Shown: positions 1 to 48,239 of the stretch, in pieces
Numbering within the stretch: the stretch's first letter is position 1
Layout of the letters: every line of letters starts with the position of its first letter
From: a virus
Length of the DNA: 48,239 nt
IMG/VR virus record: IMGVR_UViG_3300032053_000126
Span: 1 to 48,239 of that record
Strand: one strand, 5' to 3'
Translations under genes and position numbers: made by a program
The notes under the pieces: model-generated
Told to the model about the DNA's origin: nothing
What the model saw: only the letters and a program-made list of their open reading frames with translations
Databases searched by the model: none

Positions 1-272
1 GCTTCATTCATATCTTCATGTCTTTTCGATTTTATTCTAGCTTCAAAATACCTCTTTATACATTGATGAATTAACTTAGGAGAAAGATAAAAGTCCTTTG
101 ATAATTGTTCTAAATGAGCAGGAGAAAAACTAACATGATCATAAGGAAAATGCAAATCAAGATATTTATAGAAATCATCTATAAGTTCTGGTTGTTTTTT
201 TAACATTTCTTCAGGAGACACTCCTTTAAGATGTTTTATAGCTTCATTAATATTTTCAGGAACTAAGTTCAT
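1..272 (-). CDS. Tagged hypothetical protein, 5' part only (runs off the left edge)
   Basis: An open frame reads leftward from the ATG at 270-272 to the window edge, giving 90 codons without a stop. The protein begins MNLVPENINEAIKHLKG and continues with VSPEEM, then a mostly helical, charged stretch. The block INEAIKHL is the same short tag that starts several genes at 22419-23445 and 44546-46494, so this is another member of that set. The segment after the tag has no family I recognise. It lies 4 nt downstream of the stop of the 277-2058 gene and is probably co-transcribed with it. If the tag is a capsid-targeting prosegment, the predicted cut is after INE. The open frame and the tag are seen; packaging is inferred. 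Confidence 0.75.
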   Translation of the reverse strand, partial: MNLVPENINEAIKHLKGVSPEEMLKKQPELIDDFYKYLDLHFPYDHVSFSPAHLEQLSKDFYLSPKLIHQCIKRYFEARIKSKRHEDMNE

Positions 273-276
273 CTAA

Positions 277-2058
277 TTAAGTTGATTTTAATGCAACATT
301 TTCATCTGTTAAAGTTTTTACTTGTGTAGTTAAAGTTGCTATTTGAGTTTGTAAATCTGTAAGATTGAAAGTACTTTTATAATCAGCTATTACTTGATTA
401 TAATTACTATAACTATAGAACAATCCTTCATAAAATGTATAAGAAGTTCCATCAGGATTTTTAACTATAATAGAAAAGTTATTATTTGTTTGAGCTAATA
501 ACGTATTTATCTGATCGGTCATCAACTTAAATTCAATTTCACCAATAGTAGTATTCATATTAGTTGAATAAGTAGGTCCAACTTCTATTTTGTTATTATC
601 GGCAAGCTTGAATACTAATGCATAATTATAAGCTCCTGATAAATCTACATTAACTCTATCTCCATTAGTATCTAATTTTTCAAATTTAAATTTATAAGTA
701 GAATCGTTTGATTTCAAGAATAATGGTCCTGTACCTTGAGGCATAATTTCGTTTAATACATTTAACATTACATTAACAGAATCATAATATACTTTAACAT
801 ATTTTATTTTGTCAGCACCAGTATTTGAAATAATATTTGGCTTTTCAGCATCTAATTTATTAAATACTTTATAAGGGATAATATTATCCATATTAAGACG
901 AGTAAATCTTAATCCATATTTTTTTGGATCTGTAGAAGCGAATGAAGCTTTTCTAATAATTTGTGTTCCATCCATTCTATTCATTAACCTACATGTATAT
1001 TGAATTATATAAGAAGCAGCAATATCAGCATTTTTAATAACAGGTCTGAAATAATTAGCACTTGAATAATTATCTTCTTGAGTAAATGCGTATTTTTGAG
1101 TTAATAAAGATGTTCCACTTGGAATATTTTCATAAACAGTGATTTCATGCATTAATACCCATCTTCTTGCACCTACACCATAACTATCTGAAAAGTTTTC
1201 GTAATTATCATTAGGATTATTAGATGTATAAAGTTTAATTCTTCCACTTTCAATATCTCCAATATAATCTCCAATTATACTATTATTCCAGGTTGCATAA
1301 AATTCAATATAATCTCCATTAGTAGATTCAGCAATAAAACAATTAAAATTATCAGCAACACTTGTAACAGGTAATTGAATATTTAATATTTCAGTAATAT
1401 TAAATGTATCATTTATTATTTGATCAATTACACTATAGGAAATATAAACATCAGAAAGAGCTTTAACATTTAAAGCTACTCCTAAATCAGAAGACGGAGT
1501 ATTTGCTCCAAGAACCTGAATAGAAGGAATTTTTAACTCTATATATTTATCATAATATCTATTTCCTAAAAATAGAGTATTTGAAGAAAATTTAATTACA
1601 TTACTTCCAAGAGTTTGAGGTTGTTTTGCATAACAAAAATTAGCTAAATCAACGTAATTTAAACTATTGTCTTGAGCTCTTATTTGTAATAAATAACCAC
1701 CGACATCATCAAAATTATATCCAGAAACTAAATGTAATTTTATAATATCATGTTCATAACTATTTATTGTAATTTGATTTATATTATCAAATACTGCGTA
1801 ATATGTTGTATTATATGAAGAAGAATCTAAATACCAAGTACTTCTTTGAGAATTTGTAGGTATAGCAGTTAATGGTAAAATATTATTAGTAATGCCTAAA
1901 GCTGCATCACCGTTAAAATATTCTTTAGTACCTAAATCGGTAGTAACAACTCTTGGAGATAATCCAAAATAATTAATTTTAGTATTATCTTTATTGAATT
2001 CGTATTCCAATAAACAATAATCATTCAAAGTAATGTATTTCGATATATTTTTTGCCAT
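277..2058 (-). CDS. Virion structural protein, unknown role, C-terminal coiled coil
   Basis: A 593-residue protein, mostly beta-rich and rich in Asn, Ser, Thr and Tyr, typical of tail or fibre components. The last 35 residues form a heptad-like coiled coil (LTDLQTQIATLTTQVKTL), the kind used for trimerisation or for docking fibres. A similar LQTQL segment ends the 765-residue protein at 9340-11637. It has no signal peptide and no enzyme motif that I can see. It is the penultimate visible gene of a long minus-strand structural block, so a virion role is likely from context. I do not recognise a named family. Confidence 0.7.
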   Translation of the reverse strand: MAKNISKYITLNDYCLLEYEFNKDNTKINYFGLSPRVVTTDLGTKEYFNGDAALGITNNILPLTAIPTNSQRSTWYLDSSSYNTTYYAVFDNINQITINSYEHDIIKLHLVSGYNFDDVGGYLLQIRAQDNSLNYVDLANFCYAKQPQTLGSNVIKFSSNTLFLGNRYYDKYIELKIPSIQVLGANTPSSDLGVALNVKALSDVYISYSVIDQIINDTFNITEILNIQLPVTSVADNFNCFIAESTNGDYIEFYATWNNSIIGDYIGDIESGRIKLYTSNNPNDNYENFSDSYGVGARRWVLMHEITVYENIPSGTSLLTQKYAFTQEDNYSSANYFRPVIKNADIAASYIIQYTCRLMNRMDGTQIIRKASFASTDPKKYGLRFTRLNMDNIIPYKVFNKLDAEKPNIISNTGADKIKYVKVYYDSVNVMLNVLNEIMPQGTGPLFLKSNDSTYKFKFEKLDTNGDRVNVDLSGAYNYALVFKLADNNKIEVGPTYSTNMNTTIGEIEFKLMTDQINTLLAQTNNNFSIIVKNPDGTSYTFYEGLFYSYSNYNQVIADYKSTFNLTDLQTQIATLTTQVKTLTDENVALKST

Positions 2059-2075
2059 ATTTTTATATTACTATT

Positions 2076-2912
2076 TTACCATTGATATATGTTATATTGA
2101 AAACCTACACCTATTATAAGCGCCGTTTTAGCTTCTAAAACATTCCACCCTAGAGATACATTAGGTCCAATTCCAAAACCTGAGAACCAGTGTCGTTTTT
2201 TTATCAAATCTTTAAAAAAGGGATTAGTTGAGGGATCTATTAAAACACCTTCCATTTGGGCTACAGTAAATCCTGGATAATTGCTTTGTACAAATACTCT
2301 TAATTGTTTTTTCTCTACTTTTTGTCCCCAAGTTAAATCTATTTGAGTCAATCTTTTTATTAATTCAGTATCAACATGAAGTAATTCAAGAGGATTTTTA
2401 TTTCCAATTTTAATATATGTTTTTCCAGTAAATACATCAAAATTAGTTGAATCATACTTATAAGTTAACGACCAAGGAGCAGCATAAGTATTTTCATCTA
2501 CTTTTAAAAGTTTTTGAATTATTTTATCTTTTTCTATAAGATATTTTTTTAATGTTGATGAATCTTGTTGAAGCTGAACTATTACATGATTAAGTGAAAT
2601 AATTTTTCCTTCTTGTCCTTTAACTCTTTCCCATAAATCTTTATTGAGAGTTTTAAGTTCTTTTTCTGTTGCAATATAACCAGCAATTGAAACTAAAAGT
2701 TCACCATTTTTTGTACGTTCATAATGTAAAGAATCATTAAGTGCAATAATATTTTGTTCACTTATGTTCGCTTTTCTTTTTAATTCATTAATTCTTGAAC
2801 ATTGCATAATGTTAAATACCACTAATCCTACAACTATTAATGCTATAAATATTTTACTTTTTATAAAGTTCCATATTTTTGTCCAATCTAATTTTTTAGT
2901 TTCATTTACCAT
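2076..2912 (-). CDS. Membrane-anchored coiled-coil protein with beta-type C-terminus (spanin-like candidate)
   Basis: This 278-residue protein has a short basic N-terminus and one hydrophobic segment at about residues 20-38 (FIALIVVGLVVFNIMQC). A long heptad-rich helix follows (about 40-135), then a beta-rich domain. The last 35 residues alternate Gly with aromatic and aliphatic residues (FSGFGIGPNVSLGW, then IGVGFQYNIYQW) and end in Trp, like an outer-membrane beta strand. An inner-membrane anchor, a periplasm-length coil and an outer-membrane-like end together suggest a bridge between membranes, as spanins form during lysis. It resembles a group of Bacteroidota phage proteins with the same layout, but I cannot confirm homology. 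No endolysin or holin is visible nearby. A tail-associated membrane protein is the alternative. Confidence 0.6.
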   Translation of the reverse strand: MVNETKKLDWTKIWNFIKSKIFIALIVVGLVVFNIMQCSRINELKRKANISEQNIIALNDSLHYERTKNGELLVSIAGYIATEKELKTLNKDLWERVKGQEGKIISLNHVIVQLQQDSSTLKKYLIEKDKIIQKLLKVDENTYAAPWSLTYKYDSTNFDVFTGKTYIKIGNKNPLELLHVDTELIKRLTQIDLTWGQKVEKKQLRVFVQSNYPGFTVAQMEGVLIDPSTNPFFKDLIKKRHWFSGFGIGPNVSLGWNVLEAKTALIIGVGFQYNIYQW

Positions 2913-2916
2913 ATTA

Positions 2917-4671
2917 TTAAGTATTTACTTGTGTTATATCAACGTGTGTGGATACTTCAGGTGTTGCAGTTAAATAAACGTTAAATTTAGCTGTTCGTAC
3001 TCTTCCATCAGTATTAGTAGTAGCACTTAAAGTAAATGTATCTGTACCAATTGGGCCACTCATATTATCAGACGTAAATTCACTCTTATCATCATATGCA
3101 CCAGTTGCTAACATTTCACCAGTCCATCCACTAGTAGTTTCAACTGACCAATCACTAGGTACGGGAGATTGAGCAGTTCCATTTTTATTAAATATTTGAT
3201 GATGTCCACCCGGTGTTATAGTAACATGACTAACTGTAGTTCCTGGTTGTGAAAAATAAACTGTCTTAGATGCTGTTCCAGCTTGGGCTTTTATACCTAT
3301 AGATCTAAATGAAGAACCAGTATGTTCTGAAAGTAAAATAGATGCATCATGTGTAGTCCATGCGATTGATGGTCTTGCATTTCCTGTAATAGGATTTGAT
3401 GGAACTATTGTAGCCCAAGAAATTCCATATCCTGCATCTTCTTTAGATAATTCAAATGTAGAATAATTGGTTGATACATCAAAATTAAATTTAGCTGTAC
3501 CTGTACCTGTAGATGAACATTCTATTGTTGTAGAAGGATTAATAATGCCTTTCACACTTACGTCTAATTGTGGAATTACTCCAGGATAAATAAGTAGCCT
3601 ATTTGTTTCTCTTTTCCATCCATCTTTTATTACTTCAATATACGTATGATAAGATTTTCCTAATGTTAATCCTGTTATTAATACAACACCACTTGCGTCT
3701 ATATTTCTTAATATTAAAGATGATGGATTTGCAACGATAAATCCAGTTGTTGTATTTTTAATTGTTTCATTTTGATATAAATATAAATCTCCTTTTATAG
3801 TAGCTGTATCATATGTACCAGCAATATCATATAAATCCCAATATATAGAGACTTCTGGAACAGCTCCACCGGTAGCATCAAATCTAAATGTAGAAGGATT
3901 ATTGTTAAAAACAGGATCAAGCAAATTATTGATTTTCATTTCATAATTAGTTAATATTGTGCCTTCTGTTGTTACTGTATTAAAATAATTACTAGCATCT
4001 TTTGTCACAGTTAATTCATAAAAATCTAATATTAAATTAGTATCACGTGTTTTTCCAGATGCATCTAAATTCCCTAATCTAAAGTTTTTTGTATTAATGT
4101 CTCTTACTAACGCAATAGAATTGTTATTATCTATCCCTGATGTAAATAATGTAAATGGGTGATAACCTCTATTTTCAGATTCTATATTTGAAAATTCAAT
4201 TCTTCCATAATTTACTGGTTTAATTCCGTAAACATCTGCTGGATATTCAGTATATTCAGTTACAGTTTTACTAAATATTGAATCAATTATAAGATATGTA
4301 TTAATATATTGATTAGAATATCTTATTATATCAATATCATTTGGAACGTCATATAAATCAAAAAGTTCTGCTGCATTAAGATAATATCCAGTATATGCAT
4401 ATTTAGAAGTAAGATTTAAATCAATCTTCCAAACTTTTCCTTGTTTATCAACAAAGGTATCACCTGTTTGATAATGTCTGTTTTCGGGAAGTGATGTTGC
4501 ACTTGTCCATAAAATAATATTTCCCGTAATTCTAGAAGTTATAGTTGTCCCATCCTCATCTCCATTCAAATTAGTGAAATACATACTAAGTCCAGTAGAA
4601 CCATCAGTCCCATTGTTACCCTTAGTTCCATATCCTGGCATTCCAGGAGCATATTGAAATTTTGAACTCAT
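2917..4671 (-). CDS. Fibre or baseplate-decoration protein with short collagen-like N-terminus and Ig-like domains
   Basis: A 584-residue protein. Residues 8-28 are Gly-rich (PGMPGYGTKGNNGTDGSTG), a short collagen-like stretch. Residues about 45-100 hold a domain with WTSATSLPE and GDTFVDKQGKVWKI, often seen near the attachment end of fibres. The rest consists of several beta-sandwich-like segments. The C-terminal 200 residues (TTIECSSTGTGTAKFNFDVS, later GTDTFTLSATTNTDGR) read like bacterial Ig-like repeats. It sits between the spanin-like gene and the 1545-residue gene in the minus-strand structural block. An A/T-rich TATATAAATAAAA motif lies 1 nt before its ATG. The exact virion position is unknown. 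Confidence 0.65.
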   Translation of the reverse strand: MSSKFQYAPGMPGYGTKGNNGTDGSTGLSMYFTNLNGDEDGTTITSRITGNIILWTSATSLPENRHYQTGDTFVDKQGKVWKIDLNLTSKYAYTGYYLNAAELFDLYDVPNDIDIIRYSNQYINTYLIIDSIFSKTVTEYTEYPADVYGIKPVNYGRIEFSNIESENRGYHPFTLFTSGIDNNNSIALVRDINTKNFRLGNLDASGKTRDTNLILDFYELTVTKDASNYFNTVTTEGTILTNYEMKINNLLDPVFNNNPSTFRFDATGGAVPEVSIYWDLYDIAGTYDTATIKGDLYLYQNETIKNTTTGFIVANPSSLILRNIDASGVVLITGLTLGKSYHTYIEVIKDGWKRETNRLLIYPGVIPQLDVSVKGIINPSTTIECSSTGTGTAKFNFDVSTNYSTFELSKEDAGYGISWATIVPSNPITGNARPSIAWTTHDASILLSEHTGSSFRSIGIKAQAGTASKTVYFSQPGTTVSHVTITPGGHHQIFNKNGTAQSPVPSDWSVETTSGWTGEMLATGAYDDKSEFTSDNMSGPIGTDTFTLSATTNTDGRVRTAKFNVYLTATPEVSTHVDITQVNT

Positions 4672-4672
4672 C

Positions 4673-4685
4673 TTTTATTTATATA
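4673..4685 (-). promoter_or_regulatory. TATATAAATAAAA motif directly before a start codon
   Basis: On the minus strand this reads TATATAAATAAAA and ends one base before the ATG at 4669-4671. It contains TATAAATA, the T4 late-promoter -10 box. Because it abuts the start codon it could equally be an A-rich translation-initiation leader, or give a leaderless transcript. Confidence 0.3.
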
Positions 4686-4687
4686 TT

Positions 4688-7600
4688 TTATTTTTCAAAC
4701 ATAGTAAATTTTACAAAATAAGAATAATTATTTTCTGTAGAAACTGTTAATTTATATATGTATTCGTTCTTTTCGTATGCTAATTCCGTTTTATAATTAA
4801 TCTTATTATCTATTATAAAATTAGAATCAAAAGTTGACCATAATGTGGTTGTATTATATGGTCTGTAATAAAAGTCCACTTTTATTTTTGAGATACTTAT
4901 GTTATAATATGATAATATTTCATTATTTATATATGCTTCTATAGTTGAACCTGTTCCAGATAATCCAGACCAATTATTAATAAATGTTATATTATTTTTG
5001 AACAATTCACTTATCACTTTTGTTAAATTAAATGACATTATAGTATTGGTTGTGTTATATGTAATAGATACTGTTGAAGAACTCCAAGAAGATATTTCTA
5101 GATAATCTGGAAATTTCGGTAATTTTGATCCAAAGAATGCTGGAATTTCTCCTGTACACTGATATCCATTAATATAAGTTGATGTATCTGATTTAAAATA
5201 ATAATCTGCATCCCAAAGAGCATTAAACACATTAAAATCTTTATATGCTATAGCGTTTCCTACAGAAACATCAGTTGTAGAAACACTAGATGTAACTTTA
5301 TTATACCAAAGTTGATCTATATTTTTATACAATTTTAAATTTGTATTACTTAAAATAAAATCTTTTTGTACAATATTTATTAAATCTTGTTCTTCATTAC
5401 TTTTAAACTCTAAAATATTATCTAATTTAGGAGTAAACCATCCATTATAAGTATATGTGCCATTAAATAATCTTGGTAAATTAATACTTATTTTTATAGG
5501 TGTAAAACTAAAATCATCATTAGATAAAGTTGTAGTATCTCTTATAATATAAACTGCTATAAAATCTCTTGTTGAATCTATAAAATAATTTAATTGATCT
5601 AATGCACAAGCATATGAATTATAAATATTTTCATTAGTATTATATTTGTAACCATAATTAGCTATTCCATTTCCATATGTGTTTATGTTAGAATAATATG
5701 TGTAATTGACAAGTTGATTAAATGTTGTATAAGATGGTCCACTGTATATTTTACCATTTAAAATACTGTTTGCATTTGTATATGCATTCCAAATAGAACT
5801 TACATTATATGTTCCATAATTAAATTGAGCATAAGGTCTTATAAAACTACTATTAGTAGCCCCCCCAAGATACGTATCTACTAAAAATTTAACAACAGTA
5901 GAATTATTAACAATAAATGGTGTTTTTATAAATGAATAATTTGTAGATGAACTTATATCTAAATCATTAACAAATCCATAATTTGAAACATCAAATAATG
6001 ATTTTCCAGGTACATATGTAGAATTTCTAAAAGTATAATTTAAAATGTCACTTCCTTGATACCAAACCATTAAAATAGTTTTAGTATTTTCATTAATAAT
6101 AAGTTCTATAGGTCTTCTATTATTTCTATTTTTAGAAGAAGTAGATATAAATGAAAAACGATATTTATCATAATCTTTAGCATTCAAATTTATGCCATCT
6201 CTAATTTTAAAAGATAAGTTTAATCCTAAAAATAATACATTAACAGATTTATTATATTCATTATAATGAACTATGCTCGAACGATTTTTTATAGCGTCAG
6301 TATCATTATTATAATATATTAATTTTGAAAATATGTCAGTATACGGATGTGAAAACATCAATTCTTTTATCGTTGAATATGATGATGCGTCTACCACAGT
6401 ATCATTAATATCATTAAAAATATAATCTTCCCAATTTCGTATTCCGGGTGTTAAATATTTAAATACAGGATAAGAAATTTCATCATTAAAATTTGTAGAA
6501 AAAGGTATAAAATTAGAATTTGTTCCATCTAATAAATTAACAACATTCAACATCAGTCTAAATTCATTATTTCTACAGTCTGTTCCTAACCCAGACCATT
6601 TAGAAACTGTTGGAGAAGTTAAACTATATTTTAATAAAGTGCTTGAATCATAATAATCATAAACATTCTCTTCAGTTGTTCCAGTTGTATATGAATTATA
6701 AGTTTTATTTCCATCCAATATACTATATGAAACAATAGTTTTAGTTATAGCGTCTACTCTAGTATTTCCAAAAAATGTATTAAAAACAGTATTTGGTGTA
6801 TATGCATATGTTGGTTTATCTGGCGGCAATATAACACCTGTTCCTGATTCAATTTGATAACTATTACGAATATCAAACCATTGTACATCTCCGGCCTCTA
6901 TTGTAACTTTATATGTACTTACATCTCCATCACGCTTATACCAATATTCACTTTTAACATTTAAATTACTAGCATCATATACTGTATAATCTATATCTTT
7001 AATAGAGTTTATTCCCATTAAAGAAATATTAACATCTTTAATACTATAGATATTTACTGTATTATTTATTGTTTGAATATTTTCTTCAGATTGAATTAAA
7101 TATTGAGTATCTATACTTAATGGGTCTAGTACATATTGATAACTATATGATGTTAGATTTGTATTAATTACAAAATTTTGTAATTTCTTATACCATCTAG
7201 ATGCATCTTGATATAACATATTTTCAACAAATTTATCAACAACGTCTGATGAAAAACTATATAGAATATTAATTTGACGATTAAATAAATCCACAAAAAT
7301 ACTTTTTCTATCACCATATAATTCAAAATTTATAGGACCAAAAGATGCATCATAAGTTATTTGAGAAAAATCACTTGGAGAAGGTGTAAATCTTCCAAAA
7401 AATGTAATATCATTTTCATTAGCAGCATTGTTAAATCCTGATGAAGGGTCAGTAAAATCATTTAATGTTTGAGATGTTATTCTCTGAAATATCCAATCAT
7501 CATTAAACGACGCATCATCATTCAATATCAATGATACCCAATTATCTCCTCTAACGCCTGATCTGAAAATACAATTGGTATATTGAGAAAAAGTATCAAA

Positions 7601-9325
7601 TGCAATTTCTATATTTCGTATTTGCTCAGAAATAGTATCACCTACTTGAAATGCAGTTTGATAAAGTGTGGGATATCCAGCATTAACATGTTTTGAAATA
7701 TATCTTTCACATGAACTACTACTATCAATGCTAAACGCTTCCCAAATTTCATTAGTGGTTCTATTTATTAACCTTAAATGTTCACCTTGATTAAGTAAAT
7801 TGTTAATAGTTAAAGTTATAAATGGATTACATAAATTTTTTGTTACTTCAGTACTAAATATATTTTCTTTAGGAGTACTAACTAAATTTGATAATGTAAG
7901 TTGATTAGAATTAGATATTCTTGTAAGTATAGTTCCATCATTTATTACAAATATTCTATTTTTATAAATAGAATTAATACTTCCATCTGAATCAAAAATA
8001 CTTGAATCTATAAATGTACTAATATTTCTTCCATCTAATGATAAAATTGTTGTTGAAGAATCTTCAGTAGGTGAATAATACCCTACATGATAAAGTACAT
8101 TTTCTGTAAGATAAAGCCCAAAATATCTATTCATAGTATATGCACTAACATCATTATCATCAAAAATAAATTCAATATTTAACAAGTTAGGGCACACAAG
8201 ATTATTTCTTTCAAACCCGCCAGAAACAAATGCATTTAATTCAGTAAAATTGTTAATTTTTTTGTTGAAAAAATAAGGTGTTTCTGATCGTCCCGTTAAA
8301 ACACCTTTATCAATAGCAATTCCATACCAAGTATTAGGATCTGATTCTGCTGTAGCAATACTAGGATTAGTTAAAGATAAAAATACAGGAGCAGGAACTT
8401 TGTTTAAATCTAAAAGATGAGTATTTAAATATGTTCCTAATGGAGAATCTGATTTAAGATTCCATGTTTTTATTAATTCACTTTCTTCTAAATATTTAGA
8501 TGCTAAATTAGCAAGAGCTGAACCATCATATGTTTCTTCATTATAAACTCCCGGTAATCTAAAAATACAAAAATAATCAGGAATAGTTGAATTTATCCAA
8601 AGTGGAGCTAATATGCCATTATCTTGAGAATATAAATCATCTTTAAGTAATCTTGTACCATAATTATATATGGTATTATACTGATTGATATATTCAGTCC
8701 TTGGAACTGCTATATTTAATGTATCATTACTATATAATTCTCCCAAAGGGAGAGATTTAAATACATTACTAATATCATTTGATAATACACTATTACTTGA
8801 TATTTGTTGTTTTCTGTATTTTTTATTTTTTAAAATATCCGAAATTTGAAATGTATCTAAAAATATATTATCACTTGTATCAATAACTAATTTAATGTTA
8901 CCTGTAAATTTTGGATTTGATCTTAAAATAAGATATGATGATTCTCCATCAACTAAAATATTATCATTATCATATATATTCAATGCAGCAATATTTGGTC
9001 TATTATGAATTGATACATCAATTGTGTTTGTTACAATAGAACAATCAACAGAATCATAAAATAAAAATTTAAAGTTAATATCAAAATCATTTAATTCTCT
9101 AGTATAAATATGATATGATGCAATACTGGTATCATTATTTAAAGTTAAAGCATAAATGAGATGAGATATATATGTATTAATATCAATACCGTTAACATAT
9201 AATCCTCCTACGTTAGAACTTGGACAAATCCAATAATCAGGATCTCCAGTAGAAACATTAAATGTTAAAAAGGCTTCTGGATTTTGTGTTGTTAATATAA
9301 CTTTATCATGAAATAGTTTTATCAT
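4688..9325 (-). CDS. Very large virion structural protein (baseplate or tail fibre), 1545 aa
   Basis: The longest gene of the window. The N-terminal 100 residues (MIKLFHDKVILTTQNPEAF) and the segment at about 235-275 (IPDYFCIFRLPGVYNEET) look like conserved structural motifs. The rest is beta-rich and dense in Asn, Tyr, Ser, Thr and Asp, with many D-x-S tripeptides. No enzyme motif, signal peptide or coiled coil is evident. It is flanked by fibre-type genes on the same strand with spacers of about 15 nt, so it belongs to a late structural operon. Its size would suit a long tail fibre, or a large baseplate-peripheral protein that links wedges to fibres. I do not recognise a named family, and the assignment rests on composition and context. 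Confidence 0.65.
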   Translation of the reverse strand: MIKLFHDKVILTTQNPEAFLTFNVSTGDPDYWICPSSNVGGLYVNGIDINTYISHLIYALTLNNDTSIASYHIYTRELNDFDINFKFLFYDSVDCSIVTNTIDVSIHNRPNIAALNIYDNDNILVDGESSYLILRSNPKFTGNIKLVIDTSDNIFLDTFQISDILKNKKYRKQQISSNSVLSNDISNVFKSLPLGELYSNDTLNIAVPRTEYINQYNTIYNYGTRLLKDDLYSQDNGILAPLWINSTIPDYFCIFRLPGVYNEETYDGSALANLASKYLEESELIKTWNLKSDSPLGTYLNTHLLDLNKVPAPVFLSLTNPSIATAESDPNTWYGIAIDKGVLTGRSETPYFFNKKINNFTELNAFVSGGFERNNLVCPNLLNIEFIFDDNDVSAYTMNRYFGLYLTENVLYHVGYYSPTEDSSTTILSLDGRNISTFIDSSIFDSDGSINSIYKNRIFVINDGTILTRISNSNQLTLSNLVSTPKENIFSTEVTKNLCNPFITLTINNLLNQGEHLRLINRTTNEIWEAFSIDSSSSCERYISKHVNAGYPTLYQTAFQVGDTISEQIRNIEIAFDTFSQYTNCIFRSGVRGDNWVSLILNDDASFNDDWIFQRITSQTLNDFTDPSSGFNNAANENDITFFGRFTPSPSDFSQITYDASFGPINFELYGDRKSIFVDLFNRQINILYSFSSDVVDKFVENMLYQDASRWYKKLQNFVINTNLTSYSYQYVLDPLSIDTQYLIQSEENIQTINNTVNIYSIKDVNISLMGINSIKDIDYTVYDASNLNVKSEYWYKRDGDVSTYKVTIEAGDVQWFDIRNSYQIESGTGVILPPDKPTYAYTPNTVFNTFFGNTRVDAITKTIVSYSILDGNKTYNSYTTGTTEENVYDYYDSSTLLKYSLTSPTVSKWSGLGTDCRNNEFRLMLNVVNLLDGTNSNFIPFSTNFNDEISYPVFKYLTPGIRNWEDYIFNDINDTVVDASSYSTIKELMFSHPYTDIFSKLIYYNNDTDAIKNRSSIVHYNEYNKSVNVLFLGLNLSFKIRDGINLNAKDYDKYRFSFISTSSKNRNNRRPIELIINENTKTILMVWYQGSDILNYTFRNSTYVPGKSLFDVSNYGFVNDLDISSSTNYSFIKTPFIVNNSTVVKFLVDTYLGGATNSSFIRPYAQFNYGTYNVSSIWNAYTNANSILNGKIYSGPSYTTFNQLVNYTYYSNINTYGNGIANYGYKYNTNENIYNSYACALDQLNYFIDSTRDFIAVYIIRDTTTLSNDDFSFTPIKISINLPRLFNGTYTYNGWFTPKLDNILEFKSNEEQDLINIVQKDFILSNTNLKLYKNIDQLWYNKVTSSVSTTDVSVGNAIAYKDFNVFNALWDADYYFKSDTSTYINGYQCTGEIPAFFGSKLPKFPDYLEISSWSSSTVSITYNTTNTIMSFNLTKVISELFKNNITFINNWSGLSGTGSTIEAYINNEILSYYNISISKIKVDFYYRPYNTTTLWSTFDSNFIIDNKINYKTELAYEKNEYIYKLTVSTENNYSYFVKFTMFEK

Positions 9326-9339
9326 AATTTTTTATCTTA

Positions 9340-11637
9340 TTATGGTATTAAACCCGCAAAATTATCATATATTTTACCTGATGCATCTATTATTGCTTGA
9401 AAAAATTGTTGAATTGTTCCAGTTACTTGTAAATGTCCATCTAATGCACCAGCTGGTCTAGATAATGTTATATATGAGTATGATGTTAGATCAGTCAATT
9501 GTGTCTGTAAATCTGTTGTATTAATTTCTGTTATAACACCATCCTTATTTTTTGTTTTAAGATCATATGCTAAATTTACTGCTTGGTGTTTAAAATATGT
9601 TCCGGTTCCTGAATTTGGATTAGGCACGCTATCAGCAATGTGTGTAGGAACACCTGCAGCAGATAAGGTTTCATCAAGAGCAATTGCTTGTTGTTCTGTT
9701 CCGGCATTAGCTAAAATATTTATTATTTGATTAGATCCTTCTAAATTTGAAGGAAATTCAATAATAATAGTTTCTGACCACACTGATTTTAAAGGATTAA
9801 GTGGCCAACCAGCTTCTGATATTGATCGTATTTTTAATTCAACTTTTTCACCCTTTTGAATTGGAATATCAACCTGATTTATATTTACAGCTTCTCCATC
9901 AGAAATATTTTCTGTTGTCCAATAATATATTCCTGATGATACGTCATATGTTTTTTGTTTAATAGTAGATGGAATTATTATCCAATCAGTATAAACTCCT
10001 TTAACTATTTGACTTGTACTTGGATCACTATATTGAAAAGTATTTAAAGGATTTCCTGTATTATCTAGTCTAAGATAACGATAAGCATATTCAAATTGAA
10101 TAATTTGTTGTTGAGGATTTCCTTTAGATTGTGGTATTGGGAAAAATCCACGAATACGATATTTAGGATCTGCTAAAACTGCAGAATTTTCGTAAGCAAC
10201 TGTAGCAAGCGATCTCTCTAATGATTGATATTCTATAGTTAATTTTGATAAATTACTATTATTACTATCAATTTTACTTTGTAAATCTGTTCTTGCAGCA
10301 GGATCGGTTAAAGATACTAATTCAGCTTTTTGTGAACTGATAGTAGTTTTTAAACTATTGATAATAGTTTTAGTTGATTCTATTTGTGTTTGAGTATCTT
10401 TAATTATAGTTATATCAAGAGCAGCATTTAATTGAGTATTTATTTGTACAACTTTAAAAAAATTACTCGCTATAATTGGAGCATCTGGAATTATTCCAAA
10501 AAATGCTGGAATAAATTTTTCCTTTACTTGTCCTTCTAATTGTATTCCAAAATCTGAAACTGTGCGTATATAATATTCTTCTAATGTTGTTGAAGTATTT
10601 TCATACGTTAAATAATTTGAATAAAATGGAATGTTATAACTCCAGTCATCTCCAATGATATTAAAATCATCATTTACTCCTTTTAAAAATATAATATTAC
10701 ATTCATTATATCCAACAGGAATATTTAACATTTTAGTTGAAAAGGGAGTGCTATAAATTTCAAATTGACCATTTATAGTAGGATTTCCTATTCCTATAAC
10801 TGGAATAAGATGTACTCTTTGTTCACTTGCTACTATGTCGTCAATTTTAAAAATATTATTTCCAAATCTTAATTGATCATTTACTGTTAGTTGATAATTT
10901 TTAATTACAGGAGAATCAGAAGGAATTCCATAATTAATAGAATCTAAATAATACCATTGTTTTGAATTAACAGTTTGAATATTTGTAATAATAAAATATC
11001 CAGTATAAGGTTCTGTTGCTAATGGAAGATCTTGAACTTCTTCATCTTCCCAGTATTTTTTACCATTATTATTAAGGTATGTTATTGTATTATAGTAAGT
11101 TCTTTCGGTGCCAACTATATTATCTAAAAACCATTGAGTTTCTTCATCAGATGGATTATCAAATATAACTCTTTTAACTACTACTCTATCAGATCTATCA
11201 TCAATTTTATTTTTAAGATTAAAAGATACAATAAGTTGAGGAACCATTAAAGATTCAAAAAACCAATTACTTCTAATAGTAAATTTTGTAGGAGCAGTAA
11301 CATTAGTTATTTGAATAGGTGAAGTAGCTATAGGAATAGTGATAACTTCTCTATAAGTTCCATCATTTCTTAAAATTTTTCCAGTACCATTAGTAAACAC
11401 ATCTATTGCATTTTTCATTGCATTAACTTCATTAAGTATTTTATTATATGAAGGTAATGAATATGTTTTAGTTGATGGATCTCCAGTTATATCATCGGGT
11501 ACTTCTACATACAAAGTCACAGTATCTTCTTGAGTAGTTACGCTTGTACTTAATTTTGTAAGATATTCTAAAGAAATGTTAACTTGATTTACTAAAGCAC
11601 TGACAGTTTCTGTAAAAGAATTTACTTTGGTTTCCAT
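9340..11637 (-). CDS. Virion structural protein with central coiled coil and FnIII-like domain
   Basis: A 765-residue protein. An N-terminal helical segment (METKVNSFTETVSALVNQ) precedes beta-rich domains. A heptad coiled coil occupies about residues 405-480 (TQTQIESTKTIINSLKTTIS and on). A fibronectin-III-like module follows, with FEYAYRYLRLD, PSTIKQKTYDV and VELKIRSISEAGWPLNPLKS, where WSETIIIEFP forms a closing strand. The C-terminus includes LQTQLTDLTSYSYITL, which resembles the coiled-coil end of the 277-2058 protein. In T4-like virions such a mix suits a baseplate-to-fibre connector. It is co-directional with the 1545-residue gene. The role is inferred. Confidence 0.65.
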   Translation of the reverse strand: METKVNSFTETVSALVNQVNISLEYLTKLSTSVTTQEDTVTLYVEVPDDITGDPSTKTYSLPSYNKILNEVNAMKNAIDVFTNGTGKILRNDGTYREVITIPIATSPIQITNVTAPTKFTIRSNWFFESLMVPQLIVSFNLKNKIDDRSDRVVVKRVIFDNPSDEETQWFLDNIVGTERTYYNTITYLNNNGKKYWEDEEVQDLPLATEPYTGYFIITNIQTVNSKQWYYLDSINYGIPSDSPVIKNYQLTVNDQLRFGNNIFKIDDIVASEQRVHLIPVIGIGNPTINGQFEIYSTPFSTKMLNIPVGYNECNIIFLKGVNDDFNIIGDDWSYNIPFYSNYLTYENTSTTLEEYYIRTVSDFGIQLEGQVKEKFIPAFFGIIPDAPIIASNFFKVVQINTQLNAALDITIIKDTQTQIESTKTIINSLKTTISSQKAELVSLTDPAARTDLQSKIDSNNSNLSKLTIEYQSLERSLATVAYENSAVLADPKYRIRGFFPIPQSKGNPQQQIIQFEYAYRYLRLDNTGNPLNTFQYSDPSTSQIVKGVYTDWIIIPSTIKQKTYDVSSGIYYWTTENISDGEAVNINQVDIPIQKGEKVELKIRSISEAGWPLNPLKSVWSETIIIEFPSNLEGSNQIINILANAGTEQQAIALDETLSAAGVPTHIADSVPNPNSGTGTYFKHQAVNLAYDLKTKNKDGVITEINTTDLQTQLTDLTSYSYITLSRPAGALDGHLQVTGTIQQFFQAIIDASGKIYDNFAGLIP

Positions 11638-11707
11638 ATTAAATATTAATTTTTATTTTTACAATTTTTTTCATGATATATTTCATTTATATTTATTTTT
11701 TTATTTA

Positions 11708-12817
11708 TCAAGTTCCTGCAAAATTTATTCTAATTACTAAATCATAACTACTCATAGGTAGTAGTTTTGTAATTCCAAGATTTGTCCAAATAACTCTATT
11801 TAATTGAGGATGAGTTGTAGAACCCGGATCTGTATATACACTGGGATGCTGTGTTATAACATTTGATCCTGCTGTATATGTGCCTGCTGCAGCATTACGT
11901 AAATAATAAATATCTGTTAATATTGAAGCATCCCATGTTTCAACCCACGCAGTTACGACTAAACTAGTAGTACAATTTGCACTTACAGTTAAACCATTTG
12001 ATGTTATTGCTCCAGTAGATAAATTATAATTAGGAGTAGCACCCGAAGAACCAAATGTTGGAGTTCTATTTCCAGTTATAGATACATATATAGCTTCTTG
12101 TATTCTAACTTGTTTAGTGTAATCAGATAATTCTTCTATTCCGCATACTACATTAGTTGGTGCATAAGTATATGTTGTAGTACTATTTACTAATCTTAGT
12201 TGACACGCATATGTTTTAGTAGCTATTACACCTGATTTAGTTACTTGAAATGCTGATGATATATTATTATCTGTAAATGAAGATAATGGTTGTACATCAG
12301 TACCTATAAGAGTTGCTCCATCCCATACTATAAATGCTAATCCAAGAGGACTTTCACCAACTATATCAGGTGTCATTAATTTAAGTTCTCCAAGAACTAC
12401 AGCACAATCAAAAATTGCTGTTCCACCTGATACTATTGATAAATTTTCTGAAGCATTAGAATTATATATATATGGAGTCAAAGCTCCATGATTATATCCA
12501 GACCAATATCCTGTTCTATATCTTGTAGGCAAAATATGTTTTAGATACGCTCCATCTCCTCTTAAATCTGGAGTACCTGAAACATCTCTAGTAAATGGAC
12601 TATATCCTGACCATTTATTAACATTAGGATGTAAACATAATTGTTTTAAACTAGTTGAAGTATCAACACCTAGTATTTGTGCTATTTTAGTAATGGAAAT
12701 ATTATTACATGATGCGTTGGTAGTTCCAGTAACAATATGTGATTGTTCGGGAACATCAGTTCTTATTTTTATATCCGAAATTGTATAACCTCTATATGAT
12801 GAAATTATTACTGTCAT
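11708..12817 (-). CDS. Fibre tip or receptor-binding-type protein (Bacteroidota phage domain)
   Basis: A 369-residue protein. Residues about 35-105 carry a pattern I associate with fibre and adhesin genes of Bacteroidota phages: ITKIAQILGV, then LKQLCLHPNVNKWSGYSP, then GDGAYLKHILPTRYRTGYW. It consists of a helix that counts down to a cysteine, followed by a 'number, Trp, Pro' motif. The remainder is beta-rich with Ig-like segments. Its ATG overlaps the stop of the upstream 942-residue fibre gene by four bases (ATGA), showing translational coupling. The pair probably forms a shaft plus tip. The domain match is from memory, so the receptor-binding role is inferred. Confidence 0.6.
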   Translation of the reverse strand: MTVIISSYRGYTISDIKIRTDVPEQSHIVTGTTNASCNNISITKIAQILGVDTSTSLKQLCLHPNVNKWSGYSPFTRDVSGTPDLRGDGAYLKHILPTRYRTGYWSGYNHGALTPYIYNSNASENLSIVSGGTAIFDCAVVLGELKLMTPDIVGESPLGLAFIVWDGATLIGTDVQPLSSFTDNNISSAFQVTKSGVIATKTYACQLRLVNSTTTYTYAPTNVVCGIEELSDYTKQVRIQEAIYVSITGNRTPTFGSSGATPNYNLSTGAITSNGLTVSANCTTSLVVTAWVETWDASILTDIYYLRNAAAGTYTAGSNVITQHPSVYTDPGSTTHPQLNRVIWTNLGITKLLPMSSYDLVIRINFAGT

Positions 12818-15642
12818 ATTATATTTACATGAGATTCCATATCACCAGCACTTAACATACTTCCGTCTGTCATGAATTTAAATAACGATGCATCATTATA
12901 AGTAAGTACTAAATTATTTCCACTTAATTTAAATTTCCAATTTCCAATTCCAAATGATGTTGTAAATATTGGAGAAGTTGTGTTAGCTTTTATATTATCT
13001 AAAGATGCTATAGATGTATCATGATTAGTAACTCTTGTTGTTAAAGATCCTATAGAAGCTTCATTAATAATTCTTCTAGTATTTAAAAATGCTACTGAAG
13101 TATCTGTTAATCTTGGTATTATATATCCAATAGAAGCTTCATTAATAATTCTTCTAGTATTTAAAAATGCTACTGAAGTATCTGTTAATGTAACTCTTGT
13201 TTGTACAAATTGATTAGTTGCTACTTTTGTTGTATTATCTGAAGAAGATGCAGTTGTTGGTGCTATAACAGTTCCAGTAAATGTTGGATTAGCTAATTTA
13301 GCAAATGCTGCTGTTGCAATTGAAGCATTTGTTGCGTATGATCCTAAACTTACTGTAGTTAAAAAATTAGCTGCATTTACTGATGCATTTGTAGCATATC
13401 CTAAAAAGGCTAAATTTGTTGATGCATTAGCTGAAGTAAATGCAGCATTAGTTGAAGCACTAGTTGAAAATGATGAAATCATAGTATTTCTAGCTGCAGT
13501 TTCAGCTGCTATTGCATCATCTCTAGCTATTAAACTTGCATCAACATATGCTAAATCTACGCCACCAGCTGCAATACTAACATCTACATAAAGTTTTCCT
13601 ACTGCCCAAGATAAACCAGTTCCAAGAGAAACTTCTTTGACATAAATAGTATTTTTTAGACCATTATTATATATACTTAATATTGAAACATCTCTTTTAG
13701 CTAATGATCCATCTACATATATTGTAGTTACATCTCCAGATCCAGTTCCATTTCCTCCAATTATAGTTCCAGTAGGAGAATAAAATGAACCGTCAATTAT
13801 GACATTTTTATTTAAATATATTGAACCATCACCAAATTTTATATATGGACCACCAGTTCCTGACCAAAATGATATTATACGTGTATTTTCTGAACTACCA
13901 ATCTGTAAAGGTGAACCATATCCTAAAAGAATATTACCACTTGTATCTCGTATAGCATTTTGAATAATAAGATCCATAACTTTAACACTTACATCAAATT
14001 GTGCTGAGTATGATGGATCATTTGTAAAAAATCCAAGTTTCCCATTTTTCATATAAATAGATGAATCAACTATAGGATCTGCCCCAGTGGCAAACATTGC
14101 AACAGTGTTTTCTGTTCCAGTAATATCTTGAGTAATATCATTAACTGTATTTTGTAGATCAGTTATTAAATTTGATGTTTGCGTTTGACTATTTTGAATA
14201 TTATTATATTGTTGTGTAATATAATTTATATTTCCAGTTTGTTGATTTAAAATATTAACTGCTCTCTCTAAGTTGTTAAATACTTCAGAAAAATCTTCTA
14301 ATGCTGTTTGAGCAGAAGTAGATTCATCATATATAACAGCTTGAGTATCATCCATCATATTATCAGATTTAATATTGATTCTGAATGAATATGATGTACC
14401 AAAACCTGAAGGTCCACTTTGAATTTTTGTAATTGAAGGAATAATTACTTCAATTGGAGGAAATCCTGATACAAGACCACTAGGAGCATCTAAAAATAAA
14501 ATACCTAAAAGATTAGTAGCTAAAACTTTATCTAATGTTTTATTATATATAGAATAATAAATTAATATAGCATTAAAATTAAAAGTATCATCAATAGCAT
14601 TTTCTATTGCTATTTTATCAAATGTAAGTGTAGAATCAATAGCTGGGGGATTATTCCATACTGGTATATTTTTTAATTCATCTAAATCATATACAATAGA
14701 CATACAATCTACCATAGAACGTCTAAATGCAGTAGATCCATATTGGAGATCAATATTATAATATTTTGTTGTTAAATAAGTTGAAATATCAGTATAATAA
14801 TTATTTATAGTATCAAGTGACAAACCCTCAATAGTCCACCACCACCCATTTGTCCAACTACCTGTACTATAATCATATTGCATTACTAAAGGAGTCGGTG
14901 TTGCTGCTATTATTGTACTTGAATCAGCTAAATCATAATATGCTTTAAAATCTAAAGCATCTGGATGAGGTTTGATATAAGTTTCTCTTCCTAAAATATT
15001 ATTATTACCATTCACTATAGATATGCCATGATAATAATTTTCATCTTCTACTTGTTTAAAAAATACTTTTGTTTGTCCATAAGAAGTCGGAACTAAAACA
15101 TATGTTTCATTATAAGTTCCAAAATTATCAGTTCTAATTGAACCTGCGCTTATTTGACCAATACATTTAACAACAGAATTATATCCTATAGAAGAATCAG
15201 TATCAGTTTCTTCTTCGAAATAACCAATAGAAGAATCTTGCCAACGAATAGCTCCAGTTTCTTTTAACCATTTCCAAAAAACTCTTTCTGCAACGGATGT
15301 TAATAAATTTGGTTGATAAGTACTAGCATTTATCAAATTTGCTTCTAAGTTTAGTGCGTAATTTTGAAAACTTTCAGATACTAAAACTTTTGAATCTTTA
15401 ATATTTCCACTACCAACAAATGATTGAATAGCTCCAGGAATAGCAAGAATATTGAATCTATTTTGTTGTATATAACTAGGAGCAGCAATTGAAGGAATAT
15501 TCAATAAAGCATAATGTGACATTTTTACCACATTATTTCGTTCATTTATGTTAAGACCTATGTCCTCGCATGCACTAGAAAAAGTAAACATTGTACCGCC
15601 TTGAACTCTCATGCGTTTAACAAATGGTGTAATAGTTGACAT
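12814..15642 (-). CDS. Tail fibre protein with coiled coil and fibre-repeat C-terminal half
   Basis: A 942-residue fibre. The N-terminal 430 residues look globular and conserved (attachment end; MRVQGGTMFTFSSACEDIG). Residues about 440-510 are a Gln/Asn-rich coiled coil (LERAVNILNQQTGNINYIT). The C-terminal half has typical phage-fibre shaft repeats: YVDGSLAKRDVSIL, YVDASLIARDDAIA, several YATNAS units, and a LANPTFTGTV ... TTKVATNQFVQ block like that of many phage fibres. A 26-residue unit (LTDTSVAFLNTRRIINEASI) is present twice, exact at DNA level over 60 nt. The start follows a TATATAAAATAAAA motif by 10 nt. It is translationally coupled to the 11708-12817 gene. Confidence 0.8.
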   Translation of the reverse strand: MSTITPFVKRMRVQGGTMFTFSSACEDIGLNINERNNVVKMSHYALLNIPSIAAPSYIQQNRFNILAIPGAIQSFVGSGNIKDSKVLVSESFQNYALNLEANLINASTYQPNLLTSVAERVFWKWLKETGAIRWQDSSIGYFEEETDTDSSIGYNSVVKCIGQISAGSIRTDNFGTYNETYVLVPTSYGQTKVFFKQVEDENYYHGISIVNGNNNILGRETYIKPHPDALDFKAYYDLADSSTIIAATPTPLVMQYDYSTGSWTNGWWWTIEGLSLDTINNYYTDISTYLTTKYYNIDLQYGSTAFRRSMVDCMSIVYDLDELKNIPVWNNPPAIDSTLTFDKIAIENAIDDTFNFNAILIYYSIYNKTLDKVLATNLLGILFLDAPSGLVSGFPPIEVIIPSITKIQSGPSGFGTSYSFRINIKSDNMMDDTQAVIYDESTSAQTALEDFSEVFNNLERAVNILNQQTGNINYITQQYNNIQNSQTQTSNLITDLQNTVNDITQDITGTENTVAMFATGADPIVDSSIYMKNGKLGFFTNDPSYSAQFDVSVKVMDLIIQNAIRDTSGNILLGYGSPLQIGSSENTRIISFWSGTGGPYIKFGDGSIYLNKNVIIDGSFYSPTGTIIGGNGTGSGDVTTIYVDGSLAKRDVSILSIYNNGLKNTIYVKEVSLGTGLSWAVGKLYVDVSIAAGGVDLAYVDASLIARDDAIAAETAARNTMISSFSTSASTNAAFTSANASTNLAFLGYATNASVNAANFLTTVSLGSYATNASIATAAFAKLANPTFTGTVIAPTTASSSDNTTKVATNQFVQTRVTLTDTSVAFLNTRRIINEASIGYIIPRLTDTSVAFLNTRRIINEASIGSLTTRVTNHDTSIASLDNIKANTTSPIFTTSFGIGNWKFKLSGNNLVLTYNDASLFKFMTDGSMLSAGDMESHVNII
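13052..13189 (-). repeat. Exact 60-nt direct repeat inside a fibre gene
   Basis: Bases 13052-13111 and 13130-13189 are identical over 60 nt with a 78-nt period (26 codons). The unit encodes TDTSVAFLNTRRIINEASI. The lack of synonymous differences indicates a recent tandem duplication, which would lengthen the fibre shaft in frame. Confidence 0.9.
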
Positions 15643-15652
15643 ATTGTATTTG

Positions 15653-15666
15653 TTTTATTTTATATA
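15653..15666 (-). promoter_or_regulatory. TATATAAAATAAAA motif before the 942-aa fibre gene
   Basis: The minus strand reads TATATAAAATAAAA here, ending 10 nt before the ATG at 15640-15642. The identical 14-mer is found at 21043-21056 (minus), 22398-22411 (plus) and 26384-26397 (plus). It is similar to the T4 late box TATAAATA. It could be a late promoter or a translation-initiation leader. Confidence 0.4.
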
Positions 15667-15693
15667 TTTAGTATTTATTATTTTGTTAATTTT

Positions 15694-18270
15694 TTAATTT
15701 ATATAATAGGTAAATGTTTTACCTGCACTGGCACATGAAACACCTATATGAACTAAATTAGTATTTGTTGCGCCTCCTGTTGGAGAAGAATTAGTTCCTT
15801 TTGATAAATTAATAGTTATATCGGATAATGGTAAAATAACACTATAATATGCATCTATTTTTTGTAATATGGTATCTATAGTTGTTAAATTTAATCCACA
15901 TCCAGATGCATCAAATACACTAAATTGCTGATTAATGGTTGGTAAAAGTATCTGTGTAAGATTATTATTATTATAGACTTGAAAAACACCTCCTAATCCA
16001 GTGAGTCCCGAAACATCTAAAGTTCCTGTAAGATCACAATTGTATGCATAATAATAAAAAAATGTCTCTGATGAAACAGGATTAAGTATCTGCGTAAGAT
16101 TTAAATTGTCATTAACAGCAAAGTTTTCGCCTAATCCAGTAAGTCCCGAAACATCTAAAGTTCCTGTAAGATCACAATTGTATGCATAATAATAAAAAAA
16201 TGTCTCTGATGAAACAGGATTAAGTATCTGCGTAAGATTTGAATTATTATAAACTACAAAATTTCCACCTAAATTTGTAAGTCCCGAAACATCTAGAGTT
16301 CCAGTTAAATTACAATCAAATATCATATATTCCGCAAATATTTCTGGCGAAACAGGATTAAGTATTTGAGTAAGATTTGGGTTGTTACTAACCCAAAAAA
16401 CTCCACCTAATCCAGTAAGCCCTGAAACATCTAAAGTTCCTGTAAGATTACAACTATCTATTCTATATGAAAAAAATACTTTTGATGAAACAGGATTAAG
16501 TATCTGCGTAAGATTTGAATTATTATAAACTTGAAAATTTCCACCTAAATTTGTAAGTCCTGAAACATCTAAAGTTCCATTTAAGCTACAATCATATGCA
16601 AAATATTCCAAAAATACTCCCGATGAAACAGGATTAAGTATTTGAGTAAGATTTGGATTACTATTAAATCTAACGGTTCCTCCTAATCCAGTAAGTCCCG
16701 AAACATCTAAAGTTCCTGTAAGATTACAATTATCTATTCTATATGAAGAAAATACTTCTGATGAAACAGGATTAAGTATCTGCGTAAGATTTGGGTTTTC
16801 ATGAACCCGAAAAGTTCCACCTAAATTTGTAAGTCCTGAAACATCTAAAGTTCCCGTAAGATCACATTGAAATACTAAATAACTTGTAAATACTTCTGAT
16901 GAAACAGGATTAAGTATCTGCGTAAGATTTGGGTTTTGATGAACCCAAAAAAATCCACCTAATCCAGTAAGCCCTGAAACATCTAAAGTTCCTGTAAGAT
17001 CACATTTATGTGCTAAATAAAATGTAAATACTTCTGATGAAACAGGATTAAGTATCTGCGTAAGATTCGAATTTTCGTTAATTCTAAAATCACCCGATAA
17101 TCCAGTAAGTCCTGAAACATCTAAAGTTCCCGTAAGATCACATTCATATGCAAAATATGTGAAAATATTATGCGAACAATCTGGATTAATTATATTAGTA
17201 AGATTTGGATTATTAATTACTAATATTGCACCACCTAAATTAGTAAGTCCTGAAATATTTAAAGTTCCTGTAAGATTACAATTATTAGCAATATATGCAG
17301 AAAATATTAAAGTATCTGGTAAAATAATGGGATTAAGTATTTGTGTAAGATTTGGATTATATTTAACATTAAAAGTACCTGATAAACGTGTTAATCCAGA
17401 AACATCTAAAGTTCCTGTAAGATTACAATAATTAGTACTATAACCAGAATTAAATGTTTCTGATGAAACAGGATTAAGTATTTGTGTAAGATTTGGATTA
17501 TATCCAACATCAAACCAATTACCTAAACTAGTAAGTCCAGAAATATCTAAAGTTCCTGTAAGATTACAATTATTAGCAGTATACCATCCATCTGTAAATG
17601 ATGTAGAAGAAACAGGATTAAGTATTTGTGTAAGACCTCTATTAGAAGTACATGAAAACTTACCACCCAATCCTGTAAGTCCAGAGACATCTAAAGTTCC
17701 AACCAAGCTACAATCAGTTACATTATATTCTGTAAATATCTGTGATGATACGGGATTAAGTATACCTGTAAGTCTTCTATTTTGATAAGTACTAAATTCT
17801 CCTCCTAATCCAGTAAGACCTGAAATATCTAAAATTCCTATAATATTACAATTGTCTATTCTATATGTAGAAAATATTTCTGATGAAATAGGATTAATTA
17901 TATAATTAAGACTTGCATTATACATAATATTAAATGCTCCTCCTAAATTAGTAAGACAAGAAATATCTAATATATCTACTAAATTATCATTATATATATT
18001 TATACTTTGAATTGCTGTTACGTCTGGTATTGTTCCTTGATAAACTTTAACTATTTTATCTCCTCCTGAATTATATTTATGATTAAGAGCATTTAAATTT
18101 ACAGAAGTAGAAGTATCACCTAAATCCCAATTAAGAATTCCTGATGAAACTGTAAATGTAGGATCAAATATTGATGCAAAAGCATTTGTTTTAAATTGTA
18201 ATAGCATATTATTAATACCGTAATGACGATATTGAGAAACTATTCCATGTGTTAATATAGGATTATTCAT
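15694..18270 (-). CDS. Leucine-rich-repeat adhesin or tail fibre with about 15 cassettes
   Basis: An 858-residue protein. The first 80 residues are a beta-type head (FDPTFTVSSGILNWDLGD), reminiscent of the start of BspA-type LRR proteins. About fifteen units of roughly 46 residues follow, each a pair of LRRs: LTQILNPVSSExF, six variable residues, C(D/N)LTGTLDVSGLTGLGG, then F and about four variable residues, then NPN. The framework is nearly invariant, while the positions after 'SSExF' and after 'GG' vary strongly (SYLVFQ, YYYAYN, SYRIDN, EYMIFD). Units 13 and 14 are nearly identical. The C-terminal cap (about 790-858) has LLPTINQQFSVFDASGCGLN and ends FTYYIN. A receptor-binding adhesin with a solenoid surface is the best reading. 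It lies 3 nt from the collagen-like gene. Confidence 0.8.
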   Translation of the reverse strand: MNNPILTHGIVSQYRHYGINNMLLQFKTNAFASIFDPTFTVSSGILNWDLGDTSTSVNLNALNHKYNSGGDKIVKVYQGTIPDVTAIQSINIYNDNLVDILDISCLTNLGGAFNIMYNASLNYIINPISSEIFSTYRIDNCNIIGILDISGLTGLGGEFSTYQNRRLTGILNPVSSQIFTEYNVTDCSLVGTLDVSGLTGLGGKFSCTSNRGLTQILNPVSSTSFTDGWYTANNCNLTGTLDISGLTSLGNWFDVGYNPNLTQILNPVSSETFNSGYSTNYCNLTGTLDVSGLTRLSGTFNVKYNPNLTQILNPIILPDTLIFSAYIANNCNLTGTLNISGLTNLGGAILVINNPNLTNIINPDCSHNIFTYFAYECDLTGTLDVSGLTGLSGDFRINENSNLTQILNPVSSEVFTFYLAHKCDLTGTLDVSGLTGLGGFFWVHQNPNLTQILNPVSSEVFTSYLVFQCDLTGTLDVSGLTNLGGTFRVHENPNLTQILNPVSSEVFSSYRIDNCNLTGTLDVSGLTGLGGTVRFNSNPNLTQILNPVSSGVFLEYFAYDCSLNGTLDVSGLTNLGGNFQVYNNSNLTQILNPVSSKVFFSYRIDSCNLTGTLDVSGLTGLGGVFWVSNNPNLTQILNPVSPEIFAEYMIFDCNLTGTLDVSGLTNLGGNFVVYNNSNLTQILNPVSSETFFYYYAYNCDLTGTLDVSGLTGLGENFAVNDNLNLTQILNPVSSETFFYYYAYNCDLTGTLDVSGLTGLGGVFQVYNNNNLTQILLPTINQQFSVFDASGCGLNLTTIDTILQKIDAYYSVILPLSDITINLSKGTNSSPTGGATNTNLVHIGVSCASAGKTFTYYIN
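15915..18010 (-). repeat. LRR cassette array, unit about 138 nt
   Basis: About fifteen in-frame units of 135-147 nt encode paired leucine-rich repeats. The conserved part of each unit (GTLDVSGLTGLGG and ILNPVSS) is nearly identical in DNA, and two short windows differ. The longest exact copies are 16004-16102 and 16142-16240 (99 nt, period 138). Such an array is prone to unit gain, loss and shuffling by homologous recombination. Confidence 0.85.
16004..16240 (-). repeat. Recent exact 99-nt duplication within the LRR array
   Basis: Bases 16004-16102 and 16142-16240 match exactly over 99 nt and lie one 138-nt unit apart. Even the variable window (TFFYYYAYNC) is unchanged, so this is the newest unit duplication in the array. 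Confidence 0.9.
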
Positions 18271-18273
18271 ATT

Positions 18274-21033
18274 TTAAGTTAAATCACCAAATAATGTCCA
18301 AGGATCTCCTGTAATAGTGTAAGCACTAGCAGCTCCATATAAATCTATTATATTTACAGAAGAATCTCTTGAACGAATAGTTACTCCATCGCTTCCATCA
18401 AATGTTAAAATACCGGCTCCCGTATTAACAAAAGTTACTTGAGCTTTTACTATATTTGATGGTAAATAACAGATTTTATCACTTCCTGAACTAAATTCTA
18501 TTATTCTATTATTATCAGCTTGAACTACAATATACTGTGTGCCTGATTGTAAATTAACAGAAGCTTCTAATGCGCTTTGAATACCTTGTATTCCTTGTGA
18601 ACCTTGAATTCCTTGAATTCCTTGTCTACCTTGTATTCCTTGAACACCTTGAACACCGCCACTTGGATCTACTGAACTAACATCTGCATAAAATATTCTT
18701 CCCCACATAGGATCATATTTAACAACATAATCATATGTATTATTTTTAGGTAATCCATTAATAAATTCTGTATTTTCTTCAGAAAATTTAATACCTGTCG
18801 TACCACCAGTTAATTCTAAATAACCTTGTCCTTTAGCACTTATTATAAGATTTACATCAGTTTCTATTCCTGCAGTACTTACATAAAAATTTTCACCGGC
18901 ATGAGAAGGATCTCCAAAATAAACATCTCTATTTTCAATACTACCTTCACCTGAAGAAATATAAACAGGGCCTGCATAATTTTCACCACCCATATCTGCA
19001 CCTTTTAGATATAAAGCTGAACCATCTTTAATAGGTTGTATTAAACTAGTTGTAATTTTAATATCTTCAATATTAGTTGAACCAGAAATACTCCAAATAT
19101 TACTACCTAATAAGTTTCCTGAACCATCAAATATTGGAACATTACCAAGAGAACCATTTGTAGTACCTACTCCTTCACTTACTTCAAGATAACCTAAATC
19201 CCAATAAAAATCTGTTCCTAATGATGCATTAGGAAGAAATAACGTATACGCATTAATAGTATTATTTAACGATGCATTAATAGCAGCTATACTATTATCT
19301 TGAACTATTTGCCATGCATATAAATCATTTATTGATGCATCTGTAACTCCTGATCCTGAAATTCCTTGAGTTCCTTGAGATCCTAAAATTCCTTGGGTTC
19401 CTTGAATACCTTGAGCAGCATAAAGTCCATCCCATCCTTGAATTCCTTGAGTACCTTGAATACTTTGAATACCTTGAATACCTTGTGTTCCTTGAATACC
19501 TTGAGCATCCCACATTCCACGTAATCCTTGAATACCTTGAATACCTTGAATACCTTGTGTTCCTTGAATTCCTTGTGTTCCTTGAATTCCTTGTGTTCCC
19601 TGAATTCCTTGTGTTCCCTGAATTCCTTGACTACCATCTAATCCTTGTATACCTTGTATTCCCTGAATTCCTTGTGTTCCCTGAATACTTTGAATACCTT
19701 GTATTCCTTGAGTACCATCTAATCCTTGTATACCTTGTATTCCTTGAGCAGCATAAAGACCAGCTAATCCTTGAATACCTTGAATACCTTGAATACCTTG
19801 ATTACCATCTAATCCTTGTATACCCTGAATTCCCTGAATACTTTGAATTCCTTGTGTTCCTTGTGAACCTTGTGTTCCTTGTGAACCTTGAATACCTTGT
19901 ATTCCTTGAGCAGCATAAAGACCATCTAATCCTTGAATACCTTGCATTCCTTGTGAACCTTGAATTCCTTGAATGCCTTGAATACCTTGAATACTTTGAA
20001 TACCTTGTGTTCCTTGTGAACCTTGTGTTCCTTGTGAACCTTGAATTCCTTGAATACCCTGAACTCCTTGACTACCAATAGGACCTTGATCTCCTTGATC
20101 TCCTGTTGTACCAATTGGTCCATCAAATCCTTGTGTTCCTTGAATTCCATCTTCTCCTTGAATTCCTGTAAGTCCTTGAATTCCTTGTCTTCCTTGTATT
20201 CCTTGAACACCTTGTCTACCTTGAATCCCTTGTATTCCTTGTAAACCTTGTAAACCTTGAAGTCCTTGTAATCCTTGTGTTCCTTGTGAACCTTGAATTC
20301 CTTGAGTTCCCTGAGTTCCTTGAGCTCCTTGAATACCTTGAATTCCTTGAGTTCCAGAAGCACCCTGTGATCCTGATAAACCAAGAGATACCATTGTGGA
20401 AGGATCATTAGCACCATATCTATATTGCATCCAAGTAGATCCCCATGAAGGATCGTATGCTATAGTTATAAATTCTCTATAAGCTTCTCCTGCATCACTA
20501 GGATCAACTACATATTTTAATCCAAATGTTGCAGAAGTAGGAACAGGATCTAATAATATTTCAAAATTATTTGTTCCAACCAATGAAACGTCACAATATA
20601 TACCTACTACTTTTGATAAAGTATCATTTCCTAATTCTATGGTATTTGCATTATTAATTTTATAATATGGTAGAAGAACGTCAATATGTTTATATGATGG
20701 ATTTTCATAAGGCCAATTATCTGCTGCTGTACATGCATCTCTTCCTATCATTACTGGATCAATGTACATTTTATACCAGTTATAGTCTGCTGTATTACTA
20801 TTTTCGTATAGATTAGTCCATTGATTTTTAACAATTAAATTATCTGTTACAGTTGTCACAAATTCACCAGTCGCCCCCTTTACTCTTCCGGGTGTATTTA
20901 TTGGAGCTATAACTATATTAAGATTTTCATTATAAATAATATCAAGATATCTCTTAAAAGCCTGATTATTATAGTTAATAATATAAGGCAATTCGGTGAT
21001 AAAGGTACTCTGATAAACTGTTGCAAATTCCAT
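18274..21033 (-). CDS. Collagen-like tail fibre
   Basis: A 919-residue fibre. Residues 1-215 form a globular head (MEFATVYQSTFITELPYIIN), probably the virion-attachment end. Residues about 220-560 are Gly-x-y collagen-like triplets, mostly GIQ, GTQ, GSQ and GLD, with Gln dominant at y and almost no Pro. The register is kept but Gly is replaced at regular places: Ala in several copies of GLYAAQG, Ser in repeated GIQSIQG. After a 230-residue beta-rich segment, a second short collagen stretch (about 790-820; GVQGIQGRQGIQG) leads to a C-terminal domain with SGSDKICYLPSNIVK and TFVNTGAGILTFDGSDG, a beta fold common at phage fibre ends. It is the first gene of the minus-strand block, opposite the S1 gene. 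Host adhesion is inferred. Confidence 0.85.
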   Translation of the reverse strand: MEFATVYQSTFITELPYIINYNNQAFKRYLDIIYNENLNIVIAPINTPGRVKGATGEFVTTVTDNLIVKNQWTNLYENSNTADYNWYKMYIDPVMIGRDACTAADNWPYENPSYKHIDVLLPYYKINNANTIELGNDTLSKVVGIYCDVSLVGTNNFEILLDPVPTSATFGLKYVVDPSDAGEAYREFITIAYDPSWGSTWMQYRYGANDPSTMVSLGLSGSQGASGTQGIQGIQGAQGTQGTQGIQGSQGTQGLQGLQGLQGLQGIQGIQGRQGVQGIQGRQGIQGLTGIQGEDGIQGTQGFDGPIGTTGDQGDQGPIGSQGVQGIQGIQGSQGTQGSQGTQGIQSIQGIQGIQGIQGSQGMQGIQGLDGLYAAQGIQGIQGSQGTQGSQGTQGIQSIQGIQGIQGLDGNQGIQGIQGIQGLAGLYAAQGIQGIQGLDGTQGIQGIQSIQGTQGIQGIQGIQGLDGSQGIQGTQGIQGTQGIQGTQGIQGTQGIQGIQGIQGLRGMWDAQGIQGTQGIQGIQSIQGTQGIQGWDGLYAAQGIQGTQGILGSQGTQGISGSGVTDASINDLYAWQIVQDNSIAAINASLNNTINAYTLFLPNASLGTDFYWDLGYLEVSEGVGTTNGSLGNVPIFDGSGNLLGSNIWSISGSTNIEDIKITTSLIQPIKDGSALYLKGADMGGENYAGPVYISSGEGSIENRDVYFGDPSHAGENFYVSTAGIETDVNLIISAKGQGYLELTGGTTGIKFSEENTEFINGLPKNNTYDYVVKYDPMWGRIFYADVSSVDPSGGVQGVQGIQGRQGIQGIQGSQGIQGIQSALEASVNLQSGTQYIVVQADNNRIIEFSSGSDKICYLPSNIVKAQVTFVNTGAGILTFDGSDGVTIRSRDSSVNIIDLYGAASAYTITGDPWTLFGDLT
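19360..20380 (-). repeat. Collagen-like triplet repeat tract
   Basis: About 1 kb of 9-nt-based repeats (plus-strand words such as CCTTGAATA and CCTTGTGTT) encodes Gly-x-Gln triplets. The low complexity produces long shadow frames in the other readings, which are not genes. Slippage and unequal recombination would change the shaft length here. Confidence 0.9.
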
Positions 21034-21042
21034 ATTATGATA

Positions 21043-21056
21043 TTTTATTTTATATA
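21043..21056 (-). promoter_or_regulatory. TATATAAAATAAAA motif before the collagen-like fibre
   Basis: The minus strand reads TATATAAAATAAAA, 9 nt before the ATG at 21031-21033. It is one half of the divergent control region 21034-21152; the other half is the plus-strand motif at 21114-21126. Confidence 0.4.
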
Positions 21057-21113
21057 TCTTTAATTTTCTTGTAAATCACTAAGAATTTTTATTTTTTACA
21101 CAATATTCTCAAA

Positions 21114-21126
21114 TATATAAATAAAA
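21114..21126 (+). promoter_or_regulatory. TATATAAATAAAA motif before the S1-like gene
   Basis: The plus strand reads TATATAAATAAAA, containing a full TATAAATA box, 26 nt before the ATG at 21153. In T4 this box is read by the gp55 late sigma factor with no -35 element. A start a few bases downstream would give a short A-rich leader. Candidate late promoter. Confidence 0.45.
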
Positions 21127-21152
21127 TAATATTCATTAAAAACTAAAATAAA

Positions 21153-22382
21153 ATGTCACTAATAACAAATGAAATTTTCAATTGGGATATATATGAAGAC
21201 GGGTACACTGGAAGTACTAAATTAATTCCAAATAAATCAATTAATGGTAATGATTTAAAAAATAAGTGTTTTTCTAGAGAATCTTATGCTCAACATCTTT
21301 TTGATATCTATACCAATCAAGATACAGATCTAATTAAAAAGGATTTTAATAAAGGAGATTGTATTAAAATAATAGACATATATAATATTAAAGATACATT
21401 TATTGATGCACAATTAGCAGGAGGCTTAACTGTTTCTGTTGATATAGAAAAAGAGAAAAAATTCATTCAAGTATTTGGATTTAATAATGTTAAAGATTTT
21501 ACTGCAACTTTAAAAAATAAAGATTATTTACAACAACTTCTTAAAAAAGGAATAAATGCATTCATTATTGAATCTACACCTTCAGTAAAAATATCATTAT
21601 GGCAAGGACATTTAAAGGCAGTTAGAGATGAATTTATATGTCAAATTAATAATCCAACAGAAGCATATAAAGCTAAAATTATAGAAGCTAATAAGGGTGG
21701 ATTCTTTGTTGAAGTACAAGGAATTGAAGCATTTATGCCAGGATCATTAGCAGCAGCAAATAAAATTGTAGATTTTCAATCATATATTGGTAAAGAAGTA
21801 GTAGTAATGATTGAAGATTTTATAAAAGAAATGAATTCATTTATTGTTTCTCATAAAAAATATTTAGTACATATACTTCCAAGTAAAATAGCTGAATTAT
21901 CATTAATGGATAAATATGCTGGTGTTATTACAGGTGTTTCAAAATATGGAATATTTATTGAATTTAATGAATTATTTACAGGATTACTTCACATATCTAA
22001 AATGGATGAAGTAACTAAAAAAATATTTAGTGAGAGATTAATTAAAGCTGGAAATTCTATTGAATTTTATATAGCAGAAATAACTAAAGATCGGCGAATA
22101 ATTTTAACAAATGAAAATCCAGAAAATAAACTTAAAAAATTTCAAGAATTTATTCTTAATTCTAAAGATAAAATATTTAAATCAAGTGTAGCAGCAATAA
22201 TGAATTTTGGTATTATTGTTTCAATAAATGATTTATCTGGTTTAATTCCTATTTCAGAATTTAAAAAAAATAAAGTGATGATGAATAATTATATTGTTGG
22301 AGAAAAAATAAATGTTATTTTTGATAAATTTGAGAATGAAAAATTAGTATTTAAACTTGTGAATATAAAAGAAGTTAGTTAA
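21153..22382 (+). CDS. S1-domain RNA-binding protein (ribosomal protein S1-like)
   Basis: A 409-residue protein with tandem OB-fold S1 motifs. Domain A at about residues 171-245 has AKIIEANKGGFFVEVQGIEA and FMPGS. Domain B at about 255-325 has AGVITGVSKYGIFIEFNELF then GLLHISKM, the most canonical copy. Domain C at about 343-405 has FGIIVSINDLSGLIPISEF. A more diverged S1-like segment may lie at 65-110 (KGDCIKIIDIYNIKDTFIDA). Bacterial S1 binds mRNA leaders on the 30S subunit. This copy is shorter than host S1 (usually six domains). It opens a plus-strand operon that continues into tagged and virion-type genes. It may favour translation of phage mRNAs lacking Shine-Dalgarno sites, or be a virion or RNA-protection protein. 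The fold is clear; the role is inferred. Confidence 0.8.
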   Translation: MSLITNEIFNWDIYEDGYTGSTKLIPNKSINGNDLKNKCFSRESYAQHLFDIYTNQDTDLIKKDFNKGDCIKIIDIYNIKDTFIDAQLAGGLTVSVDIEKEKKFIQVFGFNNVKDFTATLKNKDYLQQLLKKGINAFIIESTPSVKISLWQGHLKAVRDEFICQINNPTEAYKAKIIEANKGGFFVEVQGIEAFMPGSLAAANKIVDFQSYIGKEVVVMIEDFIKEMNSFIVSHKKYLVHILPSKIAELSLMDKYAGVITGVSKYGIFIEFNELFTGLLHISKMDEVTKKIFSERLIKAGNSIEFYIAEITKDRRIILTNENPENKLKKFQEFILNSKDKIFKSSVAAIMNFGIIVSINDLSGLIPISEFKKNKVMMNNYIVGEKINVIFDKFENEKLVFKLVNIKEVS

Positions 22383-22397
22383 ATACATTTTTTTAAA

Positions 22398-22411
22398 TAT
22401 ATAAAATAAAA
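22398..22411 (+). promoter_or_regulatory. TATATAAAATAAAA motif before a tagged gene
   Basis: A perfect copy of the recurrent 14-mer lies 7 nt before the ATG at 22419, in the 36-nt gap after the S1-like gene. The spacing is short for a promoter plus leader, so a role in translation initiation is an equal possibility. Confidence 0.35.
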
Positions 22412-22418
22412 TATATTT

Positions 22419-22934
22419 ATGATAGCAAAATTCGTAAATGAAGCTATTAAACATCTTGAAGCTAGATCTAGTAAAGAAATTATTAATAATACTGCGCACG
22501 AAAATATTTATACACGATTCTTAACAGGTTTACAATATAATATTGAAGAATTAGTTGAAGAAGCATTTAATGAAAATAAATTAAAGGTTGCAGATCCTGA
22601 TACAGATCCTATTTATCTTTTAGGATCTTATTTTTTAACAAATGAAGAATTATCATTTAGACAATCTGGAAGTTGGTATTTTACAGAAGGCAAAATGTAT
22701 TGTAAAAAATGGGAAGGAGAATATGATGAATTATGCGAAGATTTTATAAATTTTATAGAAAACCATAATATTAAATATAAACGTCTCAGTAAAGAAAGTT
22801 ATTTTAATGTTTATGTTGAATTTACTGGAAAAGCTAGAGATATAATTCAATTAGTTTTAACATATTTCGGTGATATTAATAATGCACCGAAATATGTTAT
22901 AGAAACACTATATGAAATAATTTTTCAAGGATGA
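22419..22934 (+). CDS. Tagged protein (NEAIKHL tag), paralogue of the next gene but one
   Basis: A 171-residue protein starting MIAKFVNEAIKHLEARSS. The tag is followed by FLTGLQYNIEELVEEAFNE, an ankyrin-like helix pair ('GL..N.E.LV..A'), and then a C-terminal module with FINFIENHNIKYKRLS and FTGKARDIIQLVL. The same module is in the 22963-23445 protein (FIDFLKNHKIEYEVIS, YTGTAQDIIQMLM), so the two are paralogues. The tag resembles T4 capsid-targeting sequences; cleavage would be after VNE. The gene ends in ATGA, overlapping the tag-only mini-ORF at 22931. No enzyme motif is visible. Packaging into the capsid is inferred from the tag. Confidence 0.75.
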   Translation: MIAKFVNEAIKHLEARSSKEIINNTAHENIYTRFLTGLQYNIEELVEEAFNENKLKVADPDTDPIYLLGSYFLTNEELSFRQSGSWYFTEGKMYCKKWEGEYDELCEDFINFIENHNIKYKRLSKESYFNVYVEFTGKARDIIQLVLTYFGDINNAPKYVIETLYEIIFQG

Positions 22935-22966
22935 AAGCATTAAAAATAAATGAAGCAAAAAAATGA
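22931..22966 (+). CDS. Tag-only mini-ORF (11 codons)
   Basis: The frame ATG...TGA encodes MKALKINEAKK and nothing else. Its ATG overlaps the stop of the 22419 gene (ATGA at 22931-22934), and its stop overlaps the ATG of the 22963 gene (ATGA at 22963-22966), so it fills the exact gap between two tagged paralogues. It contains the protease-site-like INEA of the tag but lacks the IKHL part. It may be the scar of a deleted tagged gene, a coupling leader peptide, or a real micropeptide. The overlaps are seen; expression is unknown. Confidence 0.4.
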   Translation: MKALKINEAKK

Positions 22967-23445
22967 GAGCAAAACTTATAAATGAAGCTATAAAACATTT
23001 GGGTCCAAGATCTGAAGATGAATTAACGAAAATGTATAGTAAACTTTCTGTTACTGATCAATTTTTAACAGGGCTTGAAAATAATAATGAAAAGTTAGTT
23101 AAATTGGCAATGTCTAAAAGAAAATCTTTAGATAAATTAGGAAATTTATTTTTAGAAAATAAACCTTTATCAGTTGAACTTGATACAACCTGTCGTGTTA
23201 AAAACAAAAAAATAGTTAGAGATAAAGAAACAGATTATTTTATAGATTTTTTAAAAAATCATAAAATAGAATATGAAGTTATATCAACAAGAGGACCTGG
23301 TGGTGGATGGCCTTATATAGAATATACTGGAACAGCTCAAGATATTATACAAATGTTAATGGATCCGTTTGATTCAGGATTAGGGGGCGATGAAAGAATA
23401 GAAGATATTGAGTTTTATATCTTTGGAGATAGTGACGATGAATAA
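22963..23445 (+). CDS. Tagged protein, paralogue of the 22419 gene
   Basis: A 160-residue protein starting MRAKLINEAIKHLGPRSEDE. It goes on with LTKMYSKLSVTDQFLTGLEN and NNEKLVKLAMSK, which align with the 22419 protein and look like one ankyrin-like helix pair. The C-terminal module (FIDFLKNHKIEYEVIS, YIEYTGTAQDIIQMLMDPF) is also shared. The C-terminus is acidic (GDERIEDIEF ... DSDDE). The start is chosen because the tag begins there and the ATG overlaps the mini-ORF stop. The predicted prohead-protease-type cut is after INE. The function of the mature protein is unknown. Confidence 0.75.
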   Translation: MRAKLINEAIKHLGPRSEDELTKMYSKLSVTDQFLTGLENNNEKLVKLAMSKRKSLDKLGNLFLENKPLSVELDTTCRVKNKKIVRDKETDYFIDFLKNHKIEYEVISTRGPGGGWPYIEYTGTAQDIIQMLMDPFDSGLGGDERIEDIEFYIFGDSDDE

Positions 23446-23461
23446 ATAAAATAAAACAATT

Positions 23462-24901
23462 ATGAAGCCAAAACATTATTCAGCGCAAGAAATTTTTAAT
23501 TTTTGTAATTTAGGTATTATATTTGAATTTTATTCAACTAAAAATGCTGATTTTATTGTTGAAAATCTTTCTAGACGTACTTCAAAAAATATCATATTAA
23601 CCAATGAGAATAATTATAATCCAACTTATTCAAATGCAATATTAATAAAAGAATATGAAGCTAAAAAATCAAGATATCAATTACATCTCGCTGAACAAAA
23701 CTATAGTTCTATGCTTCCGATTATTCGAGAAGTTAACAAATGGATAGTTGAAAGTGCTGAGACTACACACGATACATTGATGAAGGTTTCTTTATCTTTT
23801 AATCAGCGTCATCTAGAGACGCTACAAACTATTTCAGGAATGAATCCAATAAGATTGGTTTTAAAAATAGATGAAGCTTTTATTTATGATAGATTTCCTG
23901 AACAGAAATTTTCTGCTTATGCTTTATCAGTTAAATCAATGTCTCCTGTTACAGCTTATGTAAGTGAATCAGAATTACAACAAAATATTAATAACATAAT
24001 TACTATGCCTCAAGCAGAATATTATGGAATTGATTTTTCTGATTATACAAGAGGAATACTAAGATTTAATTATATTGGTGGAAAAAACTATGCAGAAAAA
24101 ACAACAGCAATTCAAGAAATGCTAGATTATTTTATAATTAAAGCATATCAAAGTTTAAATGAAGAAGATTATTCTCCGTTTGAAATGCATGAAATGTATA
24201 AAATAACTCAAGGATTAGAAAAATTTCAAAAATCATATTATGACGTCAATTCATTTTTAAAAGAATTTACTAATATAAAAATTTATATAGATTTAAAGAC
24301 TTCAGAACAATTAGTTAAAACTTTTTGGAATAATCTTAGAAAACCTTTATTCGAAATGATTATAAAGGGTGGATTAAATGAGGGTCAATTTAATTTAGAT
24401 ACAGATACTAGTAAAATTCAATTAAGAGGAGCAAGATTAAATGCTACATTTTTAAAAAACATTGAATTTTTTCAATGTGATATTAATGGAGTATTAGAAA
24501 ATTGCAATTTTACATCTTGTAAATTACTTAAATCTAGAGTTTATTCTTCAAAATTTATAAAAGGAAATTCGATAGTAGAATCTTATTTATATCATGTCAG
24601 TGTTAATAATGATAATGAAATTAACAAATCATATATTATTAATGATAATGAAGTAGTTAATTGTGATATATCAGAAAGTATAGTCAAATTTGCAACACCT
24701 GGACAACATATAAAAATAGATGAAGGTAGTACAATAATTGTTAAAAATCAATTAGCACCAAAAAGAACAGATGCTATTAAGATTGAAACCATAAGAGACT
24801 ATTCTTGGATAAAAGCTATGAATAAAACAGGAGACACAGGATATGGCAATGCTTACACAAAAGATTTTATCAAACAGAAAAAATATAAAACACTATCATG
24901 A
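23462..24901 (+). CDS. Conserved phage protein with beta-solenoid-like C-terminal third, unknown role
   Basis: A 479-residue protein. Residues 1-300 form a mixed alpha/beta region with no motif I can name (IRLVLKIDEAFIYDRFPEQK). From about 300 the sequence LRKPLFEMIIKGGLNEGQF then NLDTDTSKIQLRGARL leads into repeats of about five residues (VLENCNF, TSCKLLKSRVYSSKF, NSIVESYLYHV), resembling a pentapeptide-type right-handed beta-helix. The gene lies between tagged genes and the virion-type gene at 25177, and its TGA overlaps the next ATG. It carries no tag itself. A virion or internal-head role is possible from context only. Confidence 0.6.
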   Translation: MKPKHYSAQEIFNFCNLGIIFEFYSTKNADFIVENLSRRTSKNIILTNENNYNPTYSNAILIKEYEAKKSRYQLHLAEQNYSSMLPIIREVNKWIVESAETTHDTLMKVSLSFNQRHLETLQTISGMNPIRLVLKIDEAFIYDRFPEQKFSAYALSVKSMSPVTAYVSESELQQNINNIITMPQAEYYGIDFSDYTRGILRFNYIGGKNYAEKTTAIQEMLDYFIIKAYQSLNEEDYSPFEMHEMYKITQGLEKFQKSYYDVNSFLKEFTNIKIYIDLKTSEQLVKTFWNNLRKPLFEMIIKGGLNEGQFNLDTDTSKIQLRGARLNATFLKNIEFFQCDINGVLENCNFTSCKLLKSRVYSSKFIKGNSIVESYLYHVSVNNDNEINKSYIINDNEVVNCDISESIVKFATPGQHIKIDEGSTIIVKNQLAPKRTDAIKIETIRDYSWIKAMNKTGDTGYGNAYTKDFIKQKKYKTLS

Positions 24902-25161
24902 AAAAATTAGTTAAAGAATATCTTAATGAGATAATTGAAAATAGAAAAGAATATGTTATTGTGGATATGACACCAAAAAGTAAATATCCATTTTATGATG
25001 TTGAAAGTAATTCATTTTTTCAACAACTGCCATATGCAACATTTTTTAAATCTTTAGACAGAGCAGAGAAAATATTGAAAATTGCGAATAAAAAACATCT
25101 TGATAAAATTCTGGAAATTAAAAATGTTGCAGATGTTGAAATTAATATGGGATGGAATTGA
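24898..25161 (+). CDS. Small protein with tag-like N-terminus
   Basis: An 87-residue protein starting MKKLVKEYLNEIIENRKE. The first eleven residues resemble a T4-type capsid-targeting sequence (basic, hydrophobic, then L-N-E), but the residue after Glu is Ile rather than Ala and the IKHL block is absent. The rest is unremarkable: YATFFKSLDRAEKILKIANK looks helical. Its ATG overlaps the TGA of the 479-residue gene, so the two are translationally coupled. The function is unknown. Confidence 0.6.
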   Translation: MKKLVKEYLNEIIENRKEYVIVDMTPKSKYPFYDVESNSFFQQLPYATFFKSLDRAEKILKIANKKHLDKILEIKNVADVEINMGWN

Positions 25162-25176
25162 AAAATTATAAAATAG

Positions 25177-25908
25177 ATGACTAGACAAGAATTTATACAA
25201 TATGTAAGTGGTGAAATAACTGCAAGTTGTTCTATTCCATTTGATTTGCCAGTAAATGAATTAGAAAGAATAACAGACATTGAAAGCAAATATCTTTACA
25301 GAGAATATCGCGATGCAGTTCAACAGGGTTATTATGTTTTAGATAAAACTTACTATAATACAGATGAATGGACGCGTACTAGAACTTTTCAAATGCCTGA
25401 CTGTGTTATGGCTATTAGATATATTTACGAAATGACTTCAGGTCAACGAGTTTTCGGTATCCATGATCCAGATATGAGTTTTGATAGATTGATGGCGGCT
25501 GATTTATATTTAACGCCACTTTCATCAGATCAAATAACTTATAGAACAATTCAATGGAGTTTCTGGGATTTAGCAAAACAATTTAATTTAAAGGATATAC
25601 AGCATGGTTTTAATATAAACACAAAACGACTTATAATAATGGGGCGTGATCCTGTAGAATCTTTATGGTTAACGACGTTAAATAAAATTCCTATAGAAGA
25701 TTTATATGAAGATCCAATTTTTATTAAATGGGTGATTGCAAGAGCTAAAATACAATTAGCTAGAATACTTGGTACATTTAATTACACACTTATAGGTGGC
25801 GTTCAAATAAATTATACTGATATAAGAACTGAAGGTCAAGAAGAATTAACAGAACTTAAAGAAAAAATTACCAATGATAGTCAGACTGATTGGTTTATGA
25901 TGGTATAA
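25177..25908 (+). CDS. Virion structural protein, possible neck or connector component
   Basis: A 243-residue protein beginning MTRQEFIQYVSGEITASC. The centre (MPDCVMAIRYIYEMTSGQRV) and the C-terminal helix (KWVIARAKIQLARILGTFNY), then IGGVQINYTDIRTEGQEEL and a final DWFMMV, form a pattern I associate with structural or connector proteins next to baseplate genes in large tailed phages. It precedes the terminator and the gp25-like gene. Its TAA overlaps the next ATG (TAATG). No catalytic motif is seen. The specific identity is uncertain. Confidence 0.6.
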   Translation: MTRQEFIQYVSGEITASCSIPFDLPVNELERITDIESKYLYREYRDAVQQGYYVLDKTYYNTDEWTRTRTFQMPDCVMAIRYIYEMTSGQRVFGIHDPDMSFDRLMAADLYLTPLSSDQITYRTIQWSFWDLAKQFNLKDIQHGFNINTKRLIIMGRDPVESLWLTTLNKIPIEDLYEDPIFIKWVIARAKIQLARILGTFNYTLIGGVQINYTDIRTEGQEELTELKEKITNDSQTDWFMMV

Positions 25909-26354
25909 TGAAATTAGTTAGAGAAAATATATTATTTGAAGAACTTCCTACTTATATAAAAAAAGCAGTAAAAGATATTGTTCAAGATATTAAAGATCCA
26001 AGTCTTCATAAAAAAGTTTTAAAAACTATCAAAGATTCTGGTGGTGAAGATGTCAAAATTTGCACAATTAACGCAGATTTTGTAAGAGATTTAAATCCGG
26101 GATTAAATTTTGATGAATTTGTAGATGGTGGTCATTATTATGTTACAAGTCTTCCTGAATATAAAAAATGGATACCAGAAAATGAAATTTGGATAGATGA
26201 TGTTTTTGAAATGAAACCTAATGATTTAAGAGCTATAGTATTACATGAATTTACAGAAAGAAATTTAATGAAATATAAACATTGGTCTTATGATAAGGCT
26301 CATGAATTTGCTAATAAAAAGGAAACAGAATATAGAGAAAAAGTAAAAAAATAA
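25908..26354 (+). CDS. Zincin-like protein with HEFTE motif and tag-like start
   Basis: A 148-residue protein, MKLVRENILFEELPTYIKKA. The start at 25908 is chosen because its ATG overlaps the upstream TAA (TAATG); a TTG at 25890 would add six residues. Residues 113-117 read HEFTE, with a second His at 132 in DKAHEFAN, preceded by a helix (PNDLRAIVL). This resembles the metal-binding helix of small zinc metallopeptidases, but the second His of HExxH is Glu, so the metal may be bound differently or activity lost. The N-terminus (ILFE followed by E) could be a protease-cut prosegment. A terminator begins at its stop codon. The function is inferred. Confidence 0.65.
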   Translation: MKLVRENILFEELPTYIKKAVKDIVQDIKDPSLHKKVLKTIKDSGGEDVKICTINADFVRDLNPGLNFDEFVDGGHYYVTSLPEYKKWIPENEIWIDDVFEMKPNDLRAIVLHEFTERNLMKYKHWSYDKAHEFANKKETEYREKVKK

Positions 26355-26370
26355 GGGAGACACCTCCCTT
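26353..26370 (+). terminator. Rho-independent terminator
   Basis: AAGGGAG (26353-26359) pairs with CTCCCTT (26364-26370) across an ACAC loop and is followed by TT, then a T-rich stretch. The hairpin starts inside the TAA of the zincin-like gene and closes the operon that begins at 21153. Confidence 0.85.
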
Positions 26371-26383
26371 TTGAATTTTGAGA

Positions 26384-26397
26384 TATATAAAATAAAA
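26384..26397 (+). promoter_or_regulatory. TATATAAAATAAAA candidate late promoter for the baseplate operon
   Basis: The recurrent 14-mer lies just after the terminator at 26353-26370 and 92 nt before the gp25-like ATG at 26490. Because it sits between a terminator and an operon rather than against a start codon, this copy is the best argument that the motif is a promoter. Confidence 0.5.
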
Positions 26398-26489
26398 AGA
26401 ATATAAATTTTTGCATTTATATAATAACTAATTTGAGTTAATCTAAACAAAAAATAAGAGAACCTCATAAAATTAAAATATCTTAAAAT

Positions 26490-26852
26490 ATGATTCAGGA
26501 TATATATATACGCTCACCTCAAGATCCTAATTATCGATATGGTGTATTATCACATTCAGATGCTATTGAATCAATAGTTTCTAAGATAAAAATGTTAATG
26601 GGAACACGGCAAGGGCAACTTATGGGCGATTTAAATTTTGGGATTGGAATTGAAGATCAGATTTTTGAAACTCGTATAAATAAAACTAGATTAGAAGAAA
26701 AAATAAAAGAACAATTTAGTCTTTATATTTCAGAAACTCAAGATTTTAAGATAGAGCCACAAATAAGTTTTGGAAAAACAGAAAATTATGATTATGCTTT
26801 AATAGATATATTTATAGATGAACAAAAAGTAATAGGGCTTATCATATCATAA
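26490..26852 (+). CDS. 25: Baseplate wedge protein, gp25-like
   Basis: A 120-residue protein with the gp25/IraD-like signature: AIESIVSKIKMLMGTRQGQL, then GDLNFGIGIEDQIFE, the usual 'GT..GE...DP.FG..L...lFE' pattern of T4 gp25 and related lysozyme-like baseplate proteins. The length is close to T4 gp25 (132). In contractile phages it binds the gp6-gp7 wedge and helps start sheath assembly. The gp6/J-like gene follows at 27309, separated only by a decayed homing endonuclease. It is the first gene after the terminator and candidate promoter. Confidence 0.85.
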   Translation: MIQDIYIRSPQDPNYRYGVLSHSDAIESIVSKIKMLMGTRQGQLMGDLNFGIGIEDQIFETRINKTRLEEKIKEQFSLYISETQDFKIEPQISFGKTENYDYALIDIFIDEQKVIGLIIS

Positions 26853-26854
26853 AA

Positions 26855-27307
26855 ATGAAAAAACAATTGAAATATAATTATATTTATAAAATTACTAATT
26901 TTATAAATAAGTGTTATATTGGATTTCATACTACTGATAAATTAGTAGAAGATAATGAGTTGTGGACTAGAAAATATGGAATAATACGAGCTAATATTAT
27001 TTATAATGATTATTGTATTAAATGTAAAGAAAAAATTCCCTGGAATAAAAATAAAAAATGTGAACAATTGGCTGGAAAAAATAATGGAAATTATAATGGA
27101 ATATGGTATGGTCTTAACCCAGCTATATATCAAAAAGGGAAATCTCTAGAAGAAATTTATGGTATTGAAAAATCTAATAAAATAAAACAAAAAAGAAAAT
27201 TAACAAATTCTAATAAAATAGAATGTATATATTACAATAAATTATCAAATAAAGCTAATTTTAAAAGATGGCATGGTGAAAATTGTAAACAAAAAATAAT
27301 ATATTAA
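26855..27307 (+). pseudogene. Degraded GIY-YIG homing endonuclease between baseplate genes
   Basis: A 150-residue open frame. The N-terminus (YIYKITNFINKCYIGFHTTD) is the GIY-YIG start, but the domain is cut short: the usual 'KKYG..F..EIL' part with the catalytic Arg and Glu is missing, and at about residue 45 the text jumps to NDYCIKCKEK. Then come NUMOD3-like pieces (KIPWNKNKK, LAGKNNGNYNG) and a C-terminal NKLSNKANFKRWHGENCK. That end matches the HNH endonuclease at 41052-41831 (NKLIDKMNYKKWHGINCK), except that its CxxC pair is reduced to CIYY. It is probably inactive. It sits 2 nt after gp25-like and 1 nt before the gp6-like gene, a classic intergenic homing site. Confidence 0.7.
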
Positions 27308-27308
27308 A

Positions 27309-29204
27309 ATGGAATTATTTTCTACACAGCGCGTCAGATTCTCAGAATTATATCAAGATTCAATACAATTTTTAAAATCAATATATGGATCAGTTGGCCA
27401 ATATTTTACAATGGCGTCTCCTATGGGTCAATTACTTCAAACAACTCTTCATTATGGAAGAATGATATTGTATTACATTGAAGACTCTATTACTGAACTT
27501 AATATTAAAACTGCTACAAGACCTAATAGTGTTAGAGGGTTAGTTGGTTTAACTGGACACAATCCATCTAGAGCTATGGCTGCTAGAGGAACATTAAGAT
27601 TAGGATATAATGGTCAAAAACTTCCAGTAAGTACTCCAACTATTACTATTACAAATTATTCGAAAATTACTAATAATCAAAATGGATTAACATATTCAAT
27701 AGTTCTTCCTGGTGAAGAAGTAAGATTAGATTTATCAAGTATATATAATTTTGTAAATGTAAATATAATTCAAGGAACTCTTGAATATCAACAGGCCACA
27801 GGAACTGGTGATCCGCTTCAATCATTTAATTTTCAAACTAAAAAGGGTGCTGGAATAGATAATTATTTTATAAATATTTATCTTGATGGAGAAAAATGGA
27901 CTATTGTAGATTCTATTTTAGATATGACACTTAATCAAACTTGCGTAATGGTTAAAACTGGTCAAACTGCTGGAGTAGATATTTTCTTTGGAAATGGATA
28001 TAATGGGCAAATTCCAAGAATGGGATCTACAATATTAGTAGAATATCTTATTACTGATGGAGATTCTGGAAATATTACATTAATGAACGCAAATTTAAAA
28101 GATACTTGGACATTTATTTCAAAGGGATATGCTTTAAATAGCGAAGAAATAGATCTTAATAAAATTTTAACAGTTACTGTCCAAAATGATATAATGTTTG
28201 GAACTCAACCAGAACCATTATATTTAACTAGACTTTTAGGACCACATATGTCAAGAAGTTTTGTTCTTGCAAATCAGAATAACTATATTTATTTTCTTAA
28301 AAAATTAAATATTTTTACAATTATAGATGCAATTCCAGGATTTGCAACATTTGATGATCAATATACATTAGATAAATATAATCAAGCTAAAACAATATAT
28401 GAACAATTGAATAATCAATATCTTACATTAGTTGCTAAATACGGAGTTACTTCTACTACATCAGAAACTCAAAAAGTACAAGTAGATCAAGCATCTAAAA
28501 ATTTACATTATTATGAATTACAATTAAACGAACAAAAGAAAGACGATAATACTATTTATTTATTTTTAGTTCCAGATATTAATAAAAGAATACCTTCGGG
28601 TCAAAATTATTATACATGTAATCAAAATGCTTTTATATTATCTGATAGTGAAAAACGAGCAATATTAGATTTAATAGAAGAAAGTGGACAACGAATTTTA
28701 ACAGTAGATAATGTCATCTTAAATTTAAATTATCCAAAATTTACTATCAATATGTCTCTTATATTATGGGAAGGTTTTAATTATGATACAGTAAGACAAT
28801 CAATTATATCTAAAACATCTGAATATTTCTTAAAAAATACCAGAAGAGATAGAATTCCAGTTTCTGATTTAATTAAAGTTATTGAAGAAATAGATGGAGT
28901 AGATTCTGTAAATGTTTGGTTTGATGCATCAAAAGATAATTTAAATATTTATAAAACATTTTATGGTATTGATGATTATGGCGACATTATTCTTGAAAGA
29001 TATGTTAAAGATGCATTTGGTAATCAAGTTTCAATAAAAGATATTTATCCTTTAATAAGAGGTGGATTTTCTAATGCACAAGATACATGGTATGAAGATA
29101 GTTTAGAAAAAAATAAATTATCAACATTAAATATTCAAATTAGAGGAGTGACACAAAAGAATTTAAATTCTGAAAACAATGTAGCAATATTAAGTAATTT
29201 ATAA
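27309..29204 (+). CDS. Baseplate wedge protein, gp6 / baseplate J-like
   Basis: A 631-residue protein. The N-terminus has a conserved helical region (FSELYQDSIQFLKSIYGSVG, then ATRPNSVRGLVGLTGHNPSR), as in gp6/J-like wedge proteins that begin with helices and a 'LA...G' segment. Later parts have FFGNGYNGQIPRMGSTILVE and ILVEYLITDGDSGN, the central baseplate-J beta region. The C-terminus has VRQSIISKTSEYFL then RRDRIPVSDLIKVIEEIDGV, typical of the J-like C-terminal domain. A Tyr/Gln-rich insertion with coiled coil lies at about 355-415. In T4, gp6 forms the ring that joins the wedges. The gp25-like neighbour supports the call. Confidence 0.8.
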   Translation: MELFSTQRVRFSELYQDSIQFLKSIYGSVGQYFTMASPMGQLLQTTLHYGRMILYYIEDSITELNIKTATRPNSVRGLVGLTGHNPSRAMAARGTLRLGYNGQKLPVSTPTITITNYSKITNNQNGLTYSIVLPGEEVRLDLSSIYNFVNVNIIQGTLEYQQATGTGDPLQSFNFQTKKGAGIDNYFINIYLDGEKWTIVDSILDMTLNQTCVMVKTGQTAGVDIFFGNGYNGQIPRMGSTILVEYLITDGDSGNITLMNANLKDTWTFISKGYALNSEEIDLNKILTVTVQNDIMFGTQPEPLYLTRLLGPHMSRSFVLANQNNYIYFLKKLNIFTIIDAIPGFATFDDQYTLDKYNQAKTIYEQLNNQYLTLVAKYGVTSTTSETQKVQVDQASKNLHYYELQLNEQKKDDNTIYLFLVPDINKRIPSGQNYYTCNQNAFILSDSEKRAILDLIEESGQRILTVDNVILNLNYPKFTINMSLILWEGFNYDTVRQSIISKTSEYFLKNTRRDRIPVSDLIKVIEEIDGVDSVNVWFDASKDNLNIYKTFYGIDDYGDIILERYVKDAFGNQVSIKDIYPLIRGGFSNAQDTWYEDSLEKNKLSTLNIQIRGVTQKNLNSENNVAILSNL

Positions 29205-29206
29205 AT

Positions 29207-29476
29207 ATGGCAAGCGAAAAAAGAAATTTATTTTTAGTAAGACCTTCATATTTACAACAAGCAAAACATATGAATGATGTTTTTTTAAATCTTGGTTTTA
29301 AATATAATGGTAAAATATTAAAAAGTGGAACATCACCAGAATTATGGGCTAATCCTCTTCAAATTCCTATGTATTCATGTTTAGAATCATTAATTATTTT
29401 TTTAATTGAAAATACTAAATCTATTAAAAAACATTTTTCAATAGCTATAGATAAAAATTCACTTAATGTTAATTAG
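29207..29476 (+). CDS. Small protein after gp6-like, unknown
   Basis: An 89-residue protein, MASEKRNLFLVRPSYLQQAK, starting 2 nt after the gp6-like stop, so probably in the same operon. It has a hydrophobic helix near the end (LESLIIFLIENTK) and ends in a TAG codon. The final residues may have been changed by the mobile-element scar that appears to lie directly downstream (29480-29570). I do not recognise it. It could be a small wedge component. Confidence 0.5.
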   Translation: MASEKRNLFLVRPSYLQQAKHMNDVFLNLGFKYNGKILKSGTSPELWANPLQIPMYSCLESLIIFLIENTKSIKKHFSIAIDKNSLNVN

Positions 29477-29479
29477 TTT

Positions 29480-29572
29480 CTTAAAGCCAATATAATGTTT
29501 TTTGCATTCTTTACATATAAAAAACACGCCTTTTGTTGAAGTTCTTTCATGATAACAGTTTTATTTTAATTG
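29480..29572 (-). pseudogene. Possible scrap of a homing-endonuclease zinc finger
   Basis: Read on the minus strand, this stretch gives CYHERTSTKGVFFICKECKK and then HYIGFKK, with a CxxC pair. It resembles the C-terminal cysteine fingers of this phage's endonucleases (CIKCKEK at 27010, CMHCNKL near 41130). There is no start codon in this frame and it is only about 30 codons long. I read it as a remnant, with low confidence. Confidence 0.25.
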
Positions 29573-29583
29573 AATATATAATT

Positions 29584-29640
29584 AAAGTGGGACAGCTAGT
29601 TTTAACAGTCTAGTTGGCTCATCCAAAGCCTAACCACTTT
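29584..29640 (+). ncRNA. Compact structured element (three-way junction), possible small RNA or tRNA-like remnant
   Basis: AAAGTGG (29584-29590) pairs perfectly with CCACTTT (29634-29640). Inside, AGCTAG pairs with CTAGTT (one G-U), and directly next to it GGCT pairs with AGCC around the 7-nt loop CATCCAA. The result is a 57-nt three-way junction in a 187-nt gap before the gp7-like gene. On the opposite strand the same bases look like a tRNA without a T-arm: a 4-bp GG-containing D-like arm and a loop holding CTGTTAA. It is too short for a normal tRNA. The pairings are read by eye. Confidence 0.3.
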
Positions 29641-29663
29641 ATTATATATATTAAAAGAAAATT

Positions 29664-32600
29664 ATGAATATACAAGATTGGATTATTTTTTCTAAAGTAG
29701 GTTCTAACTTAACCCTAACTGCAAATCCATTAATACCTTTACAATTTACTTCTATAACAGGTGTTGGAGCAGAAGGATTTATAATAACTGATCCATCTGA
29801 GAATGCTATAACTACTAAAATTACTAATAATGGTTATTTATATGATGGAACGATTTCAGTAGGTTATTCTTATTTGTTTGATAGTGCTCCTGTATCATTA
29901 ACTTCTTCAGATGCTTCAATTATAACTACAGATGTATCTATATTTAACCCGAATCCTACAAATACATTAACTATCAGTGATGTTATTTTATCTCCAACAT
30001 TTTCAGTTGACTTATGTACTAATTTTGTTTATCCATCTGTAACATATTCAAGTACTGTATTTTTAAAACCGGTTTCTGTTAAATTAATAGAAACAGAACA
30101 TTTATTTATATTTCAAGAATCATCATTAGGTGCTTTATCTCGTCCATATGATAATATAAATCCATATTTATCATTTAAATTTATTGGAGAAGAAAATCAA
30201 ATTCAATTTTTTATAGTAGATGAAGATAAACAAGAAATAGAATGGACAGATGAAATTATATTTGATACAAGTATACTTGTTGCAGATATTCCACTTACTA
30301 TTAATATTGGATTTAGAGCTGATCAAGAAGGCGTATATGAAAGATCTTTAGGAATTTATCATATTATAGATGGTGAATATCGTACTCTTGGAGAAATATT
30401 AGTTACTGCACAAGCTATTGGAGAAGATGAAAGATTTAGAGATTTATTAGCAAATTTTGGTTTACCAGATCCGAAAGATTTTTCAGATATATTTAAAGAA
30501 ACAGATATAAATGAAGATATGTTAGATTGGGAAATTCTTAATCCTAAATCTAAACATATGATATTAGAACATGATAAAATCATGCCATATGTTGGTACTT
30601 ATAAAGCTCTTATTAATGCTTTAAAATGGTTAGGATATGATGATATTTATGTTAGAGAATGGTTTAAAAATGTTAAAGAAAATAAAAAAATATCGTTTAT
30701 AGTTCCATTTGATGCAAAAGATAGAACTCAAACAATATTAATGTTTTCTCCAGAAGAAAGAAAGATATTTAAAAAATTAAACGAATTATCTTTAGTTTAC
30801 TGTCTCACAAGAGAAACTGGAGAAATAGATAATTGGGGAACACTTGAAACAGAAAATTGTTATTCTTATAATATTAAAGAAATTTTTGTAAAACTTTTAG
30901 CATTAAAACAATGGTTAGAAAGAAATATTATTGGTATTAATTGTAGAATTATTGATATAACTGGTGAAGGTATTTATTTTGAAAGATATTTAAATTTAAT
31001 TTATACTACTGATAACATCGGTTATAATTTAAATATAGAGCAATCTCTTACTCCCATGACACTTGATAAATCAAGTGAATTAATTAAAGGAGATGCAAGT
31101 ATATGTTTAACAATTAAAGAAATAGAAAGTCCTACAATAAATCAATATAGACTAAGATTTTCTGATATGATTTATCATATATATGATGCATCTACACATC
31201 TAACTTATCATTATGGAGATCCATCATTATTAACATTAGATACTTCTAATTATCTTATAAACATAGGTGCGCCTATTGCGTATCCAGTAAAAACTCTTAG
31301 AGATATACAATGGAAATTATCTGTTGAAAAACCAGATGCTGGAGTAATTGGAGTTGAACAAGTTTCAAATCCATTATTTATTCTCGAAAATGAAATAAGA
31401 TTTTATAATATTTTAGATACAAGCAGCATTTTTCATAATGTTTCTACTAATTTAAACTTATTATTAGAAAAAGTTTATTTTAGAGATCCAAGTATAGATG
31501 AATGGATAAATTCGATAGCATATTCTCTTTATCCAAATTCTTCAGAAAATGGATATATTTTAGAATCTTCTATAGGTGATGTTATTCTATTTGATAATTA
31601 TATGAATTTACAGCCAGAACCAAATGCTATTCTTCAATATGCTGTTGATGCTAATTATAAAGTTCCATTATTGAGTGCTAACGAATATTTTTCATTTATT
31701 GATTCAAGTAATAGTAAAAACTTTTTTCCAAAAACATATTATTTAGATATTCTTGATGGAAAAATCATAATGGATGCAAGTGGAAATACACAATATTTTA
31801 TAAATTTCCAATATGATACAAGTTTAGATGAGCAAATGATAACATTAAATGCTGTTTATCAATCAGATCGTATGCCATTATTTATAATTGATTCATGCGC
31901 TTATTTTTATGGAGATCCAAGCATGCACAATGGCGGGGATGCAAGTGTTTTTGCAATTGATAATGCTTATTATTGTATGGGTATTAATCATATAGGAGAT
32001 TATAATATAGAAGTTTTTGGATGGGATGGTTATAATACTCCGTTTTATAATAGAATAAATAGTTCATATAATGTTTGGATAAAACATCCAACAATTTATT
32101 CATTAATAGATAATTGTTGTAATATAAGTTGTGTTAGTACATATATGTCATTAGATGATGTTAGTGCTCTTATAGCTCAAAACACTAATCCTCTTTATGA
32201 TAGACACATTCCACTTCAAGGATTATCTTTACAGATAGACAGTAATGGAGAACCTTATATTTCTGTACCTTCAATTACATATTTTCAAGATATTCCTGAA
32301 TCAAATACGTTAAATAGATTCTTTAATATGACAGAAAGGGTTTTAACTATAGCTGATCCAGTTATTACAATTGATCCTGATTTTCAAGATTTTTATACAG
32401 GAGATGATATTAGATTAGTAAAATTTGATAAAGGAAAATATTCTTTGTTAATAGAAGCTAGTTCACACATATTAAATGCTACTGTAAATACTTTAACACT
32501 TGATAATATTGATTCAAATATTAATATAGATTCTTCATCTGATGTTTACATTATAAATGATACTTATAGAAGTGTTAAAAATGCTAGTAATAATGGTAGT

Positions 32601-33275
32601 AATTTTTTATGTGATGTAAGTGGTTATACATTTGGAGTAAATCAATTAGTAGGTATTATAGTTTCAGACGGTAGTACAGGATATTCTTGGGGTTCTTCTT
32701 ATAGAGTTTTAACTGTTAATGGAAGCACACACACGTTTAATGCTGAAATACCTCAATTTTTCTTAAATAATCCTGGAAGATATACTATTAAAACTAAACA
32801 TTCTTATTCTTCATATGCTAATATGACTTTAACAACAGATACAGCTACTGAAGTTAATAATACATTTAACATATATCTTAAAGATACAAATTGTCAAGAA
32901 TATTATTTAGATAACACTTTCGTAATAATTAATATTCTATTTGATCAAGATCAAGTAAATAAACAATGGTATAATGTAAGTGATAATTTAATTAATTCAG
33001 AATTTTATTATCATCCTGAGCCTATTGTAGTAGATGTAAGTACACTAGTCATATTAAAATCTGTATATGATAATAGTACTTATTTATTAAATCAAAAAAA
33101 TATTTGGACTGTTTATTATAATTTAACAGATACAATATTAATGAAAGTGTATAATGAAAGTGTTCCATATGTTTTTGATACAAGTGGATATTATGACGTT
33201 AAAGTAGAATCTTATGACTCGTATGGAAATATCATAACTAAAATGTATGAAGGTTTAATTAAGGTTGGTTTATAA
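29664..33275 (+). CDS. Large baseplate wedge protein, gp7-like
   Basis: A 1203-residue protein. The N-terminal 260 residues are beta-rich with Ig-like strands. Residues about 265-400 are a helical conserved core: DLLANFGLPDPKDFSDIFKE, SKHMILEHDKIMPYVGTYKA, LINALKWLGYDDIYVREWFK. A second part follows at 415-450 (LLALKQWLERNIIGINCRII). This core, the size and the position after gp25-like and gp6-like genes fit the gp7-type wedge protein of T4-like phages, which clamps gp6 and gp25. The C-terminal two thirds are beta-rich with many D-x-S triplets and FDTSGYYDVKVESYDSYGN, a PKD-like ending. The identity comes from context and core pattern. Confidence 0.6.
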   Translation: MNIQDWIIFSKVGSNLTLTANPLIPLQFTSITGVGAEGFIITDPSENAITTKITNNGYLYDGTISVGYSYLFDSAPVSLTSSDASIITTDVSIFNPNPTNTLTISDVILSPTFSVDLCTNFVYPSVTYSSTVFLKPVSVKLIETEHLFIFQESSLGALSRPYDNINPYLSFKFIGEENQIQFFIVDEDKQEIEWTDEIIFDTSILVADIPLTINIGFRADQEGVYERSLGIYHIIDGEYRTLGEILVTAQAIGEDERFRDLLANFGLPDPKDFSDIFKETDINEDMLDWEILNPKSKHMILEHDKIMPYVGTYKALINALKWLGYDDIYVREWFKNVKENKKISFIVPFDAKDRTQTILMFSPEERKIFKKLNELSLVYCLTRETGEIDNWGTLETENCYSYNIKEIFVKLLALKQWLERNIIGINCRIIDITGEGIYFERYLNLIYTTDNIGYNLNIEQSLTPMTLDKSSELIKGDASICLTIKEIESPTINQYRLRFSDMIYHIYDASTHLTYHYGDPSLLTLDTSNYLINIGAPIAYPVKTLRDIQWKLSVEKPDAGVIGVEQVSNPLFILENEIRFYNILDTSSIFHNVSTNLNLLLEKVYFRDPSIDEWINSIAYSLYPNSSENGYILESSIGDVILFDNYMNLQPEPNAILQYAVDANYKVPLLSANEYFSFIDSSNSKNFFPKTYYLDILDGKIIMDASGNTQYFINFQYDTSLDEQMITLNAVYQSDRMPLFIIDSCAYFYGDPSMHNGGDASVFAIDNAYYCMGINHIGDYNIEVFGWDGYNTPFYNRINSSYNVWIKHPTIYSLIDNCCNISCVSTYMSLDDVSALIAQNTNPLYDRHIPLQGLSLQIDSNGEPYISVPSITYFQDIPESNTLNRFFNMTERVLTIADPVITIDPDFQDFYTGDDIRLVKFDKGKYSLLIEASSHILNATVNTLTLDNIDSNINIDSSSDVYIINDTYRSVKNASNNGSNFLCDVSGYTFGVNQLVGIIVSDGSTGYSWGSSYRVLTVNGSTHTFNAEIPQFFLNNPGRYTIKTKHSYSSYANMTLTTDTATEVNNTFNIYLKDTNCQEYYLDNTFVIINILFDQDQVNKQWYNVSDNLINSEFYYHPEPIVVDVSTLVILKSVYDNSTYLLNQKNIWTVYYNLTDTILMKVYNESVPYVFDTSGYYDVKVESYDSYGNIITKMYEGLIKVGL

Positions 33276-33276
33276 A

Positions 33277-36120
33277 TTATTTTGCAAATATTATAGGTAT
33301 TATTTTATTAGAAATAGTTTTATCTAATCCTGCTGTAAATTTTCCTATAGTTCCTATATTAGTTAATGTACTCGTCTGTATATTCCAAACATCCGCAGCA
33401 TTAATATTTGTAGCAATACTTGGTGTTACAGGTAAAGCATCTGCCCATAAATTCAAGTTTCCTAATGATAATTGTACTCCAGGAGGATAGAATACATTAA
33501 TATCATCAATATAAAAATAAGCATCAGTTAAAGTAGCTTCAGTTAATCCATTTATACTTAATAATAATTGTCCAAAAGTTGTTGTTGGAGTAAATGAACA
33601 TGATAATAGTTGCCAATCTGTAGTATCAATTGCTTCAGCATAGGTTGATGTTCCATTATCATATTCTATAGTTATCCTTGGATTTTGATGAAACCCTGTA
33701 TAATAAGTTGCACTGTTTATTTTAACCCAAATAGATATGTTCATTGTTAAATTCTGTATATTTCCTGTTGGAACAATCTGTACCCATTCTAATAAGTCGG
33801 TTGTACTTGTTGGTTCAAATCTTAAAGCATATTTATCAGTTCCAGCTGTGTGAACTGTTTCATCTGATAAGTTATATCCTGTTCTTTTTAATCTCCCAAA
33901 GGGCATATGAACTGTATCGGCATTTAATACTCCATTTTCACTTGTCACTCTAAACTTTGATGTTGGAACAGTTAGTTCATAATCTGTAGTGCTAAAATTG
34001 ATATTTGTAGATGAATTATTATTTGTTAAATCGATATATGTTCCAGAAGTAATAGAAAAATCTGTGGTATTAGCAGTTAAATTACCATATCTTTCATTAA
34101 AAAACTTAACATTAATAATGCTTCCTCCCATATGATACCCTCTTGTACATCTATTAATAGTATTATTTCTAAATACAGAATTTGATAATCCACCTATATA
34201 TACAGGACTACCTGAACTTAATGAGATACCATACCAATCATTATTAATATAACTGTTATTTATTCCGGCACATGTTATTTGATAATAAGCCGTACAAGGT
34301 AAGTTATAAAATCTATTATTTTCAAATAATAAGTTTCTAACTGTTCCAAGACCAGTTGTTACTTTCCAAATACTTCCAGAAGTTATATTAATATTATCTT
34401 TAATGTTGATAGCTCCTGATGTAAATGTAGATGAATATGTTGTTGAAAGAATGGGAATTGCTGGACACCCCAAGCCATAATTTCTTAAAACATTTAATCC
34501 TTTAAGCGTGGATCTTTGAAACTGTATTCCACCTACAGCATAAGCTGCTGCAGATGATCTATAATGTAAATTGCCGTTTAATTCAGGTGTTGTAGTATAA
34601 CTTGGATCAGGAATATAAGTAACAAGACCTGTTGAATTTGTAATCGTGTTATTAAATCGTGTTCCTTTTATCACATAATGTAATGGAAATACATAAATTG
34701 AACTTGCTAGTAGAAGATTTCCTATAGATATTCCATATCTTTCAACATTTATTATACTACCTCCAGCTAATAAAGTAATGCCTAAGTTAGTTCCCATTGT
34801 AATAGTAGAACCATCTACACTTCCTACTGTATTTATATTATTAGCATAAGATACACCTGTAACATCTACGGGTCCATAAAAAAGACTCTCTCCTGGCAAC
34901 CAGCCAGTTGATGTATCTGTTTTTACTATCTTTTGTCCAGAACTTGCATTAAACGCAGCATAAGCTATTCTAATTGAAGGTTCTTCACCATAAAGCTGTA
35001 TTGATTGAAAAGGATAAAAGTTACTTGAATATCCAAAATATTGATACGTAAAACCCCAGTTGCTTGGGTCAATTATTGCTTGTTTACTATATGGTATTCT
35101 ATTTTCTGATGAACCAATAGTTAATCCTGAATATGTAAAACCAACTATATCACCACATAACTTAAGAGTATAAGATGCTAATGGAGGGTTTTCCCATCTT
35201 AAATAGGAATTATTACTTGCGTCAAGATTATTTATATTTGAACATATATAAATTGCATATCTACTATTAGTAGCGTAATCAGCTACAGCAGTATTATATC
35301 CTGTATATAAAGAACTATTTATAGTCAAATAATTTTTAACTATAAATGTATCACCGTTAGTAAAGTTCAATGATGTATCTGACCAAACCCAATAATCTGT
35401 AGCTGCAATAGTATGAGGATAAGAACTTGCATAATTAGCATAAACTCTATTAGCTCCAAGAGGTTGAGTATAAGCATAAAATCTATATGCGTTTGTTGAT
35501 GCACTAACTGCTGTAGATGGAATATTAATATTTGCTGCATATATACCTTTAGTAGCGCCAACACCTCTCCCTGCTGTTCCTATTGTAGGTATAATATCTG
35601 TATATCCTAAACTTCCTGAACTTAAAACATTCCATAATCCAGGTCCTGCACTACTATTTGTTGTAGTGTTTATAAGCGAACCATCTTTAATTGCAGATAT
35701 TGCAAATGTATTTGCAGATGGGTTCATAACGTAAAATACTGAAGTATCATTTAATCCTGTTCCTATAGTAGCTGCTCCTGAAGCTGTTGTTTTACTAAAT
35801 GCAATGGATGCATTTTGAGTTAATCCATGGGCAGTTTTTGTAATAATACAAGGAGAGCCTTTAGATATATCACAAGGACCTAAAGAAGCCTCAAGCCTCA
35901 TAACAAAATTTGATGTATTATCATCATAAGAATTACATACGGCCATTCCAAGTCCTATACAGTTTCCCGCATTAGCAAAATTTAGCGGGAAAAAATTTAT
36001 AGGACCATAAGTCATACCTATAGTCTGGCATCCATTCCCTATATTCATTGCTTCAACTCTGTAAAATGGTTTATCTGTATCTGCAATTGAACAGTCTTTA
36101 TATGTTATTAAATTTGACAT
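33277..36120 (-). CDS. Tail fibre or adhesin: beta-helix with carbohydrate-binding-like domain
   Basis: A 947-residue protein. Residues 1-55 include GNGCQTIGMTYGPINFFPLN, a short attachment-type motif. At about 80-150 is a fibre module (SPCIITKTAHGLTQNASIAF, then NTFAISAI). The middle (about 400-740) has short, regularly spaced Asn-rich strands (NNRFYNLPCTAYYQITCAGI), suggestive of a right-handed beta-helix. At about 755-890 is a jelly-roll segment (TDLLEWVQIVPTGNIQNLTM, then DTTDWQLLSCSFTPTT, then FYIDDINVFYP), like carbohydrate-binding modules of the CBM4/9 type. The C-terminus (LWADALPVTPSIATNINA ... IIPIIFAK) looks like a small terminal domain shared by fibres. It ends 2 nt from the convergent gp7-like gene. 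Confidence 0.7.
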   Translation of the reverse strand: MSNLITYKDCSIADTDKPFYRVEAMNIGNGCQTIGMTYGPINFFPLNFANAGNCIGLGMAVCNSYDDNTSNFVMRLEASLGPCDISKGSPCIITKTAHGLTQNASIAFSKTTASGAATIGTGLNDTSVFYVMNPSANTFAISAIKDGSLINTTTNSSAGPGLWNVLSSGSLGYTDIIPTIGTAGRGVGATKGIYAANINIPSTAVSASTNAYRFYAYTQPLGANRVYANYASSYPHTIAATDYWVWSDTSLNFTNGDTFIVKNYLTINSSLYTGYNTAVADYATNSRYAIYICSNINNLDASNNSYLRWENPPLASYTLKLCGDIVGFTYSGLTIGSSENRIPYSKQAIIDPSNWGFTYQYFGYSSNFYPFQSIQLYGEEPSIRIAYAAFNASSGQKIVKTDTSTGWLPGESLFYGPVDVTGVSYANNINTVGSVDGSTITMGTNLGITLLAGGSIINVERYGISIGNLLLASSIYVFPLHYVIKGTRFNNTITNSTGLVTYIPDPSYTTTPELNGNLHYRSSAAAYAVGGIQFQRSTLKGLNVLRNYGLGCPAIPILSTTYSSTFTSGAINIKDNINITSGSIWKVTTGLGTVRNLLFENNRFYNLPCTAYYQITCAGINNSYINNDWYGISLSSGSPVYIGGLSNSVFRNNTINRCTRGYHMGGSIINVKFFNERYGNLTANTTDFSITSGTYIDLTNNNSSTNINFSTTDYELTVPTSKFRVTSENGVLNADTVHMPFGRLKRTGYNLSDETVHTAGTDKYALRFEPTSTTDLLEWVQIVPTGNIQNLTMNISIWVKINSATYYTGFHQNPRITIEYDNGTSTYAEAIDTTDWQLLSCSFTPTTTFGQLLLSINGLTEATLTDAYFYIDDINVFYPPGVQLSLGNLNLWADALPVTPSIATNINAADVWNIQTSTLTNIGTIGKFTAGLDKTISNKIIPIIFAK

Positions 36121-36126
36121 GCTTTT

Positions 36127-36453
36127 TTATTTTATAATAGGTTCGATATCTATAGGTTCAGTAATAATTCCCTTAATACCATCAATTTTACTTTTAAAAT
36201 CTGCATCTTTTATATAAAGTTCATCAAATATCTGAAGATTATATTCCTTTTCTTTTAATTCAGTATTTAACTGAATTTCCTTATTTTCTAAATCATTATA
36301 AAAAGATACTCTTGACTCTAACCAAACTAAAATATCATTAGATGTAGTTTCTGGCATAAATACATTTGTTTCTTCTATTCCATTACTAAATGAAACAAAT
36401 ACATTAAAGCGATTTTTATTTAAAACAATGTTTGTTATTTTGCTTGTTATCAT
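36127..36453 (-). CDS. Small coiled-coil protein between two fibre genes
   Basis: A 108-residue protein, MITSKITNIVLNKNRFNVFV. A beta-type N-terminal half with FSNGIEETNVFMPETTSND is followed by a charged helix (YNDLENKEIQLNTELKEKEY) and KSKIDGIKGIITEPIDIEP. It lies between two large fibre genes with gaps of 6 and 14 nt. Genes in this position often encode fibre hinges or fibre-assembly helpers, but nothing in the sequence proves this. Confidence 0.5.
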   Translation of the reverse strand: MITSKITNIVLNKNRFNVFVSFSNGIEETNVFMPETTSNDILVWLESRVSFYNDLENKEIQLNTELKEKEYNLQIFDELYIKDADFKSKIDGIKGIITEPIDIEPIIK

Positions 36454-36467
36454 GATTAATGTTTTTT

Positions 36468-38222
36468 TTAAGTTATATGAATTGCTATTATATTTTCGCT
36501 TATATCTCTTTCAAATGTTACTGTTTTATAATGTAAGTTATAGTTATTTATTAACAGAGATGAAACATCATTATTACTATTATATATAAAAGATACATCT
36601 TTTGTGCCTATAGTGTTTATTGTTATTATTCGTGAAACATAATTATCTGAATTATAATAAAATGAAACATCTCCTGTTTTAGGCATATATGTTGCGTAGT
36701 CTAAAGATGCATTAACTGTATTAAATATTGTATTAATAGAACTATTTATATTAGTTCTACTTGCTAAATCATTGTATTCTGCTGTTGATAAATGATAATA
36801 ATCAGTACTTCCAAATAATCCAGCAAGAGTATTATGATCTGTATTTGAACCACTTCCAACTGAACTTATAGTTGTAATATTTATTTTTCTTGGAGTTGCA
36901 GCTAAACTTACTTTTCCCAAATTATTATTTGGAATTTTATATTCCCAAGAAAATTGATAAGAAATAACGCTTTCTGCAATAGGATAACCAGTCATATCAA
37001 AATTTCTTGGATCTTCAGCTTGAGCTAATGCTAATGATGTAAATATAGCACGCCCAGGAATAAGTGCAAATCTAGAATTTCCATAAATATTTGTAAATAA
37101 TAAGTACCAATTATACCATCTATTATTCGTATTAGCTGCTTCAGTTAAACCTGTGCCATTATCCCAATATATTCTATTATTTGGACCATATTTATATGGT
37201 ACTGATGCATCTTCCCATACCCAAGTTGATGCATTGGTTCTGTAATATAATGTATATGCTTTAGTTGAACCATCAGGACGCGTAAACGCTGGAAGAGTTT
37301 CAAACATATCTTCATCTGCAATAATAGCTTCAGAAACTCCAAAAGTATTTGTAGCATTAGTTGTTCCTCCAATGATAGGACCAGAAAGTAATCCTCCACT
37401 AACATATTTTGTTCCTATCGTAAAGTGTAAATATGCATGAGTTCTTCTATCCATTAAAGATTGATGTTTCTCTTCTGAAAGTTGATATATTGGTTCTAAT
37501 GATGAATCCCAATTAATTGTTGCAACTGGAAGAGTATCATCCATTAAAGTCCATGCAGATTGTGAGCTAGAAAGGATTCCATTATCATTATTTATAACAA
37601 TATAATGCATTCCTTTTGCAGGAGGATTTCCGATTAAAACGGATGGATCTGTAGAAAAAGTATAATTGATTCCAGCTCTCATATATCTCCATGTAGAACC
37701 TGTGCGATATAATTGTAAAATATATGTTGATGGATTAAAGGCGATACTTATATCTGTTTCATCAACAAAACCACAACGATTAATATCAATCCAGCGTTTA
37801 TCATCATAATATTTGTTAATAGCGTCTGATGAATTAACACCATTTTCAAATCCAGTTATTTTTCCACTAACAACTAAAGAAGCATCTATTGTCAATAAAC
37901 CTGTCATAGTATCACCTGCTTTATCAACTTTTAATGCTAATGAGGCATCTACGTCTATTTTAAGCGCAAAACTTGCATCAACATGTGAAATAGTTGCGTA
38001 TTTATCTAAACCAGCTATAGAATTTAAACTAGCTTCTAAAAAACCATTATTCCAAATAAAATCATTACTTAAAGAAGCATCTGAAATATAGTTAATTAAC
38101 GTTGCAGAATCCGCAATATTTAATAAATTACCGCTGCCATCATAATAAAATCCATCGCTTGCGTGTTGCACTAAATTTTGATATGTTGCAGATACAAATT
38201 TTCCAGTTAATTCTACGCCCAT
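36468..38222 (-). CDS. Tail fibre protein
   Basis: A 584-residue fibre. The N-terminus (MGVELTGKFVSATYQNLVQH) precedes shaft-like repeats with HVDASFALKIDVDASLALKV, then AGDTMTGLLTIDASLVVSGK, the latter being the common fibre 'GDTMTG.L.i' repeat. The middle holds a globular beta domain (WRYMRAGINYTF, GMHYIVINNDNG, TKAYTLYYRTN). The C-terminus has two related segments, DVSFYYNSDNYVSRIITI and DVSFIYNSNNDVSSLLIN, ending in a strand-rich tip. It is the first gene of the second minus-strand fibre block, opposite the 38272 gene across a 49-nt divergent gap with a palindrome. Confidence 0.75.
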   Translation of the reverse strand: MGVELTGKFVSATYQNLVQHASDGFYYDGSGNLLNIADSATLINYISDASLSNDFIWNNGFLEASLNSIAGLDKYATISHVDASFALKIDVDASLALKVDKAGDTMTGLLTIDASLVVSGKITGFENGVNSSDAINKYYDDKRWIDINRCGFVDETDISIAFNPSTYILQLYRTGSTWRYMRAGINYTFSTDPSVLIGNPPAKGMHYIVINNDNGILSSSQSAWTLMDDTLPVATINWDSSLEPIYQLSEEKHQSLMDRRTHAYLHFTIGTKYVSGGLLSGPIIGGTTNATNTFGVSEAIIADEDMFETLPAFTRPDGSTKAYTLYYRTNASTWVWEDASVPYKYGPNNRIYWDNGTGLTEAANTNNRWYNWYLLFTNIYGNSRFALIPGRAIFTSLALAQAEDPRNFDMTGYPIAESVISYQFSWEYKIPNNNLGKVSLAATPRKINITTISSVGSGSNTDHNTLAGLFGSTDYYHLSTAEYNDLASRTNINSSINTIFNTVNASLDYATYMPKTGDVSFYYNSDNYVSRIITINTIGTKDVSFIYNSNNDVSSLLINNYNLHYKTVTFERDISENIIAIHIT

Positions 38223-38235
38223 GTAAATATATTTT

Positions 38236-38255
38236 TATAGAATATATATTCTATA
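38236..38255. promoter_or_regulatory. Perfect 20-bp palindrome between divergent genes
   Basis: TATAGAATATATATTCTATA is a perfect inverted repeat, centred in the 49-nt gap between the minus-strand fibre gene (start 38222) and the plus-strand gene at 38272. A dyad here could be an operator for a dimeric regulator, or two face-to-face promoter boxes. The sequence is A/T-only except for one G-C pair per arm, so chance cannot be fully excluded. Confidence 0.4.
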
Positions 38256-38271
38256 TGAAAATAACATAACT

Positions 38272-38616
38272 ATGTTTCAATACTATAACTGGCAAGAAGT
38301 AAATATTAACTGGGAAAATGTTGATATGAACTGGGAAGATGTTGGATTTTTAATCAATGAGGTTTTCCCTTTAATGAGTGGTACTGCACCACTTGGCGGG
38401 CCTATTCATAAAAAAGATTTAAAGAAACTTAATGAACTTCCAGAAGAAAAGAAACGTCATATTATTAAAATAGTGTGTAAAATTACAGGCGAAGATGAAT
38501 ATATATCTTATAAATATAAAAATGAAGACATAAAGATAACGGCAGATCACATTAATATTATTCGTGATCAATTATTTAAAAATAAAATTAAAGTAAATGT
38601 ACACAATATTTCTTGA
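38272..38616 (+). CDS. Small conserved virion-type protein, unknown
   Basis: A 114-residue protein, MFQYYNWQEVNINWENVDMN. The N-terminus has three evenly spaced W-(E/Q)-(D/N/E)-V motifs (NWQEV, NWENV, NWEDV), a small tandem repeat. The C-terminal part is helical and charged (HKKDLKKLNELPEEKKRHII), followed by strands. It overlaps the next gene by 20 nt. The function is unknown. Its place between fibre and head-type genes suggests a structural or assembly role. Confidence 0.55.
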   Translation: MFQYYNWQEVNINWENVDMNWEDVGFLINEVFPLMSGTAPLGGPIHKKDLKKLNELPEEKKRHIIKIVCKITGEDEYISYKYKNEDIKITADHINIIRDQLFKNKIKVNVHNIS

Positions 38617-39163
38617 TAAATCTAAAGTTTTTGAATGTAATGTTAACATTGAAGGCGCCTCTTTATCTCAAAGTGAAGCTCGACTTCTTTTAGAAACTGA
38701 AAATTTTACATTATCTTTTAAAGGTGAAATTAAATCTGATGGTACTGTTAAAATTCCAATAAACAAACTAAAAGGCATTCTTAAAGAAAACTTTACAGGT
38801 AATATTTCTTTAGAAGTAATAGCAGAAGACACAGTGTTTGTTCCTTGGAAATCTGAATATCATACAGATGTATCTAAAAAAGTAGAAGTTAAATTTGATA
38901 ATGAATTAAAAGAAAGTGAAAAACCTGTAGAAACTATAAAACCTAAAATGTCATTTTCTATAAAACCTGATGAATTTGATACTAAAATTCACATAAACGA
39001 AATATTTAAGATATTAAGTAAAAATAATGTAAGTAAGAAAACTCTTTCTACTAATATGCCAATTTTTAATAAATTAGTTGAAACATATTGTACATTAAAT
39101 TCTATAAATGATGCTTCAAATGTAGGTAGTATTAAAAGACAATTATTAAAGGATATAAAATAA
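38597..39163 (+). CDS. Conserved hypothetical protein, possible head or core protein
   Basis: A 188-residue protein. The N-terminal 100 residues are a beta domain (VNIEGASLSQSEARLLLETE, FTLSFKGEIKSDGTVKIPIN, KLKGILKENFTGNISLEVIA). From memory it resembles a domain recurring in marine T4-like phages, but I cannot name its job. A charged linker follows, then a C-terminal helical segment (IHINEIFKILSKNNVSKKTL). It overlaps the upstream gene by 20 nt and precedes the acidic 77-residue protein by 8 nt. The three may act together in prohead assembly, which is a guess from context. Confidence 0.55.
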   Translation: MYTIFLDKSKVFECNVNIEGASLSQSEARLLLETENFTLSFKGEIKSDGTVKIPINKLKGILKENFTGNISLEVIAEDTVFVPWKSEYHTDVSKKVEVKFDNELKESEKPVETIKPKMSFSIKPDEFDTKIHINEIFKILSKNNVSKKTLSTNMPIFNKLVETYCTLNSINDASNVGSIKRQLLKDIK

Positions 39164-39171
39164 GATCACAT

Positions 39172-39405
39172 ATGAAAAAACTTATTAAACCTTGGGAAGG
39201 CAATCCTTCAGAAATAGAAAATTTCTATGATGATATTAATGAAGCTACTAAATTAGAACCAGATTTAGGTGGAGAAATTGATGATGATACTCACAAACTT
39301 TTGAAAAAAGACGAAGATAAAGATGAAAATGAATTAGAAGGATTTGAAAAAGAAATAACAGAAGAAGCAGATCCTTACGCAGATATCTTAAAAGATTTAA
39401 AATAA
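39172..39405 (+). CDS. Short acidic protein with protease-site-like motifs
   Basis: A 77-residue, very acidic protein, MKKLIKPWEGNPSEIENFYD. It contains DDINEATK (INE before Ala, as in the tag) and later KEITEEADPYADI. The composition, size and possible Φ-x-E cut sites recall the small prohead-core proteins of T4, which the gp21 protease digests. No homology can be shown. It is the last gene before a 46-nt gap that holds a promoter-like box. Confidence 0.5.
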   Translation: MKKLIKPWEGNPSEIENFYDDINEATKLEPDLGGEIDDDTHKLLKKDEDKDENELEGFEKEITEEADPYADILKDLK

Positions 39406-39439
39406 TTCCTAATTATTTTTTTGTGTCAAATATATTGAT

Positions 39440-39447
39440 TATATTTG
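39440..39447 (+). promoter_or_regulatory. TATATTTG, Bacteroidota-type -7 box
   Basis: TATATTTG fits the TAnnTTTG -7 consensus of Bacteroidota promoters. TTTG at 39420-39423 could serve as a -33 element, although the 16-nt spacing is shorter than usual. Only four bases separate the box from the ATG at 39452, so a transcript from here would be almost leaderless. Confidence 0.3.
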
Positions 39448-39451
39448 TACC

Positions 39452-39886
39452 ATGATAAAACATCTCTCTCCTAAATCAGAAGATGAGTTACGACTATACT
39501 ATACTCATTTAAATTCACGAAGAAAAATGGAAGTTGGATGTGACGATGGTTTAATATGGCTAGTTGAAGATGCTCTTGAACAAGTTAAACAAACATTTTC
39601 TATTTCTTGCGACATTAATGGTAATCATATAAAACATCTTACTGAAGATAACATCAAAGAACAATTACGTTGGGGTTTACTTTGTGCAAGTTATAATGGC
39701 CAAATTGAAATAGTTAAATATTTAATAGAACAAGGAGCTGTTCCAGACAAATTAGTTTATATATGGGCATATGATAATCCAAGGGTGCCCGATGTAAGAA
39801 AAAAAGAAATATGTAAATTATTAAGGTATCATAGTAAACTATTAAGGTATCATAGAAAACTTAGCCAAGTTTCGTGCTTAAAATAA
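39452..39886 (+). CDS. Ankyrin-like protein starting with the truncated tag (MIKHLSPKSEDE)
   Basis: A 144-residue protein beginning MIKHLSPKSEDELRLYYTHL. This matches the tag of its relatives (AIKHLxPRSEDEL), but the part before IKHL (MKAKxxNEA) is missing and upstream codons do not supply it. An ankyrin-type unit follows (LRWGLLCASYNGQIEIVKYL, then IEQGAVPDK). The C-terminus holds a duplicated heptad (LLRYHSK, LLRYHRK) from a 21-nt tandem repeat. Compared with tagged paralogues it equals the form expected after tag cleavage, with Met in place of Ala. It may act inside the infected cell without being packaged. That is inference. Confidence 0.7.
   Translation: MIKHLSPKSEDELRLYYTHLNSRRKMEVGCDDGLIWLVEDALEQVKQTFSISCDINGNHIKHLTEDNIKEQLRWGLLCASYNGQIEIVKYLIEQGAVPDKLVYIWAYDNPRVPDVRKKEICKLLRYHSKLLRYHRKLSQVSCLK
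39821..39862 (+). repeat. 21-nt tandem duplication at the end of an ankyrin-like gene
   Basis: Two 21-nt units (39821-39841 and 39842-39862) share TTAAGGTATCATAG and encode LLRYHSK and LLRYHRK. It is an in-frame duplication. Confidence 0.8.
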
Positions 39887-39900
39887 CAAATACACGTAAA

Positions 39901-41055
39901 ATGGCAATAAAACACCTTACACCCAAATCAAGAGAAGAAATACAATCAGCAGTATTAGATAGTCCGGCTTCATTAGAAAAAATTAATTTACTTAATAGTA
40001 ATTATATTGAAGTTACAAAAGAAGAAGCTCTTCAATTAGTTGATGAACTTCCAATTTATGAAAAATTAAGATTTGCATTAAAAGTAAACAATGTTGAAAT
40101 AGTTAAGAAAATTCTTGATACTAGTTGTAAAAGTATAACTCCTGCTAAAAGAATTATTACGTATTTTAATAAAGACGATAAGCCTGTAACTGCAATAACA
40201 TTTAATCAATTAGATGAAATTCTTACATGGGCCTTTAAATATAAGCAAGATGATATAATAGAATATATTAAAAAAAATCTTAAAAAAATTGTTAAAGACA
40301 TCACGTCATTCGAAAGAATACAATTTGCAATGCATGTGAATGATATGGCTTTAATAAAAAAATATATCTATGATGTTGACAAGAATAAATTACAAACTTT
40401 TGAAGCAGAAGCTATTTTAAGATGGATTGTTGCAAATAATCACGATGATATTTTATCTAATCTTATTAAAAAAATAAAAATTTCAGAATTTAGAGAAGAT
40501 TATCTAAGACTTATTATTCAAAAAATTATCTTTCAACCTGCAAGTGAAAAAATGGTTAGAATGATGTTAGATGCAGGTATGGATGTTCATATGGATATGG
40601 ATTATCCTTTAGTTGAAGCTTGTAATATGCAAAAAATTAATTTAGCTAAGTTATTAATAGAATATGGAGCAAATATACATGCGCAAGGCGAAATATGCTT
40701 AAGAAATGCGTGTATAATGGGAAATATAGAAATTATTAAAATGCTTTTACATTTAGATGCTGATATACATGCAGAAAATGATGAAGCATTAAGACTAGCT
40801 GCGGCTAATGGACGAACAGAATTAGTTAAGTTACTTATTGCTGCTGGCGCAAATGTAAAAGCACATAATTATTTAGCTATTTATTGGGCAGAATATAATC
40901 GACATACAGAAATTGTAAATATACTAAAAGCTGAACAAACAAGAATTGAAGAAACTAAAAGACTTATAAATCTAGCGAAAAATGAGCAAAAGAGACATAG
41001 CAAAACCAAAACAAAAAGAAAAAATTATAAGACTTCCAATATCGAAATTCATTAG
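39901..41055 (+). CDS. Ankyrin-repeat protein, tag without its prosegment
   Basis: A 384-residue protein from the ATG at 39901: MAIKHLTPKSREEIQSAVLD. A GTG at 39874 would add nine residues with no better start signal. The N-terminal half has degenerate helix-pair repeats (LPIYEKLRFALKVNNVEIVK, TSFERIQFAMHVNDMALIKK). The C-terminal half has clear ankyrin repeats: LLIEYGANIHAQGEICLRNA, MLLHLDADIHAENDEALRLA, AANGRTELVKLLIAAGANVK. The tail is Lys-rich. Ankyrin repeats bind proteins. The start is Met plus exactly the residues that would follow cleavage of the NE/AIKHL tag. The gene's 3' end overlaps the antisense HNH gene by 4 nt. A host-directed binding protein is a reasonable inference. Confidence 0.8.
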   Translation: MAIKHLTPKSREEIQSAVLDSPASLEKINLLNSNYIEVTKEEALQLVDELPIYEKLRFALKVNNVEIVKKILDTSCKSITPAKRIITYFNKDDKPVTAITFNQLDEILTWAFKYKQDDIIEYIKKNLKKIVKDITSFERIQFAMHVNDMALIKKYIYDVDKNKLQTFEAEAILRWIVANNHDDILSNLIKKIKISEFREDYLRLIIQKIIFQPASEKMVRMMLDAGMDVHMDMDYPLVEACNMQKINLAKLLIEYGANIHAQGEICLRNACIMGNIEIIKMLLHLDADIHAENDEALRLAAANGRTELVKLLIAAGANVKAHNYLAIYWAEYNRHTEIVNILKAEQTRIEETKRLINLAKNEQKRHSKTKTKRKNYKTSNIEIH

Positions 41056-41831
41056 TTTATGTTCATTTTACAATTAATACCATGCCATTTTTTATAATTC
41101 ATTTTATCTATTAATTTATTACAATGCATACATAATTGTTTTGGAGAATTTTTATTTCGTTCACTGAGTTGTTTTCTTTGTTCAATAGTACGTTTTTTTC
41201 CTTTATTAGCTTTACTAATTTTATTTTTTTTAACTTGACTACATATTTTACCTCGTGATCCATCTCCTATTTTCTTTTTCCATTCTGCAGAAAGTTTTTT
41301 TCCTTTATTTGGCGATATTTTTCCTTTATGTGATTCACTTAAATGTATTTTATGTTCGATGGATAGTTTTTTTCCTATTTTTTTATTTCTCATTTTTAAT
41401 TTTGATTGAATATTATGATGTTTTCCAAACATAGGATGATCCTTTCCTTTTTGAATATATTTATGCGCATTTTTCATTTTAATTTTTGTTTCTTCAGAAA
41501 CTGGAATTTCGCATATTAATATTTTAATTTTTTCATATGTTCGTGCTGATATTTTATATAAATTAAATTTAATGGAATGTTGAAATCTTCTCAATGCTAA
41601 TCGCATACCTCTATTATTAGGATATATGCGTGTTAATAATAAATGACAAACAAAATGTTCTCTTGTAGTTAATAAAACTAAATTATTTTTTTCATCTGTT
41701 CCATTTAAATTTTTGGGAACAATATGATGGCACTCATAATATACATAATTTGAGTCTGATTTATTTAATTTTTTGCGATTATCTTTTTCAGAGTTATTTA
41801 TTATGTTATTGTAAATTTTTAAATAATTCAT
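41052..41831 (-). CDS. HNH homing endonuclease with NUMOD3-type repeats
   Basis: A 259-residue protein that appears intact. The HNH core is at about residues 30-70: YYECHHIVPKNLNGTDEKNN then LVLLTTREHFVCHLLLTRIY. Beyond residue 115 there are at least four DNA-binding NUMOD3-like units (HPMFGKHH, LSESHKGKISPNKGKKLS, SKANKGKKRTIEQRKQLSE). A C-terminal CxxC finger (CMHCNKLIDKMNYKKWHG, then INC) is shared with the degraded GIY-YIG frame at 26855-27307. It is encoded antisense between the ankyrin gene, whose stop it overlaps, and the topoisomerase gene, from which it diverges. It probably targets a nearby conserved gene such as the topoisomerase locus. Confidence 0.85.
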   Translation of the reverse strand: MNYLKIYNNIINNSEKDNRKKLNKSDSNYVYYECHHIVPKNLNGTDEKNNLVLLTTREHFVCHLLLTRIYPNNRGMRLALRRFQHSIKFNLYKISARTYEKIKILICEIPVSEETKIKMKNAHKYIQKGKDHPMFGKHHNIQSKLKMRNKKIGKKLSIEHKIHLSESHKGKISPNKGKKLSAEWKKKIGDGSRGKICSQVKKNKISKANKGKKRTIEQRKQLSERNKNSPKQLCMHCNKLIDKMNYKKWHGINCKMNIN

Positions 41832-41890
41832 AAAACTTTAAGTTTATTTTATTATATATATTTATACATTTATCTCAAAAATAAGCATTA

Positions 41891-42436
41891 ATGAAAAATA
41901 TAGGAAAAAATACTAATAAGAAATCGGAACGAATAATTAAATTGTGTATTTCGAAATTCATTGATACAAAATTTCGAGATTATGCATTATATGTCCTTAC
42001 TAGCCGAGGGATCCCTTCGTTTTATGATGCGTTAACTCCTGTTCAAAGATATATTCTTAAAAATACTCCTTCATCATTCGTTAAAACTTTAACTGTAGTA
42101 GGAAAAGTCATACAAGACGGCTATCACCATGGAGATTGTCTTGATGGAAACACAAAAATTAATTTAGCTGATAATACTCAAATAACTATTAGAAAATGGT
42201 TTGAAGAATATCCAGATGCTATTTTAATGATTAGATCTATTGATGAAAATGAAAATGAAGTGATAGGTATAGGTCATTCTCCACGTATAGGTCAAGAAAC
42301 AAATGACTATCTTGAAATCGAATTAGAAAATGGAGAAATTATAAAGTGTACCAAAAACCATCCATTTTTAGTAAATGAAAAATGGATTAAAGCAGAAGAT
42401 TTAAAAGAAAATGATGAGTTATATACATTAACTTAA
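41891..42436 (+). CDS. 52: DNA topoisomerase II subunit gp52-like, N-terminal part fused to an intein N-half
   Basis: A 181-residue product. Residues 1-82 match the start of the GyrA/gp52 breakage-reunion domain: FRDYALYVLTSRGIPSFYDA, LTPVQRYIL, VVGKVIQDGYHHGD. At residue 83 the topoisomerase stops, exactly before the expected Ser of HGDS, and an intein begins: CLDGNTKINLADNT (block A) and GEIIKCTKNHPFLVNEKWIK (block B with TxxH-like KNHP). The protein ends 99 residues into the intein. The rest of the topoisomerase is encoded at 42732-44039 behind the intein C-half. The two products should join by protein trans-splicing into about 478 residues, near T4 gp52 size. The HNH gene diverges upstream. 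Confidence 0.85.
   Translation: MKNIGKNTNKKSERIIKLCISKFIDTKFRDYALYVLTSRGIPSFYDALTPVQRYILKNTPSSFVKTLTVVGKVIQDGYHHGDCLDGNTKINLADNTQITIRKWFEEYPDAILMIRSIDENENEVIGIGHSPRIGQETNDYLEIELENGEIIKCTKNHPFLVNEKWIKAEDLKENDELYTLT
42137..42433 (+). other. Split intein, N-half (IntN, 99 aa)
   Basis: IntN starts with Cys1 (TGT at 42137-42139) in CLDGNTKI and runs to the stop codon. Its length is close to the roughly 100 residues of known split IntN pieces. Block B is CTKNHPFLV. The insertion point is inside the conserved HGD/S motif of the topoisomerase. Confidence 0.8.
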
Positions 42437-42731
42437 TATTTTACGCTAGTGGTTATAGAAAATATCATAAAAAATGTGAAATATGTAGAAAAGAAATTTT
42501 TATTCAAGCAAGAACATGTAAAAAATGTGCATACGAGTTAAGAAAACAAAGTTGGAAAAAAACGTGTAATTCAGAACATAATTTTTTAAAAATTCTTCTT
42601 CACGAAAACAATGGGAAAATAGATTATTAAATAAGAAGGAATAATAAATGTTTGGCAAAGAAAAGAAGTAAAAGAAAAAAGTAAACAGACATTAAAACAG
42701 AAATATAATAATGATTATCAAAATTTTTTAG
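42437..42731 (+). pseudogene. Decayed homing-endonuclease remnant between the split intein halves
   Basis: This 295-nt stretch has no intact gene but shows coding-like pieces in different frames. One piece (about 42445-42630) reads ASGYRKYHKKCEICRKE and then TCKKCAYELRKQSWKKTCNS, a four-Cys finger. Another (about 42584-42644) reads SSRKQWENRLLNKKE. A third (42647-42760, overlapping the next start) reads NVWQRKEVKEKSKQTLKQKY, a phrase typical of phage homing endonucleases of the Vsr-like type. Several frameshifts separate them. The best reading is a dead endonuclease that once mobilised the intein. Confidence 0.6.
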
Positions 42732-42848
42732 ATGAAAATAAAATCAATCAAACTAATTAAATCAGATATACCAATAAAATTTTATGATATAACAGTAGAT
42801 GATTATCATAATTTTTCTATTAGTAATACTAATATTATAGTTCATAAT
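42732..42848 (+). other. Split intein, C-half (IntC, 39 aa)
   Basis: IntC begins at its own ATG and ends with Asn at 42846-42848, followed by Ser (TCT) as the first C-extein residue. Key features are the conserved YDI-x-V and the His-Asn terminus. Its size is like natural IntC pieces of about 36-40 residues. Confidence 0.8.
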
Positions 42849-44039
42849 TCTTCTATTATTGGCGCAATTAATAAATTAGCACGCCCATTTGGTAATGCAA
42901 TACAAATTTTAAATGGTTATGGATTCTTTGGAAGTGAGGTATCTCCTTCACCTGCATCACCCAGATATACATCTGTTAAACTGTCTCCAACAGCTAATGG
43001 AATACTTAATAAGTACAATCATTTAACGACAAAGGAATCAGAAGGTCCTTATGATGATTTATGGATGGATATTCCATTAGGATTAACCTCACCTATTGTA
43101 GGTATTGCCGTAGGATATAAAACTACAGTTCTTCCAAGAAGACTTAAAGATATTCAGGAATTTCTTGAAGGAAAGCGTAAAAATCTCAAACCTTATTTTG
43201 AAGGATTTAGTGGTACAGTAGAAAAATATAAAGGAATAGATAAATCATGGTTTATTTCATCAACATTTGAAATTGACAATAAACGAATAATGATTCATGA
43301 AATCCCGCCAATTTTAAAATATACAACGGTAATAAAAAAACTTGATTTTTTATTCAATAAATTTGAAGGCAATATTCGTATTATTAATAATTCTAATACA
43401 AAGGTGAATATTGATATTGTTTATACTGGAAAATCAAAAGAAGAATGGGAAGAAATAATAAGCTTTATTAAAAGAATATTTTCTATTATTGTTACAGAAA
43501 ATCCTGTATTTATTAAAGATGGTCAGGTTCTTGTTTATGATTCTGTTGAACAATATTTAGAAGATTATAAATGGCAAGTTATAAGATTAAAATATAAAAA
43601 CACCGAATATGAGTTTAATGAATTAACTTTTGATTTAAAATTTAATGAAGCCAAATTCAAATTCATTACATGGATACTCCAAAAACAGAGAACAGATGAA
43701 GAAGTTACAATCTGGTTAAAACCATATAAACAAGACATATGTGAAAAACTTGAAAGATTAACATCAAGAAAATTTACTACAGATGAATTATTTGCAACTA
43801 CTAGTACAATACGAAGGCTAAAAAATGAATTAAAATTTAAAACCAAAGAACTTAATGATTTTTCAAAGGCTTTCTTAAGTTTAATTGATCCTACATTAAC
43901 TCGTAGTATAGGTTCCAAGAAAAATTTAGTTAATTTATTTGAAATTCAAGATATTCAAGATGTAGATGGAGTAACTATATGGCAAGGTGATGATGTATAT
44001 GAAGAAATAGAAAAAGAAGAGACTGATGAAGATGAATAA
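42732..44039 (+). CDS. 52: Intein C-half fused to the C-terminal part of DNA topoisomerase II gp52-like subunit
   Basis: A 435-residue product. Residues 1-39 are an intein C-half (MKIKSIKLIKSDIPIKFYDI, then DDYHNFSISNTNIIVHN), with block F (FYDITV...HNF) and block G ending His-Asn. Residue 40 is the +1 Ser. From there the topoisomerase resumes: SSIIGAINKLARPFGN, then GYGFFGSEVSPSPASPRYTS with the active-site Tyr in PRYT (Tyr79 here, about residue 122 after splicing). The C-terminal two thirds include a long coiled coil (about 360-390) and an acidic tail (EEIEKEETDEDE). It cuts and rejoins the gate DNA strand in the phage type II topoisomerase. The ATPase subunit is not in the window. Confidence 0.85.
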   Translation: MKIKSIKLIKSDIPIKFYDITVDDYHNFSISNTNIIVHNSSIIGAINKLARPFGNAIQILNGYGFFGSEVSPSPASPRYTSVKLSPTANGILNKYNHLTTKESEGPYDDLWMDIPLGLTSPIVGIAVGYKTTVLPRRLKDIQEFLEGKRKNLKPYFEGFSGTVEKYKGIDKSWFISSTFEIDNKRIMIHEIPPILKYTTVIKKLDFLFNKFEGNIRIINNSNTKVNIDIVYTGKSKEEWEEIISFIKRIFSIIVTENPVFIKDGQVLVYDSVEQYLEDYKWQVIRLKYKNTEYEFNELTFDLKFNEAKFKFITWILQKQRTDEEVTIWLKPYKQDICEKLERLTSRKFTTDELFATTSTIRRLKNELKFKTKELNDFSKAFLSLIDPTLTRSIGSKKNLVNLFEIQDIQDVDGVTIWQGDDVYEEIEKEETDEDE

Positions 44040-44047
44040 ACTTTTCC

Positions 44048-44078
44048 TTTATTTCCTCTTCTATTTTTATTTCCTCTT
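44048..44078 (+). repeat. 13-nt direct repeat in a pyrimidine-rich gap
   Basis: TTTATTTCCTCTT occurs at 44048-44060 and at 44066-44078, in the 96-nt gap after the topoisomerase gene. The tract is nearly all T and C on the plus strand. No hairpin is visible, so it is not a normal terminator. The function is unknown. Confidence 0.6.
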
Positions 44079-44135
44079 AAGTTTTGTTTAAATATTCAAG
44101 AAAAAATAAGAATAAATACTGAAAATATTCATTTA

Positions 44136-44549
44136 ATGATTACTAAAATACAATTTGAAAAAACTTATAATGAATTTTCTCCATCTAAAATAGAAAAATT
44201 TTATTTTAGATTTTTTTCCATAAATGCTGTACGACGATACAAATGGGTATCTTGGCTGATGATAATTATTCTATTTATACCCATATTATTAACTTTTATT
44301 CTTACACTTATTAATGGACATCCTAGTTGGATGCAAATACCGACATTGATTTATACAGGTTTTATAACTTTGATTGGAATTCCCTGGATTTTTTTATGGA
44401 ATATACATATTTATAGAATTTATAAAATAAGAAAACGTCTTAATTTATCTTTAAAAGAATATCATAATATTGTTAGAAAATTATATTTTCAGCATAATCC
44501 AGATATAATAGATATCAAAGATTTTATAAAAAGTAAATGTAAACAATGA
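44136..44549 (+). CDS. Small membrane protein with two transmembrane segments
   Basis: A 137-residue protein, MITKIQFEKTYNEFSPSKIE. Two hydrophobic segments lie at about residues 38-60 (WLMIIILFIPILLTFILTLI) and 70-94 (IYTGFITLIGIPWIFLWNI), with basic flanks (RRYK, RIYKIRKR). The cytoplasmic tail is about 45 residues and helical. Its stop overlaps the ATG of the first gene in the tagged operon (ATGA). It could be a holin-type or membrane-remodelling protein, but the long soluble ends are not typical of holins. The function is unknown. Confidence 0.6.
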   Translation: MITKIQFEKTYNEFSPSKIEKFYFRFFSINAVRRYKWVSWLMIIILFIPILLTFILTLINGHPSWMQIPTLIYTGFITLIGIPWIFLWNIHIYRIYKIRKRLNLSLKEYHNIVRKLYFQHNPDIIDIKDFIKSKCKQ

Positions 44550-45280
44550 AAGCTAAATTTATATACGAAGCCATAAAACATTTAGCTCCAAGAGATGAAT
44601 CCGAAATGCGTGCAATGTTCGATAAACTATCTCCTCTTCAAAAATTAGAGAGTTATAAAGAAATGGGAATAGATTTATCAATATTAGAATTTAAACAAAT
44701 ATTAGATAAACTTACTCCAGCAGGATTAGCAGGATTTGCAATAAAATATAATCAGCCAAAATTATATATAGAAGCAATAAAAAGGGGTCATAAAATGACT
44801 GCATCAAATAAAGCAAATATTATAAAAAATCAAAGATATTTTGAATCAAACTGGGAAGGAAAGAAGGATTGGTTAGAAGTAATAAATAAATTCGTTAATA
44901 AAGGCCGTAAGAAAATAGTTGATAGAGACCCTAAAGAAAATTTAAAAGATTATAAAATTGCAAGAAAAAAAATTAACGATTTACATGCTAAAGGATCTGA
45001 TGGCTATAGCATGAAAGATGTAACAAGCCCTAGACAAGAAACAAACGGAACAATGGCATTTAGACTAAAAGTATTAAAAACTTATTATAATGGAAGAGTA
45101 CCACAATACGAACCTAATGAATTTTCAATATCAAAAAATGGATATGTAAGAAAATATTATCCATCAATGTTTTCAAAAGTTGCTAATAATTTAATAGAAA
45201 ATCCATATTTGACTTATGAAGAATTAGCAGATATTCTTATTAAGTATCTTAAAAATCACAATTTTGTAAATGAGAGCTAA
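44546..45280 (+). CDS. Tagged protein with helical repeats, first of a four-gene tagged operon
   Basis: A 244-residue protein starting MKAKFIYEAIKHLAPRDESE. After the tag come about three copies of a 25-30-residue helix motif: LSPLQKLESYKEMGIDLSIL, then LTPAGLAGFAIKYNQPKLYI. The same phrase recurs in the 45647 gene. The second half is basic (NKGRKKIVDRDPKENLKDYK) and has YSMKDVTSPRQETNG, which might bind nucleic acid. The predicted prohead-protease-type cut is after IYE. Start codons are coupled: the upstream gene overlaps by 4 nt, and the next gene overlaps by 11 nt. Packaging into the head is inferred. Confidence 0.7.
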   Translation: MKAKFIYEAIKHLAPRDESEMRAMFDKLSPLQKLESYKEMGIDLSILEFKQILDKLTPAGLAGFAIKYNQPKLYIEAIKRGHKMTASNKANIIKNQRYFESNWEGKKDWLEVINKFVNKGRKKIVDRDPKENLKDYKIARKKINDLHAKGSDGYSMKDVTSPRQETNGTMAFRLKVLKTYYNGRVPQYEPNEFSISKNGYVRKYYPSMFSKVANNLIENPYLTYEELADILIKYLKNHNFVNES

Positions 45281-45647
45281 AAAAATAAATGAAGCTATTA
45301 AGCATATGCTAGGAATTTCTCAAGAAGAATTAGCGGCTAACGTAGAAAAAGAATTGCTTAAAAGTGAACAACATACTACATCACTCGAATTAGCATTAAT
45401 AGCAAAAGGTAAAAATTTAATTTATCATGTGTGGAGTGGTTTAGATGCTTTTGAATATAAAGATAGAAATGGTAATAAAGCTTATCCTCAATATATTGCA
45501 GTTATAGCTAAAAATCAGCGAGATGCAAGACAAAAAGTTGCTGCAATACTTGGACAAAAATTAGAATATCAGCATACCCCCAATATGGGCGAGGATTATG
45601 ATAATTTTATATATAATGCAGAATTTATAAAAGAATATAAAGGATAA
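45270..45647 (+). CDS. Tagged protein, small
   Basis: A 125-residue protein starting MRAKKINEAIKHMLGISQEE. The body has a compact alpha/beta pattern: LIYHVWSGLDAFEYKDRNGN, then YPQYIAVIAKNQRDARQKVA and AILGQKLEYQHTPN. The same kind of segment occurs at the end of the next protein (HVFRKDNKPWVFQAGNQN, LPYIVMIAKSEEALLDRCNI), so the two share a C-terminal domain. It overlaps the upstream gene by 11 nt and its TAA overlaps the next ATG (TAATG). It is predicted to be cut after INE. The function of the mature domain is unknown. Confidence 0.7.
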   Translation: MRAKKINEAIKHMLGISQEELAANVEKELLKSEQHTTSLELALIAKGKNLIYHVWSGLDAFEYKDRNGNKAYPQYIAVIAKNQRDARQKVAAILGQKLEYQHTPNMGEDYDNFIYNAEFIKEYKG

Positions 45648-46132
45648 TGAAAGCAAAACTAGTAAATGAAGCTATAAAACACCTTGCTCCTAAATCTGAT
45701 GAAGATATAAGAAAAGAATTTGATAAAATGTCTCCAGAAGATAAAATATCTAATCATAAAGATATGGGTATTAATTTAACTCAATCACAATTACATAAAT
45801 TAGTAAACCAAGTAGATATTCCTCCTTTTAAAAAATTAGAGCTTTATAAATATAATAATATAGAAATAAGCAACGAAGAAAAATCTAAATTATTAGGACA
45901 ATTAACAGATAGAATAGATAAAGAACATTTTAAAAATTGGGATATTAATTATCACGTTTTTAGAAAAGATAACAAGCCCTGGGTCTTTCAAGCAGGAAAT
46001 CAAAATATATTACTTCCTTATATCGTTATGATAGCTAAAAGTGAAGAAGCTCTTTTAGATAGATGTAATATATTTACAGGAATAGATTTAACATTTGAAG
46101 ATATTAAAATAAAATTTGAGAACTATTTTTAA
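45647..46132 (+). CDS. Tagged protein with helical repeats and shared C-terminal domain
   Basis: A 161-residue protein starting MKAKLVNEAIKHLAPKSDED. Two helix-motif copies follow: MSPEDKISNHKDMGINLTQS and IPPFKKLELYKYNNIEISNE. The C-terminal 60 residues (NYHVFRKDNKPWVFQAGNQN, then YIVMIAKSEEALLDRC) resemble the body of the preceding protein. The gene thus looks like a mosaic of tag, helical repeats and a domain shared with its neighbour. Start and stop codons overlap both neighbours (TAATG on each side). The predicted cut is after VNE. Confidence 0.7.
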   Translation: MKAKLVNEAIKHLAPKSDEDIRKEFDKMSPEDKISNHKDMGINLTQSQLHKLVNQVDIPPFKKLELYKYNNIEISNEEKSKLLGQLTDRIDKEHFKNWDINYHVFRKDNKPWVFQAGNQNILLPYIVMIAKSEEALLDRCNIFTGIDLTFEDIKIKFENYF

Positions 46133-46494
46133 TGAAAGCTAAATTTGTAAATGAAGCTATAAAACATTTGGCCCCTCATTCTGAAGAAGAATTAGAAGAT
46201 AGAGGGTATACAGAAGAAATGCTTAAATGGGCATCTTGGCAGTCAGATGGCTATATGACACTAAATAATTGGGGTGGTATAGAAATAAAAATAATAGATA
46301 ATGGTGATGGCGTTGAATATAGATTTAATTACGGAGATGAAGGCAATGAAGTAAAACCTGTGCATGATGCTGAGATAGAATGGGTAGAAGATCCAGATAA
46401 TGATGAAAAAGATGAAGAAGGTTTTCCTATATCAGAACCATCTTTTATGGTAGGAGACTCTAGATATTTTCTTAAAGACTTTATGCGATCGTAA
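46132..46494 (+). CDS. Tagged acidic protein, last of the operon
   Basis: A 120-residue protein starting MKAKFVNEAIKHLAPHSEEE. The body is acidic with a beta pattern (YMTLNNWGGIEIKIIDNGDG, then AEIEWVEDPDNDEKDEEG) and ends SRYFLKDFMRS. No domain is recognised. It is encoded without a gap after the 45647 gene (TAATG) and faces the frameshifted GIY-YIG gene tail to tail with no spacer. The predicted cut is after VNE. Confidence 0.7.
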   Translation: MKAKFVNEAIKHLAPHSEEELEDRGYTEEMLKWASWQSDGYMTLNNWGGIEIKIIDNGDGVEYRFNYGDEGNEVKPVHDAEIEWVEDPDNDEKDEEGFPISEPSFMVGDSRYFLKDFMRS

Positions 46495-47063
46495 TCATTT
46501 TGATTTATTACGTTTTATTGTTTCACGTAATTTTAATTTAGCTATCTCATTCATAGGAATACCTTTATTCCATGTAGTTTTTCCCTTTTTAGCATTACTC
46601 ATTTGCAATAATGTTTCCTCAGAATATGGATTCTTTTTATTTTTATTCCAGGGTATTTTTCCTTTATGGCTTTTACTAAGATTTAATTTCCATGATTCTG
46701 GAGGAGGCGCATGTTTTTTACCCAACATAGAATTGCTTTGTTTTTTTCTTGTTTCTTCTGAGTGGCATTCTCTTACGCCCAAACCTCCTTTAGGACTTAT
46801 ATTATATCCATTTGAACTAATGTATTATACTGAATAATGTATTTTTCTTGAGCATTAAAAGCTTCTTTTTTAGTTTCAAAATTTTCTAAAATTTCCTTTT
46901 TAAAATATATTTTTCCATATTTTTTAATAGCAGCATTTAAATATGATCCTCCTCCTAAATAATTATCTTTTTCTATATTATCTGTACTATGGTCTCCTAC
47001 ATATTGTTTTCCATTAATAGTATTAGTAGTAATGTAAACGTAGGTAAATTTCTTTTCTTTCAT
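46495..47063 (-). pseudogene. Frameshifted GIY-YIG homing endonuclease with NUMOD3 repeats
   Basis: Two frames that belong to one gene. The first (47063-46797) has the GIY-YIG domain: TYVYITTNTINGKQYVGDHS, KKYGKIYFKKEIL, and the conserved Glu region AQEKYIIQYNTLV. It then runs into a stop after QMDII. In a shifted frame the usual continuation NGYNISPKGGLGVRECHSEE is present, joining the second frame (46782-46495) with NUMOD3 units (KSHKGKIPWNKNKKNPYSEE, GKTTWNKGIPMNE). A one-base deletion near 46822 explains it. The catalytic half may still be made without its DNA-binding half. It lies between the tagged operon and the clamp gene. Confidence 0.8.
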
Positions 47064-47074
47064 AAATAAAACTA

Positions 47075-47082
47075 TATATTTG
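47075..47082 (+). promoter_or_regulatory. TATATTTG box upstream of the clamp gene
   Basis: An exact TAnnTTTG match lies 73 nt before the ATG at 47156, in the 92-nt divergent gap. No good TTTG -33 element is seen, and in such AT-rich DNA the box could be chance. Confidence 0.2.
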
Positions 47083-47155
47083 TATATATTTTTAAAACTT
47101 TTTTAATCCCTACTATATAATATCAAAGAAATAATTAACATTTAACAAATTTATT

Positions 47156-47938
47156 ATGGCAAGCAAAAAAATTGAATTTGAAGCAAAAAACGTTAAAGCA
47201 TTTACATCATGGTTAAAGCGCTTTTCATTAATCTCTAATTCATTATTATTAGAAATAGATGAAAAAACTTCTTCATTTATTGCTAAAGTTTATAATGAAG
47301 AGCATAGTATAGTCAAAATGAGTAAAATCAATTTTGATGATGCAGGAATGCTTTGTAAGCCTACAAAAGAATCAAAAAGAATTAAAGTAGGTCTTTTTAA
47401 TATTCCAAGATTAATAAAAATTATTGATCAATTTAATGATGCAGAATTTAGTTTAATAATTAATTATGATGAAATAATATCAGAAGATACAACAGCATCC
47501 AATTTTGCAGGAAAAGATATTCAACTAAAAAATAAATCTCTTAAAATGTCAGTTGATTGTACTTCTCTTAATATTTTTAAATATATGACAGATGATTTAT
47601 TTAAAAAAACTATTGCAGTTATAAACGTAATTGGTAAATTTGAATTGCTTAAATCTACTATTGAAAAATTAAATTCATTGTGTATTTTAGATAATGAATT
47701 TAAGTTTATAGAATTTAAATTTATTGATGAAGAAATTATGGTAGTAGGTAAATCTTTTCAATTGGTATTAGAAAAAAGAAAAGAATTAATAAATGCTATG
47801 ATTAATATATTTAAGGACCAATTTTTAACTGTAGATATTGAAAATTATGATGTTGAATTAGGAGAAGATAGATTAGTATTTAAATCAAAAGATTCAGATA
47901 CAATTTGTGTTATTAGTATGGCTGTAAATGATGATTAA
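47156..47938 (+). CDS. Probable DNA polymerase sliding clamp (gp45-like)
   Basis: A 260-residue protein, MASKKIEFEAKNVKAFTSWL. The layout fits phage clamps. A first beta-alpha-beta unit has FTSWLKRFSLISNSLLLEID and SFIAKVYNEEHSIVKMSKIN. An inter-domain segment has RIKVGLFNIPRLIKIIDQFN, and a second, similar unit has FKYMTDDLFKKTIAVINVIG. The length is a little above T4 gp45 (228). A clamp would ring the DNA for the phage polymerase and, in T4, also drive late transcription. It is a single-gene unit with its own terminator and a homing endonuclease next to it, as is common at replication genes. The family call comes from overall pattern, not a decisive motif. Confidence 0.55.
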   Translation: MASKKIEFEAKNVKAFTSWLKRFSLISNSLLLEIDEKTSSFIAKVYNEEHSIVKMSKINFDDAGMLCKPTKESKRIKVGLFNIPRLIKIIDQFNDAEFSLIINYDEIISEDTTASNFAGKDIQLKNKSLKMSVDCTSLNIFKYMTDDLFKKTIAVINVIGKFELLKSTIEKLNSLCILDNEFKFIEFKFIDEEIMVVGKSFQLVLEKRKELINAMINIFKDQFLTVDIENYDVELGEDRLVFKSKDSDTICVISMAVNDD

Positions 47939-47956
47939 ATAAATTTTAATTCTTTT

Positions 47957-47982
47957 AATCCCAGTTAGAAAAAACTGGGATT
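47957..47982 (+). terminator. Rho-independent terminator after the clamp gene
   Basis: AATCCCAGTT (47957-47966) pairs perfectly over 10 bp with AACTGGGATT (47973-47982) around the loop AGAAAA. A run of T follows (47981-47986). It starts 18 nt after the clamp stop codon. Confidence 0.92.
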
Positions 47983-47989
47983 TTTTATT

Positions 47990-48142
47990 ATCTTATATTG
48001 GGATATAACAAAAGAAGAGATTAAAGAAGAAATTAAAAAAATTCCGGTTCAGGATCGTTTGTTTAAAGCTAATAAATATGGTATTACATTTACTAATGAA
48101 GAGATGAATGAATATAAAAAGGAGCTTTATGATTATGACTAA
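47990..48142 (+). pseudogene. 3' remnant of a helical-repeat (tag-family) gene, no start codon
   Basis: An open frame just after the terminator encodes EEIKEEIKKIPVQDRLFKAN and then KYGITFTNEEMNEYKKEL before TAA at 48140-48142. The phrase matches the helix motif of the tagged proteins (compare LSPLQKLESYKEMGIDLSIL). There is no ATG before the motif, and upstream lies the terminator hairpin, so the 5' part is lost. It overlaps the antisense ankyrin fragment by 50 nt. Confidence 0.5.
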
Positions 48143-48239
48143 GATGTTTTATCGCTTCATTTATTTTCTTTTTCTTTATGTGATCTTTCAACACTTTCAC
48201 CACTTCAATATGCCCATTTCGGCTTGCCCATTGTAAAGC
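48093..48239 (-). CDS. Ankyrin protein, C-terminal part only, with the tag at its C-terminus
   Basis: A minus-strand frame enters from the right edge and ends at TAG (48093-48095). It encodes ALQWASRNGHIEVVKVLKDH, a clear ankyrin unit, then IKKKKINEAIKHLSHNHKAP. The INEAIKHL block is the tag that elsewhere opens proteins, here about 15 residues from the end. The last residues are read antisense to the remnant at 47990-48142, so the original stop may have been lost through a rearrangement that joined an ankyrin gene to a tag sequence. Most of the gene is outside the window. Confidence 0.65.
   Translation of the reverse strand, partial: ALQWASRNGHIEVVKVLKDHIKKKKINEAIKHLSHNHKAPFYIHSSLH

What the first reader, a model, noticed from the sequence alone, without database searches (positions are those of the whole stretch)
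41891..44039. A topoisomerase gp52 gene broken by a split intein
The N-half ends in a 99-residue IntN that starts with Cys1 after ...HGD. The C-half begins with a 39-residue IntC ending His-Asn, followed by Ser and the rest of the topoisomerase. Both intein pieces have the size and blocks A, B, F and G of natural split inteins. The split falls inside the conserved HGDS motif, so no active enzyme can form without trans-splicing. The arrangement is like the 'fractured genes' described from environmental phage data, where split inteins flank an endonuclease gene.
Basis: partly seen in the sequence, partly recalled or inferred. Interest (0 to 1): 0.85.

Follow-up and report, generated by a model that had tools for sequence, protein, structure and literature searches.

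The report
Split-intein phage topoisomerase, dead homing endonuclease
In this phage a topoisomerase gene is cut in two and its halves carry matching pieces of a self-splicing protein that should stitch them back together; the DNA-cutting gene that once sat between them is now a dead remnant, so the locus appears to preserve what is left after such a mobile element decays.

Summary
Confirmed. A gp52-type topoisomerase is encoded as two ORFs: 82-aa N-extein + 99-aa IntN (41891-42436) and 39-aa IntC + 396-aa C-extein (42732-44039). Profiles identify both intein pieces and both topoisomerase halves. No second copy exists in the 48-kb record, or in related records of 429 and 462 kb.

Eighteen further distinct viral loci carry an intein at the same site: six with an intact HNH-like endonuclease, one frameshifted, two more remnants, eight whose endonuclease shares the N-terminal ~135 aa but ends in an unrelated EDxHD/Vsr-like nuclease, and one contiguous mini-intein. 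Intein-free relatives are interleaved with carriers. Several intact endonuclease genes start inside a hairpin with a late-promoter-like loop, as in T4; the window lacks it.

Best reading: a natural split intein left after endonuclease decay in a 'fractured gene', still needed to trans-splice gp52. Splicing is inferred, not shown. The arrangement is a known kind; the decay series and nuclease swap at one site are the informative part.

The parts
41891..42136 (+). N-extein: gp52 residues 1-82, ending YHHGD (equivalent of E. coli GyrA up to Asp82, from knowledge of GyrA numbering)
   Evidence: PF00521 4.5e-5, phrog_551 1e-14, PRK12758 5.5e-8
42137..42433 (+). IntN, 99 aa, Cys1, block B CTKNHP; stop codon 42434-42436
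   Evidence: TIGR01445 1.9e-10, PF14890 1e-8, residues tabulated
42437..42731 (+). Remnant of a homing-endonuclease gene: start, leader and nuclease domain deleted, frame broken
   Evidence: 228 of 290 aligned positions identical to the L003 endonuclease region, shuffles 143-164; tblastn pieces at 42457-42591 (E 1.5e-20), 42582-42632, 42647-42691 and the tail 42698-42757
42732..42848 (+). IntC, 39 aa, own start codon (MKIKSIK), block F FYDITVDDY, block G IIVHN
   Evidence: TIGR01443 8.2e-7, PF14890 7.8e-4; MKIKSIK-like start in all split relatives
42849..44036 (+). C-extein: gp52 residues 83-478, +1 Ser; stop codon 44037-44039
   Evidence: PF00521 1e-25, phrog_551 1e-36, profile match to T4 gp52 8yo3 2.8e-33
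42966..42968 (+). Codon of the presumed catalytic Tyr (C-half residue 79, in PRYTSV), 39 residues after the +1 Ser as in E. coli GyrA Ser83/Tyr122
   Evidence: Aligned with the RY of T4 gp52; invariant R78 Y79 in alignment A2; GyrA numbering from knowledge

Best explanation
The two ORFs make two precursors, gp52(1-82)-IntN and IntC-gp52(83-478). IntN and IntC associate into one class-1 HINT domain (Cys1 first nucleophile, block-B His, terminal His-Asn, +1 Ser acceptor) and splice in trans, joining Asp to Ser inside the HHGD/S motif and giving a 478-aa topoisomerase medium subunit. The split arose when a free-standing homing-endonuclease gene lodged at the usual endonuclease site of a mini-intein. 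The endonuclease spread the unit between phages at this site and then decayed. In the window it is dead, but the gene has stayed in two pieces because the split intein still restores the protein. Shown: sequence features, conservation, low dN/dS, the remnant, patchy distribution. Inferred: association and splicing, past homing, and the order of events.
For: Profile matches to both intein pieces and both topoisomerase halves. Splicing residues conserved in all 18 split loci. dN/dS of window against three relatives 0.16-0.28 for IntN and 0.11-0.35 for IntC. The same two-ORF layout, with an intact endonuclease between, in L003, L012, L017, L019, L020, L021, L023-L026, L028, L029, L054, L108. The window gap aligns to that endonuclease. 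No other PF00521 gene in the record or in related records up to 462 kb. Intein-less relatives are interleaved with carriers: a clade of window, L003, L011 and L012 is rejected by extein data, p-AU 0.0003.
Against: No splicing was observed and none can be with these tools. The record is a 48-kb fragment, so an intact copy elsewhere in this genome is not excluded. Homing is inferred: the synonymous-site test was largely explained by AT-rich codon use and the co-conversion test was inconclusive. An Asp at -1 is not a generally favoured N-extein residue (from knowledge), although it is conserved here because HHGD is.
Confidence: 0.87

Rival explanations
1. It is a contiguous intein with an endonuclease that only looks split, because of sequencing or assembly errors or because the whole gene is decaying.
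For: The gap does hold frameshifts and deletions, and one relative, L027, has a contiguous intein at the same site.
Against: Seventeen distinct relatives show the same two separate ORFs, most with an intact endonuclease ORF with its own start and stop between. IntC starts with its own conserved Met. Both halves are open and under purifying selection. The N-half stop is conserved in position.
Confidence: 0.03
2. The two halves assemble without splicing, as with split NrdA of phage Aeh1, and the intein pieces are inert leftovers.
For: Phage enzymes that work in pieces after endonuclease insertion are known (PMC2988022).
Against: All catalytic intein residues are conserved in 18 split loci and the intein pieces have low dN/dS, which inert tails would not. 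The break is inside the conserved HHGDS motif beside the active site.
Confidence: 0.07
3. The split came first, without any endonuclease, and different endonucleases later invaded the gap independently.
For: Two unrelated nuclease domains occupy the same gap in different clades. L018 is split with almost no endonuclease left.
Against: Both endonuclease types share the same N-terminal ~135 aa (46% identity, hhalign E 1e-36), which points to one ancestral endonuclease whose nuclease domain was exchanged. L018 and L128 keep endonuclease remnants (E 1e-13 and 4e-5). The contiguous L027 is nested among split loci, so it is no evidence for an older contiguous state.
Confidence: 0.15

Closest known systems
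'Fractured genes' with split inteins and a free-standing endonuclease (Dassa et al. 2009, doi 10.1093/nar/gkp095; text not held, recalled)
   Same: A phage replication-type gene broken by a split intein at the usual endonuclease site, with an endonuclease gene (here a remnant) in the gap; control elements come with the endonuclease in relatives.
   Different: The window's endonuclease is dead. In its clade the intact ones are HNH-like, not Vsr-like; the Vsr-like kind is in the sister clade. Whether gp52 was among the genes of that paper could not be checked.
Split PolB intein with HNH endonuclease in Pseudomonas phage MIJ3 (PMC6892783)
   Same: Split intein with an HNH endonuclease ORF between the halves; a contiguous mini-intein at the same site in another jumbo phage (Salicola SCTP-2).
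   Different: DNA polymerase B instead of topoisomerase; endonuclease reported as a gene, not a remnant.
Natural split inteins gp41-1, NrdJ-1, IMPDH-1
   Same: IntN about 88-105 aa and IntC about 37-40 aa, Cys1 and His-Asn (recalled); NrdJ-1 is the best, though weak, PDB match of IntN (E 0.054).
   Different: Sequence similarity is weak; other host gene and insertion site; activity measured there, not here.
T4 and Aeh1 genes in pieces (gene 39/60 with mobA, nrdA with mobE; PMC2988022)
   Same: Phage replication gene broken by a homing endonuclease; endonuclease start held in a hairpin with late promoter, as in several relatives here.
   Different: No intein: the pieces work unspliced. In T4 the broken topoisomerase subunit is the large one, not gp52.

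Membership tests
Natural split intein (class 1) | Cys (or Ser) at position 1, block-B TxxH, terminal His-Asn, Ser/Thr/Cys at +1 | tested here: met
   Window: C1, CTKNHP, VHN, Ser+1; the same in 17 relatives
Natural split intein (class 1) | Match to intein N- and C-terminal profiles | tested here: met
   TIGR01445 1.9e-10, TIGR01443 8.2e-7; PF14890
Natural split intein (class 1) | Two separate ORFs, break at the usual endonuclease site (about 100 + 40 aa) | tested here: met
   99 + 39 aa in separate frames with own start and stop; typical sizes in PMC12707363
Natural split intein (class 1) | Protein trans-splicing activity | not testable with these tools
   Needs co-expression
Fractured gene (Dassa 2009) | Conserved enzyme gene broken by a split intein | tested here: met
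   PF00521/phrog_551 on both halves
Fractured gene (Dassa 2009) | Free-standing endonuclease gene in the gap | tested here: not met
   Window holds only a remnant without start or nuclease domain; intact in 14 distinct relatives. Hence a decayed derivative, not a full member
Type IIA topoisomerase medium subunit (gp52) | Catalytic Tyr in RYT and collinear match to PF00521 | tested here: met
   Tyr at C-half residue 79, aligned with T4 gp52
Type IIA topoisomerase medium subunit (gp52) | Only copy in the genome | tested here: inconclusive
   No other copy in the 48-kb fragment; none in related records up to 462 kb
HNH endonuclease (endonucleases of the window's clade) | DH...N...N..K core and HNH profile match | tested here: inconclusive
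   DHK(Y/F)S...N...N..K...C pattern invariant in 4 proteins, but no Pfam HNH match and a poor model, pLDDT 53
EDxHD/Vsr-like homing endonuclease (sister clade) | Vsr-type motif and profile match | tested here: inconclusive
   Motif-like I(I/V)E(F/Y)xG..(W/F)H stretch in L017, L021, L023-L025, L028, L029, variant in L026; named from the motif only

The most novel reading that the evidence does not exclude
One homing site in phage gp52 preserves the life cycle of a split intein: fracture by an endonuclease gene, exchange of its nuclease domain (HNH-like for EDxHD-like) on a kept DNA-binding module, loss of the endonuclease while the gene stays split and dependent on trans-splicing (window, L018, L128), and re-fusion to a contiguous mini-intein (L027). 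The origin and fate of split inteins would then be testable at a single locus.
Probability: 0.5. Interest if true: 0.65.

Novelty: new member of a known kind. Interest (0 to 1): 0.48.

Why it matters
How natural split inteins arise, and why genes stay broken once the endonuclease is gone, is an open question. This locus and its 18 relatives show intact, frameshifted, remnant, nuclease-swapped and contiguous states between the same two residues of the same gene, so the steps can be compared and tested. They also add candidate split inteins for protein-ligation work.

Tried and rejected
Synonymous sites as proof of recent intein transfer: intein codons are more often identical than extein codons between window and L003 (p 0.002), but much of this is AT-rich codon use, so it is not used as proof. 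Co-conversion around the insertion (L003 against intein-less L016): a slight dip near the junction only, inconclusive. AlphaFold of the HNH-like endonuclease: pLDDT 53, so no fold search. AlphaFold of contiguous L027: pLDDT 68; the listed Foldseek matches are topoisomerases, so the intein fold was not confirmed by structure. The scan of bacterial genomes found no bacterial copy of the IntN + gp52 unit: two hits to IntN stretches in cyanobacteria and one to an extein. Rfam and tRNA scans of the window gave nothing. Dassa 2009 is not held, so its gene list could not be checked. The repeated TATAAAATAAAA element is not above chance with one mismatch allowed. The idea that the upstream NUMOD3/HNH endonuclease (41052-41831) now mobilises the locus was considered; different endonucleases lie there in relatives and nothing tests it.

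Full report
OBSERVATION. The window holds two ORFs, 41891-42436 (181 aa) and 42732-44039 (435 aa). The first runs through a topoisomerase N-terminus to ...YHHGD and continues as a 99-aa IntN. The second opens with a 39-aa IntC ending ...IIVHN, followed by Ser and the rest of the topoisomerase (396 aa). NCBIfam gives TIGR01445 (1.9e-10) and TIGR01443 (8.2e-7) for the intein pieces. Pfam gives the intein splicing domain for both pieces and PF00521 for both exteins. PHROGs gives phrog_551, topoisomerase II, for both. The C-half profile aligns to T4 gp52 (8yo3, E 2.8e-33) with RY on RY. The Tyr is 39 residues after the +1 Ser, the spacing of Ser83 and Tyr122 in E. coli GyrA (from knowledge), so the break corresponds to GyrA Asp82/Ser83.

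IS THERE AN INTACT COPY? The 48,239-base record has no other PF00521 match, but it is an IMG/VR fragment. In 16 related records, including LR756500.1 (462 kb) and a 429-kb contig, the same search finds one topoisomerase gene each, as N and C parts or as one gene, and no extra copy.

RELATIVES. Direct scans gave L003 (80% N-half and 69% C-half identity), L011 and L012, and intein-less L013-L016. LR756500.1 came from the phage collection. Profile scans gave more. A census of the fetched loci found 141 without an intein at this site and 40 with one, many of them the same contig fetched twice. After removing duplicates and near-identical contigs there are 19 carriers including the window. Split with intact HNH-like endonuclease: L003, L012, L019, L020, L054, L108. 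Frameshifted: L011. Remnant: window, L018, L128. Split with intact EDxHD-like endonuclease: L017, L021, L023, L024, L025, L026, L028, L029. Contiguous 144-aa intein: L027. The splicing residues are present in all 18 split loci and in L027. dN/dS between the window and three relatives is 0.16-0.28 for IntN, 0.11-0.35 for IntC and about 0.2 for the C-extein; N-extein synonymous sites are near or at saturation.

THE GAP. The 295 nt between the halves match L003's endonuclease region at 228 of 290 aligned positions (78.6%); shuffled gaps give 143-164. Relative to L003 and L011 there is a 5' deletion that removes start and leader, small deletions that break the frame, and a large central deletion that removes the nuclease domain. 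Translated searches find the zinc-finger part and further pieces in other frames. L018 keeps only the endonuclease tail (E 1e-13 to L019's) and L128 only the head (E 4e-5 to L017's).

NUCLEASE SWAP. The HNH-like and EDxHD-like endonucleases align over ~135 N-terminal residues (46% identity, hhalign E 1e-36) and not beyond. They sit at the same site in two distant topoisomerase clades. The names of the nuclease types rest on motifs; profile and structure tests were inconclusive.

CONTROL ELEMENT. In several loci the endonuclease start codon lies in the 3' arm of a hairpin whose loop holds a TATAAATA-like element. The hairpin stands out from shuffles in L054 (z -8.9), L019 (-5.1), L108 (-4.8), L017 (-4.0), L011 (-3.6) and L025 (-3.2). 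It is weak or not significant in L003, L012, L020, L021 and L128, and absent in the window. T4 endonucleases are controlled by such hairpins and late promoters (PMC2988022). Function here is inferred, and AT-rich DNA makes the loop motif easy to meet by chance.

MOBILITY. Extein data reject a clade of the four window-clade carriers (window, L003, L011, L012; p-AU 0.0003) and reject window + L003 (p-AU 0.0003), while the intein tree pairs window with L003 (93/90, below the starred level). L003's extein sister is intein-less L016 (96/99). This supports gain or loss by mobility. The synonymous-site and co-conversion tests were inconclusive. The contiguous L027 is nested among split loci, so re-fusion is the simpler reading, though the root is arbitrary.

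PRIOR ART. Fractured genes are known (Dassa 2009; text not held). A split PolB intein with an HNH endonuclease is reported in phage MIJ3 (PMC6892783). The searches of the held papers gave none on a split intein in gp52; that does not show absence from the literature.

VERDICT. A real natural split intein in phage gp52, best read as a decayed derivative of the fractured-gene arrangement. It is of a known kind; its value lies in the graded series of states at one site.

Noticed in passing
window 41052-41831 (-): A complete-looking NUMOD3 + HNH homing endonuclease (phrog_655, E 2e-37) runs away from gp52, ending 59 bp before its N-half. Intein-less L015 has a GIY-YIG-like endonuclease at the same flank (3244-3954) and L012 has one nearby (2698-3525), so this gene seems to attract such elements.
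   Followed up: partly
L017 4240-4974 and L024 2404-3126: The topoisomerase large subunit (TOPRIM part, phrog_543 1.9e-57 for L017) also begins with an IntC-like stretch ending in HNS, so both subunits of the same enzyme look fractured in these phages.
   Followed up: partly
window 46495-46782 (-): A 95-aa NUMOD3-repeat fragment (8.4e-8) without a nuclease domain, perhaps another decayed endonuclease.
   Followed up: no
window 21153-22382 (+): A 409-aa phage protein with three S1 RNA-binding domains (PF00575 1.4e-24).
   Followed up: no
window 39874, 44546, 45270, 45647, 46132 (+): Several neighbouring ORFs of different length begin with near-identical short N-termini (like MKAKxVNEAIKHLAP) and then differ.
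   Followed up: no
window 15653, 21043, 22400, 26386, 36125: Five exact TATAAAATAAAA copies, most just upstream of gene starts; possibly a late promoter-like element. Not above chance when one mismatch is allowed.
   Followed up: partly
window 18274-21033 (-): Collagen-like tail fibre, 919 aa (PF01391 1e-51).
   Followed up: no
L014 3956-5410: An intein-less gp52 with HHGPN in place of HHGD at the insertion site, possibly a variant resistant to homing.
   Followed up: no
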